A stretch of DNA of 64,000 bases from Nesterenkonia ebinurensis (GTDB lineage: Bacteria; Actinomycetota; Actinomycetes; Actinomycetales; Micrococcaceae). Numbering within the stretch: position 1 is the first letter of the stretch; every line of letters begins with the position of its first letter. Shown here piece after piece: positions 1-64,000 of this stretch. The notes below the pieces were generated by a model. The model was not told where the DNA came from and did not search any database. It was given only the letters and a program-made list of their open reading frames with translations. The translations under genes were made by a program, and so were the position numbers. The stretch spans positions 1 through 64,000 of the forward strand of contig NZ_VWNF01000032.1 of the NCBI RefSeq assembly GCF_008711175.1, given 5' to 3'.

Positions 1-150
1 GAGCGAGCAGCACATGGAAGAGGTCTTCACAGCTTCCGAATCTCCCCATCGCATGGCAGTCCTCGCACATTGACATGAGTTCAGTCTACGAACCTCAGCC
101 TCGCCGCCACACTGATCTGGACCAGATCAGACTTGATCAACACGGCCTAG

Positions 151-333
151 TACACCAACGGCGCCGATCCTGCCGAGGTCCACTACCGGGAGAAGCAGCG
201 CCGCGAAGCTCTTGAGGCAGAAGGGTGGCGCCTGGGGCGCTGGGGCAAGGCCGAACTGAGGAACCCCCGGAAACTGATCAAACGGCTCAGCAGAGCCGGC
301 CTCCGGCCCGTCGAGACGACGCCTGGTGCATAG
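151..333 (+). pseudogene. C-terminal remnant of a DUF559-type (endonuclease-like/AbiEi-associated) protein
   Basis: About 60 codons read through to a TAG stop at 331-333. The segment contains a REKQRREALEAEGWRLGRW-like stretch followed by a basic end (NPRKLIKRL). This matches my memory of the C-terminal part of actinobacterial DUF559 proteins, where an acidic/Lys core precedes an EKxREDxLRxxGWxVxRW helix-strand unit. There is no start: an in-frame TAG sits at 148-150. Just upstream the sequence reads as HGLV in another frame, as if a few bases were lost before the YTNG segment. The fragment overlaps the decayed phosphatase on the other strand. The family assignment is from pattern memory only, and the protein cannot be functional as it stands. 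Confidence 0.45.
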
Positions 334-904
334 TGAATCTGCCCGCAGCAACGTCGACCTCGTACACAGCATCGTTCGGGTGGGTCAGCTCTCGGGCCGC
401 TTGGTCGTCAAGGCCGAGCAAGACCTTCAACACCATTCTGTTGATCATCTCGTGGGCAACATCACAGGTCGCTCGAAGTCGCTAGCCTTGGCCGCATGAA
501 GAGCCGACGCGGCGCGCTCTGCCGCCCCTGCATAGCTTTCTCCTCCGGGAAACTGCCAGTGATACCAATTCTGCGACCGCTTGTGGAGCGCCCCGGGGTA
601 TAACACCTCAAGCTCCCCACGGGTCAGACCGCTCATCTCCCCCGAGATATAGTTCTGCGAGATCCTCACAGACCGCGACCGGCACACCCAGGGCTTCAGA
701 GATTATTGCTGCGGTTGCTCTGGCCCGTCCCATGGGGCTGACGAGGATCCCATCGACTGAGAAGTCTCGGAGCAGCTCTGCCACAGCTCGAGCCTGGCTT
801 CTGCCCAGTTCTGTGAGCGGCGAATCTAAGCGGCCTTGCTGGCGACCTTCGCGATTCCACTCCGTCTGCCCATCCCGAGCGAGGAGGATGCGCTTGTTCA
901 CCAT
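287..904 (-). pseudogene. Decayed histidine phosphatase (phosphoglycerate mutase-like) family gene
   Basis: From an ATG at 904 the reading gives the N-terminal core of a histidine phosphatase, but the catalytic RHG motif is RDG (LARDGQTEWN): a C to G change turns CAT into GAT. The frame then breaks in a run of five G near 650, where four G would restore LYLGEMSGLTRGELE. It breaks again near 455, where one extra G would restore VAHEMINRM, the second conserved His block. With both corrections the reading continues to a TGA at 287-289, giving about 205 codons, a normal family length. Nucleophile loss plus two compensating single-base indels argue for real decay. Sequencing error could explain the indels but not the His to Asp change as easily. 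Confidence 0.75.
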
Positions 905-968
905 GGGATCAGGGTATCTGCTCAGAGCCGGCCTAAGACCGGCGCTCAGACTACTCTGCCCACGATTT

Positions 969-1036
969 CATGGGGTTATCGGGAAATCATGCCCTTATAG
1001 GTCCGTGAAAATCCAATACCCTCATGAAAAATGAGG
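969..1036. repeat. Palindromic interspersed element P, copy 1
   Basis: The left arm CATGGGGTTATCGGGA (969-984) pairs imperfectly with the right arm TCCAATACCCTCATG (1012-1025), and the element ends in AAAAATGAGGA. A related element with the same layout, the same AATCA-GC-CTTATA core and the same AA-TGAGGA tail lies at 34336-34408 inside a coding region. Here it directly follows the stop codon of gabD. Outer arm bases differ between copies in a compensating way (CATG/CATG here, CAGG/CCTG there), which supports a folded structure. No mobility function can be read from it. Confidence 0.6.
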
Positions 1037-1040
1037 AGAG

Positions 1041-2516
1041 TCAGGACATGGCGATGCCGATGAGCTTGGTCTCCAGGAACTCATCAATGCCGGTATCCCC
1101 TCCTTCACGGCCCAACCCGGACTCTTTGATCCCGCCAAAGGGGGCGGCCGGGTTGGAGACCGCACCCTGGTTCAGCCCAACCATGCCGGACTCCACGGAC
1201 TCAGCCACTCGCAGAGCGCGCGTGAGGTCATGGGTGAACACGTAGTTGACCAGCCCGTACTCGGTGTCATTGACCCAGTCGATGACCTCATCCTCGGTGT
1301 CGAAAGGAGTCAGCGGTGCGACCGGTCCAAAGATCTCCTCACGCCACATCCGGGCACTGGGCGGCACCTCCTTGAGCACTGTGGGCTGGTAGAAGAACCC
1401 ACTGCCAGTACCGGTGTTGCCACCGATCACCACCTGGGCGCCTGCGCCTACGGCGTCGTCGACCAGCTCTTTGACCTTAGCCTGCTGTTTGGCATCAACC
1501 ATGGGTCCCACCTGGACCCCGTCCTCTACGCCGCGGCCGAGCTTCAGCTCACCCATGCGGGCGGCCAGCTTCTCAGCGAAGGAGTCGATGACGCTGCGGT
1601 GCACGAAGATCCGGTTGGCGGCCGTGCAGGCTTCACCAGAGTTGCGCATTTTGGCCAGCATGGCACCCTCGACCGCCTGGTCCAGGTCGGCGTCGTCGAA
1701 AACCACGAATCCGGCGTTGCCGCCGAGTTCCATGGAGGTGCGCAGCACCTTCTCGGCGCACTGCTCCAGCAGCTTCTTGCCCACCGCGGTGGACCCGGTG
1801 AAGGAGAGCTTGCGGGCGATCCCGGAGCGGATCAGTGGCTCCATCACCGTCCCCGCAGTGGAGGTCACCACAATGTTGACCACCCCGGCCGGCACGCCGG
1901 CGTCCTCCATGAGCTGGGCCAAGGCCAGCATGGACAGTGGGGTCAGCTCGGCTGGCTTGAGCACGCTGGTGCAGCCGGCAGCGATCGCCGGGCCCAGCTT
2001 GCGGGTGCCCATGGCCAGCGGGAAGTTCCACGGAGTGATCAGAAGTGAGGGCCCCACCGGTTCCTTGCGCACAATGAACCGCGCATTGCCCGCAGGGGCG
2101 GTCTGGTAGTTGCCGTTGATCCGGGTGGTCTCCTCGGCAAAGTGCCGGAAGAACTCTGCGGCGTAGTTGACCTCCCCGTAGGCATCCGCCAGGGGTTTGC
2201 CCATCTCCAAAGTCATCAGCAGGGCCAGGTCATCCTTGCGCTGGTGCATCAGCTCGAAGGCCCGCATAAGCATATCGGCTCGTTGACGCGGGGGGACTGC
2301 GGCAAACTCCTTCTGCGCCGCCTCAGCGGCCCGCAGCGCATCCCAGCCGTCTTCCTCCGAGGCATCAGCCACCCGGCAGAGCAGCTGGCCGGTGGAGGGG
2401 TCAAGCACCTCAAGGGTCTCTCCGCTGCGAGCATCGCGCCACTGCCCGTTGATGTAGAGCCGCTTCGGTGCGGCCTCGACAACGGCGGTCTCTCGGTCTT
2501 GGGTAACTGAAGTCAT
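1041..2516 (-). CDS. gabD: NAD(P)-dependent succinate-semialdehyde dehydrogenase
   Basis: This 491-residue aldehyde dehydrogenase oxidises succinate semialdehyde to succinate, the last step of GABA catabolism. It shows the ALDH proton-acceptor motif ELGGNAG (Glu near residue 263), the catalytic cysteine in SGEACTAANR (near 297), the EIFGPV motif, and the full family length. The SSADH assignment rather than another aldehyde dehydrogenase rests on the GEACTAANR context and on gabT, which is divergently transcribed 54 bp away. The start ATG lies at 2514-2516. The intergenic space holds the palindrome ATTGTCAACAAT, a likely operator for both genes. The stop is followed at once by palindromic element P. 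Confidence 0.88.
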   Translation of the reverse strand: MTSVTQDRETAVVEAAPKRLYINGQWRDARSGETLEVLDPSTGQLLCRVADASEEDGWDALRAAEAAQKEFAAVPPRQRADMLMRAFELMHQRKDDLALLMTLEMGKPLADAYGEVNYAAEFFRHFAEETTRINGNYQTAPAGNARFIVRKEPVGPSLLITPWNFPLAMGTRKLGPAIAAGCTSVLKPAELTPLSMLALAQLMEDAGVPAGVVNIVVTSTAGTVMEPLIRSGIARKLSFTGSTAVGKKLLEQCAEKVLRTSMELGGNAGFVVFDDADLDQAVEGAMLAKMRNSGEACTAANRIFVHRSVIDSFAEKLAARMGELKLGRGVEDGVQVGPMVDAKQQAKVKELVDDAVGAGAQVVIGGNTGTGSGFFYQPTVLKEVPPSARMWREEIFGPVAPLTPFDTEDEVIDWVNDTEYGLVNYVFTHDLTRALRVAESVESGMVGLNQGAVSNPAAPFGGIKESGLGREGGDTGIDEFLETKLIGIAMS

Positions 2517-2541
2517 ATGTGTAGCCTAGATCAGGATGCAG

Positions 2542-2553
2542 ATTGTCAACAAT
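2542..2553. promoter_or_regulatory. Palindromic operator ATTGTCAACAAT between gabD and gabT
   Basis: A perfect 12-bp palindrome sits in the 54-bp space between two divergent genes. The same 12-mer occurs at 22947-22958, 17 bp before the start of the FAD/Fe-S dehydrogenase. TTGT-N2-ACAA palindromes are typical of GntR-family (FadR subgroup) operators. No gene for such a regulator lies nearby, so the regulator identity is inference. Confidence 0.6.
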
Positions 2554-2570
2554 CCGAACAGGAGTTTCTC

Positions 2571-3833
2571 GTGGCCCAGCTCTCCCCCCAGCTGAAGCAG
2601 GCGACCCCAGTGGTCGCCACCCATGGTGAAGGCGTGTACCTCTACGACGACGCCGGCACCCAGTACCTGGACTTCACCGCTGGAATCGGGGTGACCAGCA
2701 CCGGGCACTGCCACCCCAAGGTGGTCGCAGCCGCCCAGGAGCAGGTCGGCAGCCTCATCCACGGCCAATACACCACCATCATGCATAAGCCGCTGCAGCA
2801 GCTCACCGCCAAGCTGGGCCAGGTATTGCCAACCGAGCTGGACTCGGTGTTCTTCGCCAACTCCGGCTCCGAGGCTGCTGAGGCCACGCTGCGCCTGGTC
2901 AGGCAGGCCACCGGCCGGCCGAATATCGTGGTCTTCCAGGGCGGCTTCCACGGCCGGACCGTGGCGGCGGCCTCGCTGACCACCTCCGGTACCAAGTTCC
3001 GTGCCGGATTCTCCCCGCTGATGGGCGGCGTCGTCGTCTCCCCCTTCCCCAACCCCTCGCATTACCGGGCTTACGGCTGGGATGTTGACCAGGCCACTGA
3101 CTTCGCTCTGCGCGAGCTGGACCTGGTCTTGCAGACCCAGTCCAACCCCGCTGACACTGCCGCGTTCCTGGTGGAGCCGGTGCTGGGCGAAGGGGGCTAT
3201 ATCCCCGGCAATGAGCGGTTCTTCGCCGGACTGCGGGAGCGAGCCGAGCAGCACGGCATCCTGCTGGTGGTGGACGAAGTGCAGACCGGGTTCGGGCGCA
3301 CCGGAAAGTTCTGGGGCCAGGAGCACTTCGGGCTGAAACCGGATGTGCAGATGTTCGCCAAAGGGATTGCCTCCGGCTTCCCGATCTCCGGGATCGCGGC
3401 CTCCCAAGAGGTCATGGCCAAGGCCTGGCCGGGCTCCCAGGGTGGCACCTACGGGGCCAATGCAGTAGCCTGCGCAGCCGCGTTGGCCACTATTGATGTC
3501 ATCGAGGATGAGGGGCTGGTGGCCAACTCCGCCGCCCGCGGTGAGCAGCTGAAGACCGGGCTGCAGAAGATCGGCCAGAAGCATAACCAGGTGGTTGACG
3601 TCCACGGCCTGGGTTTGATGGTCAGTGTGGAGTTCGCCGATTCCGCGGGGAATCCGGACGGCGCTGCTGCCGCCGCGGCGCACAAGAAGGCTGCTGAGAA
3701 TGGCCTGCTGCTGCTGACCAACGGCATGTACGGGCAGAATGTGCGCTTCATCCCCGCCCTTGTGGTCACCGAGGCCCAGGTCGACGATGCCCTGGCTCTC
3801 TGGGAGAAAACCCTGGACGACATGCTGGGCTAG
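2571..3833 (+). CDS. gabT: 4-aminobutyrate (class III) aminotransferase
   Basis: This PLP enzyme transfers the amino group of GABA to 2-oxoglutarate, giving succinate semialdehyde for the divergent gabD. It is 420 residues with class III signatures: the NSGSEAAEATLRLVR cofactor-binding loop, DEVQTGFGRTG with the PLP-contacting Asp near 235, and the Schiff-base lysine in FAKGIASGFP near 264. I chose the GTG at 2571 because AGGAG lies 6-7 bases before it and the protein then begins MAQLSPQLKQ. An in-frame ATG at 2517 would add 18 unrelated residues and run through the operator. The stop overlaps the stop of the convergent AbrB-type gene. Other ornithine/acetylornithine substrates cannot be excluded. 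Confidence 0.85.
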   Translation: MAQLSPQLKQATPVVATHGEGVYLYDDAGTQYLDFTAGIGVTSTGHCHPKVVAAAQEQVGSLIHGQYTTIMHKPLQQLTAKLGQVLPTELDSVFFANSGSEAAEATLRLVRQATGRPNIVVFQGGFHGRTVAAASLTTSGTKFRAGFSPLMGGVVVSPFPNPSHYRAYGWDVDQATDFALRELDLVLQTQSNPADTAAFLVEPVLGEGGYIPGNERFFAGLRERAEQHGILLVVDEVQTGFGRTGKFWGQEHFGLKPDVQMFAKGIASGFPISGIAASQEVMAKAWPGSQGGTYGANAVACAAALATIDVIEDEGLVANSAARGEQLKTGLQKIGQKHNQVVDVHGLGLMVSVEFADSAGNPDGAAAAAAHKKAAENGLLLLTNGMYGQNVRFIPALVVTEAQVDDALALWEKTLDDMLG

Positions 3834-4375
3834 ACTTCGCCCTCCGAAACCTCAGGGGGTTGGATCCAGCGGCGATAGATGCGCTCGGCAGCCCAGAGGA
3901 ACAGCGGGGCGGACCAGATCACGGTGAACAGCCGCACCATATGGGCACCGATGACCACCGCGCCGTCGTACCCCAGGGCCACTGCGGCAGCCACCATCTC
4001 TGCCACGCCGCCGGGCATCAGCGAGAAAGCAGACTCGGCCGGCTCCAGCAGTCCTAGCAGCGCAAAGATCCAGGCGAAGGCCAGCCCGGCGCCGAGCACC
4101 ACCACTACGGCCAGCGTGCCCGGTGCCACAATGCGGATGAAGTGCCGGAAGATATCAGGCCCGATCGTCGCTCCGATCGCTGTGCCGATCATCAGCTGGG
4201 CGAGCAGGGCGACGACGCCGGGGACCTCCACTGCCAGCCCGAAGCTCAGGTTCACCACCGCAGCGCCCACCAGCCCGCCGGTCAGTGGCCAGAGCGGCAG
4301 CCTGGCCCAGCGGAAGAGCAGGGCTGCTGCGGCTGAACCTGCCATCACCGCAGCAATCATCGGGATCTCTGTCAT
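3830..4375 (-). CDS. AbrB-type membrane protein, second half-subunit
   Basis: A 181-residue, highly hydrophobic protein with about five or six membrane segments. Its C-terminal half carries LMPGGVAEMVAAAVALGYDG followed by GAHMVRLFTV. The upstream gene has the equivalent signature (IPGGLGEVMSMAMDRGAEV ... VHAVRLFTL). In many bacteria these two halves form one protein of about 350 residues (the AbrB duplication family, TIGR03082-like, often misnamed transcriptional regulator). Here the ATG at 4373-4375 overlaps the upstream TGA as ATGA, so translation is probably coupled and the halves likely assemble together. The substrate is unknown. The gene ends 4 bp inside the convergent gabT. Confidence 0.7.
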   Translation of the reverse strand: MTEIPMIAAVMAGSAAAALLFRWARLPLWPLTGGLVGAAVVNLSFGLAVEVPGVVALLAQLMIGTAIGATIGPDIFRHFIRIVAPGTLAVVVVLGAGLAFAWIFALLGLLEPAESAFSLMPGGVAEMVAAAVALGYDGAVVIGAHMVRLFTVIWSAPLFLWAAERIYRRWIQPPEVSEGEV

Positions 4376-4908
4376 GTGAGCACCGCCAGCAGGATCGGCA
4401 GCACAATGAGCACCAGAGTGAACAGACGCACCGCGTGCACGGTGAGCACTATGGTGACCTCGGCACCGCGGTCCATGGCCATGGACATCACCTCGCCCAG
4501 CCCACCGGGGATCACCGCGAAGGCTGCGGTGACCGGATCCACCCCGTAGCGGGACATCAGCAGAGCCACCAGGCCCAGGTTGAGCACTCCGATCAGCAGA
4601 TAGACGCCGACTACCGGCAGCGCAATCGCTGCGGTGGAGATCAGCGAGTCCACCGTCAGCAGCACCCCGGTGACGAATCCCATGGTGACCAAGCCGGCCT
4701 GGCGCAGCTGAAGCGGCACTTCGGCCGGTCTGATTCGTGAGGTCCACCGTTGATTGACCAGCGCTGAGCCGATCACCGCACCCAGGAGCATCCCGGCAGG
4801 AATCCCGAGGACCTCAAAGAGTGCGCCGAATGCCGCTGCCCCGGTGAAGAGTCGGAGTAGCCCTAACAGATTGCGTGGCCGGCGGCGGGGCGAGCTCTCT
4901 GAGTCCAC
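4372..4908 (-). CDS. AbrB-type membrane protein, first half-subunit
   Basis: A 178-residue membrane protein with a short charged N-terminus (SESSPRRRPRN) and several hydrophobic segments. It ends with the family signature IPGGLGEVMSMAMDRGAEV and VHAVRLFTLVLIV. The same signature recurs in the next gene, so the pair is an internal duplication carried on two genes. The ATGA overlap leaves no room for a frameshift explanation: both halves have a proper start and stop. Function in the family is unproven; a transporter role is inferred. It starts 213 bp after the end of the SGNH hydrolase gene, a gap filled with hairpins, so it probably has its own promoter. Confidence 0.7.
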   Translation of the reverse strand: MDSESSPRRRPRNLLGLLRLFTGAAAFGALFEVLGIPAGMLLGAVIGSALVNQRWTSRIRPAEVPLQLRQAGLVTMGFVTGVLLTVDSLISTAAIALPVVGVYLLIGVLNLGLVALLMSRYGVDPVTAAFAVIPGGLGEVMSMAMDRGAEVTIVLTVHAVRLFTLVLIVLPILLAVLT

Positions 4909-4949
4909 ATCCCACCCTTCGACGGTTGCCTAATGCAACTAGTCTAACC

Positions 4950-5084
4950 CTCGGCTTAAGCCGATCGAGCCGAGAGAAGCCTAGAGCTTGCTCTTTGCCT
5001 TCCGAAACCCGACCGAGTCGAGTCGGATGCGGCGTTTGCGGTGTAATTGCCGAGGCGACTGAGAGTTGCCCGCCCTAGTGGGCA
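4950..5084. other. Hairpin-rich intergenic segment
   Basis: Between the SGNH hydrolase and the AbrB pair there is no gene but several inverted repeats. CTCGGCT (4950-4956) pairs with AGCCGAG (4968-4974), a CCGA/TCGG hairpin lies near 5010-5030, and TGCCC (5067-5071) pairs with GGGCA (5080-5084). I cannot assign a function. They resemble decayed interspersed palindromes seen elsewhere in the window. Confidence 0.4.
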
Positions 5085-5105
5085 GGCGATTGAAGACGCA
5101 GCAAA

Positions 5106-5120
5106 TCTCACAAAGTGAGA
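5106..5120 (-). terminator. Short hairpin right after the SGNH hydrolase stop
   Basis: TCTCAC, a three-base loop and GTGAGA form a perfect 6-bp stem one base past the stop codon, followed on the minus strand by TTTGC. The stem is short and the U-tract weak, so termination is plausible but not certain. Confidence 0.4.
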
Positions 5121-5121
5121 A

Positions 5122-5913
5122 CTACCAGATCCGCTGGGTCAGCTTGGGGTACTTGGGAGAGAGATCGTCGCCGGAGGATTTGCGGGTCACTCGGCGTTTG
5201 ACCCAGGGATAGAGGTAGTCCTTGGTCCAGGTGACCTCGCTGATCACCTTCTCAGGCAGTGAGGTCACCGGCGGCTCTTCCAGCTCAGGCTCCTCGATGT
5301 CGTCCTTTTCGCCCAGGACCTTCAGGACTTCTTTGGCCATCAGGATGTGGCCTTCGATGCTCAGGTGCATCCGGTCCGGATCCCAGAGTCGCCAGTCCTG
5401 GAACTGCTTCATATGCCAGAAGTCCACCAGGTCCAGCTGAAGATCATCGACCATCTTGCGCACATGTTCGTTGTAGATCGCAGTCCGGCCGCGAGTGACC
5501 CGGAACATCGGTGCTTTGCCGGAGTCGAATCCGGTGAAGACCACTACCCGTGCACCAGTGTCCACCAGTTTCTCCAGGGTCCATCGGTAGCGCTCCATGA
5601 TCCCGTCGAGGTTGACCACTGGGCGCAGGATGTCATTGCCTCCGGCGTAGATGGTGACCAGGGTGGGGTTCAGGGCCAGGGCGGCGTCGAGCTGCTCGTC
5701 GAGCACCTGCTGGAGCTTCTTGCCTCGGATGGCCAGGTTGGCATACCCCCAGGAGCCTTCGTTCTCGATCAGCTGGGCGGCCACCCGGTCTGCCCAGCCG
5801 CGCACCCCGTTGGGGCTGGAGGGGTCGATGTCCCCCACTCCCTCGGTGAAGGAGTCCCCCAGGGCGACGAATCGCTTCTCGAAGGGACCGTCCAGCTCGT
5901 CATGTGCTGCCAT
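5122..5913 (-). CDS. SGNH/GDSL-family hydrolase
   Basis: A 263-residue cytoplasmic esterase/lipase-like hydrolase with all SGNH blocks: GDSFTEGVGD with nucleophile Ser21, the block II Gly in NLAIRGKKL, GGND with Asn93, and DRMHLS with Asp180 and His183. No signal peptide is present. The C-terminus has an acidic linker (DDIEEPELEEPP) and a tail ending in PKLTQRIW that is outside the catalytic fold. The natural substrate is not predictable. It is read in the same direction as the GST-like gene upstream, 47 bp away, so the two may share a transcript. Confidence 0.85.
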   Translation of the reverse strand: MAAHDELDGPFEKRFVALGDSFTEGVGDIDPSSPNGVRGWADRVAAQLIENEGSWGYANLAIRGKKLQQVLDEQLDAALALNPTLVTIYAGGNDILRPVVNLDGIMERYRWTLEKLVDTGARVVVFTGFDSGKAPMFRVTRGRTAIYNEHVRKMVDDLQLDLVDFWHMKQFQDWRLWDPDRMHLSIEGHILMAKEVLKVLGEKDDIEEPELEEPPVTSLPEKVISEVTWTKDYLYPWVKRRVTRKSSGDDLSPKYPKLTQRIW

Positions 5914-5960
5914 ATTTCCAGCCTACATGTCATCCCCCTGGGCGAGCCGTGAGCACTCCA

Positions 5961-7085
5961 CTAGCGCTGTAGCGGATTGGTGCCGGGCGGCTGCTCCTCG
6001 GGGGCGATGGGGCCGGGGGCGGTGCCTTCGCCGAAGGGCGATCCGCCCAGGGAGTCGCGGCCGTGCTCAGAGAGCCAGGACTCCAGCTCCGGGCCCTGCG
6101 GCACAATCTGGGTCGGATTGATGTCCTCGTGCACCACGTAGTAGTGGGCTTTGATCTGGTCGAAGTCCACGGTGTCGCCGAAGCCCGGGGTCTGGAACAG
6201 GTCCCGGGCGTAGCCCCACAGGTTGGGGAACTCGGCGAGCTTCTGCCGATTGCACTTGAAATGCCCGTGGTAGACCGGGTCAAACCGCACCAAGGTGGTG
6301 AACAGCCGCACATCAGCCTCGGTGATGTGATCGCCCATCATGTACCGCTGTCCGGCCAGGCGTTCCTCCACCCAGTCGAGTGCGGCGAACAGGCGCGAGT
6401 ACGCCTCGTCGTAGGCCCGCTGTGATCCGGCGAACCCGGCCCGGTAGACCCCGTTGTTGATCTCGGTGAAGATCCGCTTGATCACCGGCAGCATGTCATC
6501 AATGAGGTCGGCCGGAATCAGGTCGGGAGCACCCTGCCGGTGGTGGGCCTTCCACTGGGTGGAGAAGTCGAAGGTCAGCTGCGGGTAGTTGTTCGTCACC
6601 ACACCGCCCGAGGGGACATCCACCAGCGCGGGCACGGTGATCCCGCGCGGGTAGTCGGGGAACCGGGCGAAGTAGTTCTCCTGCAGCCGCTGGGTGCCCA
6701 GCACCGGGTCACGCCCGTGCTCGGTGAGGTCGAAGGTCCAGGAGCGCGCATCGTGCACTGGTCCTGGGGTGGCCAGTGAAATCACCTCCTCCAGCCCCAG
6801 CAGCCGCCGGATGATGATGGACCGGTGCGCCCAGGGGCAGGCCCGGGCCGCCACCAGCCGGTATCGTCCCGGCTCCACCGGCCAGGCTTCCGCACCCTCA
6901 GTCAGGCCCATGATGCGCGGATCCCCGATGTTGGAGGACTCCTCCACCGGGGCAGCTTTCACCGCTGCCATATCGACCACCACACGGTCTTCGATGTAGT
7001 TAGTGTCCCGGGTGAAGTCCTCCCCAGTGACATAGGCACCTTTGGTGGAGTGCTCAGTGTCTGCGGCCTGCTTCAACTCGCTCAT
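5961..7085 (-). CDS. Glutathionyl-hydroquinone reductase-like (ECM4/YqjG) thiol transferase
   Basis: A 374-residue member of the Xi/omega-like glutathione transferase superfamily. The catalytic CPWAHR motif (Cys83) follows a YRLVAARA strand. Then come the family's substrate-proximal block (GITVPALVD, TNNYPQLTFDF) and a C-terminal helical domain with EADVRLFTTLVRFDPVYHGHF, typical of S-glutathionyl-hydroquinone reductases. These enzymes reductively remove a thiol from quinol conjugates. Actinobacteria generally use mycothiol instead of glutathione, so the physiological thiol is likely mycothiol; that is inference. The gene diverges from the MBL hydrolase with 74 bp between them. Confidence 0.82.
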   Translation of the reverse strand: MSELKQAADTEHSTKGAYVTGEDFTRDTNYIEDRVVVDMAAVKAAPVEESSNIGDPRIMGLTEGAEAWPVEPGRYRLVAARACPWAHRSIIIRRLLGLEEVISLATPGPVHDARSWTFDLTEHGRDPVLGTQRLQENYFARFPDYPRGITVPALVDVPSGGVVTNNYPQLTFDFSTQWKAHHRQGAPDLIPADLIDDMLPVIKRIFTEINNGVYRAGFAGSQRAYDEAYSRLFAALDWVEERLAGQRYMMGDHITEADVRLFTTLVRFDPVYHGHFKCNRQKLAEFPNLWGYARDLFQTPGFGDTVDFDQIKAHYYVVHEDINPTQIVPQGPELESWLSEHGRDSLGGSPFGEGTAPGPIAPEEQPPGTNPLQR

Positions 7086-7159
7086 GATCAGCTCTTTCCG
7101 GGGATCGGGACCGTCTCACCACCACCCTACGCGGACCCGCCCGGCGTAAGCTAGACGTC

Positions 7160-7945
7160 ATGCAGACGAGGACCCCGCTGCCCGCCGCCGTGCAGCAGAT
7201 CACCTGTGACAATCCCTCCCCGATGACGCTGGAGGGCACCAACACCTACCTGATCGGTGACTCCGGTGCCGCAGGCGTCGTGGTCATTGATCCTGGGCCT
7301 GATGGGCATCCCAAGCACGTGCGGGCCATCCTGGAGGCAGCCGGGAGCCGCAGAATCACCGAAATCCTGGTGACCCACCGGCACAGTGACCACCTGGGAG
7401 CGGCCACACAGCTCGCAGCCCAGACCGGCGCCCCGGTACGCGGCTTCGACCCTGAAGTCTGCCTGCCCGGGGACAGAGGTGCGACCATTCCGCTGGCTGA
7501 AGGCGAGGAGATCACCGCAGGTGGAACCAGCATCACCGTGCTGCACACCCCAGGTCACACCTCAGATTCAGTGTGTTTCTGGATGTCGGAGGCCGGGGCG
7601 GTGCTCACCGGGGACACGATGCTGGGCCGGGGAACCACAATGCTGGACTACCCCGACGGCACGCTCACCGACTATCTGGCCACCCTGGAGAGATTGGCAG
7701 AGTACGACGCCGCGGTGCTGCTGCCTGCCCATGGCCCGCTTCATCCGCAGCTGGGCCCGGTGGCGGAGCACTACATCCGGCACCGACTCCAACGGCTGGA
7801 GCAGGTGCGGGACCTGCTGGCTGAGCACGGCCCGATGGGTGCCGAGCAGTTGGGACGGCATCTCTACGGTGAGCACAGCGAGCTGGACCCCCGGGTCATC
7901 AGCAAGATCGCCGGCGCGCAGCTGGACTACCTTCGAGAACTTTAG
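7160..7945 (+). CDS. MBL-fold metallo-hydrolase (LACTB2/glyoxalase II-like)
   Basis: A 261-residue metallo-beta-lactamase-fold hydrolase. The metal-binding HRHSDH motif is at residues 73-78, followed by HTPGHTSDS, GDTMLGRG and a final PAHGP histidine, so the zinc site is complete. The N-terminal NPSPMTLEGTNTYLIG and a helical C-terminal domain (YIRHRLQRLEQV) place it with LACTB2-like proteins, which include RNA endonucleases and thioester hydrolases. Substrate class is open. It converges on a small unknown gene whose stop lies 19 bp downstream. Confidence 0.82.
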   Translation: MQTRTPLPAAVQQITCDNPSPMTLEGTNTYLIGDSGAAGVVVIDPGPDGHPKHVRAILEAAGSRRITEILVTHRHSDHLGAATQLAAQTGAPVRGFDPEVCLPGDRGATIPLAEGEEITAGGTSITVLHTPGHTSDSVCFWMSEAGAVLTGDTMLGRGTTMLDYPDGTLTDYLATLERLAEYDAAVLLPAHGPLHPQLGPVAEHYIRHRLQRLEQVRDLLAEHGPMGAEQLGRHLYGEHSELDPRVISKIAGAQLDYLREL

Positions 7946-7963
7946 ATGCGAAGGCCGGCGCGC

Positions 7964-8386
7964 TCAGAACGGGCGCTGAACGTAGGGCTGTTCTGTCCAG
8001 CGGATCTCCTGGACCTGGATTCCCTGAGCATTCAGCTCGTCCACCAGTGCTGAGGCGGCTTTGCCCAGCCGTTCGAAGGCATCGGGGCTGGTCTGCCCCA
8101 CCGGTCCCCCGGCGTAGAAGGTCACCTGCAGCAGGGCACGACCGAAACTGTCGGTGACACTGCTGTGCACCACCGCCAGCTGCCCATCGGTGACCCCGGT
8201 CATGGGCGTGCCGTCCATGTCCTGGCGGAAATAGTCCATAAATCCGGTGAGCTCCTCCAGCGCCTGCTCCACCGCTTCAGTGTCCGAGGTGTAGATCCGG
8301 GCCTCCAGGGGCGCCCACTGCTCAGGGCGCAACCGGGGCCCGCCGAAGAGCTCAGGGCCCCATTCCCCGCGTCTGCTCCAACGCAT
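7964..8386 (-). CDS. Hypothetical protein, 140 residues
   Basis: I do not recognise a family. The protein is soluble with an Arg-rich start (MRWSRRGEWGPELFGG), a helical middle (TEAVEQALEELTGFMDYFRQ) and two beta-rich stretches (QLAVVHSSVTD, RALLQVTFYAGG). I chose the ATG at 8386 because AGGAGGT lies seven bases upstream; an earlier ATG at 8413 would place that strong site inside the gene. It diverges from the SDR gene. The layout resembles small standalone alpha/beta domains of unknown role. No function is proposed. Confidence 0.65.
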   Translation of the reverse strand: MRWSRRGEWGPELFGGPRLRPEQWAPLEARIYTSDTEAVEQALEELTGFMDYFRQDMDGTPMTGVTDGQLAVVHSSVTDSFGRALLQVTFYAGGPVGQTSPDAFERLGKAASALVDELNAQGIQVQEIRWTEQPYVQRPF

Positions 8387-8478
8387 CCGCACACCTCCTG
8401 TCTGCTGGCACACCAGGCTGAACCTGGGCTGGACATTTTCCTCTGATCTGTGGGTGATCGGGTTCTACGATATCTGTC

Positions 8479-9294
8479 ATGGGAACTCATACTGCAGTCA
8501 TCACCGGTTCTACCGCAGGCATCGGTGCCGCGTTCGCCCGGCAACTGGCCTCCCAGGGCTATGACCTGGTGCTGGCCGCCCGCACCCAGGAGCGCCTGGA
8601 GGCACAGTCGGAGGCCCTTGAGGCCCAGTACGGGATCCGCGCAGAGACCATTGTGGCGGATCTGGCCACTGATGACGGGGTGGGTGCGGTCCAGGAGCGG
8701 CTGACCGATCCGGTTCATCCGATGCATCTGCTGGTGAACAACGCCGGACACGGGCTGGCCGGCAGCTTCCTGGACAATGACCTGGACGATGAGCGGGATC
8801 TGCTGCGCCTGCACGTGCAGACTCCTATGGAGCTGACCCATACTGCGGCCCGGGGGATGGCTGCCCAACGGGCCGGACGGATCATCAATGTGGCCTCAGT
8901 TGCTGGATTCACCCCCACCGGCACCTATTCGGCCGCCAAGGCCTGGGTGGTGAACTTCTCCAAGGCCATGCACGCCCAGCTGAAGCCTGAAGGGATTACG
9001 GTCACCGCACTGTGCCCGGGCCTGGTGCGCACGGAGTTTCATGAGCGCTCCGGGATCAGGATCACCGGGGCTAAGAAGTGGATGTGGCTGGACCCGGAGG
9101 ATGTGGTGCGTCAGGGGTTGACTGCCAATGCGCAGGGTTCGGCGGTCTGCGTACCCAGCGCCCAGTACCGTGCACTGACTGCCTCGCTGCGGTTCATCCC
9201 GGACCCGGTGGTGCAGTGGGCGGCCGATAAGCGGATGGGCATCCCCGGCACCGGCGAGGAAGAGAATGACGACAGCGCGTCCAGCTCACACTAG
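8479..9294 (+). CDS. Short-chain dehydrogenase/reductase (SDR)
   Basis: A 271-residue classical SDR. The cofactor motif TGSTAGIG (residues 9-16) precedes NNAGHG, and the catalytic Tyr and Lys appear in TYSAAKAW around residues 150-154, followed by CPGLVRTEFH. The Arg in the ARTQ segment after beta-2 suggests NADP preference. It resembles the DltE/YqjQ-like SDRs of unknown substrate. The C-terminus is acidic and Ser-rich. The stop overlaps the convergent AMIN-like lipoprotein gene by 9 bp. Confidence 0.85.
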   Translation: MGTHTAVITGSTAGIGAAFARQLASQGYDLVLAARTQERLEAQSEALEAQYGIRAETIVADLATDDGVGAVQERLTDPVHPMHLLVNNAGHGLAGSFLDNDLDDERDLLRLHVQTPMELTHTAARGMAAQRAGRIINVASVAGFTPTGTYSAAKAWVVNFSKAMHAQLKPEGITVTALCPGLVRTEFHERSGIRITGAKKWMWLDPEDVVRQGLTANAQGSAVCVPSAQYRALTASLRFIPDPVVQWAADKRMGIPGTGEEENDDSASSSH

Positions 9295-10107
9295 GACATC
9301 AATGATGAGGCGGGGGCCGTTAGGGTGTTCCCAGACCGAGACCCGGTACTCGCGTTCGGCATCCAGGCCGATGTAGTAGTTGGCTGAGCCGTGATGGGCC
9401 AGGGTGGTGGCCACATCGGTGAATACCGTACCCTGCGGATCGCTCCATTCCCGGAGCTCGAGCTGGCCCTCTTCCTCACCGGCGTTGCCGGGGACCAGTC
9501 CTTCCACGCCCACGTAGAGGATCACCTCGGCGTCCATCTCCACGGGGAATCCTGAACCAGGCTCCACGGCCTCGGCCACATACTCGGCGGTCCAGCCCGG
9601 AGCGCCCTCACCCACATGGTCGAACACAATGCGGTGGTAGCCCTCATGGATGCCTACCCGCACCTCACCCAGCAGTAGGTTGGAGTCTTCCGGTACTGAG
9701 GTGAGCAGTTCGGGGAAGCCTCGGGAGCGCTGGGGCTCAGCAGAGAACTCGGTGACATCCAGAACATCGTTGCTGCTCTGCGAAGCCGCGGCTTCATCCT
9801 CCGCTGACTGCTCGTCGGGAGCCGCATCGCCGGCCTCAGCTTCAGAGCCGGGATCGCCGCTCTCCCCCTGCTGTTCACCGTCAAAGGTCTCAGGCTGGTC
9901 AGCCTCAGCGTCCTCAGCCCCGGGCTGTTGGGGCACAGGCTCATCAGTGGGTTCGTCCAGCGGTGGCCGCTCGACGGTGGCTGCATCCTCATGGTCACCA
10001 CTGGGCTCCTCGGGCAGGTCGTCGCAGCCGGCCAGCAGCAGAGCGGCCACACCCAGGGCAGCAGGCAGCCCAATGGCTCTTCGTCGGCTGCTGAAGGCAC
10101 GACTCAC
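9286..10107 (-). CDS. AMIN-like domain lipoprotein
   Basis: A 273-residue exported lipoprotein. A twin-Arg-flanked hydrophobic signal ends in the lipobox LLLAGC. It is followed by about 90 residues of Asp/Glu/Ala/Pro-rich linker and then a beta domain (VRVGIHEGYHRIVFDHVG ... YRVSVWEHPNGPRLIIDVLV) resembling the actinobacterial AMIN-like domain. AMIN domains generally bind cell-envelope polymers or secretins. The start GTG has GAGGTGAG upstream. The gene stands alone and its precise role is unknown. Confidence 0.72.
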   Translation of the reverse strand: MSRAFSSRRRAIGLPAALGVAALLLAGCDDLPEEPSGDHEDAATVERPPLDEPTDEPVPQQPGAEDAEADQPETFDGEQQGESGDPGSEAEAGDAAPDEQSAEDEAAASQSSNDVLDVTEFSAEPQRSRGFPELLTSVPEDSNLLLGEVRVGIHEGYHRIVFDHVGEGAPGWTAEYVAEAVEPGSGFPVEMDAEVILYVGVEGLVPGNAGEEEGQLELREWSDPQGTVFTDVATTLAHHGSANYYIGLDAEREYRVSVWEHPNGPRLIIDVLV

Positions 10108-10245
10108 CGGCGCTCACCTCACTGATTACACTGATTACTGGGGTTCCTGGCACTCCGCCTACCTACGGTAATAGGTTATTCGACGCTTTGACAGCTGAGT
10201 TGAGGGTTATGCTCACTTCGCAACCCAAGCGTTGCCCAGTTGTTA

Positions 10246-11730
10246 TCAGCTTTCACCCTCTTGGCGGTGCTTGCGCTCCCGATATGCCTCCTCACCAGGA
10301 CCGGAGAACTCCCGGTTACGCTGCACTGCAGTGATTGAACCGGTGAACAATCCCTCATCCACTGGGATCTCCGTCTTCGGACTATCACCCTCACCCTCCT
10401 CAATCGCCTCCGCGGGGGTAGCGGCACTGGGTGAGGGGGCGGCGTCTGAGCTCCCGATGTTCGGGTCCCGCGCAGGTTCGTCAGAATCTGTGTGGGCCAG
10501 GTCGGGGACGTTCTCTGTCACCTCCCCAATCTGACCGGTAGCCACTGACTCGGGCTTGCCGCCCAAGGCCTCCTCATTGGTGATGAGCATGCGCTGGGTC
10601 ATCACCGCATAGGGGTGCTCGGTACGCAGGAAGTTCACCAGGTCCTCGCGGATCAGGCAGCGCAAGTCCCACAGCTCCCCTGAGTTGCGCGCTGAGACCA
10701 CCACCCGGGCTTTGACGTGCCCATCCACCGCATCGGTGACCTGCAGGTTTGAGGTGGCTCCGTCCCAGAGGTCAGTGCCGGCCAGCAGCCGCTTGAGCCG
10801 GCCGCGCAGGGCATCCATCGGCACCCGCCAGTCCACGTCCAGCTCCACTGCGCCCAGCAGTTCGGTGCCCACTCGGGTCCAGTTCTCAAAAGGCGTGGAG
10901 ACAAAGTACGCACTGGGGTAGATGAAGCGACGGCCGTCCCAGGACTTCAGTACCACAGTGGAGAGGGTGATTTCCTCCACGGTGCCGAAGTTCTCCTCGA
11001 TGACCACCACATCGCCCACCCGGATCGAATCGGTGAAGGCCAGCTGGATACCGGCGAAGAGATTAGCCAGGGTGCTCTGCATCGCCAGGCCGGCCACCAC
11101 CGAGACCACACCAGCTGAAGCCAGCAGTCCGGCGCCCAGTCCACGCACGTTCTCGTTGAGCAGCAGCACCGCAGCCACTGCCAGGGTGATGATGATCTCT
11201 GCCAGGATCCGGCCGATCAGGTCCACCTGGGTCTGCACCCGGCGGCCGCGCCGGTCCTCCACGCTGGGCTGGTCATCACCGATGTACTTGGCCAGGATCA
11301 CCGCTTCAACAATCTTGACTGCGCGCAGCGCCCACCAGGCCACCGAGACGATCACCGCGATCATCAGCGCCACATACACCGGCCCATCCCACCACTGCTC
11401 TGCCACCGCATAGCGGACGCTCAGCGCCGAGCCGGCGAACAGCAGGATGCAGAAGAACTGGGTGCGAGTACGGTTGATGGCGCGCTTGACCGTGGGCGCC
11501 CGCCGGAAGAACTGCTTGAGCACTGCGGAGATCACCAGGGTGGCCGCCAAAGCCACCAGCGCGGAGATGCCCACACCCACCAGGATGCCCATCAGCGGCC
11601 CGGCCTGGGAGACCAGCTCCTCGAACTCATCGGGCACATGCTCTTCCATACCGGTGGTGAGGTCTTCTGCAGGATTGTCGGTGGCGTTGCCAGCGAGCTT
11701 TCTCAGGACTTGTGCGGGGAAGGTGATCAT
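10246..11730 (-). CDS. Small-conductance mechanosensitive channel (MscS family)
   Basis: A 494-residue inner-membrane protein. Three to four transmembrane helices in the first 220 residues lead to the pore-lining helix and MscS beta domain: GAGLLASAGVVSVVAGLAMQ, then NLFAGIQLAFTDSIRVGDVV and the conserved GTVEEITLSTVVLKSWDGR. An alpha/beta domain follows (AVELDVDWRVPMDALRGRL), then a roughly 90-residue acidic, Ser/Glu-rich tail. Such channels release solutes on hypo-osmotic shock. The gene diverges from hisD with only 44 bp between start codons. Confidence 0.88.
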   Translation of the reverse strand: MITFPAQVLRKLAGNATDNPAEDLTTGMEEHVPDEFEELVSQAGPLMGILVGVGISALVALAATLVISAVLKQFFRRAPTVKRAINRTRTQFFCILLFAGSALSVRYAVAEQWWDGPVYVALMIAVIVSVAWWALRAVKIVEAVILAKYIGDDQPSVEDRRGRRVQTQVDLIGRILAEIIITLAVAAVLLLNENVRGLGAGLLASAGVVSVVAGLAMQSTLANLFAGIQLAFTDSIRVGDVVVIEENFGTVEEITLSTVVLKSWDGRRFIYPSAYFVSTPFENWTRVGTELLGAVELDVDWRVPMDALRGRLKRLLAGTDLWDGATSNLQVTDAVDGHVKARVVVSARNSGELWDLRCLIREDLVNFLRTEHPYAVMTQRMLITNEEALGGKPESVATGQIGEVTENVPDLAHTDSDEPARDPNIGSSDAAPSPSAATPAEAIEEGEGDSPKTEIPVDEGLFTGSITAVQRNREFSGPGEEAYRERKHRQEGES

Positions 11731-11774
11731 GGCCGAAATTGTGGCATGCCCAGCTGAGGGGGAACAATGGGTCC

Positions 11775-13079
11775 ATGCTCACTCTCACCGATCTGCGCGG
11801 CCGCGATATTGACATCGCAGCCTTCCTACCCCGGGCTGACCAGGACATTTCCGCCACCCTGGAGACTGTGGCTCCTATTCTGGAGCAGGTGCGCACCGGT
11901 GGTAAATCCGCCCTGCTGGAACTCTGTGAGAAGTACGACGCCGTCCGACCGGACTCTCTGCGGGTACCTTCCCGGGTACTGGAACAGGCTCTGCAGCAGC
12001 TGGACCCACAGGTCAGGGAGGCCCTGGACACTCTGATTCTGCGTGCCCGTGAGGTGCACACTGCCCAGCTTCCGGCTGCCTCGGTGGTCTCCCCGGGCCC
12101 GGATGCAAAAATCACCAACCGGTGGGTGCCAGTGCAGCGGGTGGGTCTCTACGTCCCCGGCGGCCAGGCGGTCTACCCCTCTTCAGTGGTGATGAACGTG
12201 ATCCCTGCCCAGGTAGCTGGTGTGATGCAGCTGGCCATCGCCTCACCCCCTCAGAAGGAGCACGGAGGGTGGCCCCACCCCACCATTCTGGCGGCCGCCC
12301 AGCTGCTGGGGGTCGAAGAGGTCTACGCCGTGGGCGGGGCTCAGGCGGTGGGTATGTTCGCCTATGGTGTCCGGGACGAGACGGGCGTCGTCGTACCTCC
12401 GGTCTCCCTGATCACCGGGCCAGGCAATATCTATGTGGCCACCGCAAAACGCGCGGTGCAAGGGGTGGTGGGCATTGATGCTGAGGCCGGGCCCACTGAG
12501 ATCATGGTGCTGGCCGATGCCACCGCTCCGGCGAATCTCATCGCCGCAGATCTGGTCAGCCAGGCTGAGCATGATGAACTGGCCGCTGCCGTGCTGGTGA
12601 CCGACTCTGCCGAGCTGGCCGAACGGGTCATCTCCCAGGTGGAGGAGCAGGCCGCGGCCACCAGGCACCTGGACCGGGTCAAGCAGTCTCTGGCCGGCCG
12701 ACAGTCAGCCGCCCTGGTGGTGGACTCCATGGAGGCAGCTGTGAATGTGGCCAACGAATACGGCGCTGAGCACCTGGAGATCATGACCGCTGACGATGCT
12801 GCCTACGCTGAGCGGATCCACAACGCCGGGGCCGTGTTCCTAGGGCACTACACCCCGGTCTCGCTGGGCGACTACTGTGCCGGTTCCAACCATGTGCTGC
12901 CCACAGGGGGCGCCTCCCGATACTCTTCTGGGCTGAATGTGACCAGCTTCCTGCGCTCCCAACAGGTCATCCGCTATGGCCGGGACGGGCTTTCCCAGGT
13001 GGCCGGACATGTGCAGGCCCTGGCCCTGGCCGAGGACCTGCCCGCCCACGGTGAGGCCGTCACCGCCCGGTTCAGCTGA
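11775..13079 (+). CDS. hisD: Histidinol dehydrogenase
   Basis: A 434-residue enzyme that oxidises L-histidinol twice to histidine, the last steps of histidine synthesis. The family signature around the zinc-binding residues is intact (AADLVSQAEHDELA), as are PGGQAVYPSSVVMNVIPA, GPGNIYVATAKR, and NHVLPTGGASRYSSGLNVTS near the C-terminus. I chose the ATG at 11775; a TTG at 11739 in frame would add 12 residues. In many actinobacteria hisD heads an operon with hisC and hisB. Here it is alone and runs into a convergent gene 9 bp later. Confidence 0.93.
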   Translation: MLTLTDLRGRDIDIAAFLPRADQDISATLETVAPILEQVRTGGKSALLELCEKYDAVRPDSLRVPSRVLEQALQQLDPQVREALDTLILRAREVHTAQLPAASVVSPGPDAKITNRWVPVQRVGLYVPGGQAVYPSSVVMNVIPAQVAGVMQLAIASPPQKEHGGWPHPTILAAAQLLGVEEVYAVGGAQAVGMFAYGVRDETGVVVPPVSLITGPGNIYVATAKRAVQGVVGIDAEAGPTEIMVLADATAPANLIAADLVSQAEHDELAAAVLVTDSAELAERVISQVEEQAAATRHLDRVKQSLAGRQSAALVVDSMEAAVNVANEYGAEHLEIMTADDAAYAERIHNAGAVFLGHYTPVSLGDYCAGSNHVLPTGGASRYSSGLNVTSFLRSQQVIRYGRDGLSQVAGHVQALALAEDLPAHGEAVTARFS

Positions 13080-13088
13080 TCGTTTGCC

Positions 13089-15827
13089 TCAGGTGGGGAC
13101 GCCAAAGCTGGTGTTGACCCAGCCGGTGAGGCCGTCGTACTCCGTCTGGGCCCAGCTGCCACGGCGCTCGCCAGTCTCCAGGACCGTGCCGCGCGGAATC
13201 TGAGCCAGCCGGTCGGCGCTGGAGCTGGGCTCTTCGCGCAACGGCACCGAGTAGCTGGTCTGCCACTGGTCGGCAGCGGCCGTGCCGGGACCTGCAGGAC
13301 CGGAGCCGGACCGGCTGCTGCCATGCACCTCGTAATAGCTGTCACCCCAGCCGCCGGGGTTTCCGGAAAGTCCCAGCCGCTGGGAGCAAGCCGGCCAAGC
13401 ACCCCAGCCCTGGCGCTGCCAGAGCTGGTAGGCACGCTCAATCTGCTCCTGCTTGGACGCCTGGTGGGGCAGCCCGGAACCACCCACCCAGCGCCACGAG
13501 GACTCGGAGAACTGCAGGCCGCCGTAGTAGCCGTTGCCGGTGTTGATCGACCAGTTTCCAGAGGATTCGCACTGTGCCAGCCGGTCCCAGACCTGGCTGT
13601 AGGGACCCTGAGCGCTCTGCCGGTGCTGACCGCTGGTGGGACCGGTGCTTCCGTTGCTGCTACCGGAGGAGCCCGAAGAGGAGGAACCGGAGCTTGCCGA
13701 ACCTGAGGAGGACGAACCAGAAGACGATGAGCCCGAAGAAGATGAGCCCGGTGCGCTGGTATCTCCGCTGAGGAAGCTGGAGTCCACCCAAAGGGTGCGT
13801 CCGCTGCGTTCGAAGCTCACCCAGGGGCCGCTGCGGCCGGTGATTTCCACCCGGGTTCCGGGCGCCAGTACCGCCACCACACCGTGGCTGGTGCCAGGGC
13901 CGCTGCGGGCGTTGAGATGCACACCGTTGACCCGCGGGGCGCTGCTGGAGGAGCTCGAGTTGCTGGAGGAAGACCCACCGGAGCTTGACGAACCACCCGA
14001 ACTGGATGAACCAGATGAGCTAGACCCAGAAGAAGAACCGGAGCCGGAGGACCCCGAAGAACTAGACCCGGACGAGGAACCACCAGAAGAGGAACCCGAG
14101 GATGAGCCCCCGGAACTGGATGAGCCAGATGAACTGGAACCCGAGGAAGAGCTCGAGCCCGAAGAGCTCGATCCGGACGAGGAGGAACCACCAGCCAGAA
14201 TCCGGTTCACCTCAGCCTGCACCGCAGCCGGATCATGACCAGCAGCACGCAGCCGCTGCACACGATCAGCACCATTGCCGAACCGACCATCAATCACCTG
14301 ACGCGCCACCGCAGACACCGAAGAACTCGACGACGAACCAGACGAGGACCCACCTGAAGAGGACCCACCGGAGCTTGACGAACCACCCGAACTGGATGAA
14401 CCAGATGAGCTAGACCCAGAAGAAGAACCGGAGCCGGAGGACCCCGAAGAACTAGACCCGGACGAGGAACCACCAGAAGAGGAACCCGAGGATGAGCCAG
14501 ATGAACTGGAACCCGAGGAAGAGCTCGATCCGGACGAGGAGGAACCACCAGCCAGAATCCGGTTCACCTCAGCCTGCACCGCAGCCGGATCATGACCAGC
14601 AGCACGCAGCCGCTGCACACGATCAGCACCATTGCCGAACCGACCATCAATCACCTGACGCGCCACCGCAGACACCGAAGAACTCGACGACGAACCAGAC
14701 GAGGACCCACCTGAAGAGGACCCACCGGAGCTTGACGAACCAGACGAGCTGGATGAACCGCCCGAGGACGAACCAGATGAGCTAGACCCAGAAGAAGATC
14801 CGGAGGACCCCGAGGAAGAGCCCCCGGACGAGGAACCACCAGAAGAGGAACCCGAGGATGAGCTCAGGTATCCGCCGTGGGCCCAGCCGCGCTGGCCGTT
14901 GGGACGCTCCACCTGGACCCAGGAGCCGCTGGTGGAGATCACCGTGACCTGCTCCCCTGTGGGCATCCAGCTGACCACACTGTGGTTGGTACCGGCACCC
15001 GAGCGCAGGTTCAGCGGCTCAGTGACCCGGCGAGTCTCCCCGGAGGACGAAGAGCTTCCCGAACCGGAGGAGCCTGAGTTGGACGAGCCCGACCCCGAAG
15101 AGCCAGAATCTGATGAGCCGGACCCGGAAGAGCCGGAGTCCGAAGGAGCGCCTCCGCTGCCGTCCGGGCACTCGCTGGGGAAGTGCTCCCGGGCCGCGGC
15201 CGCCCGCATATCTACGCCACGCTCGGTGAGGAAGGTGTGCGGATCCAGGGCGGTGCCGGTGTGCCAGGCACCCTGCCAGATCTCCAGGTGCAGGTGCGGA
15301 GTGGTGCTCGCCCCGGAGTTGCCCACCAGTCCGATGGTCTGTCCGGCAGAGACCGTATCGCCCACCTGCACATGGGAGGTGCCGTCCCACACATGCAGAT
15401 ACCGGGAATGGTAGGTCTGCCCGCCGATGTTGTGCCGGACCATCACATGTCCGGCACGGGAGGATGTGCCGTCCTGGGTGCTGACCACCGTCCCAGCCGC
15501 GATTGAGCGGAACGGAGTGCCCTCCGGTGCCACCAGGTCCTGCCCCAGATGGTGGGAGGAGGCTCCCGGGTTGGGGCTGCAGCGCGGGCCGTAGCCGGTG
15601 CTGAAGGTATAGCTGGAGGTCAACGGCTGAACAAACTGCCCGGAGCTGTTGGAGGTCACCAAAGTGGTGGAGTTGGACAACGACGCCGCCAGCCCGGCAG
15701 CACTGCCCTGAAGCGGTTCAGGAGCCGGCAGAATAGGCGCGGCATCCGCAGTGGCGGCAGTGGTGAACGGCAGGGTCAGGCCAGCAGCAAAGGCGCCGAC
15801 GGCAGCCGCAGGGAGTTTCTTCGGCAC
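13089..15827 (-). CDS. Multidomain peptidoglycan hydrolase: M23 endopeptidase, SH3, two Cpl-7 repeats, Rpf domain
   Basis: A 912-residue secreted protein. Approximate order: signal peptide 1-29; LytM/M23 endopeptidase 70-205 with zinc ligands in HHLGQD and HLHLE; SH3 264-316; Ser/Gly linker; Cpl-7 (CW_7) wall-binding repeat 381-426; linker; a second Cpl-7 at 500-545; linker; SH3 637-686; linker; resuscitation-promoting-factor domain 742-818 (WDRLAQCESSGNW, GYYGGLQFSESSW, WPACSQ); SH3 857-912. M23 cuts peptide cross-links and Rpf cuts glycan strands, so one polypeptide may attack both bonds. The start is GTG with GAGGA upstream. The Ser/Gly linkers are unusually long and internally duplicated. 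A leader of about 200 bp contains candidate MtrA sites. Confidence 0.9.
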   Translation of the reverse strand: MPKKLPAAAVGAFAAGLTLPFTTAATADAAPILPAPEPLQGSAAGLAASLSNSTTLVTSNSSGQFVQPLTSSYTFSTGYGPRCSPNPGASSHHLGQDLVAPEGTPFRSIAAGTVVSTQDGTSSRAGHVMVRHNIGGQTYHSRYLHVWDGTSHVQVGDTVSAGQTIGLVGNSGASTTPHLHLEIWQGAWHTGTALDPHTFLTERGVDMRAAAAREHFPSECPDGSGGAPSDSGSSGSGSSDSGSSGSGSSNSGSSGSGSSSSSGETRRVTEPLNLRSGAGTNHSVVSWMPTGEQVTVISTSGSWVQVERPNGQRGWAHGGYLSSSSGSSSGGSSSGGSSSGSSGSSSGSSSSGSSSGGSSSSSGSSSSGGSSSGGSSSGSSSSSSVSAVARQVIDGRFGNGADRVQRLRAAGHDPAAVQAEVNRILAGGSSSSGSSSSSGSSSSGSSSGSSSGGSSSGSSSSGSSGSGSSSGSSSSGSSSSGGSSSSGGSSSGGSSSGSSSSSSVSAVARQVIDGRFGNGADRVQRLRAAGHDPAAVQAEVNRILAGGSSSSGSSSSGSSSSSGSSSSGSSSSGGSSSGSSSGGSSSGSSSSGSSGSGSSSGSSSSGSSSSGGSSSSGGSSSSNSSSSSSAPRVNGVHLNARSGPGTSHGVVAVLAPGTRVEITGRSGPWVSFERSGRTLWVDSSFLSGDTSAPGSSSSGSSSSGSSSSGSASSGSSSSGSSGSSNGSTGPTSGQHRQSAQGPYSQVWDRLAQCESSGNWSINTGNGYYGGLQFSESSWRWVGGSGLPHQASKQEQIERAYQLWQRQGWGAWPACSQRLGLSGNPGGWGDSYYEVHGSSRSGSGPAGPGTAAADQWQTSYSVPLREEPSSSADRLAQIPRGTVLETGERRGSWAQTEYDGLTGWVNTSFGVPT
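13972..14720. repeat. Near-exact tandem DNA duplication inside the peptidoglycan hydrolase
   Basis: The Cpl-7 coding stretch at 14193-14326 recurs at 14550-14683 without a difference that I can see. The flanking Ser/Gly linker from 13972 also recurs from 14362 (offsets 357 and 390; the difference is a 33-bp linker indel). Identity at synonymous sites points to a recent duplication or ongoing gene conversion. Confidence 0.85.
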
Positions 15828-16028
15828 AGGTCAATCCTCACTAGTCGAACGGTACGACTCCTTGGCACACCGCCGGTGCGTGGCGATGCGTGTTAGGACT
15901 GTCCGGGGCCGCCCCTTAAGTGGGGAAGCAAGCGATGGGAATCAGAGCGAATTCCCCGGTCAGCTCACATTCAGGGTAACGAGCTGGTCACGATGAAGGG
16001 CAGATCAATGTTCAACCACACCTTGAAC

Positions 16029-16046
16029 CTGTGACCAAACTGTGAA
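16029..16046 (-). promoter_or_regulatory. Candidate MtrA-type direct repeat upstream of the peptidoglycan hydrolase
   Basis: On the minus strand TTCACAG and GTCACAG occur with an 11-bp period, about one helical turn, some 200 bp before the start codon. GTCACAG-like direct repeats are reported as MtrA response-regulator sites upstream of actinobacterial cell-wall hydrolase genes. Two short copies alone are weak evidence. Confidence 0.3.
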
Positions 16047-16307
16047 GTTTGGGCCCCTGGTAAAAACTCATAGGAAACTTCCAGGGTCTATAGGGTGTTC
16101 CGTTCAGAAAGGTGCGTACCTTAGATAGTGCCTCTTCAAGGTGCGAGTGATTCATAGGCCCCGGGCCCGACATATTTAGCGTCCCCCCTCACGCAGTCGG
16201 ACCCGGGGTCTTCTCGTTGCTTATACCAGAGGCCTTCGGGGAACTCCACACTTAGAGTCGCTGCATCGCTCGCTGTGCTTGCAGCTCGAGGACCGTGCTT
16301 GCGGCGC

Positions 16308-16323
16308 GAGTGGGGATTCACTC
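16308..16323 (-). terminator. Hairpin directly after the ABC permease stop
   Basis: GAGTG/CACTC forms a short stem adjoining the TGA of the permease gene. There is no U-tract, so it may be a weak terminator or 3' stabiliser. Confidence 0.3.
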
Positions 16324-17094
16324 TCAGGCCGGTGTTGCTTTGCGGATCATCAAGTAGTTGATGACGCCTTGGGCCAGTACCACGAGCACCAGACAGGCCG
16401 AGAGACTCAGCGCGGACTGCTCCACCAACCACTGCCACACCTGCGGCCAGGCGTTCTGCTGGGTGATCAGCATGACAGTTGCCAGAATCACCACTGCTGC
16501 TGCGATGATCACCAGCCACAGCCGCAGCAGACCTACCCGCTTGTACAGAATCACCGCGCCGAAGCCCAGCTGCATCACGGTGAGGCAGGCTAGGGTCGTG
16601 AACACTCCGGCCATCGCTATTCCGCCTGGACCTTCTGTCAGGTAGGGCAGATAGAAGGTGTAGCCCTCGATGCCGAAGCCATTGGTCGCCCGCTCCAGGA
16701 CGGCACCCAGGAGAAAGGCCAAGCCGAAGGCCACCGAGACTGCCCCGAAGGCCAGCACCGCACCAATGGTGAAGACCCGGCGGCTGTAGCTCAGCGCCAT
16801 CGAGAACGGGAAGGTGTGCGAACCGGCATAGGCCGCCATAAAGGCCAGGCCCCACAGGGATGCCTGTGAAGCTCCTGTGTAGAAGGGCTCCTCGGTGGGC
16901 ACTCGGTCCTCAGCCAGGTAGTCGATCCAGAATCCGATACCCACCGCGATTGCCCAGGCCAGGAGGAAGATCATCAGCGGCACCCATACCAGGGCGCTGC
17001 CGTTGATGAACTGCAGCCGGAAGGCTGCCGGCACCCGGGCGAAGCTCGACTGCTGCTGAACTGTGTGTGGCTTCTCTGCTGTTGCGGCACTCAT
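16324..17094 (-). CDS. ABC transporter membrane protein (YtrC/D-like)
   Basis: A 256-residue protein with six or so hydrophobic helices. They fall around residues 36-56, 78-98, 108-133, 150-175, 190-208 and 228-248, in the arrangement of small ABC-2-type permeases. It follows the ATPase gene with an ATGA overlap, so the two are translationally coupled. No substrate can be inferred from sequence. By analogy with Bacillus ytr-type operons the system may respond to cell-wall-active compounds, but that is only context. Confidence 0.65.
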   Translation of the reverse strand: MSAATAEKPHTVQQQSSFARVPAAFRLQFINGSALVWVPLMIFLLAWAIAVGIGFWIDYLAEDRVPTEEPFYTGASQASLWGLAFMAAYAGSHTFPFSMALSYSRRVFTIGAVLAFGAVSVAFGLAFLLGAVLERATNGFGIEGYTFYLPYLTEGPGGIAMAGVFTTLACLTVMQLGFGAVILYKRVGLLRLWLVIIAAAVVILATVMLITQQNAWPQVWQWLVEQSALSLSACLVLVVLAQGVINYLMIRKATPA

Positions 17095-18020
17095 GACTGC
17101 ACCTCCATGTCTGTGGCGTAGACGGCGTCGTTGTGATTTCTTTTGGTGGTCAGCCGAACGATCAGCTGCTGCAGGGAGACCGGCTGCAGCTCCAGGTCAA
17201 GCTCGCGAACCAGCTGTTGCTCGGCCTCGGTGAGCGCACCCAGCACCGTGGTCCGGGCGATCCGGCCCATAGTCTCGTGATGCAGCACCTCGCGGCCTGT
17301 GATCAGCTCGGCCATCGCGTCTGCTCGGCCTACCAGGGTCACGGCACGGTCGCGCAGCTGCTCCACCGGCTCATCCAGCAGAATGCGTCCGCCGTCGATG
17401 ACCACTACGTTCTCGATCAGATGGGCTATCTCATCGATCAGGTGGCTGGAGAGCACAAAGGTCCGCGGATGCTCTGAATAGTCCTCCAGCAGCCGGTCGT
17501 AGAACAGCTGTCGGGCCACCGCGTCCAGCCCCATGTAGGGTTCATCAAAGAATGTCACCTCGGCCCGGGAAGCCAGGCCGATGATCACCGCCACCGCGGA
17601 TTTCTGGCCGCGGGACATCTTCTTGATCTTGGTCTTCTCCGGAACGCGGAAATCGGCGATCAGCCGGTTCGCGAAATCCCAGTTCCAGTTGGCGAAGGCA
17701 TCTGCGGCAGCCTTGAAGGCGTGCTTGGCCAGGGCGTCGTCGGGATACTTCTGGTCCTCGCGGACAAAGCAGATCTTGGGCAGCACCTGTTCGTTCTCAT
17801 GCGGCGTCTGGCCGAAGACCTTCACCTCGCCCTCTGATGGCCAGGCCTGAGCGGTCATGATCGACATCAGGGTGGTCTTCCCTGCGCCGTTGCGGCCCAG
17901 CAGGCCGTGGATGACATCCTTCTCGAAGGCAACGGTGACATCATCCAGCGCTGTGGTGGACCCATAGCGCCGGGTCAGTCCCCGTACCTGTATCGCTGTG
18001 CCGGCGGTGTTCCCACTCAT
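17091..18020 (-). CDS. ABC transporter ATP-binding protein (YtrB-like)
   Basis: A 309-residue ATPase with Walker A GRNGAGKT (residues 42-49), signature KMSRGQKSA and Walker B VTFFDEP, then a D-loop/H-loop region (VLSSHLIDEIAHL). A C-terminal domain of about 90 residues follows the ATPase core. The signature is SRGQK, as in YtrB-type ATPases, rather than LSGGQ. It lies between a GntR regulator 13 bp upstream and the overlapping permease, giving a three-gene operon regulated by its first product. Confidence 0.82.
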   Translation of the reverse strand: MSGNTAGTAIQVRGLTRRYGSTTALDDVTVAFEKDVIHGLLGRNGAGKTTLMSIMTAQAWPSEGEVKVFGQTPHENEQVLPKICFVREDQKYPDDALAKHAFKAAADAFANWNWDFANRLIADFRVPEKTKIKKMSRGQKSAVAVIIGLASRAEVTFFDEPYMGLDAVARQLFYDRLLEDYSEHPRTFVLSSHLIDEIAHLIENVVVIDGGRILLDEPVEQLRDRAVTLVGRADAMAELITGREVLHHETMGRIARTTVLGALTEAEQQLVRELDLELQPVSLQQLIVRLTTKRNHNDAVYATDMEVQS

Positions 18021-18033
18021 CGGCAGACTCCTC

Positions 18034-18438
18034 TCACTCGTGGTCGGTTGACTGCTGCGCCCGTTCGCGCAGCAGCTCTATGACGGTCTCCACCTGCAGC
18101 CCAATATGACGGGCCTCGGCAAGCATCGGTGTGAGGTAGTGGTCGGCGAAGCGCTGGCGGCGCTCTGCGCGCAGCCGTTCGGCAGCCCTCTCGGCGACGA
18201 ACATGCCCAGTCCGCGCCGTTTGATGAGGATGCCGCGGTCCACCAGAAGGTTGATTCCCTTGGCTGCGGTGGCCGGGTTGATCCGGTGGAAGGCTGCGAG
18301 CTCATTGGTGGAAGGTGCGCGTTCGCCCTCCTGGAGCGAACCGTCCAGCACAGATGACTCGATCTCCTCGGCAATCTGCACGAACAGCGGGCGGCCCTCG
18401 TCCACAAGCTCACCTCCTTCTGCGGTTTCAGCGACCAT
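18034..18438 (-). CDS. GntR-family regulator, YtrA subfamily
   Basis: A 134-residue repressor with an N-terminal winged helix (PLFVQIAEEIESSVLDG, then PSTNELAAFHRINPATAAKG and LLVDRGILIKRRGLGMFV) and a short helical C-terminal part, the compact YtrA layout without a large ligand domain. It heads the operon with the ABC ATPase and permease. A perfect 10-6-10 inverted repeat 28 bp upstream of its start is the obvious self-operator. Confidence 0.85.
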   Translation of the reverse strand: MVAETAEGGELVDEGRPLFVQIAEEIESSVLDGSLQEGERAPSTNELAAFHRINPATAAKGINLLVDRGILIKRRGLGMFVAERAAERLRAERRQRFADHYLTPMLAEARHIGLQVETVIELLRERAQQSTDHE

Positions 18439-18465
18439 CTCAGCTTACCAACTCCACTACCTCAG

Positions 18466-18491
18466 TGGTTCATTACTCTACTAATGAACCA
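18466..18491. promoter_or_regulatory. Inverted-repeat operator of the YtrA-like regulator
   Basis: TGGTTCATTA (18466-18475), six spacer bases and TAATGAACCA (18482-18491) form a perfect inverted repeat just upstream of the GntR gene. YtrA-type repressors bind long palindromes near their own promoters, so autoregulation is likely. The wider stretch 18439-18808 has no gene; it also holds a low-complexity C-rich tract and the hairpin at 18673-18740. Confidence 0.7.
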
Positions 18492-18672
18492 TATAACAGC
18501 GACGCCGTCAACTCCTGCTCTCTGCCGCACTCCGCTACCCCGTCGCCCGCCACCTCTCCGCACACCCACAGCTACCTCAACCGCGCACCGCGCCCCCAAG
18601 CCGAGTACCGCCGCCCCCAGCAGCCTCAACCGCGCGCCGCCACCACCAGCCGCGCTTCCCTCTCAACCGGCC

Positions 18673-18740
18673 CGAGTGCATGATTTGTGCAGCAGTTTGG
18701 GCTCAGAAAGACCAGAAGTACTGCACAAATCATGCACTCG
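18673..18740. repeat. 20-bp perfect inverted repeat around a 28-nt loop
   Basis: CGAGTGCATGATTTGTGCAG (18673-18692) is exactly complementary to 18721-18740. The loop (18693-18720) has no clear structure. The arms are AT-richer than the surroundings. It lies 68 bp before the HAD phosphatase. It could be a terminator-like hairpin, the footprint of a small mobile element, or a regulator site; none can be chosen from sequence alone. Confidence 0.75.
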
Positions 18741-18808
18741 AAGAGTGGGTGGGGAATAGAGCGTGGGTAAAGAGTGAGCAGGGAATCGCGGGGCCATAGG
18801 ATAGAGCT

Positions 18809-19609
18809 ATGAGCGGCGAGACGAACATTGAGTGCTGGCTGACAGATATGGACGGGGTGCTGGTGCGTGAGCACGAGGCACTGCCCGGCGCGGCGGAGCT
18901 GCTGGAGCAGTGGCGGCGCAAGGACCTGCCCTATCTGGTACTGACCAATAACTCGATCTTCACTGCGCGCGATCTCTCTGCCCGACTGCGCAATTCAGGA
19001 CTGGTGGTCCCAGAGGACCGGATCTGGACCTCCGCGCTGGCCACCGCCACCTTCCTGGCCCAGCAGGTGGACACCGAACACAGCGGCGGCAGCGCCTACG
19101 TAGTCGGCGAGGCAGGGCTGACCACCGCACTGCACGAGGCCGGGTTCATCATGACCGAGACTGGCCCCGACTACGTGGTAGTGGGCGAGACCCGCAACTA
19201 CAGCTTCGAAGCGATCACCAAGGCTGTGCGGCTGATCAACAACGGCGCACGGTTCATCGTCACCAACCCGGATGCCACCGGCCCCAGCCCTGAGGGCGTG
19301 CTGCCGGCCACCGGGGCGATCGCCGCACTGATCTCCAAGGCCACCGGCTCCGACCCCTATGTGGTGGGCAAGCCGAACCCCATGATGTTCCGCTCAGCCC
19401 TGAACCATCTGGGTGCCCACTCGATGCAGACCGCAATGATCGGTGACCGGATGGACACCGACATCGTGGCCGGCATGGAGGCCGGAATGCACACCATCCT
19501 GGTGATGTCCGGGGTCTCCAGCCAGACAAGCATCTCCCAGTACCCGTTCAGGCCCAACCGGATCATCGACGGCGTCTATGAGTTAGTCGACGACTTCGTC
19601 GCCGATTAG
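18809..19609 (+). CDS. HAD-IIA family sugar phosphatase (NagD-like)
   Basis: A 266-residue haloacid-dehalogenase hydrolase of subclass IIA. Motif I is DMDGVLV (Asp13, Asp15), motif II VLTNNS, motif III Lys in VVGKPNPMMF, and motif IV IGDRMDTDIVAGMEAGM. The large cap domain between motifs II and III is present (VVGEAGLTTALHEAGF ... VTNPDATGPSPEGVLPATGAI). It probably dephosphorylates small phospho-sugars or nucleotides. It is a single gene and converges on the dehydrogenase gene 380 bp away. Confidence 0.88.
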   Translation: MSGETNIECWLTDMDGVLVREHEALPGAAELLEQWRRKDLPYLVLTNNSIFTARDLSARLRNSGLVVPEDRIWTSALATATFLAQQVDTEHSGGSAYVVGEAGLTTALHEAGFIMTETGPDYVVVGETRNYSFEAITKAVRLINNGARFIVTNPDATGPSPEGVLPATGAIAALISKATGSDPYVVGKPNPMMFRSALNHLGAHSMQTAMIGDRMDTDIVAGMEAGMHTILVMSGVSSQTSISQYPFRPNRIIDGVYELVDDFVAD

Positions 19610-19989
19610 GAGGTTCCGCCGGTAGGTGCTGCCATTGTGAGCATGTGCGAGGGTACGTACTGGGCAAATCCGGCGGAGTGGAGCACATGCCGGAGGCATA
19701 TGTGACCGAGCCAGGCGCAGAACCAGGGCGTATCAGCGTGCAGCGCACGAGAGCGAGCCGGGATCTGCGACCTCAGGGGACGTGGGAAGCAAGCGAACCA
19801 GACCTAGCCTAGTAGCGAATCTCTAAGGCCTGTCTGATCAACCGGCACCGTAGCGAGTGGGAGCCATGGCATCAGGAACCCATGCCAACACGCCAGCATT
19901 TGTGCGGGCCACTTCAGCATGCTGCACGGTGTGGCTGGCAAGCTGAGCGAAGAAGGAAATGCTACCGCAAGCGCCGCATTCCGCTCAGC
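19610..19989. other. 380-bp gene-free, hairpin-rich region between convergent genes
   Basis: No plausible gene. GCATGTGC (19641-19648) is matched by GCACATGC (19683-19690), enclosing GTACGTAC, and CACATGCC/GGCATATGTG forms another hairpin. Short motifs such as GGGAAGCAAGCGA and AGCGAGTGGGAGCC resemble pieces of other intergenic elements at 15920 and in the pabB insertion. It may be a graveyard of small palindromic repeats or hold a structured RNA; I cannot tell which. Confidence 0.4.
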
Positions 19990-22929
19990 TCAATCGAGCG
20001 CATGAGCCCTTTCGGCAAGCAGTTCGGCGAGGTGGATGGCGGGGATCTCGGCGAGGTCGTCCAGCTGGACCCGGCAGCTCATGCCGTCGGCCAGCACCAC
20101 TTTCCTGGCGCCGTCATACTCTGCTGAGTCCATCCGCTCTTTTTGGGCGCGTACCGCGGGCAGCAGATAGGTCTCAGCCACGGCGACCGAAACCTCGTAG
20201 TGGCCTTTCTCCACACCGAAGTTCCCGGCCAGGCCGCAGCAGCCTGCCACCTTGGTGACGGTGGCCCCAGCCATCTGAAGCAGCGCCTGGTCCACATCCC
20301 AGCCGATCACCGAGGACTGGTGACAGTGCGGTTGGGCCACCACATCGACTCCGGTGAGATCAGGCAGCTGGATCCGGCCCTCATCCACCAGCCGGTTGAC
20401 CAGCTCCGCGAAGCTCAGCACCCCATCGGCCACTGTCTTGGCCTCTTCCCTGGCGGAGAGCTCCACTGCATCAGAGCGCAGGGTGGCCAGACAGCTGGGC
20501 TCCAGGCCGATCACCGGTACTCCGGAAGCCACCACCGGCTCCAGTGCGGTGATGGCTTGGTCAATCCGTGCCTTAGCAGCGTCCAGCTGACCGGTGGTGA
20601 TCCAGGGCAGTCCGCAGCAGCCCTGTTTGCCGATGATCTGCACCTCCAGCCCCTGGCTACGCAGGAACTCAATGGCAGCCAGTCCCGACTGGGGGAAGAA
20701 GTGGTTGGTGAAGGAGTCCGCCCATACCCACACATCAGGATCAGATGACTGCCCAGCATGCTCGCCCTTGCTGCCTGGTGACATCCTGGCGGCCCGGCGC
20801 AGAGTTTTCGCGGCGAACTTCGGCACACTGCGGCGCTGGTCGATACCAGCTGCCCATTTGGCCAGCGCAGCCACCGGGGGCAGCTTCATAGTGAGGTTGG
20901 CCAGCGGTGCCACGGGGGCAGCGAGTCTTGCCCACAAGGGCAGTCGGCCCAGAATGTAGTGACTGCGGGGGCGGAGCTTCCTCTTCGGCTGGCCCTGCTC
21001 GTTACGATCATAGGTCTGGTGCAGAGCCTCTGCCTTATAGGTGGCCATATCCACCCCGGCCGGGCAGTCGGAGGCGCAGCCTTTACAGGCCAGACAGAAG
21101 TCCAGGGCCTCATGGACTGCGGGGTCGGTCAGCCCCTTGACCAGGGTGCCGTCCATGGCCTCCTGCAGGATCCGGCCGCGCCCGCGGGTGGAGTCCTTCT
21201 CATCCTTGGTGGCCAAATAACTGGGGCACATCACGCCGTTGGTGGCCGGCGCTACGCAGCGACCCACCCCGGAGCAGCGGTGCACCGCGGCCCCGAAGTC
21301 ACCCTTGTCATGGGGCAGCAGCATCCCAGGCCAGGGCAGCTCCTGCTTGGGCTGGGTGGGTTTGATGTTCTCAGTGTGGGGCACCGGGCCGGAGTCGTCG
21401 GGTGCGGTGATGATGCCGGGATTGAGCAGGTTCTGCGGGTCGCAGACAGCCTTCGCCTGGGCAAATAAGGCGATTGAGGCCTCGTCGTACATAGTGGGCA
21501 GAAGCTGCGAACGCACCCTGCCGTCGCCGTGCTCTCCTGAGAGCGAACCCCCGTAGTGGGCCAGGCGTTCGGCGCAGGCTGCCATGAACTCGGCGAATAC
21601 TCCGGTGCTGGAGGCATCACCGTGCCGGAAAGGGAAATCGATGCGGCAGTGGATGCAGCCATCGCCGAAGTGCCCGTAGGGGTAGCCCTGCAGGCCGTAG
21701 TCTTTCATGAGGGACTCGAACTCGCGCATCCAGGCACCCAGATGCTCCGGGGGCACTGCGGCATCCTCCCAACCGGAATGGGCGGGAGTGGGCAGACTGA
21801 TCCCGGCCAGGCCGGCGCCGTCCTCGCGGATCTTCCACAGCGCGGCGGCCTCGCCCGCATCCTCGATCATCCGGTCTCCCACTGCCGAAGCTGCGGCCTT
21901 AACCGCTGCCAGGGTGTCCAGGGCGGCCTCGCCGGCGGTCTCCACGAACAGCCAGGATTCTCCCTTGGGCAGGGTGGGCACGCGTTTACCGGCACCGCGG
22001 ACCAGGGCTGCCAGGCGGGAGTCCATGCCCTCGCAGGCGATCAACCGGCCGGCACCGGCGGTGAGGATGTCCGGCACAGCGTCGGCGGCCTCTGCCACGG
22101 TAGGGAAGCCCAGCACCATCAGGCGGCGGCCGGGCTCATCCTGAACCAGGTTGACGGTGGCCTGAAGCACCGTGCCAAGAGTGCCCTCGGTACCGGCGAT
22201 GAACTTCTCGATCTGCCCACGGTTCTCCGGGAGCAGATGTTCCAGGCTGTAGCCGGAGATCTGGCGCCCGAACTGTCCGAAGTTGGTGCGGATATGAGCC
22301 AGATTCTGGTTGGCCAGCTCCAGCAGCTTAGTCGCGGTGGGGCCGGTGGCTTTTCCGGAGCGGGCGTCAAAGTGCCCGACTTCCCCATTGCCGAAGAGAA
22401 TGCTGGCAGCCTCAATGTTGTCTGAGGTGCGCCCGTAGCCCAGCGCCCGGGAGCCGCAGGCGTTGTTGCCGATCATTCCGCCGATGGTGCACCGGGAGTG
22501 AGTGGAGGGATCGGGGCCGAAGCGCAGTCCGTGCGGGGCAGCAGCCCGCTGCAGATCGGCGTGAATGACTCCGGGATCCACCGTGGCAGTGCGGGTCTCG
22601 GGGTTGATTTCAATGATCCGTTTGAGGTCCCGGGTATCGAGCACGATTCCCTCGCCCACCGCGTTTCCGGCGATCGAGGTGCCGGCCCCACGCATGGTCA
22701 GCGGTACACCAAGCTCCCGGGAGACCTGATGAGCAGCATGGACCTCGTCAATGTGCTGCGGCCGGGTCACCACCTGGGGCACCACCCGGTAGAGGCTGGC
22801 ATCAGCAGAGTACATGCCGCGGGCCAGTGCCGAGTCATCCACTCGAGAGACCCCGGCGGCGCGCAGCGCGACAGCAATATCTCCGGCCTCACCTGCGGCA
22901 GTGGTGCGCTCATCAGCGGTGATGGTCAC
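19990..22929 (-). CDS. FAD-binding and Fe-S dehydrogenase (D-lactate/glycolate oxidase type)
   Basis: A 979-residue fused enzyme. The N-terminal FAD_binding_4 domain carries PLTMRGAGTSIAGNAVG and CTIGGMIGNNACGSRA. It is followed by an FAD-linked oxidase C-terminal domain, ferredoxin-like clusters (CSGVGRCV, CLACKGCASDCPAGVD near 590-680) and two CCG-type cysteine motifs (QGCCGLPWIT, AGCCGLAGNFG). This is the GlcD+GlcF or Dld-II layout: oxidation of D-lactate or a related 2-hydroxy acid with electron transfer through Fe-S centres. The exact substrate, including D-2-hydroxyglutarate from GABA/succinate metabolism, is open. The GTG start has GGGAGG upstream. A palindrome shared with gabD/gabT precedes it. 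Confidence 0.85.
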   Translation of the reverse strand: MTITADERTTAAGEAGDIAVALRAAGVSRVDDSALARGMYSADASLYRVVPQVVTRPQHIDEVHAAHQVSRELGVPLTMRGAGTSIAGNAVGEGIVLDTRDLKRIIEINPETRTATVDPGVIHADLQRAAAPHGLRFGPDPSTHSRCTIGGMIGNNACGSRALGYGRTSDNIEAASILFGNGEVGHFDARSGKATGPTATKLLELANQNLAHIRTNFGQFGRQISGYSLEHLLPENRGQIEKFIAGTEGTLGTVLQATVNLVQDEPGRRLMVLGFPTVAEAADAVPDILTAGAGRLIACEGMDSRLAALVRGAGKRVPTLPKGESWLFVETAGEAALDTLAAVKAAASAVGDRMIEDAGEAAALWKIREDGAGLAGISLPTPAHSGWEDAAVPPEHLGAWMREFESLMKDYGLQGYPYGHFGDGCIHCRIDFPFRHGDASSTGVFAEFMAACAERLAHYGGSLSGEHGDGRVRSQLLPTMYDEASIALFAQAKAVCDPQNLLNPGIITAPDDSGPVPHTENIKPTQPKQELPWPGMLLPHDKGDFGAAVHRCSGVGRCVAPATNGVMCPSYLATKDEKDSTRGRGRILQEAMDGTLVKGLTDPAVHEALDFCLACKGCASDCPAGVDMATYKAEALHQTYDRNEQGQPKRKLRPRSHYILGRLPLWARLAAPVAPLANLTMKLPPVAALAKWAAGIDQRRSVPKFAAKTLRRAARMSPGSKGEHAGQSSDPDVWVWADSFTNHFFPQSGLAAIEFLRSQGLEVQIIGKQGCCGLPWITTGQLDAAKARIDQAITALEPVVASGVPVIGLEPSCLATLRSDAVELSAREEAKTVADGVLSFAELVNRLVDEGRIQLPDLTGVDVVAQPHCHQSSVIGWDVDQALLQMAGATVTKVAGCCGLAGNFGVEKGHYEVSVAVAETYLLPAVRAQKERMDSAEYDGARKVVLADGMSCRVQLDDLAEIPAIHLAELLAERAHALD

Positions 22930-22946
22930 GCTCAGCAGCCTCCCAT

Positions 22947-22958
22947 ATTGTCAACAAT
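22947..22958. promoter_or_regulatory. Palindromic operator ATTGTCAACAAT upstream of the FAD/Fe-S dehydrogenase
   Basis: Identical to the 12-mer at 2542-2553 and placed 17 bp before the start codon, where a bound repressor would block transcription. Two exact copies, both at promoters of organic-acid catabolic genes, make chance unlikely. A FadR-type GntR regulator is inferred. Confidence 0.6.
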
Positions 22959-23033
22959 CTGCCTGTTCACCACTCCTGCACTTTACCGGTCCGGCTGGCT
23001 TCCGGCGCAACTGAGGGACGACGACGCCGCACT

Positions 23034-24659
23034 CTACCCCTCAGGGAAGACTGCGCCCAATGCATCCAGCACCCCGCGGGACTTGGCTATGACTTCCTGC
23101 CATTCCGCCTCGGGGTTCGAGTCAGCGGTGATCGCTCCGCCGAGTCCCAGGTGGAACTCCCACAGATCACCGGTGAGGCGCGAAGCTCGCGACGCGCCGA
23201 CTTCAGGCGTGAAGGCCGGCGCAAGCCGGCCGAGAGCTGAGCGCGGAGAGAACCGCGACATGTGGGAGCCGTTCAAACAGATGGGCGTCTGTGCAGGCCA
23301 TGTCGTGGCGTACGCGCCAGCGGTGACCCGATTGAGCTCAGTGGAAGCATGAGCCTGCTCAGCGTCCCCCGAGCCGGTTGAGGGTTGTACGCCCTCAGGC
23401 GCACCACCGACACAGACCACGGTGCGGATCAGGACAGAGAGGTCACAGGCCCCGGTGGTGGAGAACCATCCTGCCACGCCGGAGTAGGCCCCGCGCGGAC
23501 CGGTCTCCAGACTGCGCAGGATCTCCATAGTGGAGATCTTGGGCGCTCCTGTCATCGACCCGGGAGGAAACGCATCGTTGAGCGCCCGGGCAGGCGAGGC
23601 CCCGGGGGCCAGCTGAGCGCTGATAGTGGAGACCATCTGATGCACCGTGGGGTAGCTCTCCACTGCACAGAGACGCTCGGTGTGCAGAGTTCCGGGTACC
23701 GCGTGGATGGAGAGGTCGTTGCGCACCAGGTCGGCGATCATCACGTTCTCCGCCCGGTCTTTGGGATGGCTGCGCAGATCGGCGAGCTGGGCGGCGTCGT
23801 CGTCTGGGGTGGTCCCGCGGGGCCTGGTGCCCTTAATCGGTTCCGAGCGGATCACACCGGTAGTACTGATCGAGGCGAAGCGTTCCGGGGACGTGGAGAG
23901 AATGGCGCAGGCGGGGGCTGTACCGCGCTGAGGGAATCCGATGAACTGGGTGAAGGGCGCCCGGTTGCGCGCCCGCAGCTGCAGGTAGGCCTCCCAGGGG
24001 CAGCCGATGAGCCGCCCGGTGATCGCAGTGGTGAGGCAGACCTCATAGGTATTGCCCTGGTAGATCTCCTGCTGGGCCTGGCTGATCTTCGCGAGGTAGT
24101 CGAGCCTGGAATCACGGACAGTGAGCTGCTCGAGCCGAGGAGTTGGCCCAGTGACGGCGCCGGAGATGCTCCTCGGTGCAGAGCTCAGTTCCTGGATGCT
24201 GGCACCGACCAGTTCCACCCAGGGGACGACGCCGGGCTGAGGGTCTCCAGCCACCCACTGGATCTCTGCCGCGCCGGCCTGGTGGTCTACCACCACGGCA
24301 TGGGTGGCTCGAAGAAGCTGAGCCTGACCCTCGTAGCCGATCCAGCCCACCCAGCCGAGCTGGAAAGGCGCTGCGGAGGCAGCGCGGTGGCCATCTGGTG
24401 CATCGAGGCGGGGCCAGCGCTGGCCAAGCCAGTCGAAGGCATCACTGGGCAGCGCCACAGTCTCGGCGAATCGGCCCAGTGAGAAGGCCAGGATGCTGTA
24501 TCTGCTGCGCGCCGGCGCTGGGGTTCGGGCGTGGTCGCTGCTGTCCAGAAAGGCCATCGGCACCGGACCCAGCTGACGCCGGAGCACACCGAACAGCTCA
24601 GCAGCCCTATCCTCCTGCGCCGGGAAAGGCACGGTGGTGCGATCAACAGCCTCGGGCAT
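23034..24659 (-). CDS. pabB: Aminodeoxychorismate synthase component I with a large insertion
   Basis: This chorismate-binding enzyme makes 4-amino-4-deoxychorismate for folate. Conserved blocks are present: EVCLTTAITGRL, SEPIKGTRPRG, DRAENVMIADLVRNDLS and GSMTGAPKISTMEILRSLE. The C-terminal strand region is broken by nearly 80 residues between LSVLIRTVVCVGG and EFHLGLGGAITADSNPEAEW, segments that are normally almost adjacent. The insertion is encoded by palindromic DNA including repeat R (23201-23271). The frame stays open and the final conserved part is intact, so the protein may still fold. I start at the ATG at 24659, which has AGGA upstream, giving 541 residues. It diverges from the TetR gene. 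Confidence 0.85.
   Translation of the reverse strand: MPEAVDRTTVPFPAQEDRAAELFGVLRRQLGPVPMAFLDSSDHARTPAPARSRYSILAFSLGRFAETVALPSDAFDWLGQRWPRLDAPDGHRAASAAPFQLGWVGWIGYEGQAQLLRATHAVVVDHQAGAAEIQWVAGDPQPGVVPWVELVGASIQELSSAPRSISGAVTGPTPRLEQLTVRDSRLDYLAKISQAQQEIYQGNTYEVCLTTAITGRLIGCPWEAYLQLRARNRAPFTQFIGFPQRGTAPACAILSTSPERFASISTTGVIRSEPIKGTRPRGTTPDDDAAQLADLRSHPKDRAENVMIADLVRNDLSIHAVPGTLHTERLCAVESYPTVHQMVSTISAQLAPGASPARALNDAFPPGSMTGAPKISTMEILRSLETGPRGAYSGVAGWFSTTGACDLSVLIRTVVCVGGAPEGVQPSTGSGDAEQAHASTELNRVTAGAYATTWPAQTPICLNGSHMSRFSPRSALGRLAPAFTPEVGASRASRLTGDLWEFHLGLGGAITADSNPEAEWQEVIAKSRGVLDALGAVFPEG
23201..23271. repeat. Palindromic element R, copy inside pabB
   Basis: On the minus strand it contains ATGTCGCG, then the perfect 7-bp hairpin GGCCGGC-TTGC-GCCGGCC, then CTTCACGCCTGAA. 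The same order, TTGC loop and CTTCAC-CCTRAA tail occur at 36358-36430 and 49583-49654. A further hairpin (23177-23182 with 23193-23198) lies next to it. The copy is translated as part of the pabB insertion. Confidence 0.65.
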
Positions 24660-24687
24660 AAGCACCATCCTATGGCGCGGTACTAGC

Positions 24688-25296
24688 ATGGACCCCATGG
24701 CAGGGGACGAGCACCGGCGGGGACGACCGCGCAGCGAAGAAGCGCACCAGGCAGTGCTGGATGCGGTGGCCACGCTGCTGAACGACCAGGGGCACACCTA
24801 TGAGGAGCTGACCGTTGAGCGGATCGCCGGCGAGGCAGGGGTGGGCAAGCAGACCATCTACCGCTGGTGGAGGAACAAGGCAGCGGTAGTGCTGGAGGCG
24901 CTGCTGACCGGCCGGCTGAACCTTGCCTCCGAGCCTGTCCCCAACACCGGGGACCTCCGGGCGGATCTGATGACCTGGCTGGACTGCGAGCTGGAGCAGG
25001 CCAATATGGACGACACCTTGGCGATGGCCCGCAGCCTGATGGGCGCCCTGGTCACCGGCGGCGAGGAGACCCGGCAGCTGTTCGCCGAGCGCTCGGTCTG
25101 GGACGACATGAACCTCACCCAGCGCATCAGGGAAGAGGCTGAGGCTGGAGGCCTGGACCCAAGAACGGACCCGGCAGCTGTGGCCTCAGCGATCATGGAT
25201 CCCTTCATCATCCAGCTGCTCACCGCAGGTCACCCCAGCCGCACATGGATGGAGGCGCAGATCCAGATTGTGCTGCACGGGGCGCTTCCACGCTGA
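24688..25296 (+). CDS. TetR-family regulator
   Basis: A 202-residue regulator with an N-terminal TetR helix-turn-helix (LTVERIAGEAGVGKQTIYRWW, residues about 34-54) and a helical ligand domain. I start at the ATG at 24688; the upstream alternative would run into the promoter and start of divergent pabB. The MMPL transporter gene lies 121 bp downstream in the same direction, so it is the likely target. The operator could not be identified with confidence in the AT-rich gap 25297-25417. Confidence 0.88.
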   Translation: MDPMAGDEHRRGRPRSEEAHQAVLDAVATLLNDQGHTYEELTVERIAGEAGVGKQTIYRWWRNKAAVVLEALLTGRLNLASEPVPNTGDLRADLMTWLDCELEQANMDDTLAMARSLMGALVTGGEETRQLFAERSVWDDMNLTQRIREEAEAGGLDPRTDPAAVASAIMDPFIIQLLTAGHPSRTWMEAQIQIVLHGALPR

Positions 25297-25417
25297 TACA
25301 CGACTCAGCTGCTGTGATTTTCATCTCAAAGATCTCTGAACAAATTACGAGACGCTACGTTCCATATATGATGGCTTGTGACGCTCTGACCATCTGAGAC
25401 TTGAGGACCGCCGCTCT

Positions 25418-28219
25418 ATGGCTACTGTGCTTTACCGGCTCGGCATGCTCGCCGCCCGCCGCGCCAAAACCGTGATCGCCACCTGGTTCGCGATGCTGCT
25501 GGCTGCAGTGGCAGCCTTCGCCGGGTTCAGCGGGCAGCTCACCGACCAGATCACCGTGCCCAACCTAGAGACCACCGCGGTGGCCGACCGGCTGGCCGAG
25601 GAACTGCCCGATGCTGGTGGCGGAACCGGCACCGCCGTGCTGCGCACTGAGAGCGGAGAGCCGTTCACCGATGAGCAGCAGGAGCAGATTGCTGATCTCA
25701 TCGCCGATGTGGAGGCTCACGAGATCGTCGATGAGGTCACCGACCCCTTCGAGGCTGAGGCACAGATGGCCGAGGGGCGCGAGGAGCTCGCAGACGCACG
25801 CACCCAGCTCGATGAGCTCCCGGAGGACTTCGACCTGACTGAAGCCCAGGCAGAGCTGGCCGAAGGCTGGGAGCAGCTCGAAGCCGGCCAGGCTGAGCTG
25901 GCAGCCGCCCGGGAGCAGCTCGACGCCGGCTGGGCTGAACTTGAGGCCGGTCTTGAAGCCCAAGACATGAGCGTAGATGAGTTGGACTCCACCCGGGAAG
26001 CGATCGAGGAGGGGCTGGCCGCACTAGACGCTGCTGATGCTGAGATAGACGCCCAGGTGGACGAGGCCTTAGCCGGGGGTTACTGGCCCAGCGTAGAGGC
26101 CGAGCTCAACGCCGCCCGCGCCGATGTGGTCGCCCAACGGGAGCAGCTGCAGGGCGCCCTGGCAGGCATTGAGCAGGCAGCGGAGGGCGTGGCTGAGCTG
26201 CAGGCCGGCGAGGATGAGTACGCCGCGGGCCAGGCTGAGCTGGAGGAGGCCGAGGCCGAGCTGAACGAAGCCGAACAGGGCCTGGCCCAGATGGAAGAGG
26301 CTCTTGACGGGGACGAGGACCCCCGGGCAGCGATCGAACGCGGCGAGCGTATGCTGGAACTCACCGAGGGTGCCGGGATGATCAGCTCAGAGGGTGACGT
26401 GGCGATCATGATGATCACCTTCCACGAACCGCTGGAGCAGGTGGACATGGACGCCTTGGCCTCGGTCTCCGAGGAGCTGGTCGAAGCGGGTATCGACGGG
26501 GTGGAGGTGCTGCCCAGCGGCGAGATCAGCTTCGAGCTGCCTCACCTGTTCTCCATCGCCGAGGTGATCGGCCTGATGGTGGCCGCCATCGTGCTGCTGG
26601 TGATGCTGGGCACCTTCATCGGCGCAGGCCTGCCGCTGCTCAACGCCCTGATCGGGGTGGGTGTCGGGGTGGCCGGGGCCATGGCGTTCTCCGGGGTGGT
26701 GGAGATGATGAGCATGACCCCCATCCTGGGTCTGATGCTCGGACTCGCCGTGGGCATCGACTATTCGCTGTTCATCATCAATCGACACCGCCGTCAGCTC
26801 AAGGACGGCATGCCGCTGCTGGAGTCCATTGCTTTGGCCAACGGAACCGCGGGCAACGCCGTGGTCTTCGCCGGGGCAACCGTGGTCATTGCGCTGCTGG
26901 CCCTGAACGTCTCCGGACTGCCGTTCCTGGCCCTGATGGGCACAGTGGCAGCAGCCTGTGTGACCATCGCGGTGCTGATGGCCACCACCATGACCCCGGC
27001 TCTGCTCAAACTGGTGGGGTGGCGGATCCTGCGCCGCAAAGAGCGCCGCTACATTGGATTCGAAGAGGCCAAGCCCCGCCAGATCACCTCGCCGATGGGT
27101 CATCTCAAGGCGCTGGGCCTTGCCGCAGTCTCACTGGCCGGACTTGCCGTCCTTGCCATCCCCACCTTCGACCTGCGCTTAGGCCTGCCCGATGGCAGTT
27201 CGGAGTCCGAGGATTCCACCGCCTATCAGGCCTATGTGGAGACCGAGGAGGCTTTCGGCCAGGGCATGAACGGACCGCTGGTGGTGCTGGCCGACTTCCC
27301 GGAGGCTTTCGACGCCGAGGATGAGGCCACCGACTACCAGCTGGACATTGCAGAGACCCTTGCCGCCCACGAGTACATCGACGTGGTGGTTCCGATCACA
27401 CTGTCCCAGGACTACTCGATGGCCGCCTACCAGGTGATCCCCACCGAAGGTCCCTCCGCCGAGTCCACCGAAGAGCTGGTCCATGAGTTCCGCGACGGCA
27501 ATCCGCTGGCTGACACCGAGATGGCTGACATCGAACTCTCGGTAGCCGGAATGACAGCCGCCCAGATCGACATGTCAGACGTGATCGCCGATGCCATGCC
27601 GCTCTACCTGGGCCTGGTGGTGGGCCTGTCCCTGGTGCTGATGATCATGGTCTTCCGCTCGATCCTGCTGCCGGTGATCGCCACCCTCGGGTTCGTCGGA
27701 TCATTGGCTGGGGCCATCGGCGTGGTGGTCGCTGTCTTCCAGTGGGGATGGCTGGACGAGATCTTCGGTATCAGCCGTCCTGGCCCCATCATGACCTTCC
27801 TGCCCATCCTGATGGTGGGCATCCTCTTCGGCCTGGCCATGGACTATCAGCTGTTCACCGCTTCCGGAATGCGCGAGGCCTACGCCCACGGCTCAGCACC
27901 CCGGCTGGCCGTCCGCCAGGGCCTGCACGCCGGCCGGGCAGTGGTCACCGCCGCCGCACTGATCATGTCCAGCGTATTCGCCGGATTCATCTTCACCCCC
28001 GACCCCATGGTGGCCTCGATCGGTCTGGGTCTGGCAGTGGGCGTTCTGCTGGATGCCTTCGTAGTGCGCCTGATGCTGGTCCCTGCAGTGCTGCACCTGT
28101 GCGGCCCGGCCGCCTGGTGGCTGCCGAAGTGGCTGGATAAGATCCTGCCCGATGTGGACGTCGAAGGCGCCAAGCTGGAACGAAAAGCCGCTAAAGCCCA
28201 TGAGGGGGCAGGCATATAA
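25418..28219 (+). CDS. MMPL/RND-type membrane transporter with a long coiled-coil insertion
   Basis: A 933-residue transporter. One N-terminal helix (about 17-37) is followed by an exported domain containing a long Ala/Glu/Gln-rich heptad region, roughly residues 110-310 (repeated AELAAAREQLDAGWAELEAG-like units). Then come five helices from about 377 to 545 with GLAVGIDYSLFIINRHR, a second periplasm-side domain, and a final helix bundle from about 727 with FGLAMDYQLF. The paired GxxxDY motifs supply the proton relay of MMPL proteins. The family exports lipids, siderophores or drugs. The TetR gene upstream suggests inducible efflux; the cargo is unknown. Confidence 0.88.
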   Translation: MATVLYRLGMLAARRAKTVIATWFAMLLAAVAAFAGFSGQLTDQITVPNLETTAVADRLAEELPDAGGGTGTAVLRTESGEPFTDEQQEQIADLIADVEAHEIVDEVTDPFEAEAQMAEGREELADARTQLDELPEDFDLTEAQAELAEGWEQLEAGQAELAAAREQLDAGWAELEAGLEAQDMSVDELDSTREAIEEGLAALDAADAEIDAQVDEALAGGYWPSVEAELNAARADVVAQREQLQGALAGIEQAAEGVAELQAGEDEYAAGQAELEEAEAELNEAEQGLAQMEEALDGDEDPRAAIERGERMLELTEGAGMISSEGDVAIMMITFHEPLEQVDMDALASVSEELVEAGIDGVEVLPSGEISFELPHLFSIAEVIGLMVAAIVLLVMLGTFIGAGLPLLNALIGVGVGVAGAMAFSGVVEMMSMTPILGLMLGLAVGIDYSLFIINRHRRQLKDGMPLLESIALANGTAGNAVVFAGATVVIALLALNVSGLPFLALMGTVAAACVTIAVLMATTMTPALLKLVGWRILRRKERRYIGFEEAKPRQITSPMGHLKALGLAAVSLAGLAVLAIPTFDLRLGLPDGSSESEDSTAYQAYVETEEAFGQGMNGPLVVLADFPEAFDAEDEATDYQLDIAETLAAHEYIDVVVPITLSQDYSMAAYQVIPTEGPSAESTEELVHEFRDGNPLADTEMADIELSVAGMTAAQIDMSDVIADAMPLYLGLVVGLSLVLMIMVFRSILLPVIATLGFVGSLAGAIGVVVAVFQWGWLDEIFGISRPGPIMTFLPILMVGILFGLAMDYQLFTASGMREAYAHGSAPRLAVRQGLHAGRAVVTAAALIMSSVFAGFIFTPDPMVASIGLGLAVGVLLDAFVVRLMLVPAVLHLCGPAAWWLPKWLDKILPDVDVEGAKLERKAAKAHEGAGI

Positions 28220-28233
28220 CGACGGCGCCAGTC

Positions 28234-28258
28234 ACCCACTGTGCCCTAGGGTGTGGGT
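28234..28258. terminator. Bidirectional hairpin between convergent genes
   Basis: ACCCAC (28234-28239) pairs with GTGGGT (28253-28258), with a CCC/GGG extension in the loop. It lies between the stops of the MMPL transporter and the convergent lipoprotein. The U-tract is poor on both strands. Confidence 0.45.
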
Positions 28259-28271
28259 TCATCAGAGGCGC

Positions 28272-29156
28272 CTAGGCCTCGTCGTTCTCTGCTGAGTCCA
28301 GGTGCTGGGCAAGCTTGGCGAGCTGAGCTTCAGCCAGGGTGCTGAAAGTGTCATCAGTCAGGCCTACCGCGGCCAGCATCACCAGGTTGTGGCCGAAGTC
28401 CACGGTCATGGAGTGGCGCACCGCGGAGCCTGCATTGAGCGGCTCGTTCTGGCTGTGCACCACCATGGTGATGCCGTCCACATCCAGACCGAAGTCCTCG
28501 CTGAGCTCCAGACGGCTGATCTCCACTGACTCATCGCCGGCCTCCAGCTGGGTGCCGCCGCACTGCTCCTGGATGCGGTCCCAGATCTCTGCGGTGTCTA
28601 CCTGGTCATGGAAGCTGAGCACCCAGGCGTAAACCTGCGGGGAGTACTCATCCTCGTCCTGGGACAGCTGGTAAGCATGAGCCAGCCCGCTGAGCGGCTG
28701 CTGACCCACCAGGTCCACATTGATCCGGTCCATACTGGTCGCGCACGGGGTGTCCCCGAAGGTCTCCTGGTACTGGGTGTACTCCACCGCAATGTAGTCC
28801 TGGAAATAGGAGACTCCGGTATGGGTGGAGTGGCCTTCCGGGAGCTGCGGCAGGTCGCTGGCGCTGAGCAGGATCTCCAGCTTCTCCTCGTCCTCAAGGA
28901 CTTCCGGGGAGCCTGGGGCAGTAGTCACAGTGGCGGCGACATCGGTCTCGTCGGTGCCCTCAGCCGGCTGCTCAGTGGGCTCTGCCTGCTCGGTGCCCTC
29001 AGCGGAAATCTGTGTCTCAGGCGCCGATTCGGTCCCGTCAGCGGTCTCGGCATCACCACATGAGGTGAGCAGGCTCAGGCCCGCAACAGCGCACACGGCG
29101 GCCGTTGCGCGTGGGGCAGCGAGGCTCCAGAACCCGGGGGTGGCGCTATGAGACAC
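28272..29156 (-). CDS. Secreted lipoprotein, possibly PknH-like sensor domain
   Basis: A 294-residue lipoprotein. The signal ends in the lipobox SLLTSC, then an acidic Thr/Glu/Pro-rich linker of about 55 residues, then a domain of about 190 residues beginning LLSASDLPQLPEG. Two cysteines (in GDTPCATSM and QEQCGGT), regularly spaced aromatic residues and a VYAWVLSFHDQVD strand recall the extracellular PknH-type ligand-sensor domain of actinobacteria. That match is from memory and not strong. The start is GTG. It runs in the same direction as the cardiolipin synthase gene upstream (48 bp). Confidence 0.6.
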   Translation of the reverse strand: MSHSATPGFWSLAAPRATAAVCAVAGLSLLTSCGDAETADGTESAPETQISAEGTEQAEPTEQPAEGTDETDVAATVTTAPGSPEVLEDEEKLEILLSASDLPQLPEGHSTHTGVSYFQDYIAVEYTQYQETFGDTPCATSMDRINVDLVGQQPLSGLAHAYQLSQDEDEYSPQVYAWVLSFHDQVDTAEIWDRIQEQCGGTQLEAGDESVEISRLELSEDFGLDVDGITMVVHSQNEPLNAGSAVRHSMTVDFGHNLVMLAAVGLTDDTFSTLAEAQLAKLAQHLDSAENDEA

Positions 29157-29204
29157 GTAGGCCAGGGTAGTTGAAAATTGTAATGATTGGGAGAAGAGCG
29201 TGAC

Positions 29205-30713
29205 TTACTGCAGCGCAGAGGTGAGCCGGAACACATTATCCAGGTATTTGGTGCCCAGCGGTCGGGCTGCCCACTGCTGCTGATCCAGCTCCTCGGAGAT
29301 GCTCAGGTAATCCTGGAAAATCTCGCGGAGTTCGGCCACCTTGGCATCATCGACGATCATCAGCGTGACCTCCAGATTCAGCGAGAATGAGCGCATGTCC
29401 ATATTGGATGAGCCGAGCACGGCCACATCGTGGTCCACGATCATGAACTTGGCGTGCAGCACATCCGGCTCGGGGTAGCGGAAGATCCGCACCCCGGCCT
29501 CCAGCAGTGCCTGGTAGTAGGACTGTTGGGCGTGCTGGATGGTGAACTGGTCGGCCTTCTTGGTGACCAGCAGGGTGACCTCAACATCCCGGTGGGCGGC
29601 GTTGGTCACTGCGTAGAGCAGGGAGTCGTCCGGGACCAGATAGGGGGTGACGATAATGAGCCGGTCCACGGCTTGGTAAATGAGGTCATTGAACAGCCGC
29701 AGGTTGTTCTCGTCGGGGAAGCCCGGACCGGAGGGCACCACCTGTGCCAGGGAGCCGCCGCGAGCGGACTCATCGGCCTCCAGGTCCACCAGCAGCTTGG
29801 CGCCGAGATTCTCCCCGGTCTCGGCGTACCAGTCGGAGGCGAAGACGATATCCAGGCCGGTGACCACCGGGCCGGTGAGCTTGGCGTTGAGCTCCACCCA
29901 TTGCCGGTTGAGCTTGACCGCTGAGCGGCGCTGGTAGTGCGGTTCGATGAGGTTCGCGGAGCCGGTGAACGCCACCTGAGAGTCCACCACGATGATCTTG
30001 CGGTGGTTGCGCAGGTCCAGCCGGGAGAACCGACGCCGGAAGGGGCGGATGGGCAGCACCCGGCGCCATTCGAAGTTCGGCCACTGCTGGCTGGCTGCAC
30101 TCAGCCGGCGCTTCAGCCGGCGGTAGCCGCGCACCCGCATCGTGCCCAAGTGGTCGTAGAGGAAGCGCACGGTGATCCCGCGGGCAGCGGCGCGCTCCAG
30201 GGCGTCCAGCACCGGGCCGGCATACTCGGGGTCCTCGCCCACGATGTAGGAGATGACGTGCACGTACTCCTGGGCGGCATCGACCTCTGCGGCCACCCGG
30301 ATGAAGAAGTCCTTGTAGCCGGGGATCAGGGTGACGTGGTTGCCCTCCTGGATGGGGAAGGCACCCAGTTTGCGGTTCAGGGCGGCGGTGGCACCGAGCT
30401 GCTCATCGTAGTCGCGCAGCTGGTCGGAGAGGTCCATGTGGCTGGTGGCCTCCAGCAGGGCCTTATTGATCCGCCGCTGCCGCTCCTGGCGGCGTGCTGA
30501 GAGTTTATTGGTACCGATGAGCAGGAACAGCGGCAGGGCCACCAGGGGGATGAAGAAGATGGCCAGCAGCCAGGCCATGGCGGTGTTGGGCCTGCGGTTG
30601 CCCGGAATGATGCCGATCACCGCAACCCGGATGCCCACCTCAATGGTGACCACGATGATGACGATCCAGAATGGCAGGGCCTCGATGCCCAGCCCGCTCA
30701 GCGGCCAGAGCAT
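29205..30713 (-). CDS. cls: Cardiolipin synthase (phospholipase D superfamily)
   Basis: A 502-residue membrane enzyme. Two N-terminal helices (about 10-33 and 42-66) anchor a pair of PLD catalytic motifs: NHRKIIVVDSQVAFTGSANL near residue 236 and HAKFMIVDHDVAVLGSSNMD near 421. Both HxKxxxxD triads are intact. The bacterial-type reaction condenses two phosphatidylglycerol molecules to cardiolipin and glycerol. The length and N-terminal anchors match the ClsA/ClsB class. Confidence 0.9.
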   Translation of the reverse strand: MLWPLSGLGIEALPFWIVIIVVTIEVGIRVAVIGIIPGNRRPNTAMAWLLAIFFIPLVALPLFLLIGTNKLSARRQERQRRINKALLEATSHMDLSDQLRDYDEQLGATAALNRKLGAFPIQEGNHVTLIPGYKDFFIRVAAEVDAAQEYVHVISYIVGEDPEYAGPVLDALERAAARGITVRFLYDHLGTMRVRGYRRLKRRLSAASQQWPNFEWRRVLPIRPFRRRFSRLDLRNHRKIIVVDSQVAFTGSANLIEPHYQRRSAVKLNRQWVELNAKLTGPVVTGLDIVFASDWYAETGENLGAKLLVDLEADESARGGSLAQVVPSGPGFPDENNLRLFNDLIYQAVDRLIIVTPYLVPDDSLLYAVTNAAHRDVEVTLLVTKKADQFTIQHAQQSYYQALLEAGVRIFRYPEPDVLHAKFMIVDHDVAVLGSSNMDMRSFSLNLEVTLMIVDDAKVAELREIFQDYLSISEELDQQQWAARPLGTKYLDNVFRLTSALQ

Positions 30714-30867
30714 GTCATCCCAGTCTTCACCATCATCTCAACAATCATACGGGCGCGCTCAAAGCGCAGCGCGGCGTTCACTATCCCACGCTTCACTACG
30801 TGAACCGCGGCTCCCCGGCTCTCTCGGCTGCGAGCACGGCGGCGCCGACCGATTTGGTAGTACTCTG

Positions 30868-31806
30868 ATGCACATGGCTGAGCGTTTTGACGAGGATTCC
30901 CTGCGCGCTGTCGGCGTCCGGATCGATGCCGAGCATCCGGAGGGAATCATTTTTGACCCCCATCAGCCGCAGCTGCGGGTTACCGATCTGGCTGCGGTGC
31001 GCGGGGACGGCATCTTCGAGACCATGCTGGTCAAGGAGGGGCATGTGCGGAAGTTCTCCGCCCATCTGGAGCGGCTGCAGCGCTCATCCAAGATCACCGG
31101 TATCGGTATCCCACCGGCGGAGTCCTGGCGTGCGGCAGTGGCGCGAGGGCTTGATGAGTTCCGCACCCGCAGCGGACTTCCCGAGGAGCTCTCAGTACGC
31201 CTGACTGCCTCCCGCGGGGTGGATGGCGAGCCGGCCAGTGAGGACGTGAACTTCTCCGGGACCTACTGGGCGCTGCTGACCCCGGTTCCGCAGTCCGTGC
31301 AGGCCTCTCGCGGCAACCCGATCAGCGTGGCGCTGCTGGACCGCGGATACGACGCCACAGCGGCCGAACGCGCCCCCTGGCTGCTGCTGGGCGCCAAGAC
31401 GCTCAGCTATGCGGTGAATATGGCGGCACTGCGCTGGGCGTCCGAACACGGGCACGACGACGTCATCTTCACTTCCTCCGACGGCCAGGTTCTGGAGGGC
31501 CCGATCTCCACGGTGCTGATCGGCAGCCGCGGCGAGGACGGGCGGGTGCATCTGCACACTCCCAGCCCGGAGGTGGGCATCCTGCCGGGCACCACCCAGG
31601 CCACCATCTACCGGGCGGCCGAGGCCGCCGGCTGGACCACTTCCTCCGGGCCGGTCACCGTGGAGGAGCTCAGAGGCGCCCAGTTCCTCTGGCTCACCGG
31701 ATCAGTCAAGCTGGTCTCACCCATCACCCGGGTAGACGAGCAGGAGTTCACCGCTGACCCGGAGATCACCGACCAACTGCTGCAGTTCCTCACCCAGGAA
31801 GGCTGA
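30868..31806 (+). CDS. pabC: Class IV aminotransferase, likely aminodeoxychorismate lyase
   Basis: A 312-residue fold-type IV PLP enzyme. The Schiff-base lysine is in LLLGAKTLSYAVN near residue 178, followed by DDVIFTSSDGQVLEGPISTV and GILPGTTQATIYRAAEAAGW. N-terminal RGDGIFETMLVKEG fits aminodeoxychorismate lyase, which would complete folate precursor synthesis started by pabB 6 kb away. Branched-chain or D-amino acid aminotransferases share the fold, so the substrate is moderately sure. The start is an ATG at 30868 (or 30874). The upstream gap (30714-30867) holds a GTTCAC/GTGAAC inverted repeat near 30777. Confidence 0.75.
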   Translation: MHMAERFDEDSLRAVGVRIDAEHPEGIIFDPHQPQLRVTDLAAVRGDGIFETMLVKEGHVRKFSAHLERLQRSSKITGIGIPPAESWRAAVARGLDEFRTRSGLPEELSVRLTASRGVDGEPASEDVNFSGTYWALLTPVPQSVQASRGNPISVALLDRGYDATAAERAPWLLLGAKTLSYAVNMAALRWASEHGHDDVIFTSSDGQVLEGPISTVLIGSRGEDGRVHLHTPSPEVGILPGTTQATIYRAAEAAGWTTSSGPVTVEELRGAQFLWLTGSVKLVSPITRVDEQEFTADPEITDQLLQFLTQEG

Positions 31807-31849
31807 AACCTGCTAACGTTGAATCGCACAACTGAATATTGAACTGTCC

Positions 31850-31937
31850 GACAGGGGAGCGTCCAATCACCAGGCGCTGAGAGTGGGCTGAAGGCCCAGA
31901 CCCTAGAACCTGCCCAGGCTAGAACCTGCGAAGGAAG
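31850..31937 (+). promoter_or_regulatory. TPP riboswitch (THI element)
   Basis: Canonical landmarks appear in order: ACAGGGGAGC, GCGCTGAGAG (CTGAGA at 31877-31882), CAGACCCTAGAACCTG, then the CTAGAACCTGCG junction and GAAGGAAG closing strand. It precedes the ECF S-component gene. AAGGAAG at 31931-31937 is both the closing-strand end and the ribosome-binding site of the ATG at 31943. Ligand binding would therefore hide the site directly, pointing to translational repression by thiamin diphosphate. Confidence 0.92.
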
Positions 31938-31942
31938 TCGCT

Positions 31943-32593
31943 ATGAATACTTCTGCATCTGTCCCTGCCTCCTCACCCTTCCGCCAGCGCTGGACGGTCA
32001 GCGATATTGTGGTCGCCTCCACGCTGGCCGTGGCCTCCGGTGTGATCTTCTGGGGCTGGAACCTCAGCTACCATGCGGTGAGCACCCTGTTCACCGCCTA
32101 TCCCCCGGCCGCTTCTCTGGTGGCCGGCATGTGGCTGTTCCCAGCGGTGCTGGGTGCGGTGATCATCCGCAAGCCCGGGGCAGCGATCTACTGCGAAATG
32201 GTCGCCGCCGCGGTCTCCGCCCTGCTGGGCTCCCAGTGGGGTCTGGGCGTGCTGCTCTCCGGCTTGGTCCAGGGGCTGGGCGCCGAGCTGATCATCCTGG
32301 CCTTCCTCTATCGCCGCTTCACCGTGGATGTGGCTGTTCTCGCCGGAGCTGCCGCAGGCCTGGCCGGGGGCATCAACGAGAACTTCATCGCCGCCTACTA
32401 CCAGTACGACACGGTGGGCACTGCCGTGCATATCGGCGGATTCGCTCTCTCCGGTGCGATCATCGCCGGCCTGCTGCCCTGGCTGGCCACCCGGGGTCTG
32501 GCCGCCACCGGGGTGCTCGGCCCACTGAAGTCACGCCGAGCGCATAAGGAGTCAGCACTCAGCGGCCGGGTCCGCGAAACCAGCGCCACCTGA
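31943..32593 (+). CDS. ykoE: Thiamin-related ECF transporter S-component (YkoE family)
   Basis: A 216-residue membrane protein with about six helices. Its YkoE-like features include VSDIVVASTLAVASGVIFWGW, a PPAASLVAGMWLFPAV stretch and GGINENFIAAYYQYDTVG. The S-component binds the vitamin or its hydroxymethylpyrimidine precursor. The TPP riboswitch upstream and the fused ATPase/T-component gene 13 bp downstream make a complete YkoEDC-type importer. The C-terminus is short, basic and cytoplasmic. Confidence 0.85.
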   Translation: MNTSASVPASSPFRQRWTVSDIVVASTLAVASGVIFWGWNLSYHAVSTLFTAYPPAASLVAGMWLFPAVLGAVIIRKPGAAIYCEMVAAAVSALLGSQWGLGVLLSGLVQGLGAELIILAFLYRRFTVDVAVLAGAAAGLAGGINENFIAAYYQYDTVGTAVHIGGFALSGAIIAGLLPWLATRGLAATGVLGPLKSRRAHKESALSGRVRETSAT

Positions 32594-32605
32594 TTCCGCC
32601 CCGGG

Positions 32606-35176
32606 ATGAGTACGACGACGCCACCCACCCCCTCCATACCCCAGAGTCCGGCAGAGGGCCGCACCGCCCCCGCCGGGGTCCGGGTCACCGCTGCTGGGTT
32701 CACCTATCAGCACGCCGACCGGGAGCGCCCCGCCCTGGCAGATCTCGACCTGGAGATCGAACCGGGTGAGAAGGTGCTGCTGGCCGGGGCCTCCGGGGCG
32801 GGCAAGTCCACCCTGCTGCACGCGATGGCCGGGGTGCTGCATGAAGATGGTGACCGATTGAGTCGAGAGGAGACTGCTGCCAGCAGCGGATCTTCTGCGG
32901 CGGTTGAGGGAACGAGCGGCCGAAAGGCCGCGAACGCTGAGGCCCTGAACCAGCTGCTGCTGGACGGGGTCTCCCCCGCGGAGGCCCGCGGCCGGGCCGG
33001 CCTGATGCAGCAGGACCCGGAGTCCCAGGTGGTGCTGGCCCGTATCGGCGATGATGTGGCCTTCTCCTGTGAGAACCTGGCCGTACCCCGGGATGAGATT
33101 CCTGGCCGGGTTTCGGCCGCACTGGCCGCAGTGGGTCTGGACTACCTGCCGCTGGATCATCCCACTGCTGAGCTCTCCGGGGGGCAGAAGCAGCGCCTGG
33201 CCCTGGCCGGGATCCTGGCCATGCAACCGGGCCTGCTGCTGCTTGATGAGCCCACCGCTAATCTGGATCCGGAGGGCACCGTACAGGTCCGCGACTCGGT
33301 TGTCGCTGCGGCCCAGGCCACCGATGCCACCCTGGTGGTGGTGGAGCATCGACTGACCACCTGGGTGGACCATGTAGATACTCTGGTGGTTCTTGAGCCC
33401 GGCGGCGGGGTCCGGCACCGGGTGCCCGCGCAGCGCATTCACGACGACACCGCCCTCCGTGAGGAGCTCGATGCCTCAGGATTGTGGCTCCCCCACCGCG
33501 AGGCAGGAGCGAGGCGAACTGCCGAGCCCTCAAGCTCGCGCCCCACCAGGAAGCAAGGTTCTCCGCTCCTGACAGCCAGTGAGCTGGCGGTGCATCGCAA
33601 GTCCCCCAGGAAGTCCTGGCGCAAAGGCCCACCGGTGCAGCCGGTGCTCTCCGGGGTGGATATCAGCCTGGCGCCCGGTGCTGCGCTGGGCATCACCGGG
33701 CGCAACGGGGCTGGGAAGTCCACGTTGATGCTGACCCTGGCTGGGCTGCTGGCCCCGCACGGCGGGGAACTCATTGCTGGTCCCGCGCTGAAGGGTGACC
33801 GAGGCGCCGAGCTGCCGGACTCGCCCTACCAGTGGCGCTCCGCAGACCTGACCTCCCGCATCGGTACGGTGTTTCAGGAGCCGGAGCACCAGTTCGTGCG
33901 CAATACGGTGGCCGATGAGCTGCGGCTCTCCGCGGAGCAGGCTAAGATCCCCGGCACCCGGGATTCGCTGTTCACCGAGGATGAGGTGGCCCAGCGGGTT
34001 GACCGTCTGCTGGGCCGGCTACGGCTCACCCACCTGGCGCAGGCCAATCCTTTCACCCTCTCCGGCGGGGAGAAGCGCCGGCTCTCGGTGGGCACCGCAT
34101 TGGCCGCCGGACCCGAGGTGCTGATGCTGGATGAGCCGACCTTCGGGCAGGATGCGCATACCTTCGCCGAGCTGGTCAGCCTGCTGCGCGAGCATCTTGA
34201 GGCTGGCGGCACGGTTCTGGCGGTCACCCATGATGCCGACTTTCTGCACGCGCTGGACGCCGAATGCTACGACCTCTCCCCTGATCCCTCGCCACCCATC
34301 TCCTCCGACTCCAGCGCCCCTACCAACCCAGATGTCAGGGGCTTATCGGAAAATCAGGCACTTATAAGTACCGGACAATCCGATAACACCCTGATAAAAC
34401 GTGAGGACAGCACACCTCTGCTCTCCGCTATCCGGGATACCTCCTGGCTGGGGCGCCGCGGACCGCTGGGCAAGCTGATCGCCCTGCTGTTCATCACCTT
34501 GGCACTGATCGCCACCATTGACCCGGTCTCTGCCGCCGTGGTGGCGGTGGCCTGCTTCGCGCTGCTGCCGGTGGCCAATATCCGGCTGGTGACGTTCCTG
34601 AAGCGGATTTGGATCTTCGCCGCGGCCTCCCTGATGGCGGTCTGGGGTGCGGCGATCGCTGCCGAGGAGTCCGGTCGAGTGTTGGTAGACCTGGGAGTGA
34701 CCACCATCTCCACCGGTTCTCTGGAGATGGGTCTGTCCTTGGGGGCGCGTGCTTTTGCGATCGTGCTGCCCAGTGTACTGATCTTCTCCACCACCGATCC
34801 CACTGACCTGGCCGACTCCCTGGCCCAGCAGCTCAGGCTGCCTGCCCGGTTTGTGCTCGGCGCCCTGGCCGCGATGCGTCTGCTGGGGCTGATGGCTGAG
34901 CACTGGACCACTCTGGGACATGCCCGCCGGGCCCGCGGGCTGGGCAGTCAGTTCCTCTCCCAGGCCTTCGGACTGCTGGTGCAGGCCATCCGGATGGCCA
35001 CCCGGTTGGCAGTGACCATGGAGTCCCGCGGCTTCGGAGCAGGTGAGCGCAGCTGGGCGCGCCGGGCCAGCTTCACCCGGGCCGACGGCGTCGTCGTCCT
35101 AGCCGGGTTCCTCATCGCCGCCGCAGCGACAGCCCTTGCCGTAGCTGCCGGGACCTGGAACCTAGTTTGGGCCTAA
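32606..35176 (+). CDS. Fused ECF transporter: two ATPases plus T-component (YkoD-YkoC fusion)
   Basis: An 856-residue fusion. ATPase 1 (about 22-290): Walker A ASGAGKST, signature ELSGGQKQRLA, Walker B LLLLDEPTANLD. ATPase 2 (about 325-560): GRNGAGKST, TLSGGEKRRLS, VLMLDEPTFG. The CbiQ-type T-component (about 615-856) has membrane helices and a HARRARG coupling motif. In Bacillus ykoD and ykoC are separate genes. Two stretches look inserted: about 35 Ser/Ala/Arg-rich residues after HAMAGVLHEDGD (81-117), and a linker before the T-component encoded by palindromic element P. With YkoE it would import thiamin precursor. Its 3' end overlaps the convergent nitrilase-like gene by 15 bp. Confidence 0.88.
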   Translation: MSTTTPPTPSIPQSPAEGRTAPAGVRVTAAGFTYQHADRERPALADLDLEIEPGEKVLLAGASGAGKSTLLHAMAGVLHEDGDRLSREETAASSGSSAAVEGTSGRKAANAEALNQLLLDGVSPAEARGRAGLMQQDPESQVVLARIGDDVAFSCENLAVPRDEIPGRVSAALAAVGLDYLPLDHPTAELSGGQKQRLALAGILAMQPGLLLLDEPTANLDPEGTVQVRDSVVAAAQATDATLVVVEHRLTTWVDHVDTLVVLEPGGGVRHRVPAQRIHDDTALREELDASGLWLPHREAGARRTAEPSSSRPTRKQGSPLLTASELAVHRKSPRKSWRKGPPVQPVLSGVDISLAPGAALGITGRNGAGKSTLMLTLAGLLAPHGGELIAGPALKGDRGAELPDSPYQWRSADLTSRIGTVFQEPEHQFVRNTVADELRLSAEQAKIPGTRDSLFTEDEVAQRVDRLLGRLRLTHLAQANPFTLSGGEKRRLSVGTALAAGPEVLMLDEPTFGQDAHTFAELVSLLREHLEAGGTVLAVTHDADFLHALDAECYDLSPDPSPPISSDSSAPTNPDVRGLSENQALISTGQSDNTLIKREDSTPLLSAIRDTSWLGRRGPLGKLIALLFITLALIATIDPVSAAVVAVACFALLPVANIRLVTFLKRIWIFAAASLMAVWGAAIAAEESGRVLVDLGVTTISTGSLEMGLSLGARAFAIVLPSVLIFSTTDPTDLADSLAQQLRLPARFVLGALAAMRLLGLMAEHWTTLGHARRARGLGSQFLSQAFGLLVQAIRMATRLAVTMESRGFGAGERSWARRASFTRADGVVVLAGFLIAAAATALAVAAGTWNLVWA
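34336..34408. repeat. Palindromic interspersed element P, copy 2, inside a coding region
   Basis: CAGGGGCTTATCGGA (34336-34350) pairs with TCCGATAACACCCTG (34379-34393), leaving only a GC/TG internal mismatch, and the tail is ATAAAACGTGAGGA. It shares the core AATCA-GC-CTTATA and tail with the element at 969-1036. Translated in frame it gives part of the hydrophilic linker (RGLSENQALISTG ... DNTLIKRED) between the second ATPase and the membrane domain. Its AT content is well above that of the flanking gene. Confidence 0.7.
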
Positions 35177-35989
35177 GCTCAAATCTGTCCGAGCATTAGC
35201 GAGCACCGGCAGCACTTTGCGGGCCTCGGCTACGGCGTCTACATCGATATCCACCACCAGCAGCTCTGGGGCATCCCCAGCCTCGGCGAGGATCTGGCCG
35301 GTGGGTGAGACGATCAGTGAGTGCCCCACCCCGGTGGGAGCATTCTCCGGGGCCTGCACCCCGGCAGCTTCCGGGAGCCCCTGCCCGCAGGCAATCACAT
35401 ACTGGGTTGAGTCCAGGGCACGGGCCACCGCCAAAGCCCGCCACTGCGCTACCTTGCCCGGACCAGACTGCCAGGAAGCCGGGACCAGGGTGAGGTGGGC
35501 GCCGTGGCCGGCATGGGCCTGGAACAGCTGCGGGAACCTGATGTCATAGCAGGTGGCCAGGCCAATGCGCACACCCTGGGTGTCGAAGCGCACCACCCTC
35601 TCGCCTGGCTCCACAGTGCGGGACTCCTGGAAGCCGAAGGCATCGTAGAGGTGCAGTTTGTCGTAAGAAACGTAGACGGAGGGGCCAGTGGCCAGCAGGG
35701 TGTTGCGAACCCTCGGCTGCCCGCCTTCCTCAGCCGGAGCGCCGGGGGTGAATGCGCCCACCACCACCACAACCCCGTGCCGCTGGGCGATCAGGTGCAC
35801 CTCCTCGGCCCAGTCCCAGACAGTCTCAGCGGCAGGACCCAGGGGGTAGCCGAATGCCCGCTGGGTGGCCTCAGGGAAGACCACCAGGTCAGCGCCTGCC
35901 TCGGCTGCTTTGGCGGTCCACTGCTCCACCAGCTTGAGGTTGGCCTGCGGGTCTTCCCCTGTCACGATCTGTGCGGCAGCAATACGCAT
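35162..35989 (-). CDS. Carbon-nitrogen hydrolase (nitrilase superfamily)
   Basis: A 275-residue cytoplasmic amidase/nitrilase-fold enzyme. The catalytic Glu40 (VVFPEATQRAF), Lys111 (YDKLHLYDAFGF) and Cys147 (IGLATCYDIRFPQ) triad is complete, with PSWQSG and SLIVSPTGQIL also conserved. It falls near the Nit1/omega-amidase branch, which includes deaminated-glutathione repair amidases. The exact amide is not predictable. The stop region overlaps the convergent transporter fusion by 15 bp, and the gene stands alone. Confidence 0.85.
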   Translation of the reverse strand: MRIAAAQIVTGEDPQANLKLVEQWTAKAAEAGADLVVFPEATQRAFGYPLGPAAETVWDWAEEVHLIAQRHGVVVVVGAFTPGAPAEEGGQPRVRNTLLATGPSVYVSYDKLHLYDAFGFQESRTVEPGERVVRFDTQGVRIGLATCYDIRFPQLFQAHAGHGAHLTLVPASWQSGPGKVAQWRALAVARALDSTQYVIACGQGLPEAAGVQAPENAPTGVGHSLIVSPTGQILAEAGDAPELLVVDIDVDAVAEARKVLPVLANARTDLSLGPN

Positions 35990-36078
35990 GGTTCAACTCT
36001 ATGCGCTCTAGGTTCCGTTTAGCAGTCTCAGATAGTGTGGGACGAGGACGCCGAGCTCAATACTAAGGAGTTGCACCG

Positions 36079-36351
36079 ATGGACAAGCTGATTGAAAAGG
36101 GACTGACCGTGGCGATCTCTCTGGGTGCCGGGTTCGCGGCCTCCAAGGTTTTTGACTTCGCCTGGGAGAAGATTACCGGCGAGGAGCCGCCCAAGAACGA
36201 CGAGGTGGATGCGGTAGACATCAAGCGCGCCCTGGTCTTCGGGGTGACCTCCGCTGCGGTGAGCGCAGCAGTCCAAGTGCTCTCCCAGCGCGGCGCCAAG
36301 GCCGGGGTGCGGAAGATGCGCTCCTCCTACGGCAAGAAGTCCGAGGTGTGA
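36079..36351 (+). CDS. DUF4235 small membrane-associated protein
   Basis: A 90-residue protein with an amphipathic/hydrophobic N-terminus (KGLTVAISLGAGFAASKVFDFAWEK truncated here to its Gly/Ala core), then a charged loop (GEEPPKNDEVDAVDIKRAL) and a second hydrophobic helix (VFGVTSAAVSAAVQVLSQRG) with a basic tail. This is the actinobacterial DUF4235 pattern; the function is unknown. The start has AAGGAG at proper distance. It converges on a second tiny membrane protein, with palindromic element R filling the gap. Confidence 0.85.
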   Translation: MDKLIEKGLTVAISLGAGFAASKVFDFAWEKITGEEPPKNDEVDAVDIKRALVFGVTSAAVSAAVQVLSQRGAKAGVRKMRSSYGKKSEV

Positions 36352-36357
36352 GCCACA

Positions 36358-36430
36358 GTGCTGGTCCCGGCGGAGCGCGCATGTCGCGCTCGCCTACCGG
36401 CCCGCTTGCGCAGGCCTTCACGCCTAAAAG
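36358..36430. repeat. Palindromic element R, copy between two convergent small genes
   Basis: It begins GTGCTGGTCCCGGCGG, has a first stem (GAGCGCG with CGCGCTC), then GGCCCGC-TTGC-GCAGGCC, then CTTCACGCCTAAAAG. It aligns end to end with 49583-49654 at roughly two-thirds identity, with stem changes compensated. It fills the whole space between the DUF4235 stop and the stop of the 56-residue gene. Confidence 0.75.
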
Positions 36431-36601
36431 TCAGGCCGCCTTCTTGCCGTCGCGGCCCATCAAATAGGCCAGGCTGACTCCGGAGAGCACCGCAGCCCCG
36501 AAGGCGAAAGCCGCAGCCACCACGGGCTCACCGGTCAGCGCGATGATGCCGGCCACAGCAGCCAAGAGTGTGATGGCGCCGAAAGAAATTTTGAGGATCA
36601 T
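36431..36601 (-). CDS. Small two-helix membrane protein, 56 residues
   Basis: The reading starts MILKISFGAITLLAAVAGII and continues with a second hydrophobic stretch (VVAAAFAFGAAVLSGVSLAY), ending MGRDGKKAA and TGA. Two membrane helices separated by a GEP turn and a basic cytoplasmic tail make a coherent small protein. AAGG lies about seven bases before the ATG. The third-position bias matches neighbouring genes. I do not recognise a family. Confidence 0.65.
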   Translation of the reverse strand: MILKISFGAITLLAAVAGIIALTGEPVVAAAFAFGAAVLSGVSLAYLMGRDGKKAA

Positions 36602-36639
36602 ACCTCTACCTTAGTCTTCCCTGCCCTCACCTGCACGCA

Positions 36640-37479
36640 TTAAGGGATGGGAACGGGGGTGACGCCCAGGGGCCCCAGGTCGGCTGCTCCGCCGTCTTCG
36701 GCGGTGAGCACCCAGATGCCGTCGCGGTGACGGCACACGCTGTGCTCCCACTGGCTGGATCGGGCGCCGTCGGTGGTGACCACTGTCCATTCATCCTCCA
36801 GCAGGTCGGTCTCGATGCTGCCGCGCACCAGCATCGGCTCGATCGCCAGGGCCATACCGGGCTTGACCTTCGCGCCCTTCATCCCGGTGGCGTAGTTGAA
36901 CACATCCGGGGCCATATGCATGGCCGAGCCGATGCCGTGGCCGACATACTCCTCCAGGATGCCCAGCGGAGCCCCAGGCTGGGAGGTCACATAGTCCTCG
37001 ATCGCCTCGCCGATCTCCCCAACATGCTTGGCGGTGGCGAAGGCTGCGATGCCGCGCCATAGCGCTGCCCGGGTGATGTCGGAGAGTCGTTCGTCCTCCG
37101 GGTCCGCTGTGCCCTGCTCACTGCTGCCCAGAACCACGGTGCGGGCGGAGTCGGAGTGCCAACCCTCGATGATGCAGCCGCCGTCGATCTTGAGCACATC
37201 GCCCTGCTCCAGCACACGGTCACCGGGGATGCCGTGCACCACTTCCTCATTGACCGAGGCGCAGATATAGCCGGGGAATCCGTGGTAGTTCAGGAAGTTC
37301 GGCTTGGCCCCACGGGCGGTGATGTACTCGGCGAAGACCTCGTTGAGCTCACCGGTGGTGACTCCGGGGCCTGCAGCCGAGACCGCGGCGTCGAGCGCTC
37401 CGGAAAGGATGTCCCCGGCGGTGTCCATAGCCGCAAGCTGATCATCGGACTTCAGCTCGATGCGTCCGCGGGAGAACAC
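36640..37479 (-). CDS. map: Methionine aminopeptidase, type I
   Basis: A 279-residue enzyme that removes the initiator Met from nascent proteins. Metal ligands are visible as the two Asp in KIDGGCIIEGWHSDSART, the His in GHGIGSAMH, and the Glu in ALAIEPMLV, with the final Glu in the WEHSVCRH segment. NEEVVHGIPG supplies the substrate His. The start is GTG. The gene follows adk by 4 bp in the conserved secY-adk-map order. Confidence 0.93.
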   Translation of the reverse strand: MFSRGRIELKSDDQLAAMDTAGDILSGALDAAVSAAGPGVTTGELNEVFAEYITARGAKPNFLNYHGFPGYICASVNEEVVHGIPGDRVLEQGDVLKIDGGCIIEGWHSDSARTVVLGSSEQGTADPEDERLSDITRAALWRGIAAFATAKHVGEIGEAIEDYVTSQPGAPLGILEEYVGHGIGSAMHMAPDVFNYATGMKGAKVKPGMALAIEPMLVRGSIETDLLEDEWTVVTTDGARSSQWEHSVCRHRDGIWVLTAEDGGAADLGPLGVTPVPIP

Positions 37480-37483
37480 AGCC

Positions 37484-38053
37484 TCAGGCCTGGATGGCTG
37501 CCATGATGCGGGCGTTGACGTCCTCCACCGAGCCCAGGCCGTCCACCTGCTTGGCCAGTCCGCGGGTCTTGTACTCGTCGATCATGGGGCGGGTCTCGGA
37601 CTCGAAGAGCTCAAGGCGGCGGCGGATGACGTTCTCATCAGCGTCGTCATCCCGGCCCTCGATCTCGGCACGCTTCTTCAGCCGCTGGGTGAGCTCCTCA
37701 GTGTCTGCGGTGAGCTCCAGGACCAGGTCCAGATCCACGCCGAGCCGGGAGAGCATCTCATCCAGGGTGGCGGCCTGGGTGCGGTTGCGCGGGTAGCCGT
37801 CCAGCAGGAAGCCGCCGGCGGCGTCGTCCCAGCTGAGCCGGTCCTCCACCAGGCGGTTGGTCAGCGAGTCCGGCACCAGGTCTCCGGCGTCTACATACTT
37901 CTTGGCCTCTTTGCCAAGTTCGGTCTCACCCTTGATGTTGGCCCGGAAGATGTCACCGGTGGCGATGGCCACAATCCCCAGCTTCTCGGAGATCAGCTTG
38001 GCCTGGGTTCCTTTGCCGGAGCCTTGCGGTCCGACGATCAGCATACGCGTCAT
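37484..38053 (-). CDS. adk: Adenylate kinase
   Basis: A 189-residue nucleotide kinase (ATP + AMP to 2 ADP) with P-loop GPQGSGKGT (8-16), AMP-binding ATGDIFRANIKG and GFLLDGYPRNRTQA. The lid is short and lacks the four-cysteine zinc site, as is usual in actinobacteria. Its ATG overlaps the secY TGA as ATGA, so translation is coupled. Confidence 0.95.
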   Translation of the reverse strand: MTRMLIVGPQGSGKGTQAKLISEKLGIVAIATGDIFRANIKGETELGKEAKKYVDAGDLVPDSLTNRLVEDRLSWDDAAGGFLLDGYPRNRTQAATLDEMLSRLGVDLDLVLELTADTEELTQRLKKRAEIEGRDDDADENVIRRRLELFESETRPMIDEYKTRGLAKQVDGLGSVEDVNARIMAAIQA

Positions 38054-39357
38054 CGCAGCAGCCCTTCGTAGTTGTGTTGTTCCATCTGTGCACTGATCTG
38101 CTTCACCGTGGTGAGACCAACGCCGACCATGATGAGGATCGAGGTTCCGCCGAACGGGAAGTTCTGGTCCGCACCGATGAGCACGAAGGCGATCAGCGGG
38201 ATCATCGCCACGAAGCCCAGGTAGAGCGAGCCGGGGAAGGTGATCCGACTGATCACATAGGCCAGGTAGCTCTCGGTGGGCTTGCCGGCGCGGATACCGG
38301 GGATGAACCCGCCGTACTTCCGCATATTCTCAGCAACCTCGTTGGGGTTGAACGTGATCGAGACGTAGAAGTAGGTGAACCCGACGGTCATCAGGAAGAA
38401 GGTGGCCATGTAGACCGGGTGGGCGCCATCGAAGTACTGGTTGAGGAAGACGAAGATCAGTGACGGGTCCTCGCCGGGGGCGGGCTGGTTGAACTGCATG
38501 GCCACTGAGGGCAGCATCAGCACTGAGGAGGAGAAGATCACCGGGATCACCCCGGCCATGTTCACCTTGATCGGAATGTAGGTGCTGGTTCCGCCCACCG
38601 TGCGCCGGCCGATCTGCTTCTTGGCGTACTGGACCGGCACGCGGCGCTGGGACTGCTCCACGAAGACGATGGCGGCGATCAGGCACAGACCGATGACCAC
38701 CACGGCGGCGAACACCCGCCAGTCCTGCTCCACCCAGATCTGGCGCATGGAGCCGGGGAAGCCGGCGGCGATGGCCACGAAGATCAGGATGGACATGCCG
38801 TTGCCCACCCCGCGCTCAGTGATCTGCTCGCCGAGCCACATGATCATCGCCACACCGGTGACCATCACCAGGATCATCAGCAGGATCACGGCCAGGGAGT
38901 CATCGGGGATGATCTCCCCGGGTTCGCAGCCCAGCAGGGCGCCGGAGCGGGCCATGGTGACCAGCACTGTGGCGTTCAGAGTGGCCAGTGCCAGGGTGAG
39001 GTACCGGGTGTACTGGGTGAGTTTGGCCTGGCCCTGGGCGCCTTCGCGCTGCAGGGCCTCGAAGCGCGGAATGACCACGCGCAGCAGCTGCACGATGATC
39101 GCTGCAGTGATATAGGGCATGATGCCTAGGGCGAAGACCGAGACCTGGAGCATCGCCCCGCCGGAGAACATGTTCACGAAGGCGTAGAGTCCGCCTTCGG
39201 TGTTGCCCAGTTCCAGACAGCGCTGAACACCGTTGTAGTCCACCCCTGGGGCAGGGATGAATGCGCCGATCCGGTAGATCGTGATGATCCCTAGCGTGAA
39301 CAGGATCTTGGCGCGCAGATCAGGTGATGCGAACACCCTGGCAATTGCGCTGAACAA
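38050..39357 (-). CDS. secY: Protein translocase subunit SecY
   Basis: A 435-residue polytopic protein forming the protein-export channel. Ten helices are visible, beginning ILFTLGIITIYRIGAFIPAPG, with the plug region, GIMPYITAAIIVQLL and cytoplasmic loops including ITERGVGNG and IGRRTVGGTSTYIPIKVN. The start appears to be TTG, placed just after AGGAGGACG, an unusual start for an essential gene. A promoter and the rplO terminator lie in the 154 bp upstream, so the secY-adk-map unit can be expressed separately from the spc genes. Confidence 0.95.
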   Translation of the reverse strand: MFSAIARVFASPDLRAKILFTLGIITIYRIGAFIPAPGVDYNGVQRCLELGNTEGGLYAFVNMFSGGAMLQVSVFALGIMPYITAAIIVQLLRVVIPRFEALQREGAQGQAKLTQYTRYLTLALATLNATVLVTMARSGALLGCEPGEIIPDDSLAVILLMILVMVTGVAMIMWLGEQITERGVGNGMSILIFVAIAAGFPGSMRQIWVEQDWRVFAAVVVIGLCLIAAIVFVEQSQRRVPVQYAKKQIGRRTVGGTSTYIPIKVNMAGVIPVIFSSSVLMLPSVAMQFNQPAPGEDPSLIFVFLNQYFDGAHPVYMATFFLMTVGFTYFYVSITFNPNEVAENMRKYGGFIPGIRAGKPTESYLAYVISRITFPGSLYLGFVAMIPLIAFVLIGADQNFPFGGTSILIMVGVGLTTVKQISAQMEQHNYEGLLR

Positions 39358-39410
39358 ACGTCCTCCTCATTGGGCGCGGCATATCTGCTGTGCCGTGCAC
39401 ACAGTCAGTC

Positions 39411-39441
39411 ATCCTAACCCGCCCCCAGGGCTGGATAACAA
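39411..39441 (-). promoter_or_regulatory. Candidate promoter for secY-adk-map
   Basis: On the minus strand TTGTTA (39436-39441), a 19-bp spacer and TAGGAT (39411-39416) follow the rplO terminator. The spacer is at the long end, so this is a moderate candidate. Confidence 0.4.
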
Positions 39442-39460
39442 TTCGGTCAATATAGTGCTT

Positions 39461-39488
39461 CAGCCCCCGCCCTGAAGAGCGGGGGCTG
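39461..39488 (-). terminator. Terminator after rplO
   Basis: CAGCCCCCGC (39461-39470) and GCGGGGGCTG (39479-39488) form a perfect 10-bp GC-rich stem with an 8-nt loop 23 bp past the rplO stop. Downstream on the minus strand is AAGCACTATATT rather than a clear U-tract. Confidence 0.75.
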
Positions 39489-39511
39489 AGAGACATAGCT
39501 GGTGCTGAAGC

Positions 39512-40006
39512 TCACTCTGCGGAGGGAGCAGGCTTCAGCGGCAGCTTCTCCACGGAGCCGCCTGCTGCTTTGATCTTCTCCTCGGCTGAGGCGCTGAAGG
39601 CATGGGCCTTCACGGTGAGGGTCACGGAGATCTCTCCGGAGCCGAGCACCTTGACCGGCCTGCCCTTGCGAGCCACGCCCTTGTTGATCAGCTCCTCAGC
39701 GGTGACCTCGCCGCCTTCGGGGAAGAGCTCTCCCAGCTTGGTCAGGTTGACCGGGGAGTACTCCACACGGAAGGGGCTTTTGAAACCGCGCAGCTTCGGA
39801 AGGCGCATATGCAGCGGAAGCTGACCACCCTCGAAGCCGGGGCGCACCTGGTTGCGGGCCTTGGTGCCCTTGGTGCCGCGGCCGGCGGTCTTGCCCTTGG
39901 AGCCTTCACCGCGGCCCACCCGGGTGCGGGACTTCTTGGAGCCTGGTGCGGGCTTAAGGTTGTGCAGCTTCAGGACCGAGGATTCGGCGTCAGTGTTCTG
40001 TGCCAT
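39512..40006 (-). CDS. rplO: 50S ribosomal protein L15
   Basis: A 164-residue large-subunit protein. The Gly/Lys/Arg-rich [21 protein letters not shown] region and the [19 protein letters not shown] block are diagnostic. The C-terminal [20 protein letters not shown] part ends the L15 fold. The ATG at 40004-40006 shares a base with the rpmD TGA. It is the last gene before a strong terminator. Confidence 0.95.
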
Positions 40007-40239
40007 CACTTGGCCTCCTCAACATTGATGAGATGCTTCACGGTGTTGAGCATCCCCACGGTGGCGGCGTCAGCGTCACGGACCACAGTGTGGCCGATCC
40101 GCTTCAGGCCCAGTGACCGCACGGTCTCGCGGTGGTTGGGCTTGGCGCCGATAGTGGACTTGGTCTGCGTGATCTCCAGTTTGGTGTCACTCACCTGAAA
40201 GTTCTTTGCAGTGTTGTACTGGACGGTCTGTGCCATCAT
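40006..40239 (-). CDS. rpmD: 50S ribosomal protein L30
   Basis: L30 of up to 77 residues; the core [32 protein letters not shown] and [14 protein letters not shown] is complete. It is longer than the roughly 60-residue textbook form because of about 17 extra N-terminal residues. Two adjacent ATG codons (40239, 40236) can start it, and the first overlaps the rpsE stop as ATGA. Confidence 0.93.
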
Positions 40240-40979
40240 GCACCTGCCTTTGCTGCGTTCTTCCTGGCCTCTTTGTCAGCTGCCAGAGTCTTCAGCATCG
40301 GAGCCGGAGCCACCTCATCCAGTGACTTGCCGCGGCGGGCTGCCACGGCCTCAGGCTCTTCGAGCTGCTTGAGGGCGTCGATGGTGCCGTGGACGATGTT
40401 GATGGCGTTCACCGAGCCCATGGACTTGGTCAGCACGTCGTGGATGCCTGCGCATTCCAGGACGGCACGGACCGGACCGCCGGCGATCACACCGGTACCG
40501 GGGGAGGCAGGGCGCAGCAGCACTACACCGGCTGCGTCCTCGCCCTTGACCAGGTGCGGGATGGTGGATCCGACGCGGGGGACGCGGAAGAAGTTCTTCT
40601 TGGCTTCCTCCACACCCTTCTGGATGGCTGCGGGGACCTCTTTGGCCTTGCCGTAGCCGACACCCACGGTGCCGTCGCCGTCGCCGACGACCACCAGTGC
40701 GGTGAAGCTGAACCGGCGCCCGCCCTTGACGACCTTGGAGACGCGGTTGATGGTCACCACGCGCTCAAGGAACTTGTCCTTGTCCTCGTCGCGGCCACCG
40801 CGGCCGCCGCGCTCACCACGGCCCCGGCCGCGTCCGCGGCCCTCGCCGCGGCCGCCGCGCTCACGGCGGGAGTCGTTGTTCTGCTCGCCGGAGGCCTGGC
40901 CCTGCTCGGGGGTCTCAGCGGTGTTCTGGTTGGACTCAGTCACAGAGAGGTCCTTCTCATTGGTTGCGTTCTCACTCAC
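40236..40979 (-). CDS. rpsE: 30S ribosomal protein S5 with RG-rich N-terminal extension
   Basis: A 247-residue S5. The conserved body runs from [20 protein letters not shown] through [13 protein letters not shown] and [19 protein letters not shown]. In front are about 68 extra residues: an acidic/Asn/Gln part and then [20 protein letters not shown] 25-residue Ala/Lys tail is also added. The GTG start overlaps the rplR stop as GTGA. S5 lines the mRNA entry channel of the 30S subunit, so the basic extension could contact mRNA; that is inference. Confidence 0.94.
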
Positions 40980-41347
40980 AGCTTCAGCCCACTTTCCCGG
41001 GCGCCGTCAGCGACGGCGGCCACGCGGCCGTGGTACTTATTGCCGCCGCGGTCGAAGACCACAGCCTCGATGCCGGCTGCCTTGGCGCGCTCGGCGATCA
41101 GCTCGCCGACTTTCTTGGCCTTGGCGGTCTTGTCACCGTCGAAGCTGCGCAGGTCGGCCTCCATGGTGGTGGCGGAGACCACGGTCTTGCCCTCGAGGTC
41201 GTTGACGACCTGGGCCACCATGTGGCGGGATGAGCGGTTGACCACCAAGCGGGGACGCTCAGCGGTGCCGTTGACCTTCTTGCGCAGGCGCAGGTGGCGC
41301 CGGCCGCGGGCAGCGGACTTGGACTTGCCCTTGATACCGATAGCCAT
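40976..41347 (-). CDS. rplR: 50S ribosomal protein L18
   Basis: A 123-residue 5S-rRNA-binding protein with the usual basic N-terminus ([20 protein letters not shown]), [18 protein letters not shown] and the C-terminal [22 protein letters not shown]. Normal length. It sits 3 bp after rplF. Confidence 0.95.
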
Positions 41348-41350
41348 GGA

Positions 41351-41887
41351 TTACTTACCTGCCTTTCCGGCCTTGCGGCGAATCTGCTCGCCTTCGTAGC
41401 GCACGCCCTTGCCCTTGTACGGGTCAGGTTTGCGCAGCTTGCGGATGTTTGCAGCGACCTCGCCGACCTGCTGCTTGTCGATGCCGGAGATGGCCACTTT
41501 ATTGGCTCCCTCCACGGCGAAGGTGATGCCCTCGGGGGCCTCCACCGGGACCGGGTGGGAGTAGCCGAGGGCGAACTCAAGGTCCTTGCCCTTGGCCTGG
41601 ACGCGGTAGCCGGTGCCGATGATCTCCAGCTTCTTGGTGAAGCCTTCGGTGACTCCGACGATCATGTTGTTGATCAGGCTGCGGGTCAGGCCGTGCAGGG
41701 AGCGGGATTCGCGTTCGTCATTGGCCCGCTGGACGGTGAGGGTGCCGTCCTCGAGTTCGACGGTGATGCCCTCAGCCAGGGTGCGGGACAGTTCGCCCTT
41801 GGCACCCTTGACGGTGATGTCGCGGCCTTCGACGTTGACGTCGACGCCGGAGGGGATGCTGATCGGAAGACGACCGATGCGTGACAT
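41351..41887 (-). CDS. rplF: 50S ribosomal protein L6
   Basis: A 178-residue protein beginning [17 protein letters not shown], with two L6 repeats and the C-terminal signature [20 protein letters not shown]. Full length, with a 21-bp gap from rpsH. Confidence 0.95.
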
Positions 41888-41908
41888 AGTGCTCAGACTC
41901 CTTCCGGG

Positions 41909-42307
41909 TTACCAGACGTAGGCGAGGACTTCTCCGCCTACACCCTTCTTGCCAGCCTGCCGGTCAGTGAGCAGACCGGAGGAGGTGGACAGGATGGCGA
42001 TGCCCAGGCCGCCCAGCACGTGCGGGAGGTTGTTGGACTTCGCGTAGACCCGGAGACCGGGCTTGGAGATGCGCTTCAGGCCGGCGATGGACCGCTCGCG
42101 GTTCGGGCCGAACTTCAGGTCGATGACCAGGGTCTTGCCGACCTCGGCCTCTTCCTCGCGCCAGTCGGTGATGTAGCCCTCTGCCTTGAGGATGTCGGCG
42201 ATCCGGACCTTCAGCTTGGAGCTGGGCATGGAGACCTGGTCGTGGAATGCCGAATTGGCGTTGCGCAGACGGGTCAGCATGTCTGCGACTGGGTCAGTCA
42301 TTGTCAT
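41909..42307 (-). CDS. rpsH: 30S ribosomal protein S8
   Basis: A 132-residue S8 with [19 protein letters not shown] at the start and the C-terminal [21 protein letters not shown] block. Two ATG codons six bases apart (42307, 42301) could start it. S8 also represses spc-type operons in other bacteria. The 78-bp gap to rplE contains a GGGGCTTATGCCC hairpin but no clear regulatory site. Confidence 0.95.
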
Positions 42308-42385
42308 AGGGGCTTATGCCCTTCCTCGTGGCGGTTTCCGCGCTCCGCAGCTGAGCTGGAGGTGCACGGACCTCACACGTAGTGC

Positions 42386-42961
42386 TTACTGGTTGTTGGT
42401 CTTGAACGGGAAGCCCAGTGCGCGCAGCAGCGCCCGGCCCTCGTCGTCGGTGGTTGCGGTGGTCACCACAGTGATGTCCATACCGCGGGGACGGTCGATC
42501 TTGTCCTGATCGATCTCGTGGAACACGCTCTGCTCGGTCAGGCCGAAGGTGTAGTTGCCGTTGCCGTCGAACTGCCTATCGCTCAGGCCGCGGAAATCGC
42601 GGATACGGGGCAGTGCGAAAGTCACCAGACGGTCCAGGAACTCCCACATCCGGTCACCGCGCAGCGTGGCGTGAGTGCCGATGGCCTGGCCCTCACGCAG
42701 CTTGAACTGCGCGATGGACTTCTTGGCGTGGGTGATCTTGGGCTTCTGGCCGGTGATGTTGGTGAGATCCTCCACGGCACCCTGGATGAGCTTGGAGTCC
42801 CGGGCTGCCTCGCCCACGCCCATGTTCACCACGATCTTGACCAGACCGGGAATCTGCATGACGTTGGCGTAGCCGAACTCGTTCTGCAGTGCCTCGCGGA
42901 TCTCTTCGCGGTACTTGGTCTTCAGGCGGGGGGTGATCTTCTCAGTCACGGTCTCGGTCAT
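42386..42961 (-). CDS. rplE: 50S ribosomal protein L5
   Basis: A 191-residue 5S-rRNA-binding protein with the signature [40 protein letters not shown] and [19 protein letters not shown]. The ATG overlaps the rplX stop as ATGA. Confidence 0.95.
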
Positions 42962-43284
42962 GACAGCTCCTTCCCGGAGGCCTTGGCGTAGCGGACCTTC
43001 TTGGTTTCGCCGTCGACCTCTTCGAAGCGGTAGCCCACACGGGTCGGCTTCTGGGTCTCGGGGTCGACCACGGCCACGTTGGAGATGTGGATGGGGGCCT
43101 CGGACTCTACGATGCCGCCCTCGGTCTGGCCGAACTGACCGGCACGCAGGTGACGCTTGACGCGGTTGACGCCCTCAACGACCACACGGTCCTTCTTGGT
43201 GATGACTTCAAGCACCTTGCCCTGCTTGCCCTTGTCCTTGCCGGTGAGCACCTGGACGAGGTCGTCCTTCTTGATCTTGGCCAT
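42958..43284 (-). CDS. rplX: 50S ribosomal protein L24
   Basis: A 108-residue assembly-initiating protein. The KOW motif is clear ([20 protein letters not shown]), followed by [15 protein letters not shown] and the [16 protein letters not shown] block. It is 2 bp from rplN. Confidence 0.95.
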
Positions 43285-43286
43285 GG

Positions 43287-43658
43287 TTACAGCACCTCCG
43301 GGGCGAGGGAGACGATCTTCATGAACCGCTTATCGCGCAGCTCACGGCCCACGGGCCCGAAGATACGGGTACCGCGCGGCTCAGGGGTGTCACCTTTGAG
43401 GATGACGGCAGCGTTCTCGTCAAAGTTGATGTAGGACCCGTCGTTGCGGCGGGACTTCTTCCGTGTCCGGACGACGACGGCCTTGACCACTTCGCCCTTC
43501 TTCACGTTGCCGCCGGGGATGGCGTCCTTGACAGTGGCGACGAAGGTGTCACCGATGCCTGCATAGCGGCGTCCGGATCCGCCGAGCACCCGGATGACAA
43601 GGATCTCCTTGGCACCGGTGTTATCGGCGATCTTCAGCCGCGATTCCTGCTGAATCAC
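43287..43658 (-). CDS. rplN: 50S ribosomal protein L14
   Basis: A 123-residue protein with the L14 signature [36 protein letters not shown] and [15 protein letters not shown]. The start is GTG. It is the first gene of the spc unit, preceded by the 282-bp gap that holds the rpsQ terminator and a promoter. Confidence 0.95.
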
Positions 43659-43863
43659 GTGTTTCTCCTATTCGTCCGACTGGTTCTCAGCTTTGCCGGC
43701 CGAGCCTGGTGGAACTAGCAAATGTGAATGACTCCCCCGCCGCTTACCCACACACCACGGCTCAGCTGAGCAACCTATTTGGTGGGTGGCCGAGGCGGCC
43801 TTGGAGGATGTGCGCTGTCCGCGGCGGTCCAGAAACCAACGCACACGGGCGCACAGCTACTCA

Positions 43864-43893
43864 AGTTTACATGACAAAGGCCCGGAAATCCAA
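43864..43893 (-). promoter_or_regulatory. Candidate promoter of the rplN (spc) unit
   Basis: On the minus strand TTGGAT (43888-43893), an 18-bp spacer and TAAACT (43864-43869) match the primary-sigma consensus. The -35 lies within the terminator loop of the preceding unit, leaving a leader of about 200 nt before rplN. Confidence 0.6.
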
Positions 43894-43916
43894 AAGGAAC
43901 GTGGAAATCCGGGCCT
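43878..43916 (-). terminator. Terminator after rpsQ
   Basis: AGGCCCGGA (43878-43886) pairs with TCCGGGCCT (43908-43916), followed on the minus strand by TTTGT. It lies 25 bp past the rpsQ stop and divides the S10 unit from the spc unit. Confidence 0.7.
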
Positions 43917-43940
43917 CCGCCGCAGCCTAGTGATATGAGA

Positions 43941-44243
43941 TCACTGGGCCTTTTCGATGATGCGCACCAGGCGCCACCGCTTGGTGGCCGAGAGCGGGCG
44001 GGTCTCGGAGATCAGTACGGTGTCTCCGATGCCGGCCTCGCCGTTCTCGTCGTGCGCCTTGAACTTCGAGTGCCGCTTCATCACCTTCCCGTACAGGGAG
44101 TGCTTCTTGCGGTCCTCGACCTCCACCACGATCGTCTTCTCCATCTTGTCGGAGACGACGACGCCGCGCAGGTTCTTGCGGTAGTTGCGCTCAGCGGAGG
44201 TGTGGTCCTTCTTCCGCTGGACGGTTTCGGTGTTCTCGCTCAT
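43941..44243 (-). CDS. rpsQ: 30S ribosomal protein S17
   Basis: A 100-residue S17 with [20 protein letters not shown], the [16 protein letters not shown] block and [20 protein letters not shown]. It has about 15 more N-terminal residues than the shortest forms. The ATG overlaps the rpmC stop. It is the last gene of the S10 unit. Confidence 0.95.
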
Positions 44244-44509
44244 GCGGACTCCTCCTCAGTTTCTTCGGCCTGCGCAGGCGCGCCCGCCGACTCCCGGATG
44301 CCGAGCTCACGCTCGCGCAGCACGGTGTAGATGCGGGCGATATCGCGCTTGACGGCCTTCAGACGAGCGGAGTTCTCCAGCTGGCCGGTGGCGGACTGGA
44401 AACGCAGGTTGAACAGCTCTTCCTTGGCCTCGCGCAGTTTGCTGCCCAGCTCGGCATCGTCGAGCTCTGCCAGCTTCTCTACGGTCAGGTCCTTGGATCC
44501 GACTGCCAT
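44240..44509 (-). CDS. rpmC: 50S ribosomal protein L29
   Basis: An 89-residue L29; [20 protein letters not shown] and [20 protein letters not shown] are diagnostic. I chose the ATG at 44509 because [13 protein letters not shown] matches the usual actinobacterial beginning. A GTG at 44515 overlapping the rplP stop would add two residues. The C-terminus carries an acidic Ala/Glu tail beyond the core. Confidence 0.92.
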
Positions 44510-44511
44510 GG

Positions 44512-44928
44512 TCACTCACCACTCTCTCGGCTGATCACGCGTGCCTTGACAGGCAGCTTGTGGATTGCCAGACGCAGGGCCTCCTTGGCGACCTCTTCGC
44601 TGACACCGGACAGCTCGAACAGCACGCGTCCGGGCTTGACGTTGGCGACCCACCACTCGGGGGAGCCCTTACCGGAGCCCATACGGACCTCGGCGGGCTT
44701 CTTGGTCAGCGGGTGGTCAGGGTAGATGTTGATCCACACCTTTCCACCACGCTTGATGTGACGGGTCATGGCGATACGTGCCGACTCGATCTGCCGGTTG
44801 GTCACGTATGCCGGGCCCAGCGCCTGGATGCCGTATTCGCCGAAGGCCAGCTCAGTGCCGCCCTTGGCCATACCGCCGCGCTTGGGCTTATGCGGTTTGC
44901 GGAATTTTACTCGCTTAGGCATCAGCAT
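44512..44928 (-). CDS. rplP: 50S ribosomal protein L16
   Basis: A 138-residue L16 starting [15 protein letters not shown], with [40 protein letters not shown] and [20 protein letters not shown]. Complete. Its ATG shares one base with the rpsC TGA. Confidence 0.95.
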
Positions 44929-45722
44929 CAGTTCTGCCCTCCTTCAGAGGCAGATGCTGCAGCAGCCTCTTCACGGCCCCGGCCGGCACCACGACGACGC
45001 CGCTCACCGCCGCCGCGTCCGCCACGGTCGCCTCCGCGGCCGCGTCCGGACGGTGCGGCAGCCTGCTGGGCTGCCAGCTCCTTGGCGGTCAGGTCGCCCT
45101 TGTAGATCCAGACCTTCACGCCGATCCGGCCGAAGGTGGTCTTGGCCTCGTGCTTGCCGAAGTCGATGTTGGCGCGCAGGGTGTGCAGCGGCACACGACC
45201 TTCGCGGTAGAACTCGGAGCGGGACATCTCAGCGCCGCCCAGACGTCCGGCGCACTGGATACGGATACCCTTGGCGCCGGCGCGCATGGCGGAGGAGATG
45301 GCCTTCTTCATGGCGCGGCGGAAGGCCACGCGGGCGGCGAGCTGCTCGGCCACACCCTGGGCGACCAGCTGAGCGTCGGTCTCGGGGTTCTTGACCTCGA
45401 GGATGTTCAGCTGGATCTGCTTGCCGGTGAGCTTCTCGAGCTCGCTGCGGATGCGGTCTGCCTCAGCACCGCGGCGGCCGATCACAATTCCCGGGCGGGC
45501 GGTGTGGATATCCACCCGGACCCGGTCACGGGTGCGTTCGATCTCGACCTTGGAGATGCCGGCGCGCTCTACGCTCTTCTCCAGCAGCTCTCGGATCTGA
45601 ACATCTTCCTTGACGAAGTCCTTGTACCGCTGACCAGGCTTGCTGGAGTCGGCGTACCAGTGGGAAATGTGGTCAGTGGTGATGCCCAGACGGAAACCAT
45701 TGGGGTTGATCTTCTGTCCCAC
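44928..45722 (-). CDS. rpsC: 30S ribosomal protein S3 with RG-rich C-terminal tail
   Basis: A 264-residue S3. It has the N-terminal [20 protein letters not shown], the KH-domain [19 protein letters not shown] and the S3 C-domain [11 protein letters not shown]. After the core comes about 45 residues rich in Arg/Gly ([19 protein letters not shown]) and then Ala/Ser/Glu. The start is GTG overlapping the rplV stop. S3 with S4 and S5 forms the mRNA entry site, and the RG tail here parallels that on S5. Confidence 0.95.
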
Positions 45723-46087
45723 TACTGATCTCCACCTTTCTCTTCTGTGCCGACCACGATGGTCACGTGGCTGGTGCGCTTGTTGATGCGGAATGCGCGT
45801 CCCTGTGCACGGGGGCGGAACCGCTTCATGGTGGGGCCTTCGTCGACTCGTGCCTCGGTGATGACGTAATCGTCCTCGTTGAAGGCGACTCCGGCCTTGT
45901 CGGCGTGCTGGCGGGCGTTGGCCATGGCCGATGCCACAACCTTGTACACCGGCTCCGAGGCGCCCTGGGGGGCGAACTGGAGGATGGCCAGTGCCTCATT
46001 GGCCTGCTTGCCGCGGACAAGGTCGACGACGCGCCGGGCCTTCATAGGCGTCACGCGCACATAGCGCGCAATTGCCTTGGCTTCCAT
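45722..46087 (-). CDS. rplV: 50S ribosomal protein L22
   Basis: A 121-residue tunnel-lining protein: [20 protein letters not shown], an [20 protein letters not shown] middle and the C-terminal hairpin [20 protein letters not shown], which reaches the exit tunnel. No insertions or deletions of the macrolide-resistance kind are evident. Confidence 0.95.
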
Positions 46088-46143
46088 TGCTTTCCTTCTC
46101 TCGTCTTGTCTAGAAGTTCAAACGGTCACTGACCCTGGGCGGG

Positions 46144-46425
46144 TCAGCGGCGCTTGCCCTTCCTGTCGTCTTTCACGTGTCCGCGGAAGGTCCGGGTCGG
46201 TGCGAATTCGCCGAGCTTGTGCCCGACCATCGACTCGGTGATGAACACGGGGATGTGCTTGCGCCCGTCGTGCACGGCGATGGTGTGGCCGAGCATGTCC
46301 GGGATGATCATTGAACGCCGGGACCAGGTCTTGATCACGTTCTTGGTGCCCTTTTCGTTCTCAGCGGCGACCTTCAGGTACAGGTGCTGATCAACGAAGG
46401 GGCCCTTCTTCAGGCTGCGTGGCAT
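46144..46425 (-). CDS. rpsS: 30S ribosomal protein S19
   Basis: A 93-residue S19: [18 protein letters not shown] at the start, [20 protein letters not shown] and the signature [20 protein letters not shown]. Complete, 12 bp after rplB. Confidence 0.96.
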
Positions 46426-46437
46426 GTTTCCAGGCTC

Positions 46438-47274
<837 letters not shown>

Positions 47275-47311
47275 GTTTTTACTCTTCCTCGATCAAGTGG
47301 TTCCGGCTGCC

Positions 47312-47620
47312 CTATGCAGCGGATCCTCCGAAGATGTCGATTGCGTAACCCGCTTTGAGGGTCACGATGGCCCGCTTGGTGTCGTTGCGCCTGCCCCAGC
47401 CGTAGCGGGTGCGGCGGCGCTTGCCCTCGCGGTTGGCGGTGTTGACCCGGTCGACCTTGACGCTGAAGATCTGCTCCACAGCGTTCTTGATCTCGGGCTT
47501 GGTGGCACCGGTGGCGACGAGGAAGGTGTACTTGCCCTCGTCGATGTTGTTGTAGGACTTCTCAGAGATCACCGGCGCGATGATGACATCGCGTGGGTTC
47601 TTCTCGGTCAGCACGCTCAC
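47312..47620 (-). CDS. rplW: 50S ribosomal protein L23
   Basis: A 102-residue exit-site protein with [20 protein letters not shown], the [20 protein letters not shown] block and a basic loop [20 protein letters not shown]. The GTG start overlaps the rplD stop as GTGA. Confidence 0.95.
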
Positions 47621-48243
47621 TTGGCCTCCTCCTTCTCAGCCTGATTGCCGGCCCGTGCCAGGAACGCCTCGTAGCCGGCCCGGGTGAACACGACGTCGTC
47701 GGAGACGAGCACATCGTAGGTGTTCAGCTGGTCGGCGTAGAGGACGTGCACTGCGGGCAGGTTGCGCACCGACAGGGCGGCGGCGTCCTCAGCGCGGTCC
47801 AGCACGATCAGCCAGTTGCGGTCCTGTCCGCCGATGGAGGCCAGGGCCTGCTTGGCTGCCTTGGTGGACGGGGTCTCGCCGGTGACCAGCTGGTCGATCA
47901 CGTGGATCCGTCCGTTGCGGGCCCGGTCAGAGAGGGCGCCGCGCAGGGCGGCGGCCTTCATCTTCTTGGGGGTGCGCTGGGCGTAGCTGCGCGGCTGCGG
48001 GCCATGCACCACACCGCCGCCGATCATATGCGGGGCGATCATGGAGCCCTGGCGGGCGCGGCCGGTGCCCTTCTGCCGGAAGGGCTTCGCCGTGGTGCCG
48101 GAGCGCTCGGCGCGGGTCTTGGTCTTGTGGGTTCCCTGGCGGGCGGCGGCCTGCTGGGCTACCACGACCTGGTGGATCAGGGCGTTGTTCGTCTCTGCGT
48201 CGAAGATCTCAGCGGGGAGATCCACAGATACCTTGGAGCTCAT
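47617..48243 (-). CDS. rplD: 50S ribosomal protein L4
   Basis: A 208-residue L4. The tunnel loop is intact ([19 protein letters not shown] and [16 protein letters not shown]), followed by the globular domain ending [16 protein letters not shown]. In other bacteria L4 also represses the S10 operon; the leader upstream of rpsJ has hairpins that could serve this, but the link is unproven. Confidence 0.95.
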
Positions 48244-48247
48244 CGGT

Positions 48248-48910
48248 TCATGCTCCCTTCACAGCGGTGCGGACGAGGATGACTCCACCCTTGGGGCCGG
48301 GAACTGCGCCCTTGACGAGCAGCAGGTTCTTCTCGGCGTCCACTGTGTGGAGGGTCAGGTTGTGCGTGGTGTGGCGGACGTTGCCCATCCGGCCGGCCAT
48401 GCGCAGTCCCTTGAACACGCGGCCCGGGGTGGCTGCGCCACCGATGGAGCCGGGCTTGCGGTGGTTCTTGTGCTGACCGTGGGATGCGCCCACACCGGCG
48501 AAGCCGTGACGCTTCATCACACCGGCGAAGCCCTTGCCCTTGGTCTTGCCCACGACGTCGATCTTCTGGCCGGGCTCAAAGGTCTCCACCGAGAGGTCCT
48601 GGCCCAGCTCGTACTCGCCGGCATCGGCGGTGCGGACCTCGACCACGTGGCGGCGGGGGGTGACCCCGGCCTTCTCAAAGTGACCGGCCAGGGGCTTGGT
48701 GACCTTGCGCGGGTCGATGGCGCCGAAGCCGATCTGCACGGCGTTGTAACCGTCAGTCTCTTCGGTACGGATCTGGGTGACCACGTTGGAGTCGGCCTGG
48801 ATGACGGTCACGGGTACGAGGTTGTTGTTCTCGTCCCAGACCTGGGTCATGCCGAGCTTCGTGCCCAGCAGTCCCTTGACGTTGGAGTCTGTGCGGGAAA
48901 TGTTGGTCAT
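48248..48910 (-). CDS. rplC: 50S ribosomal protein L3
   Basis: A 220-residue L3 with [20 protein letters not shown], the long core loop [20 protein letters not shown] and [20 protein letters not shown], then [16 protein letters not shown]. Complete, 4 bp before rplD and 20 bp after rpsJ. Confidence 0.95.
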
Positions 48911-48930
48911 AGTTCTCTCAGCACCCCCTT

Positions 48931-49239
48931 CTAGAGCTTGATCTCGATGTTGACGTCGGCAGGCAGGTCGAGACGCATCAGGGAGTCCACAGCCTTGGGT
49001 GTGGGGTCCACGATGTCGATCAGGCGCTTGTGGGTGCGCATCTCGAAGTGCTCGCGAGAGTCCTTGTACTTATGCGGTGAACGAATCACGGTGTAGACGT
49101 TCTTCTCAGTGGGCAGCGGCACGGGGCCTACCACTGTGGCGCCTGCACGGGTGACCGTGTCGACGATCTTCCGGGCGGAGGTGTCGATGACCTCGTGGTC
49201 GTACGACTTCAGCCGGATGCGGATTTTCTGTCCCGCCAT
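48931..49239 (-). CDS. rpsJ: 30S ribosomal protein S10
   Basis: A 102-residue S10/NusE beginning [19 protein letters not shown], with [20 protein letters not shown] and [21 protein letters not shown] start at the ATG at 49239, with GAGG about nine bases before it; the frame stays open further upstream but gives non-ribosomal sequence. S10 also joins the NusB antitermination complex. It is the first gene of the S10 unit. Confidence 0.95.
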
Positions 49240-49370
49240 GGCGTTGAGCCTCTTTCTGACTAGGCAATACGTCCTGGTTTCAGTCAGGCCTGTTCTGTGA
49301 AGGACGCAGGGGTCCTCAGAAAGAGTCGTCAAACACCTTCTGCAGTTATGGCCTGACCGAACAGCGTGAG

Positions 49371-49457
49371 CCCGAGCTGGCTCGGGGTGTTCGCGCTGCT
49401 GGCGTCCGGTCCACGCGGTCGGGCGTGTCGCTTATATGCTTATGCGCACAGCGACAC
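49371..49457 (-). other. Structured leader upstream of rpsJ
   Basis: The 409 bp between rpsJ and the next upstream gene contain no gene. Within it CCCGAG/CTCGGG forms a compact hairpin at 49372-49386, and GTGTCGCT (49425-49432) pairs with AGCGACAC (49450-49457). They lie between the candidate promoter (49528-49557) and rpsJ, where an autoregulatory leader would be expected. Confidence 0.45.
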
Positions 49458-49527
49458 CCGCAGTGATCCGGGGTAGTTCTTGGGGTTTTCTGCTCATAGG
49501 GCGCAGTGCTCCCTGAGCAACTTATCT

Positions 49528-49557
49528 ATCTTGTCACGACTTGCTCTGCTCTTGCAA
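49528..49557 (-). promoter_or_regulatory. Candidate promoter of the S10 unit
   Basis: On the minus strand TTGCAA (49552-49557), an 18-bp spacer and CAAGAT (49528-49533) lie in a locally AT-rich stretch. This gives a leader of nearly 290 nt before rpsJ. Alternative -10 sites (TAGATA) overlap. Confidence 0.4.
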
Positions 49558-49582
49558 ATCGGCTCCAGATGACGACGACGCC

Positions 49583-49654
49583 GTGCCAGTCCCGGCGGCG
49601 GGCACAGGTCCCGTTCGCCTCTGATCCGCGTTGCCGCGGACTTCACACCTAAAG
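49583..49654. repeat. Palindromic element R, copy upstream of the S10 unit
   Basis: It starts GTGCCAGTCCCGGCGG, has a first stem (CGGG/CCCG), then the hairpin TCCGCG-TTGC-CGCGGA (49625-49640), then CTTCACACCTAAAG. It aligns along its full length with 36358-36430. Its last bases supply the stop codon (TAG at 49649-49651) of the large membrane protein on the minus strand. Confidence 0.75.
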
Positions 49655-52600
49655 GGCATTTGTCGAGCCCGCGGCGTCGTTGGCCGCCTGCTTGCGCTGG
49701 ACGAGGACCAGTCGCCAGATGGCCGCGCCGATGATCAGTGCCCCGAGCACGGTGAGGAACAGGAACATGATCCCGCGCAGCGCCCAGAGTACGGAGACCA
49801 CGATGACCGCGGCACCCCAGTAGACACCCAGTTTCACCCCGCGCAGCAGCCCGGTCACCAGTAGCAGGCTCGCCCCGCCCAGGGCGATGAACTGCACTGC
49901 GGCGGCATCGCTGACCAGCGCGAGGCCTGAGAGCACAACGGTGAGGATGCCGGCGGTCAGCCAGTGGCCATGCTGCCAGCTGGTGAGTTCCTCCTCATCG
50001 GTGCGCGGCTGCAGCCAGGCCTCAGCGGCCAGCACCGCGGTCAGCACCAGCAGCAGGGTGACCGAAAGAGCTGTGGCAGTGGGGGTGACAGCCATCGTGT
50101 AGGCGAAGAGTCCGGAGCCCGGCAGGATGACCGGTCCCAGCAGTGCGGCGGCGGGCCGGACTCTCCTGATGCGCCAGAGCGCTGCTGCCAGCACCAGGTG
50201 CATGGCCGGTACGCTCCAGGCCAGGGGCGCGGCGGCATGCTGCTGGGCGGTGATGACCGGCACCACCGAGGCCAGTGCTGCGGTCGCCCCGGAAGTGAGC
50301 AGCAGGCTACGGCGGGCGCGGCCGGCAGGCCAGATCCTGCGAGCCGCCAGTACCACCGCCGCCAGCAGGGCGAAGACCCCGGTCCCGGTGAGATAGCCCA
50401 GCACTGCCGGGTGGCCGCCGGGGGTCCCCCACAGCTGGACATCGCTGAGCAGCTGGGCCGCGGTCACCGCTAGGAAAACTGCACCTCCGACAGCCAGGAA
50501 TCCGGGCGCAGTGAACGGCGCCTCGGGCAGCCGCACGCCCCAGATCAGTGCGCCGATACCGACCGTGAGAGCTGCTGCGGCTACTGTGGCCTGGACCCAC
50601 CAGACAGTGCTGTTGGCCAGGGCGGCAACCAGCAGCACGGTGACTCCTGCCGCATAGCCTCGGGCCGGGTACAGGTCGCGGGTCGGCAACGGCTGGCCTG
50701 CCGGGGCCTGCAAGGCGGCACCGCGTAGGAAGATCACGCTGGCCGCCGCCCACGGAACTGCGGTGAACCACCAAAGGTCCCCGGCGATTCCGGCCAGCAG
50801 CATCACCAGGTTGATCAAGCTCAGCCACAGCGCATTGGCGGCTAGGTGCAGCGGAATCCACCGGTGGGCGGGGCCTGGGCTCAGCCTGCGGGTGCTGAAC
50901 AGCTCGGCAGCGAACACCAGCACAGCCAGGGCGAGTGCCCAGCCGGCGGAGGTCACATGCAGCGCATCCAGCAGCAGCGGCTGACCAGCCTGCACGACTG
51001 CCGGCCAGTTCACCGCCATCAGGCAGAGGGCAACCGCCGCGGCGAACACCCCCAGTCGCACCGCGGTAGGGAAAGGCAGCGCGGCTGCCCGGTGCAGCAG
51101 CAGATGGAGGCAGAGCACACCAAGGGCTGCCAGTCCTGCCTGAGCAGCAGGCTCCCCCGCGGAGGCCGCTGAACCCGGCAGGCTCAGCACGTGCGCGAAG
51201 ACGAAGAAGAACACCAGCACCGCCGCGGTGAGCAGCCCGGACTGCTCCCGGGAGCTCTCCGTGGTCCTGATGACCGCCAGTGCGGCGGTGATGCAGACGA
51301 TGACGGTGAGTCCTGCAGCCAGCTGCCCCGCCAGGGGGTAGTCCACCTGGGCAGTGACGATCAGGTCGATGAGCATCTGCAGCAGCAGGTAGCTGCCTAC
51401 TGCTCCTGTGGCCAGACCTGTTGGCAGGGCCTCCGGCAGCTGACGGGCAGGCCCGAAAGCGGTAGCGGCTAGCAGCAGCAGTCCGGCGGCGACTGCGGCA
51501 TCGGCCCACCAGGCGCCGGTGCCCACCAGCAGCACGATCAGGCCAAGGGCTGCTGCCAGTGCCCCGTAGACCCTGGGCTGGGCCCTGCGAGCGGGCAGCG
51601 GGTGCGCCTGCCGGTCGGTGCGGTGCAGTGCCGCTGCCCCGGCAAAGGCGGCCACCGCCCAGGCCGGTGCGGTGAACCACCAGAGCAGTGCGGCGTCGTC
51701 CTGGAGCACCGGCGCCGACCAGAAGACAGCGAGGTTGACCAGACCAGCCCACAGCCCGTGCACGGCCAGGTGCGTACCGGGCCAGAGCTCAGGTGCTCTC
51801 AGCACTGCGGTCGGCTGGGCAGGCAGAGCGCGGCCGAGCCGACCGGTGGCCAGAGCTGCGGCGGAGAGCAGCTCTGCTCCTGCGAAGCTGAGCAGGATCA
51901 GCTGGGCGTAGGTGGGGGCCGGGTCAGCGGCCCCGGGAGCCAGTGCCCAGGCGGCTGACCAGTCGATGCTCAGTGCAGCGATGGCCGCCCCGGCCAAGAA
52001 GCTGAGTCCCCGGACAATGAAGAAGGCATCCTCTGGGTTGTCGTCCTGCACATGGCGGAGCAGCAGCACGGCGGTGGTATAGACCACTGCAGTGGCGGCG
52101 ATGGCATAGAACGGCTGGGCGATGCCGGTCAGCCCGAAAGCGATGGTCCCTGCGGTGAATCCCACCGTGCTCAACAGCCAGTAGACGCCGCCCTCATCGT
52201 TGACCCGGCACTTGCTCCGGCGCAGGCTCAGCACTGTCACTGTAGCGGCGGCACCGGCGGCGATGCCCATCAGCGCAAGCCGGGCACCGAGCATCTGATC
52301 ATCGGCCAGCCGCCCTATCAGCCAGCCGGTGACACCCAGAGCAGCCACTGCCTGCCCACGGTGGATCAGGGCTCGCATCGGCTGTGCGGAGAGGGTTATC
52401 TCCAGTCCGGACCACAGGACCATCCAGCCTAGCGCGAACCAAGGGTGCTGGGACAGGGCGATCAGCGCTGCGGCGGCCAGCACTGCCCTGATACCGCCGT
52501 AGAGCAGCTGCTTGTCCTCGCCTGTGCCCTTGCCACTCAGCCTGAACAATGCAAAGAGCACCAATGACAGCACGATCAGGGCAGCGAGGCTCAGCCAGAG

Positions 52601-54025
52601 CCAGTCCGCTGAACCGAGCGGTGTGCCCGGCAGCAGCAGAAGCGCTTGGACGCCCAGCGCTGCGGCCAGCGCAAGGCCAAGATGAGCCCCCAAATCTGCA
52701 CGCCGCAGCTGCTCCCAGTTCAGTCCCGCCGGGAGTTTCTGCCCGCGGAGCAGTCCGGAGGCCTGCGGGAACAGTGCCACCAGCACTGCCCACCCCCCGA
52801 ACCATGCACCCAGCACGGCAAGCACCTCGACAAGCTCGGCCCGGAAGTACACCAGTGTGCTCAGGACTGCGGCGGTGGCGGCTGCGCGAGCGGCGAAGCC
52901 CAGAACCGGACGGTGCACCGCACTGAGCGGACGCACCGCGCTGATCGCGTAGTACAACGCCGTCGCGGTAAACAGCACGGTGTAGTCCAGGCTTCGCATC
53001 TGCCCGGCCAGCAGCACTGCGGCGATGACCAGCCCGGGGACCACCACCCAGTGCAGCTGTCCGAAGGGTGCGCGCAGCACCTCCGGCACCCGCTTGCCCA
53101 GCAGGATGACGGCGAGCTGCACACATGTGGAGAGCACCATGATGCCCACCAGAGTCCAGACCAGCGGGGCCTGCAGGCTTGCCGTGGAGCCGAATATGGA
53201 GGAATAGAGGAACGGGATGACCAGATAGCCCAGCACCCTGCTGTCCAGGTGCACCGAGGCGAAGCCGTAGATCACCAGACCGATTGCCGAGACCACCGCC
53301 CAGGTGATCAGCCCGTTGCCGATGAACGCCTCGTTGACCGGAATGGCTGCCACCGCCAGCAGTGCCAACGAGGTGCCGAAGATTGCGTAGCCGGCAGGTT
53401 TGAGGATTGCGACCTTGGTGGCCAGGTACAGGCCCGTGCCGGCAAACAGCAGATAGGCCATCAACAGCGACGTCGCCGTCAGCACCGGGTTCTGCACGGC
53501 GGCGACAAAAGCCAGGGCAGCTGTGGTGAGCACCAATCCGCCCACATACAGCGAGATATTGATGGAGCGGTGCTCATCGGCCGGAGTGCGCGGGCGGCGC
53601 GGCTTCTTCGGCGGTGGCTGCGGTGCGGGCCGGTAGGGCTGCGGAGCGGGTCGCTGAGGCTTCGCAGACTTCGCCGGAGGTTCTGCCGACACTGCAGCAG
53701 CGGTAGGCTCCGACTCCCATGGGGAGGTCTGCTTGGCGGGCTGCTGGTCGGCTGGCAGCCAGAGTGGGACCTCGGCGTTCTTTGCCGGCTCTTCAGTCCT
53801 CGATTGCTGCGGCTGCGGTCGGGCGGCGGGATGCATTTTGCTCGGATCCAGCCCCCTCCTCTGGGTGCCGGGTCGGGCCTGCTCGCTCCGGCTCGCCCAG
53901 TCAGGCACCGGCTGCTCTTGGCGTTCCTTCTTACGGCCCTGATGGTGGCCGATCGCGTAGCCGATCAGGAAAGGCGGGCCGAACAGCACGGCGCCGAGGA
54001 GCAGCAGCAGAAAGATCCACTCCAC
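49649..54025 (-). CDS. Very large polytopic membrane protein (SCO7613 C-terminal-like)
   Basis: A 1458-residue protein. One N-terminal helix ([20 protein letters not shown]) is followed by about 120 residues of Pro/Gln/Lys/Arg-rich cytoplasmic linker (QPYRPAPQPPPKKPRRPRTP). After that, more than thirty hydrophobic segments run to the end, with almost no soluble domain. The start of the membrane part (ISLYVGGLVLTTAALAFVAA) resembles the actinobacterial SCO7613 C-terminal family, whose function is unknown. It lies between tuf and rpsJ and is read in the same direction, separated from tuf by a terminator. The start is GTG. No catalytic motif is visible. Confidence 0.6.
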   Translation of the reverse strand: MEWIFLLLLLGAVLFGPPFLIGYAIGHHQGRKKERQEQPVPDWASRSEQARPGTQRRGLDPSKMHPAARPQPQQSRTEEPAKNAEVPLWLPADQQPAKQTSPWESEPTAAAVSAEPPAKSAKPQRPAPQPYRPAPQPPPKKPRRPRTPADEHRSINISLYVGGLVLTTAALAFVAAVQNPVLTATSLLMAYLLFAGTGLYLATKVAILKPAGYAIFGTSLALLAVAAIPVNEAFIGNGLITWAVVSAIGLVIYGFASVHLDSRVLGYLVIPFLYSSIFGSTASLQAPLVWTLVGIMVLSTCVQLAVILLGKRVPEVLRAPFGQLHWVVVPGLVIAAVLLAGQMRSLDYTVLFTATALYYAISAVRPLSAVHRPVLGFAARAAATAAVLSTLVYFRAELVEVLAVLGAWFGGWAVLVALFPQASGLLRGQKLPAGLNWEQLRRADLGAHLGLALAAALGVQALLLLPGTPLGSADWLWLSLAALIVLSLVLFALFRLSGKGTGEDKQLLYGGIRAVLAAAALIALSQHPWFALGWMVLWSGLEITLSAQPMRALIHRGQAVAALGVTGWLIGRLADDQMLGARLALMGIAAGAAATVTVLSLRRSKCRVNDEGGVYWLLSTVGFTAGTIAFGLTGIAQPFYAIAATAVVYTTAVLLLRHVQDDNPEDAFFIVRGLSFLAGAAIAALSIDWSAAWALAPGAADPAPTYAQLILLSFAGAELLSAAALATGRLGRALPAQPTAVLRAPELWPGTHLAVHGLWAGLVNLAVFWSAPVLQDDAALLWWFTAPAWAVAAFAGAAALHRTDRQAHPLPARRAQPRVYGALAAALGLIVLLVGTGAWWADAAVAAGLLLLAATAFGPARQLPEALPTGLATGAVGSYLLLQMLIDLIVTAQVDYPLAGQLAAGLTVIVCITAALAVIRTTESSREQSGLLTAAVLVFFFVFAHVLSLPGSAASAGEPAAQAGLAALGVLCLHLLLHRAAALPFPTAVRLGVFAAAVALCLMAVNWPAVVQAGQPLLLDALHVTSAGWALALAVLVFAAELFSTRRLSPGPAHRWIPLHLAANALWLSLINLVMLLAGIAGDLWWFTAVPWAAASVIFLRGAALQAPAGQPLPTRDLYPARGYAAGVTVLLVAALANSTVWWVQATVAAAALTVGIGALIWGVRLPEAPFTAPGFLAVGGAVFLAVTAAQLLSDVQLWGTPGGHPAVLGYLTGTGVFALLAAVVLAARRIWPAGRARRSLLLTSGATAALASVVPVITAQQHAAAPLAWSVPAMHLVLAAALWRIRRVRPAAALLGPVILPGSGLFAYTMAVTPTATALSVTLLLVLTAVLAAEAWLQPRTDEEELTSWQHGHWLTAGILTVVLSGLALVSDAAAVQFIALGGASLLLVTGLLRGVKLGVYWGAAVIVVSVLWALRGIMFLFLTVLGALIIGAAIWRLVLVQRKQAANDAAGSTNAL

Positions 54026-54106
54026 TGGCGCACTCCCCCACTGATCACCGTTCGGTCAGGACAGTAGTATCCTTTCACGCTGAATGTTACCCCTAGCTTG
54101 AGCATA

Positions 54107-54147
54107 CAGAAGGCCCCCGACACCGCAGTGGTGCCGGGGGCCTTCTG
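54107..54147 (-). terminator. Strong terminator after tuf
   Basis: CAGAAGGCCCCCG (from 54107) pairs with CGGGGGCCTTCTG (to 54147), extended by CACC/GGTG around a small loop, starting 17 bp beyond the tuf stop. With a stem of about 17 bp it is the clearest intrinsic-type hairpin in the window. It separates the str unit from the large membrane protein gene. Confidence 0.85.
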
Positions 54148-54163
54148 ATGAAGCTGAAGCGGA

Positions 54164-55354
54164 TCAGGCGAGGATCTTGGTGACCTTGCCGGAGCCCACG
54201 GTGCGGCCACCCTCACGGATGGCGAAGCCGAGGCCCTCCTCCATAGCGATCGGCTGGATGAGCTCGACGGTCATCTCGGTGTTGTCACCGGGCATCACCA
54301 TCTCGGTGCCCTCGGGCAGCTCGATCACACCGGTCACGTCAGTAGTACGGAAGTAGAACTGCGGACGGTAGTTGGTGTAGAAGGGGTTGTGGCGTCCGCC
54401 CTCGTCCTTGGACAGGATGTAGACGTTGGCCTCGAACTTGGTGTGCGGGGTGATGGAGCCGGGGGCTGCCACCACCTGACCGCGCTCCACATCGTCACGC
54501 TTCAGGCCGCGCAGCAGCAGACCGCAGTTCTCGCCGGCCCATGCCTCGTCGAGCTGCTTGTGGAACATCTCGATACCGGTGACGGTGGTCTTCTGCTTCT
54601 CGCGGATGCCGAGGATCTCGACCTCGGAGTTGATGGCCAGGGTGCCGCGCTCGGCGCGACCGGTGACCACGGTGCCGCGGCCGGTGATGGTGAAGACGTC
54701 CTCGATGGGCATCAGGAACGGCTTGTCCTTGTCACGCTCGGGCTCGGGGATGAACTCGTCAACGGCCTCCATGAGGTCCTCGACGGTCTTGACCCACTCG
54801 GCGTCCCCTTCAAGGGCCTTCAGGCCGGATGTGCGGATCACGGGGGCGTCGTCGCCGTCGAACTCCTGGTCGGAGAGCAGCTCGCGGACCTCCATCTCGA
54901 CCAGGTCGAGAAGCTCCTCGTCGTCCACCATGTCAGCCTTGTTCAGGGCGACCAGCAGCTTCGGCACGCCGACCTGGCGAGCCAGCAGCACGTGCTCACG
55001 GGTCTGAGCCATCGGGCCGTCGGTGGCGGCGACCACGAGGATCGCACCGTCCATCTGGGCAGCACCGGTGATCATGTTCTTCACGTAGTCGGCGTGACCG
55101 GGGGCGTCAACGTGTGCGTAGTGACGCTTCTCGGTCTGGTACTCCACGTGGGAGACATTGATGGTGATGCCGCGCTCGCGCTCCTCAGGCGCATTGTCGA
55201 TGTTGGCGAAGTCCTTGGCCTCGTTGAGGTCAGGGTACTTATCAGCCAGCACCTTGGAGATCGCGGCAGTCAGCGTGGTCTTGCCGTGGTCGACGTGACC
55301 GATGGTGCCGATGTTGAGGTGCGGCTTAGTCCGCTCGAACTTTGCCTTGGCCAC
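54164..55354 (-). CDS. tuf: Elongation factor Tu
   Basis: A 396-residue translational GTPase that delivers aminoacyl-tRNA. G1 GHVDHGKTT (19-27), the switch [17 protein letters not shown]3 [12 protein letters not shown] and G4 NKADMVDD are present, followed by the two beta-barrel domains. The start is GTG with AGGAGG upstream. The single copy here follows fusA by 127 bp; that gap may carry an extra promoter, but I see no convincing one. Confidence 0.97.
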
Positions 55355-55481
55355 AGGTTCCTCCTATAGAACGTGGTTGTGAGTAAGACTTACTTCAGGC
55401 ACAGGGGTGTCCCAGGCTGAAACTCTCGCAAGTCTACTAATTACGGGGGTTATGGGGAAATTGGTTGGTTGGTGCCTGGGG

Positions 55482-57599
55482 CTACTCGCCGCGGGCCTTT
55501 TCGATGATCTCGTCGGAGACGGCCTTCGGCACCTCAGCGTAGGAGTCGAAGGACATGGTGAACACTGCCCGGCCCTGGGTGCGGGAGCGCAGCTCGCCGA
55601 TGTAGCCGAACATTTCGCTCAGCGGCACCGCGGCCTTGACCACTTTGACGCCGGAGGCGTCTTCCATGGACTGGATCTGACCGCGGCGGGAGTTCAGGTC
55701 TCCGATCACGTCACCCATGTACTCCTCAGGAGTGCGGACCTCAACGGCCATCATGGGTTCCAGGATCACCGGGTTGGCACGCTTGATGCCTTCCTTGAAC
55801 ACCTGGGAGCCGGCCAGCTTGAAGGCCATCTCGGAGGAGTCGACGTCGTGGTAGGCACCGTCTCGGAGGGTGGCCTTGACACCGACCATGGGGTAGCCGG
55901 CGAGTACGCCGAGCTGCATAGCGTCCTGGATGCCTGAGTCCACCGAGGGGATGTACTCACGGGGGATACGGCCGCCGGTGACGGCGTTCTCGAACTCGTA
56001 GAGCTCCTCCCCATCGGTCTCCAGCGGTTCGAAGTCCACAATCACCTTGGCGAACTGGCCGGAGCCACCGGTCTGCTTCTTATGGGTGTATTCGACCTTC
56101 TCGACCTTCTTCTTGATGGTCTCGCGGTAGGCCACCTGAGGCTTGCCGACGTTGGCCTCCACCTTGAACTCACGCTTCATGCGGTCCACGAAGACGTCCA
56201 GGTGGAGCTCGCCCATACCGCCGATGACGGTCTGGCCGGTCTCCTCGTCCAGGGACACGGTGAAGGTCGGGTCCTCAGCAACCAGCTTCTGGATGGCAGT
56301 GGAGAGCTTCTCCTGGTCACCCTTGGACTTGGGCTCGATGGCCACGTTGATCACCGGCTCCGGGAAGCTCATGGACTCCAGGACGATCGGGTGATCGGGG
56401 TTGCAGAGGGTGTCACCGGTGGTGGTGTCCTTCAGGCCGATCACCGCGTAGATGTGGCCGGCCTGGATCTCCTCCACCGGGTTCTCCTTGTTGGCGTGCA
56501 TCTGGAAGAGCTTTCCGATGCGCTCCTTCTTACCCTTGGTGGAGTTGACCACCTGGGCGCCTGAGGCCAGTTTGCCGGAGTACACGCGGATGAAGGTCAG
56601 CGTGCCGAAGAACGGGTGGGAGGCGATCTTGAATGCCAGTGCGGAGAAGGGCTCGTCCTTGGAGGGCTTACGGGTGAGGATCTCCTCCTCATCACCAGGC
56701 TTGTGGCCTTCCATGGACTCCACATCTGCCGGGGAGGGCAGGTAGTCCACCACGGCGTCGAGCATGGGCTGGACTCCGCGGTTCTTGAATGCGGAGCCGC
56801 AGAAGACCGGGTAGGCCTCACCCTCCACAGTCAGCTTGCGGATGCCTTCCTTGAGCTCCTCGGGGGTGAGCTCCTCACCCTCGAGGTACTTCTCCATGAG
56901 TTCCTCATCAGCCTCGGCGACCGATTCGATGAGCTCGTTGCGGTACTCCTCGGCACGTTCCTTGAGATCGGCGGGGATCTCCTGGATCTCATACTCGGCA
57001 CCCATGGTCACATCACCCTTGGCATCGCCTGGCCAGACCAGTGCGCGCATGTAGAGCAGGTCGATGACGCCGACGAAATCGTTCTCAGCACCGATCGGCA
57101 GCTGCATCACCATCGGCTTGGCGCCCAGTCGGGACTTGATAGTGTCCACGGTGAAGTAGAAGTCAGCACCGAGCTTGTCCATCTTGTTGACGAAGCAGAT
57201 GCGCGGCACGTTGTACTTGTCTGCCTGGCGCCACACGGTCTCGGACTGGGGCTCCACGCCTTCCTTGCCGTCGAAGACTGCCACTGCGCCGTCGAGCACG
57301 CGCAGTGAGCGTTCCACCTCAACGGTGAAGTCCACGTGGCCGGGGGTATCGATGATGTTGATCTGGTTGTTCTCCCAGAAGCAGGTCACCGCGGCGGAGG
57401 TGATGGTGATGCCGCGCTCCTTCTCCTGCTCCATCCAGTCCGTGGTCGACGCACCGTCGTGGGTCTCACCGATCTTGTGGTTGATGCCTGTGTAGAACAG
57501 GATGCGCTCGGTGGTGGTGGTCTTGCCGGCATCGATGTGGGCCATGATGCCGATGTTGCGGACCTTCTTCAGGTCAGTGAGCACCTCTTGTTGTGCCAC
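55482..57599 (-). CDS. fusA: Elongation factor G
   Basis: A 705-residue GTPase that drives ribosomal translocation: [35 protein letters not shown] and [10 protein letters not shown] in the G domain, then domains II to V ending with [20 protein letters not shown]. The start is GTG. It lies 22 bp after rpsG in the str order. Confidence 0.97.
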
Positions 57600-57621
57600 G
57601 GTAGTTATCCCCTATTCCTTA

Positions 57622-58092
57622 TTACCAGCGGTAGTGGGCGAAGGCCTTGTTGGCTTCGGCCATCTTGTGAGTGTCCTCGCGGCGCTTGACTGCAGCACCG
57701 AGGCCGTTGGAGGCGTCGAGGATCTCGTTCATCAGGCGGTCGGTCATGGTCTTCTCGCGGCGATCCTTGGCGTAGCCGACCAGCCAGCGCAGGGCGAGGG
57801 CGGTGGCGCGGCCGGGCTTGACCTCCACGGGCACCTGGTAGGTGGCGCCGCCGACACGGCGGGAGCGGACCTCCAGTGCGGGGCGGACGTTGTCCATGGC
57901 GGTCTTGAGGATTTCCACGGAGTTCTCGCCGGTCTTCTTGGCCACCCCGTCGAGAGCGCCGTAGACGATGCGCTCAGCGGTGGACTTCTTGCCGTCGACG
58001 AGCACCTTGTTGATCAGCTGGGTGACCAGCGGGGAGCCGTGGACGGGGTCCTGGACGAGTGGGCGCTTAGCAGCGGGTCCCTTACGTGGCAT
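57622..58092 (-). CDS. rpsG: 30S ribosomal protein S7
   Basis: A 156-residue S7 with [20 protein letters not shown] at the start, [20 protein letters not shown] and the [20 protein letters not shown] block. Its ATG overlaps the rpsL TAA by one base, and the ribosome-binding site lies in the Lys/Glu-rich end of rpsL. Confidence 0.96.
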
Positions 58093-58466
58093 TACTTCTT
58101 CTCCTTCTTGGCGCCGTAGCGGCTGCGGGCCTGGCCGCGGCCCTTGACGCCCTGGGTGTCGAGGGCGCCGCGAACAATCTTGTAGCGGACACCGGGGAGG
58201 TCCTTCACACGGCCGCCGCGCACCAGCACGATGGAGTGCTCCTGCAGGTTGTGTCCCTCACCGGGGATGTATGCGGTAACCTCCACGCCGCCGCCCAGGC
58301 GGACGCGGGCCACCTTGCGCAGTGCGGAGTTCGGCTTCTTGGGCGTGGTGGTGTACACGCGGGTGCACACCCCGCGGCGCATCGGGGACCCCTGCAGGGC
58401 AGGAGTGGCGTTCTTGGCGGCCTTGGGGCTGCGCCCCTTGCGCACCAGCTGCTGAATAGTAGGCAC
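58092..58466 (-). CDS. rpsL: 30S ribosomal protein S12
   Basis: A 124-residue decoding-site protein: [38 protein letters not shown] and [19 protein letters not shown]. Residues 43 and 88, the classic streptomycin-resistance positions, are both lysine, the sensitive form. The start is GTG. It is the first gene of the str unit. The 238-bp gap before it contains a possible -35 (TTGACT, 58663-58668) whose spacing to TAGGAC is 20 bp, too long to be sure. Confidence 0.96.
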
Positions 58467-58704
58467 TATGCAATCTCCATTGTTGTCAGGTCTTGTGGCC
58501 GTGACCGGCCGGGCACGTCTCTGCGCTGGGGAAGTTCCGCCACAGTTTCAGGTTTGGGGGCCGCGCTGATCGCAGCGGCACCTAAGCATGAAAATATGTG
58601 GCATTTGTTGCGCACCTTCCCCGCAACCCGGACCGAGTCCTACTGCCACACAGAAACAATCAAGTCAACAATACCAGCTGCCGCGGATTGATGCGAATGC
58701 ACGC

Positions 58705-59703
58705 TCATCCGCGCTCATGCGGGGGTTGCTCATCGGAGGCATTTTCCGGACCTGCAGGCTGCTTGCTGTAGTCGGCGGCGCCGGGCTCCGGATCCTCCTG
58801 AACCGCAGGCTGCTCGGAGGCTGCCGGGCGCGGGTTCGCTGCCCGCTTCTTCCGGTGTCGGTGCAGCAGCAGAAGAACGACGACGCCGGGGACCGCCAGT
58901 ACGGCCAGCCAGGGCACCAGGGCGCCTGCCACCACCAGGAACCCGTTGATGAAGCCCACCAGGGCGTTCCAGCCGGACTGCAAACCACCCATGAACCCGT
59001 CGCGGTCCACCTCAGTGATCGGTTCGGTGGTGAAGCTGATATGCACAGTGGAGAGCGAGATCTGGTCCTCCAGGGCATTCAGCTCTGCCTGCAGGGACTC
59101 CAGGGAGGCCTGGCGCTCGCTGAGCGTAGTCTCAATCTGCAGCAGCTCCTCAGCAGAATCGGCCTCGGACATGATCTCGATCAGTCGGTCCACTGAGGTC
59201 TCCAGGGCATTGATCCGGGCGTTGAGGTCCCGGTAGGTGCTGGTGACGTCCTGGGCGGACTCGGTGAGATCGGTAACCTCCCCGTAGTCATTGAGCTGTT
59301 CGATGAGCTCATCCAGATTGTCCTGGGGCAGGCGGAGGGTCACGCTGGCGTATACAGGCTCGCCGTCATCGTCAGTGGACTCCTCCCGGGCCTCTACGTA
59401 GCCGCCGTAGCCGGTGGCCAGGCCCACCACCTGGCGTACAGCCTCGCGGGTGTCGTCGACCTCCACCACTGCAGAGGCAGTGGTGATGACCTGACGCTCT
59501 GCAGCGCTGGTCCCACCTTCGAGGACTCCCCCGCTCGCATCCTGGTCTTGGGCCTCCTCCGGCGCCGCCTCGGCAGCATCATCGGCGACTTCCATGTCAT
59601 GGTCAGCCACCGCCCCGTCGTCCGAATCAAGGGCGGAGCCGCAGGCGCTGAGCAGAAACAGCGCCAGAAGCAGTGCGGTGAAGCTCTTCAGTATCCGTTC
59701 CAT
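58705..59703 (-). CDS. DUF4349-domain lipoprotein
   Basis: A 332-residue envelope protein. The signal peptide ends in the lipobox FLLSAC, then an acidic linker, then the DUF4349 core (RQVITTASAVVEVDDTREAV, ATGYGGYVEAREES, VTLRLPQDNLDELIEQL). A coiled-coil follows (QIETTLSERQASLESLQAEL) with a C-terminal membrane helix (FLVVAGALVPWLAVLAVPGV) and a charged cytoplasmic tail. I start at the ATG at 59703, which begins the signal peptide; the frame is open upstream without signal features. The function is unknown. It lies between rpoC and rpsL and is co-oriented with both. Confidence 0.8.
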   Translation of the reverse strand: MERILKSFTALLLALFLLSACGSALDSDDGAVADHDMEVADDAAEAAPEEAQDQDASGGVLEGGTSAAERQVITTASAVVEVDDTREAVRQVVGLATGYGGYVEAREESTDDDGEPVYASVTLRLPQDNLDELIEQLNDYGEVTDLTESAQDVTSTYRDLNARINALETSVDRLIEIMSEADSAEELLQIETTLSERQASLESLQAELNALEDQISLSTVHISFTTEPITEVDRDGFMGGLQSGWNALVGFINGFLVVAGALVPWLAVLAVPGVVVLLLLHRHRKKRAANPRPAASEQPAVQEDPEPGAADYSKQPAGPENASDEQPPHERG

Positions 59704-59782
59704 GCCCACGAGTTTACGATTGCAAATTACCGGTGTGCAAGGTCTCGGCCAGATCGTAACGGCACTGTGACTGGCGGACATG

Positions 59783-59834
59783 CGAACGGCCCGGGTGCCC
59801 TGCCTAGTCTGGCAGTGGGCACCCGGGCCGTTCG
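59783..59834 (-). terminator. 18-bp perfect hairpin downstream of rpoC
   Basis: CGAACGGCCCGGGTGCCC (59783-59800) is exactly complementary to 59817-59834, with a CTGCC/GGCAG continuation in the loop. It stands 111 bp past the rpoC stop and 80 bp before the next gene. Further GC-rich hairpins fill 59850-59905 (GGTCT/AGACC and CGCCGC-TTCG-CGGCG). A U-tract is lacking. Confidence 0.7.
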
Positions 59835-59944
59835 GCGGCGTCGTGACAGTGCTATCCCCGCCGGTCTGCCCAGACCGCCGCTTCGCGGCGATCCGGGGCC
59901 CGGGCAGGGTCGTCTGTTGAATCTTCGGTGCTCAGATTAGATTG

Positions 59945-62900
59945 TCACCGAAAATCCACGTCGGTGTTGTAGTCCTCCAGCGGGATAGCGTGGAACTCGC
60001 TGTCCCCGTCGGCACCTGCGTAGTCGAAGCTGGAGCCGTAGAGGCTCGGGCCGGTGAACAGGTTGGCCTTGGCGTCCTCGGTGGGCTCCACCACGGTCTG
60101 GGTGTAGCGGTCCAGGCCGGTGCCGGCCGGGATGAGCTTACCGATGATCACGTTCTCCTTCAGGCCCAGCAGCGGATCCGACTTACCCTCCATAGCCGCC
60201 TGGGTGAGCACCCGGGTGGTCTCCTGGAAGGAAGCAGCCGAGAGCCAGGAGTCGGTGGCCAGTGAGGCCTTGGTGATGCCCATGAGCTCGTCGCGTCCGG
60301 AGGCCGGGCGCTTGCTCTGCTCAAAGGCTGCCTTATTGGCCTGCTGAAAGCGGAACCGATCAGCCAGCTCGCCGGGCAGCAGATTGGTCTCGCCGGACTC
60401 GATCACGGTGATCCGGCGCAGCATCTGCCGGACGATGACCTCCACGTGCTTGTCGTGGATGCCCACGCCCTGGGACTGGTACACCTCCTGCACCTCGGCC
60501 ACCAGGAACTTCTGGGCAGCTCGGGGGCCGAGCACTCGCAGCACCTGCTTGGGGTCCACGTGACCGCGGACCAGCTGGGTGCCGACCTCCACATGGGTAG
60601 AACCGGAGTTGTCCTCGCCGAGGTCGATCAGCAGACGGGCACGGCGCAGGATCGGGTAGACCTGCTCCTCGGAGCCGTCGTCCGGAACCAGCACCAGGCG
60701 AGCCTGCTTCTCGTCCTCCTCGTAACGGACCCGTCCGGTGGACTCGGCGATCGGGGCCACACCCTTAGGCGTGCGGGCCTCGAAGAGCTCCTGGATACGG
60801 GGCAGACCCTGGGTGATGTCATCAGCCGAGGCCACACCACCGGAGTGGAAGGTACGCATGGTCAGCTGGGTGCCGGGCTCACCGATGGACTGGGCGGCGA
60901 TAATACCCACAGCCTCCCCGACGTCGACTCGGTGGCCAGCTGCCATGGAGCGCCCATAGCAGGCCGCACAGGTGCCGACCGGGGACTCACAGGTCAGCAC
61001 GGAGCGGACCTTGATGGTCTTGACCCCGGCGTCGAACAGCTTATCGATGAGCACATCGCCCACCTCCGTGCCGGCCTCGGCCAGCACCTCGCCGTTATCG
61101 TCGGCCACAGCCTCAGCCAGGGTGCGGGAGTAGGCGGAGGTCTCCACCATCTTGTGCAGCTCCACCTCCAGGCCCTCCAGCTCGTCGGAGACATACTTCC
61201 GGCCGGACTTGACCAGCACGCCGTCGGGGCGCAGGTCGTCATCGTGGGCGTAGTACTTGGGCTGGGCGATCGGCACGGTGAGTCCGCGGGTGGTGCCGCA
61301 GTCCTCGTCGCGGACGATCACATCCTGTGAGACGTCCACCAGGCGACGGGTCAGGTAACCCGAGTTGGCGGTCTTCAGCGCCGTGTCGGCCAGACCCTTG
61401 CGGGCGCCATGGGTGGCGATGAAGTACTCCAGCACGGTCAGGCCCTCGCGGTAGGAGGACTTGATGGGCCGCGGGATGATGTCACCCTTGGGGTTGGTCA
61501 CCAGGCCACGGATACCGGCGATCTGGCGGATCTGGTTCCAGTTGCCTCGGGCTCCGGAGGTCACCGTGCGGTTGATGTTGTTGAGGGAGTCCATTCCCTC
61601 CATCATCGCCTTCTCGATCTCGGAGGTGGCCTTGCCCCAGATCTCCTGCAGCTCCTGGGTGCGGTTCTCCTTGCCGATGAAGCCGAGGCCGTACTCCTCC
61701 TCCACCTTAGCGACCTGGGCCTCGTACTTCTCCATGATGGAGGCCTTGTCGAAGTTGGATGTGATATCGGAGATGGCTACGGTCACACCGGAGCGGGTGG
61801 ACCAGTAGAAGCCGGCGTCCTTAAGGTTGTCCAGGGTCTGGGCGACCTGCACGGTGGAGTACCGCTCGGAGATGTCGTTGATCAGCGAGCCCAGGGCCTT
61901 CTTATCTGCGGCCTTGTTCTGCCAGGGGTAGTCCTCGGGCAGCAGCTCGTTGAACAGCACCTTGCCCAGGGTGGTCTCGATCAGCGCAGGCTGACCTTCC
62001 TCCCAGCCCTCAGGTGCAGCGACCTCTTTGGAGGGCACGAAGCCGGTGACCTGAATCCTCACCGGAGCGTTGAGGTGCAGCTCCTTGAGGTCGAAGGCCA
62101 TCTGGGCCTCACCCAGTGAGGAGAAGACCCGGCCGGTGCCGGTCTCGTCCTCACGCACGGTGGTCAGGTGGTGCAGGCCGATGATCATGTCCTGTGCGGG
62201 CAGGGCCACCGGGCGACCGTCGGAGGGCTTGAGGATGTTGTTGGATGAGAGCATCAGGATGCGCGCCTCGGCCTGAGCCTCCGGTCCCAGCGGCAGGTGC
62301 ACTGCCATCTGGTCCCCGTCGAAGTCGGCGTTGAACGCAGCACAGACCAGCGGGTGCAGCTGCAGGGCCTTGCCCTCCACCAGCTGCGGCTCGAAGGCCT
62401 GGATGCCCAAGCGGTGCAGGGTGGGTGCACGGTTGAGCAGCACCGGGTGCTCGGTGATGACTTCCTCGAGCACGTCCCAGACTGCGGAGCGCTGGCGCTC
62501 CACCATCCGCTTGGCGGATTTGATGTTCTGAGCGTGGTTGAGGTCCACCAGCCGCTTCATCACAAACGGCTTGAACAGCTCCAGGGCCATCTGCTTGGGC
62601 AGGCCGCACTCGTGCAGCTTCAGCTGCGGGCCCACCACGATGACCGAGCGGCCGGAGTAGTCCACGCGCTTGCCGAGCAGGTTCTGGCGGAACCGGCCCT
62701 GCTTGCCCTTGAGCATGTCGGAGAGCGACTTCAGCGGACGGTTGCCCGGTCCGGTGACCGGGCGGCCGCGGCGGCCGTTGTCGAACAGGGAGTCCACCGA
62801 CTCCTGCAGCATGCGCTTCTCATTGTTGATGATGATCTCGGGGGCACCGAGGTCCAGCAGCCGCTTGAGCCGGTTGTTGCGGTTGATCACCCGGCGGTAG

Positions 62901-63928
62901 AGATCGTTGAGGTCACTGGTGGCGAACCGGCCGCCGTCCAGCTGGACCATCGGGCGGATCTCCGGCGGGATCACCGGAACTGCCTCCAGCACCATGCCGG
63001 TGGGAGAGTTGCCGTTGACCAGGAAGGCGTTGAGCACCTTCAGCCGCTTCAGGGCGCGGGTCTTGCGCTGGCCCTTGCCGGTGGCGATGGTCTCGCGCAG
63101 CTTCTCAGCCTCGGCGGCCATGTCAAAGGTCTGCAGGCGCTTCTGGATGGCCTCAGCACCCATGTAGCCCTCGAAGTACTGGCCGTACTTGGCGCGCATC
63201 TCGCGGAAGAGGGTCTCATCGCCCTCCAGATGGCCCACGGTGATGTTCTTGAACCGGTCCCAGACGTTCTGGATCTGCTCAATCTCGGCGTCGGCGCGCT
63301 TGCGCACCTGGCCCATCTGCTTCTCTTTGGTCTCGCGGAACTTCTTCTTCTCGGCGGCCTTCGCACCCTCGGACTCCAGCTCGGCCAGACCGTCCTCGAG
63401 CTCCTTGGCGATCGCGGCGATATCAGCGTCGCGCTGGGAGGTCAGGTGGTTGATCTCCTGGTCCACCTCGGCCTGCAGGTTGGGCTGGTCCTCGTGGCGG
63501 CGGTCCTCATCCACGGAGGTGATCATGTACGCGGCGAAGTAGATGACCTTCTCCAGGTCCTTCGGCGCCAGGTCCAGCAGGTAGCCCAGGCGGGAGGGCA
63601 CTCCCTTGAAGTACCAGATGTGGGTGACCGGGGCAGCCAGCTCGATGTGGCCCATCCGTTCGCGGCGGACCTTGGAGCGGGTGACCTCCACACCGCAGCG
63701 CTCACAGGTGATGCCCTTGAAGCGCACCCGCTTGTACTTGCCGCAGTAGCACTCCCAGTCACGGGAAGGTCCGAAGATCTTCTCGCAGAACAGGCCGTCC
63801 TTCTCCGGCTTCAGGGTGCGGTAGTTGATGGTCTCGGGCTTCTTCACCTCGCCCTTGGACCAGGCCAGGATGTCGTCGGTGGTGGCCAGCCCGATGCGCA
63901 TGGTGTCGAATGAGGATTCAGTGGACAT
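59945..63928 (-). CDS. rpoC: DNA-directed RNA polymerase subunit beta prime
   Basis: The 1327-residue largest RNA polymerase subunit, complete. The N-terminal zinc site (CYCGKYKR ... CERCG) and the catalytic [12 protein letters not shown] near residue 535 are present, along with the bridge-helix/trigger-loop region ([20 protein letters not shown]). The second zinc site ([13 protein letters not shown]) and the C-terminal clamp ([17 protein letters not shown]) follow. About 140 residues of Glu/Lys-rich coiled coil near positions 150-290 are the lineage-specific insertion common in actinobacteria. rpoB should lie just beyond the right edge. The last 72 bp of the window are the intergenic space. 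Confidence 0.97.
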
Positions 63929-64000
63929 AGTCCGGTATCTCTCTTTTCTTCTCTAAAAATTCGTCAAGCGTATGTGAGTCGGAAGCAGTCTGAGGCGGGT

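Follow-up and report, generated by a model that had tools for sequence, protein, structure and literature searches.

The two palindromes found in the window, by which we mean the whole stretch of 64,000 nucleotides analysed here, belong to a dispersed family that is associated with a gene probably coding for a DNA-cutting enzyme. One stands at 968..1027 and the other at 34335..34394, inside a gene for an ECF transporter fusion. These palindromes probably serve as the recognition sites and termini of a mobile element that centres on a single nuclease gene. In actinobacteria, many relatives of the gene stand between two copies of a different palindrome of their own, which suggests a previously undescribed type of selfish genetic element.

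Palindromes of the window and their family

Both window palindromes are 60 bp in length, and neither is assigned a strand. The copy at 968..1027, of the TCATG sub-type with a TATA centre, was delimited with a covariance model and aligned copies and stands in a gene order that matches a locus of genome G013, while the copy at 34335..34394 is a solo palindrome of the TCAGG sub-type that lies in frame in its host gene. The original prediction had noted an element at each of these places; both are real, with their ends corrected to the 60-bp unit. The family layout is composed of TCAGG, three bases, TTRTYGGA, three bases, TCNGCANN and TCATGA, followed by the mirror image, and the TATA centre defines a sub-type that comprises both window copies. 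The AATCA-GC-CTTATA core that had been described for the pair is present in the two copies but is a mark of this sub-type only, with CATG central in most of 14 aligned copies. The complementary change in the outer arms (TCATG/CATGA versus TCAGG/CCTGA) is genuine but concerns 1 of 14 sequences. An AA-TGAGGA tail, noted for the two window copies, is not fixed and was dropped as a defining feature: TGAGGA lies within 20 bases of 4 of the 19 copies checked and at differing distances, and a subset of copies may still have it.

A 27-base pattern built from the two window copies occurs in the window at those two places only (shuffle mean 0.00, n=100); as the pattern was derived from both copies themselves, the independent test is the whole genome. 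Covariation between the arms is weak overall, with a score of 0.185 versus 0.146 in shuffles (10/500 as high), and 78.1% of pairs are formed versus 75.7% in shuffles (23/500 as high). The conserved words are split by poorly pairing 3-bp spacers, and DNA recognition thus fits better than RNA structure. A reading as structured RNA was rejected on the weak covariation together with a search of 15 loci that gave no Rfam match at the gathering threshold, intron families included.

A second, unrelated palindrome (GAGTGCATGATTTGTGCAGC...ACTGCACAAATCATGCACTC) is located at about 18675-18738 of the window and recurs in the same genome at C1:28225-28296, C33:246328-246399, C49:24530-24601 and other places (L012, L017). 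The word AAATCA(C/T)GCACTCA, of this second palindrome, appears in 17 of the 81 rows of the palindrome listing.

Dispersal in the genome and the genus

A covariance model built from 14 copies identifies 20 palindrome places at E <= 1 in the 3.74-Mb genome (weakest E 0.003), six of which are outside the training set; this count is possibly a lower bound, as 150 of 605 first-look candidates were scored. Such a genome search had been put forward as the check on the original prediction, which its outcome does not refute, and the existence of a dispersed palindromic family in an actinobacterium is borne out by these 20 copies. An inner-arm pattern yields 10 palindromes in the same genome and 0 in a reversed control. 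Beyond this genome, the same covariance model finds family matches in 9 of 30 Nesterenkonia genomes. A phage-borne reading was discarded (30 pattern matches in viral contigs, 0 relatives; no match in phages), and four plasmid records contained matches, all at <60% identity.

The linked nuclease gene

The window also contains the 3' end and stop of a copy of an AbiEi/DUF559-type nuclease gene (151..333, plus strand), recognized with a protein alignment of the family. Contig ends divide this copy in two: the head is matched at the end of contig C8, where the frame is interrupted and where a degenerate palindrome, found by pattern only, precedes it, and the pieces are not joined. The tail ends about 640 bases before the palindrome at 968, in the same order as at the G013 locus, and that palindrome is the probable right-hand partner of the gene. 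Between them, at 448-967 on the minus strand, is a frameshifted-looking reading frame that we take to be histidine-phosphatase-like.

Nine loci have two palindromes 0.9-3.5 kb apart, and five of these enclose a gene of ~370 codons while one adjoins it; other genes lie between the palindromes at three of the nine (L080, L082 and L083). Neighbouring ORFs at the paired loci were read, one L080 ORF with a profile scan as well; no AbiEii toxin gene stood out among them, nor did a partner toxin or a methyltransferase in the first six loci inspected. Using a six-protein alignment as the query (G000 contributing two loci, and G003, G006, G013 and G017 one apiece), relatives of the ~370-aa protein were found in 28 of 30 genomes. 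Family palindromes lie near all seven best matches, of which six had built the query and only the seventh, the split copy described above, is independent.

The front part of the protein is AbiEi-like and consists of a winged helix and a nucleotidyltransferase-like domain. The C-terminal domain is closest in fold to the homing endonuclease I-Bth0305I and to Vsr according to a second structure aligner, the sole source of this relation; plain Foldseek returned nothing at E <= 0.001 for the protein fold, and a profile search of PDB sequences gave no match. Residues E261, D292, E303, D305 and K309 are invariant in a sequence alignment of 34 members and may include counterparts of the catalytic EDxHD residues.

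Many of the genes stand between a palindrome pair of their own

Many other members of the gene family are flanked on each side by palindromes of quite different sequence. The first palindrome detector missed many loci, and flank-to-flank alignment was used instead. Among 70 loci of the genus, 40 have a flank-to-flank score >=20, versus 23 of 700 mismatched pairs, a set that includes pairs from orthologous loci. In the wider scan, 80 of at least 568 relatives of the nuclease gene were listed, among them Arthrobacter, Cryobacterium, Rhodococcus and Geodermatophilus; seven were left out for short flanks. A score >=20 was reached in 59 of the remaining 73 loci (controls, 17/63 upstream and 17/72 downstream) and a score >=30 in 45 (controls, 8/63 upstream and 0/72 downstream), leaving 30/70 genus loci and 14/73 wider loci with flank similarity <20. 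The earlier detector had scored >=18 in 31/80 wider loci versus 9/640.

Palindromes are alike where the proteins are alike, and rarely otherwise. Sharing was observed for 12/12 protein pairs at a relative score >=0.6 and for 10/12 at 0.45-0.6, versus 0/34 at 0.35-0.45 and about 2% below 0.35. The overall correlation between protein and palindrome (Spearman 0.216) was reached by 0/2000 permutations and is modest because dissimilar proteins all score alike; 3 of 38 loci were left out of this comparison (no frame was picked for L123 and L129, and L102 has a short palindrome).

The palindromes with the TGTCACGTCC half-site are one further family. The half-site has 23 matches in G021, 15 in G007 and none in the other genomes of the 30 searched, corresponding to about 11 palindromes in G021 and 8 in G007, with two of each at the gene (L104, L105). 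This family was thus found in just those two of 30 genomes in which a gene flanked by the TGTCACGTCC palindrome was seen. The unit measures 64 bp, and nothing conserved was seen beyond it in 15 copies. At L365 (G007:C19:133950), a gap of 7 bp separates two TGTCACGTCC palindromes, and the second arm of the first is degenerate; palindromes can thus stand in tandem.

A shared 19-bp word plan

Palindromes that are unrelated in sequence have a plan in common, in which the outer word recurs 19 bp further in on the same arm. This recurrence has a z of 19.1 in 64 Nesterenkonia palindromes and of 8.7 in 22 palindromes from other genera (one copy each from 22 of 31 palindrome-pair loci), and in a non-redundant set (n=26) z is 12.1, with 0/500 shuffles as high. 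A spacing of 18 bp also scores in Nesterenkonia (z 4.7), as does one of 20 bp in the other genera (z 3.8). One word therefore tends to occur four times per palindrome, as direct repeats in mirror image, an arrangement to which a protein of two-fold symmetry, touching each arm twice, would be suited.

Presence and absence across species

The flanks of 10 solo palindromes of the genome were sought in eight relatives; four sites were aligned in detail, and one was seen in part. At the four aligned sites, the palindrome is present in some species and absent in others, and by eye the insert is situated in a spacer between conserved genes. At C2:29238, no palindrome occurs in G027, G025, G017 and G006, while palindromes of other sequence occupy the site in G013 and G020.

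G021 and G007 have four solo sites in common, with aligned flanks that are 89.6-94.1% identical, and at one of these (L352, L375) both arms change in step. Three G021 copies (L362, L380 and L382) are without a counterpart at the matching G007 place. At these three sites more than the palindrome is missing, and one G007 place holds about 3.1 kb of other DNA; with junctions this messy, gains and losses are indistinguishable and the mode of insertion is not readable. No clean target duplication was found at three sites that are empty in a close relative. Among 37 loci, beyond the two gene-flanking palindromes, at least 8 of 12 bases agree on one side only in L101, L108, L118, L130, L145 and L283, which is nothing firm. 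A 3.4-kb segment lies between palindromes in G021 (L383, G021:C116, 3207-6645) and is absent in G007 (L384, G007:C20); it includes an ORF for what is presumably a TauE/SafE-like membrane protein, so that cargo may travel with the palindromes, or deletions may end at them.

For the full elements, eight in number, flanks were sought in 30 genomes, and two are plainly absent from a relative: the L118 element in G000, where the flanks are 122 bp apart, and the L140 element in G003 (95 bp apart). A gene remnant lies beside the right flank of L145 in G010, an orthologous gene occupies the L133 site in G001, and for the rest one flank or none was found. A further G006/G017 site was rejected as a presence/absence case when it proved common to both. 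Before one gene, which we take to be tricorn-protease-like, there is a solo palindrome in G000 and G003, a palindrome-gene-palindrome arrangement in G006 and G017, and a gene remnant in G027; the comparison is not clean, in that the opposite neighbours are also unlike. The palindrome there (L085 near 5116; L077, L078, L258-L262) marks a switch of neighbouring gene between G000 and G003, where it is presumably trpG-like, and G006, G017, G013 and G027. A rearrangement end may coincide with this palindrome.

The in-frame copy in the ECF transporter linker

The ECF transporter fusion gene (32606..35176, plus strand) encodes two ATPase parts and a T-component, so named in the original prediction, with the solo palindrome in the linker. 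The gene is matched in 30/30 genomes of the genus, and the linker, located in 27 of these, is 49-90 residues long, with 82 in this genome versus 57 in G003, the closest orthologue (83% identity). The palindrome is translated in the sole stop-free frame of its six. The reported in-frame copy is thus a real insertion in a variable linker. Orthologues had been suggested as a source of empty sites, and here too the outcome does not refute the prediction: in a DNA alignment of eight genomes, G003, G006, G017, G027 and G009 are without a palindrome at the linker spot, but G013 and G020 hold palindromes of other sequence there. The exact ends of the insertion are not mappable because the linker is too variable. 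If the palindromes are the ends of a mobile element, the ECF copy would be a solo whose insertion by chance left the frame uninterrupted.

Such a copy recalls the palindromic elements of Rickettsia, which occur in Rickettsia or Wolbachia and measure 100-150 bp (PMC3767692 for the size). The likeness, an in-frame palindrome inside a gene, is established for the ECF copy only; the present family differs in its 60-bp unit, its actinobacterial host and its linked nuclease gene. A view of the family as chiefly a counterpart to the Rickettsia elements, defined by insertion into genes, is not supported: the four solo sites aligned across species are intergenic spacers by eye, and the nuclease gene, whose 3' end in the window had been missed, also opposes it.

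A proposed mechanism and its alternatives

How might such an element spread? The AbiEi-like DNA-binding part and the Vsr/I-Bth0305I-like nuclease are fused in what would be one gene product. A dimer of this product would bind one palindrome, with one subunit per arm, and could cut at the palindrome or nearby. Repair might then copy either the palindrome alone, to give a solo, or the gene with its palindromes, to give a full element, into another site. Spread would occur by insertion at new sites, by homing into existing palindromes, or by both. Where one slot or gene locus has different palindromes among species, the observation would agree with recurrent arrival or, equally, with old copies being rewritten once the protein had changed its word. 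A broader proposal seems to us evenly poised between right and wrong, namely that these elements form a new selfish class, widely distributed in actinobacteria, in which a nuclease spreads its own ~60-bp palindromic target and the word is rewritten together at four positions, in flanking copies and solos alike, as specificity changes, hence the different palindromes per species at the same slot.

Alternatively, the palindromes could be control sites, either operators through which an AbiEi-like protein represses itself or two-way terminators, with solos as terminators or spare operators that the protein does not move. We consider this unlikely. In Streptococcus suis, AbiEi binds palindromic sequences in its own promoter (PMC11062541), many copies of the window palindromes' family (R1) have A or T runs at their ends, and the copy at C5:69893 is located by eye between converging gene ends. 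However, palindromes stand on both sides of the gene and not just in front, their presence at conserved sites varies, and 0 Rfam families were matched in the 15 loci; a terminator-only reading was rejected because TGTCACGTCC copies are without T runs.

Many gene loci are orthologous across the genus, suggesting that the genes are often inherited in place. This weighs against the mobile-element reading, as do the loci without flank similarity, the three paired loci that enclose other genes, the messy junctions, and the Foldseek and PDB-sequence searches that gave no match. Two orthologous sets have nuclease genes with different palindromes (L106, L108-L111, L113, L268, L281 and L283; L107, L114-L116, L131 and L132), as if the locus had been kept and the specificity switched. 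Loci kept in place while palindromes differ would also be in keeping with a DNA-policing nuclease, for defence or against competitors, whose palindromes mark or protect self or disarm the enzyme and spread as a by-product of recombination, and the AbiEi models of a defence database match 34/34 members. We regard such a role as improbable: the six loci first inspected gave no sign of a toxin or methyltransferase as partner, and policing alone leaves the dispersed solos at varying sites unexplained. It is very improbable that an unrelated transposase moves the palindromes with the nuclease gene as a passenger: other short palindromic repeats have been connected with RAYT transposases (PMC3116915; PMC3733652), but the family searched for, Y1 (PF01797), has 0 matches in this genome, with the same search positive in 5/14 control genomes, and one gene family stands between sequence-unrelated palindromes in many genera, gene and palindrome changing together.

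Comparison with known systems

The element built round the nuclease gene is closest in layout to the REP/REPIN-RAYT systems (REPtrons), which comprise an enzyme gene flanked by palindromes and scattered enzyme-specific palindromes (PMC3733652; PMC3116915), the REP palindromes being 20-40 bp with GTAG or CGTC tags (PMC3733652). The likeness is one of layout only, with another enzyme: AbiEi plus a Vsr-like nuclease replaces the Y1 transposase, whose absence from this genome led us to reject a RAYT reading. The palindromes here are also longer, about 56-76 bp with the 19-bp word plan, those of the window family having 60 bp and TCAGG/CCTGA ends. A specialist could nevertheless argue that the element is a variant of the REP/RAYT plan.

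By way of comparison, I-Bth0305I is dimeric in action, and its target spans nearly 60 bp (PMC3943268). This EDxHD homing endonuclease is the best fold match of the C-terminal domain, which agrees with that group in its catalytic-domain fold; unlike in that group, the front part is AbiEi-like, palindromes stand on both sides, and no intron was found in 15 loci. Free-standing homing genes also exist. With AbiE type IV toxin-antitoxin systems the element shares the AbiEi-type antitoxin fold in its front part, and a known AbiEi binds palindromic sequences (PMC11062541), but here a nuclease-like domain follows the fold in one protein, and palindromes both flank the gene and occur elsewhere. We judge that the element fails a defining test of each known family compared. 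In the open-access literature we found no paper joining DUF559 or AbiEi to dispersed palindromes, which is limited evidence.

To our knowledge, no role is known for the proteins named AbiEi antitoxin or DUF559. Should these proteins prove to drive palindromic mobile elements, this family would gain a function and a class of repeats would be explained. It would also supply many natural pairs of protein and target, with the recognized word legible in the DNA next to the gene, so that the rules by which DNA is recognized, and the way new specificities arise, would become directly testable. The REP/RAYT plan would then have been invented a second time, independently, around another enzyme.
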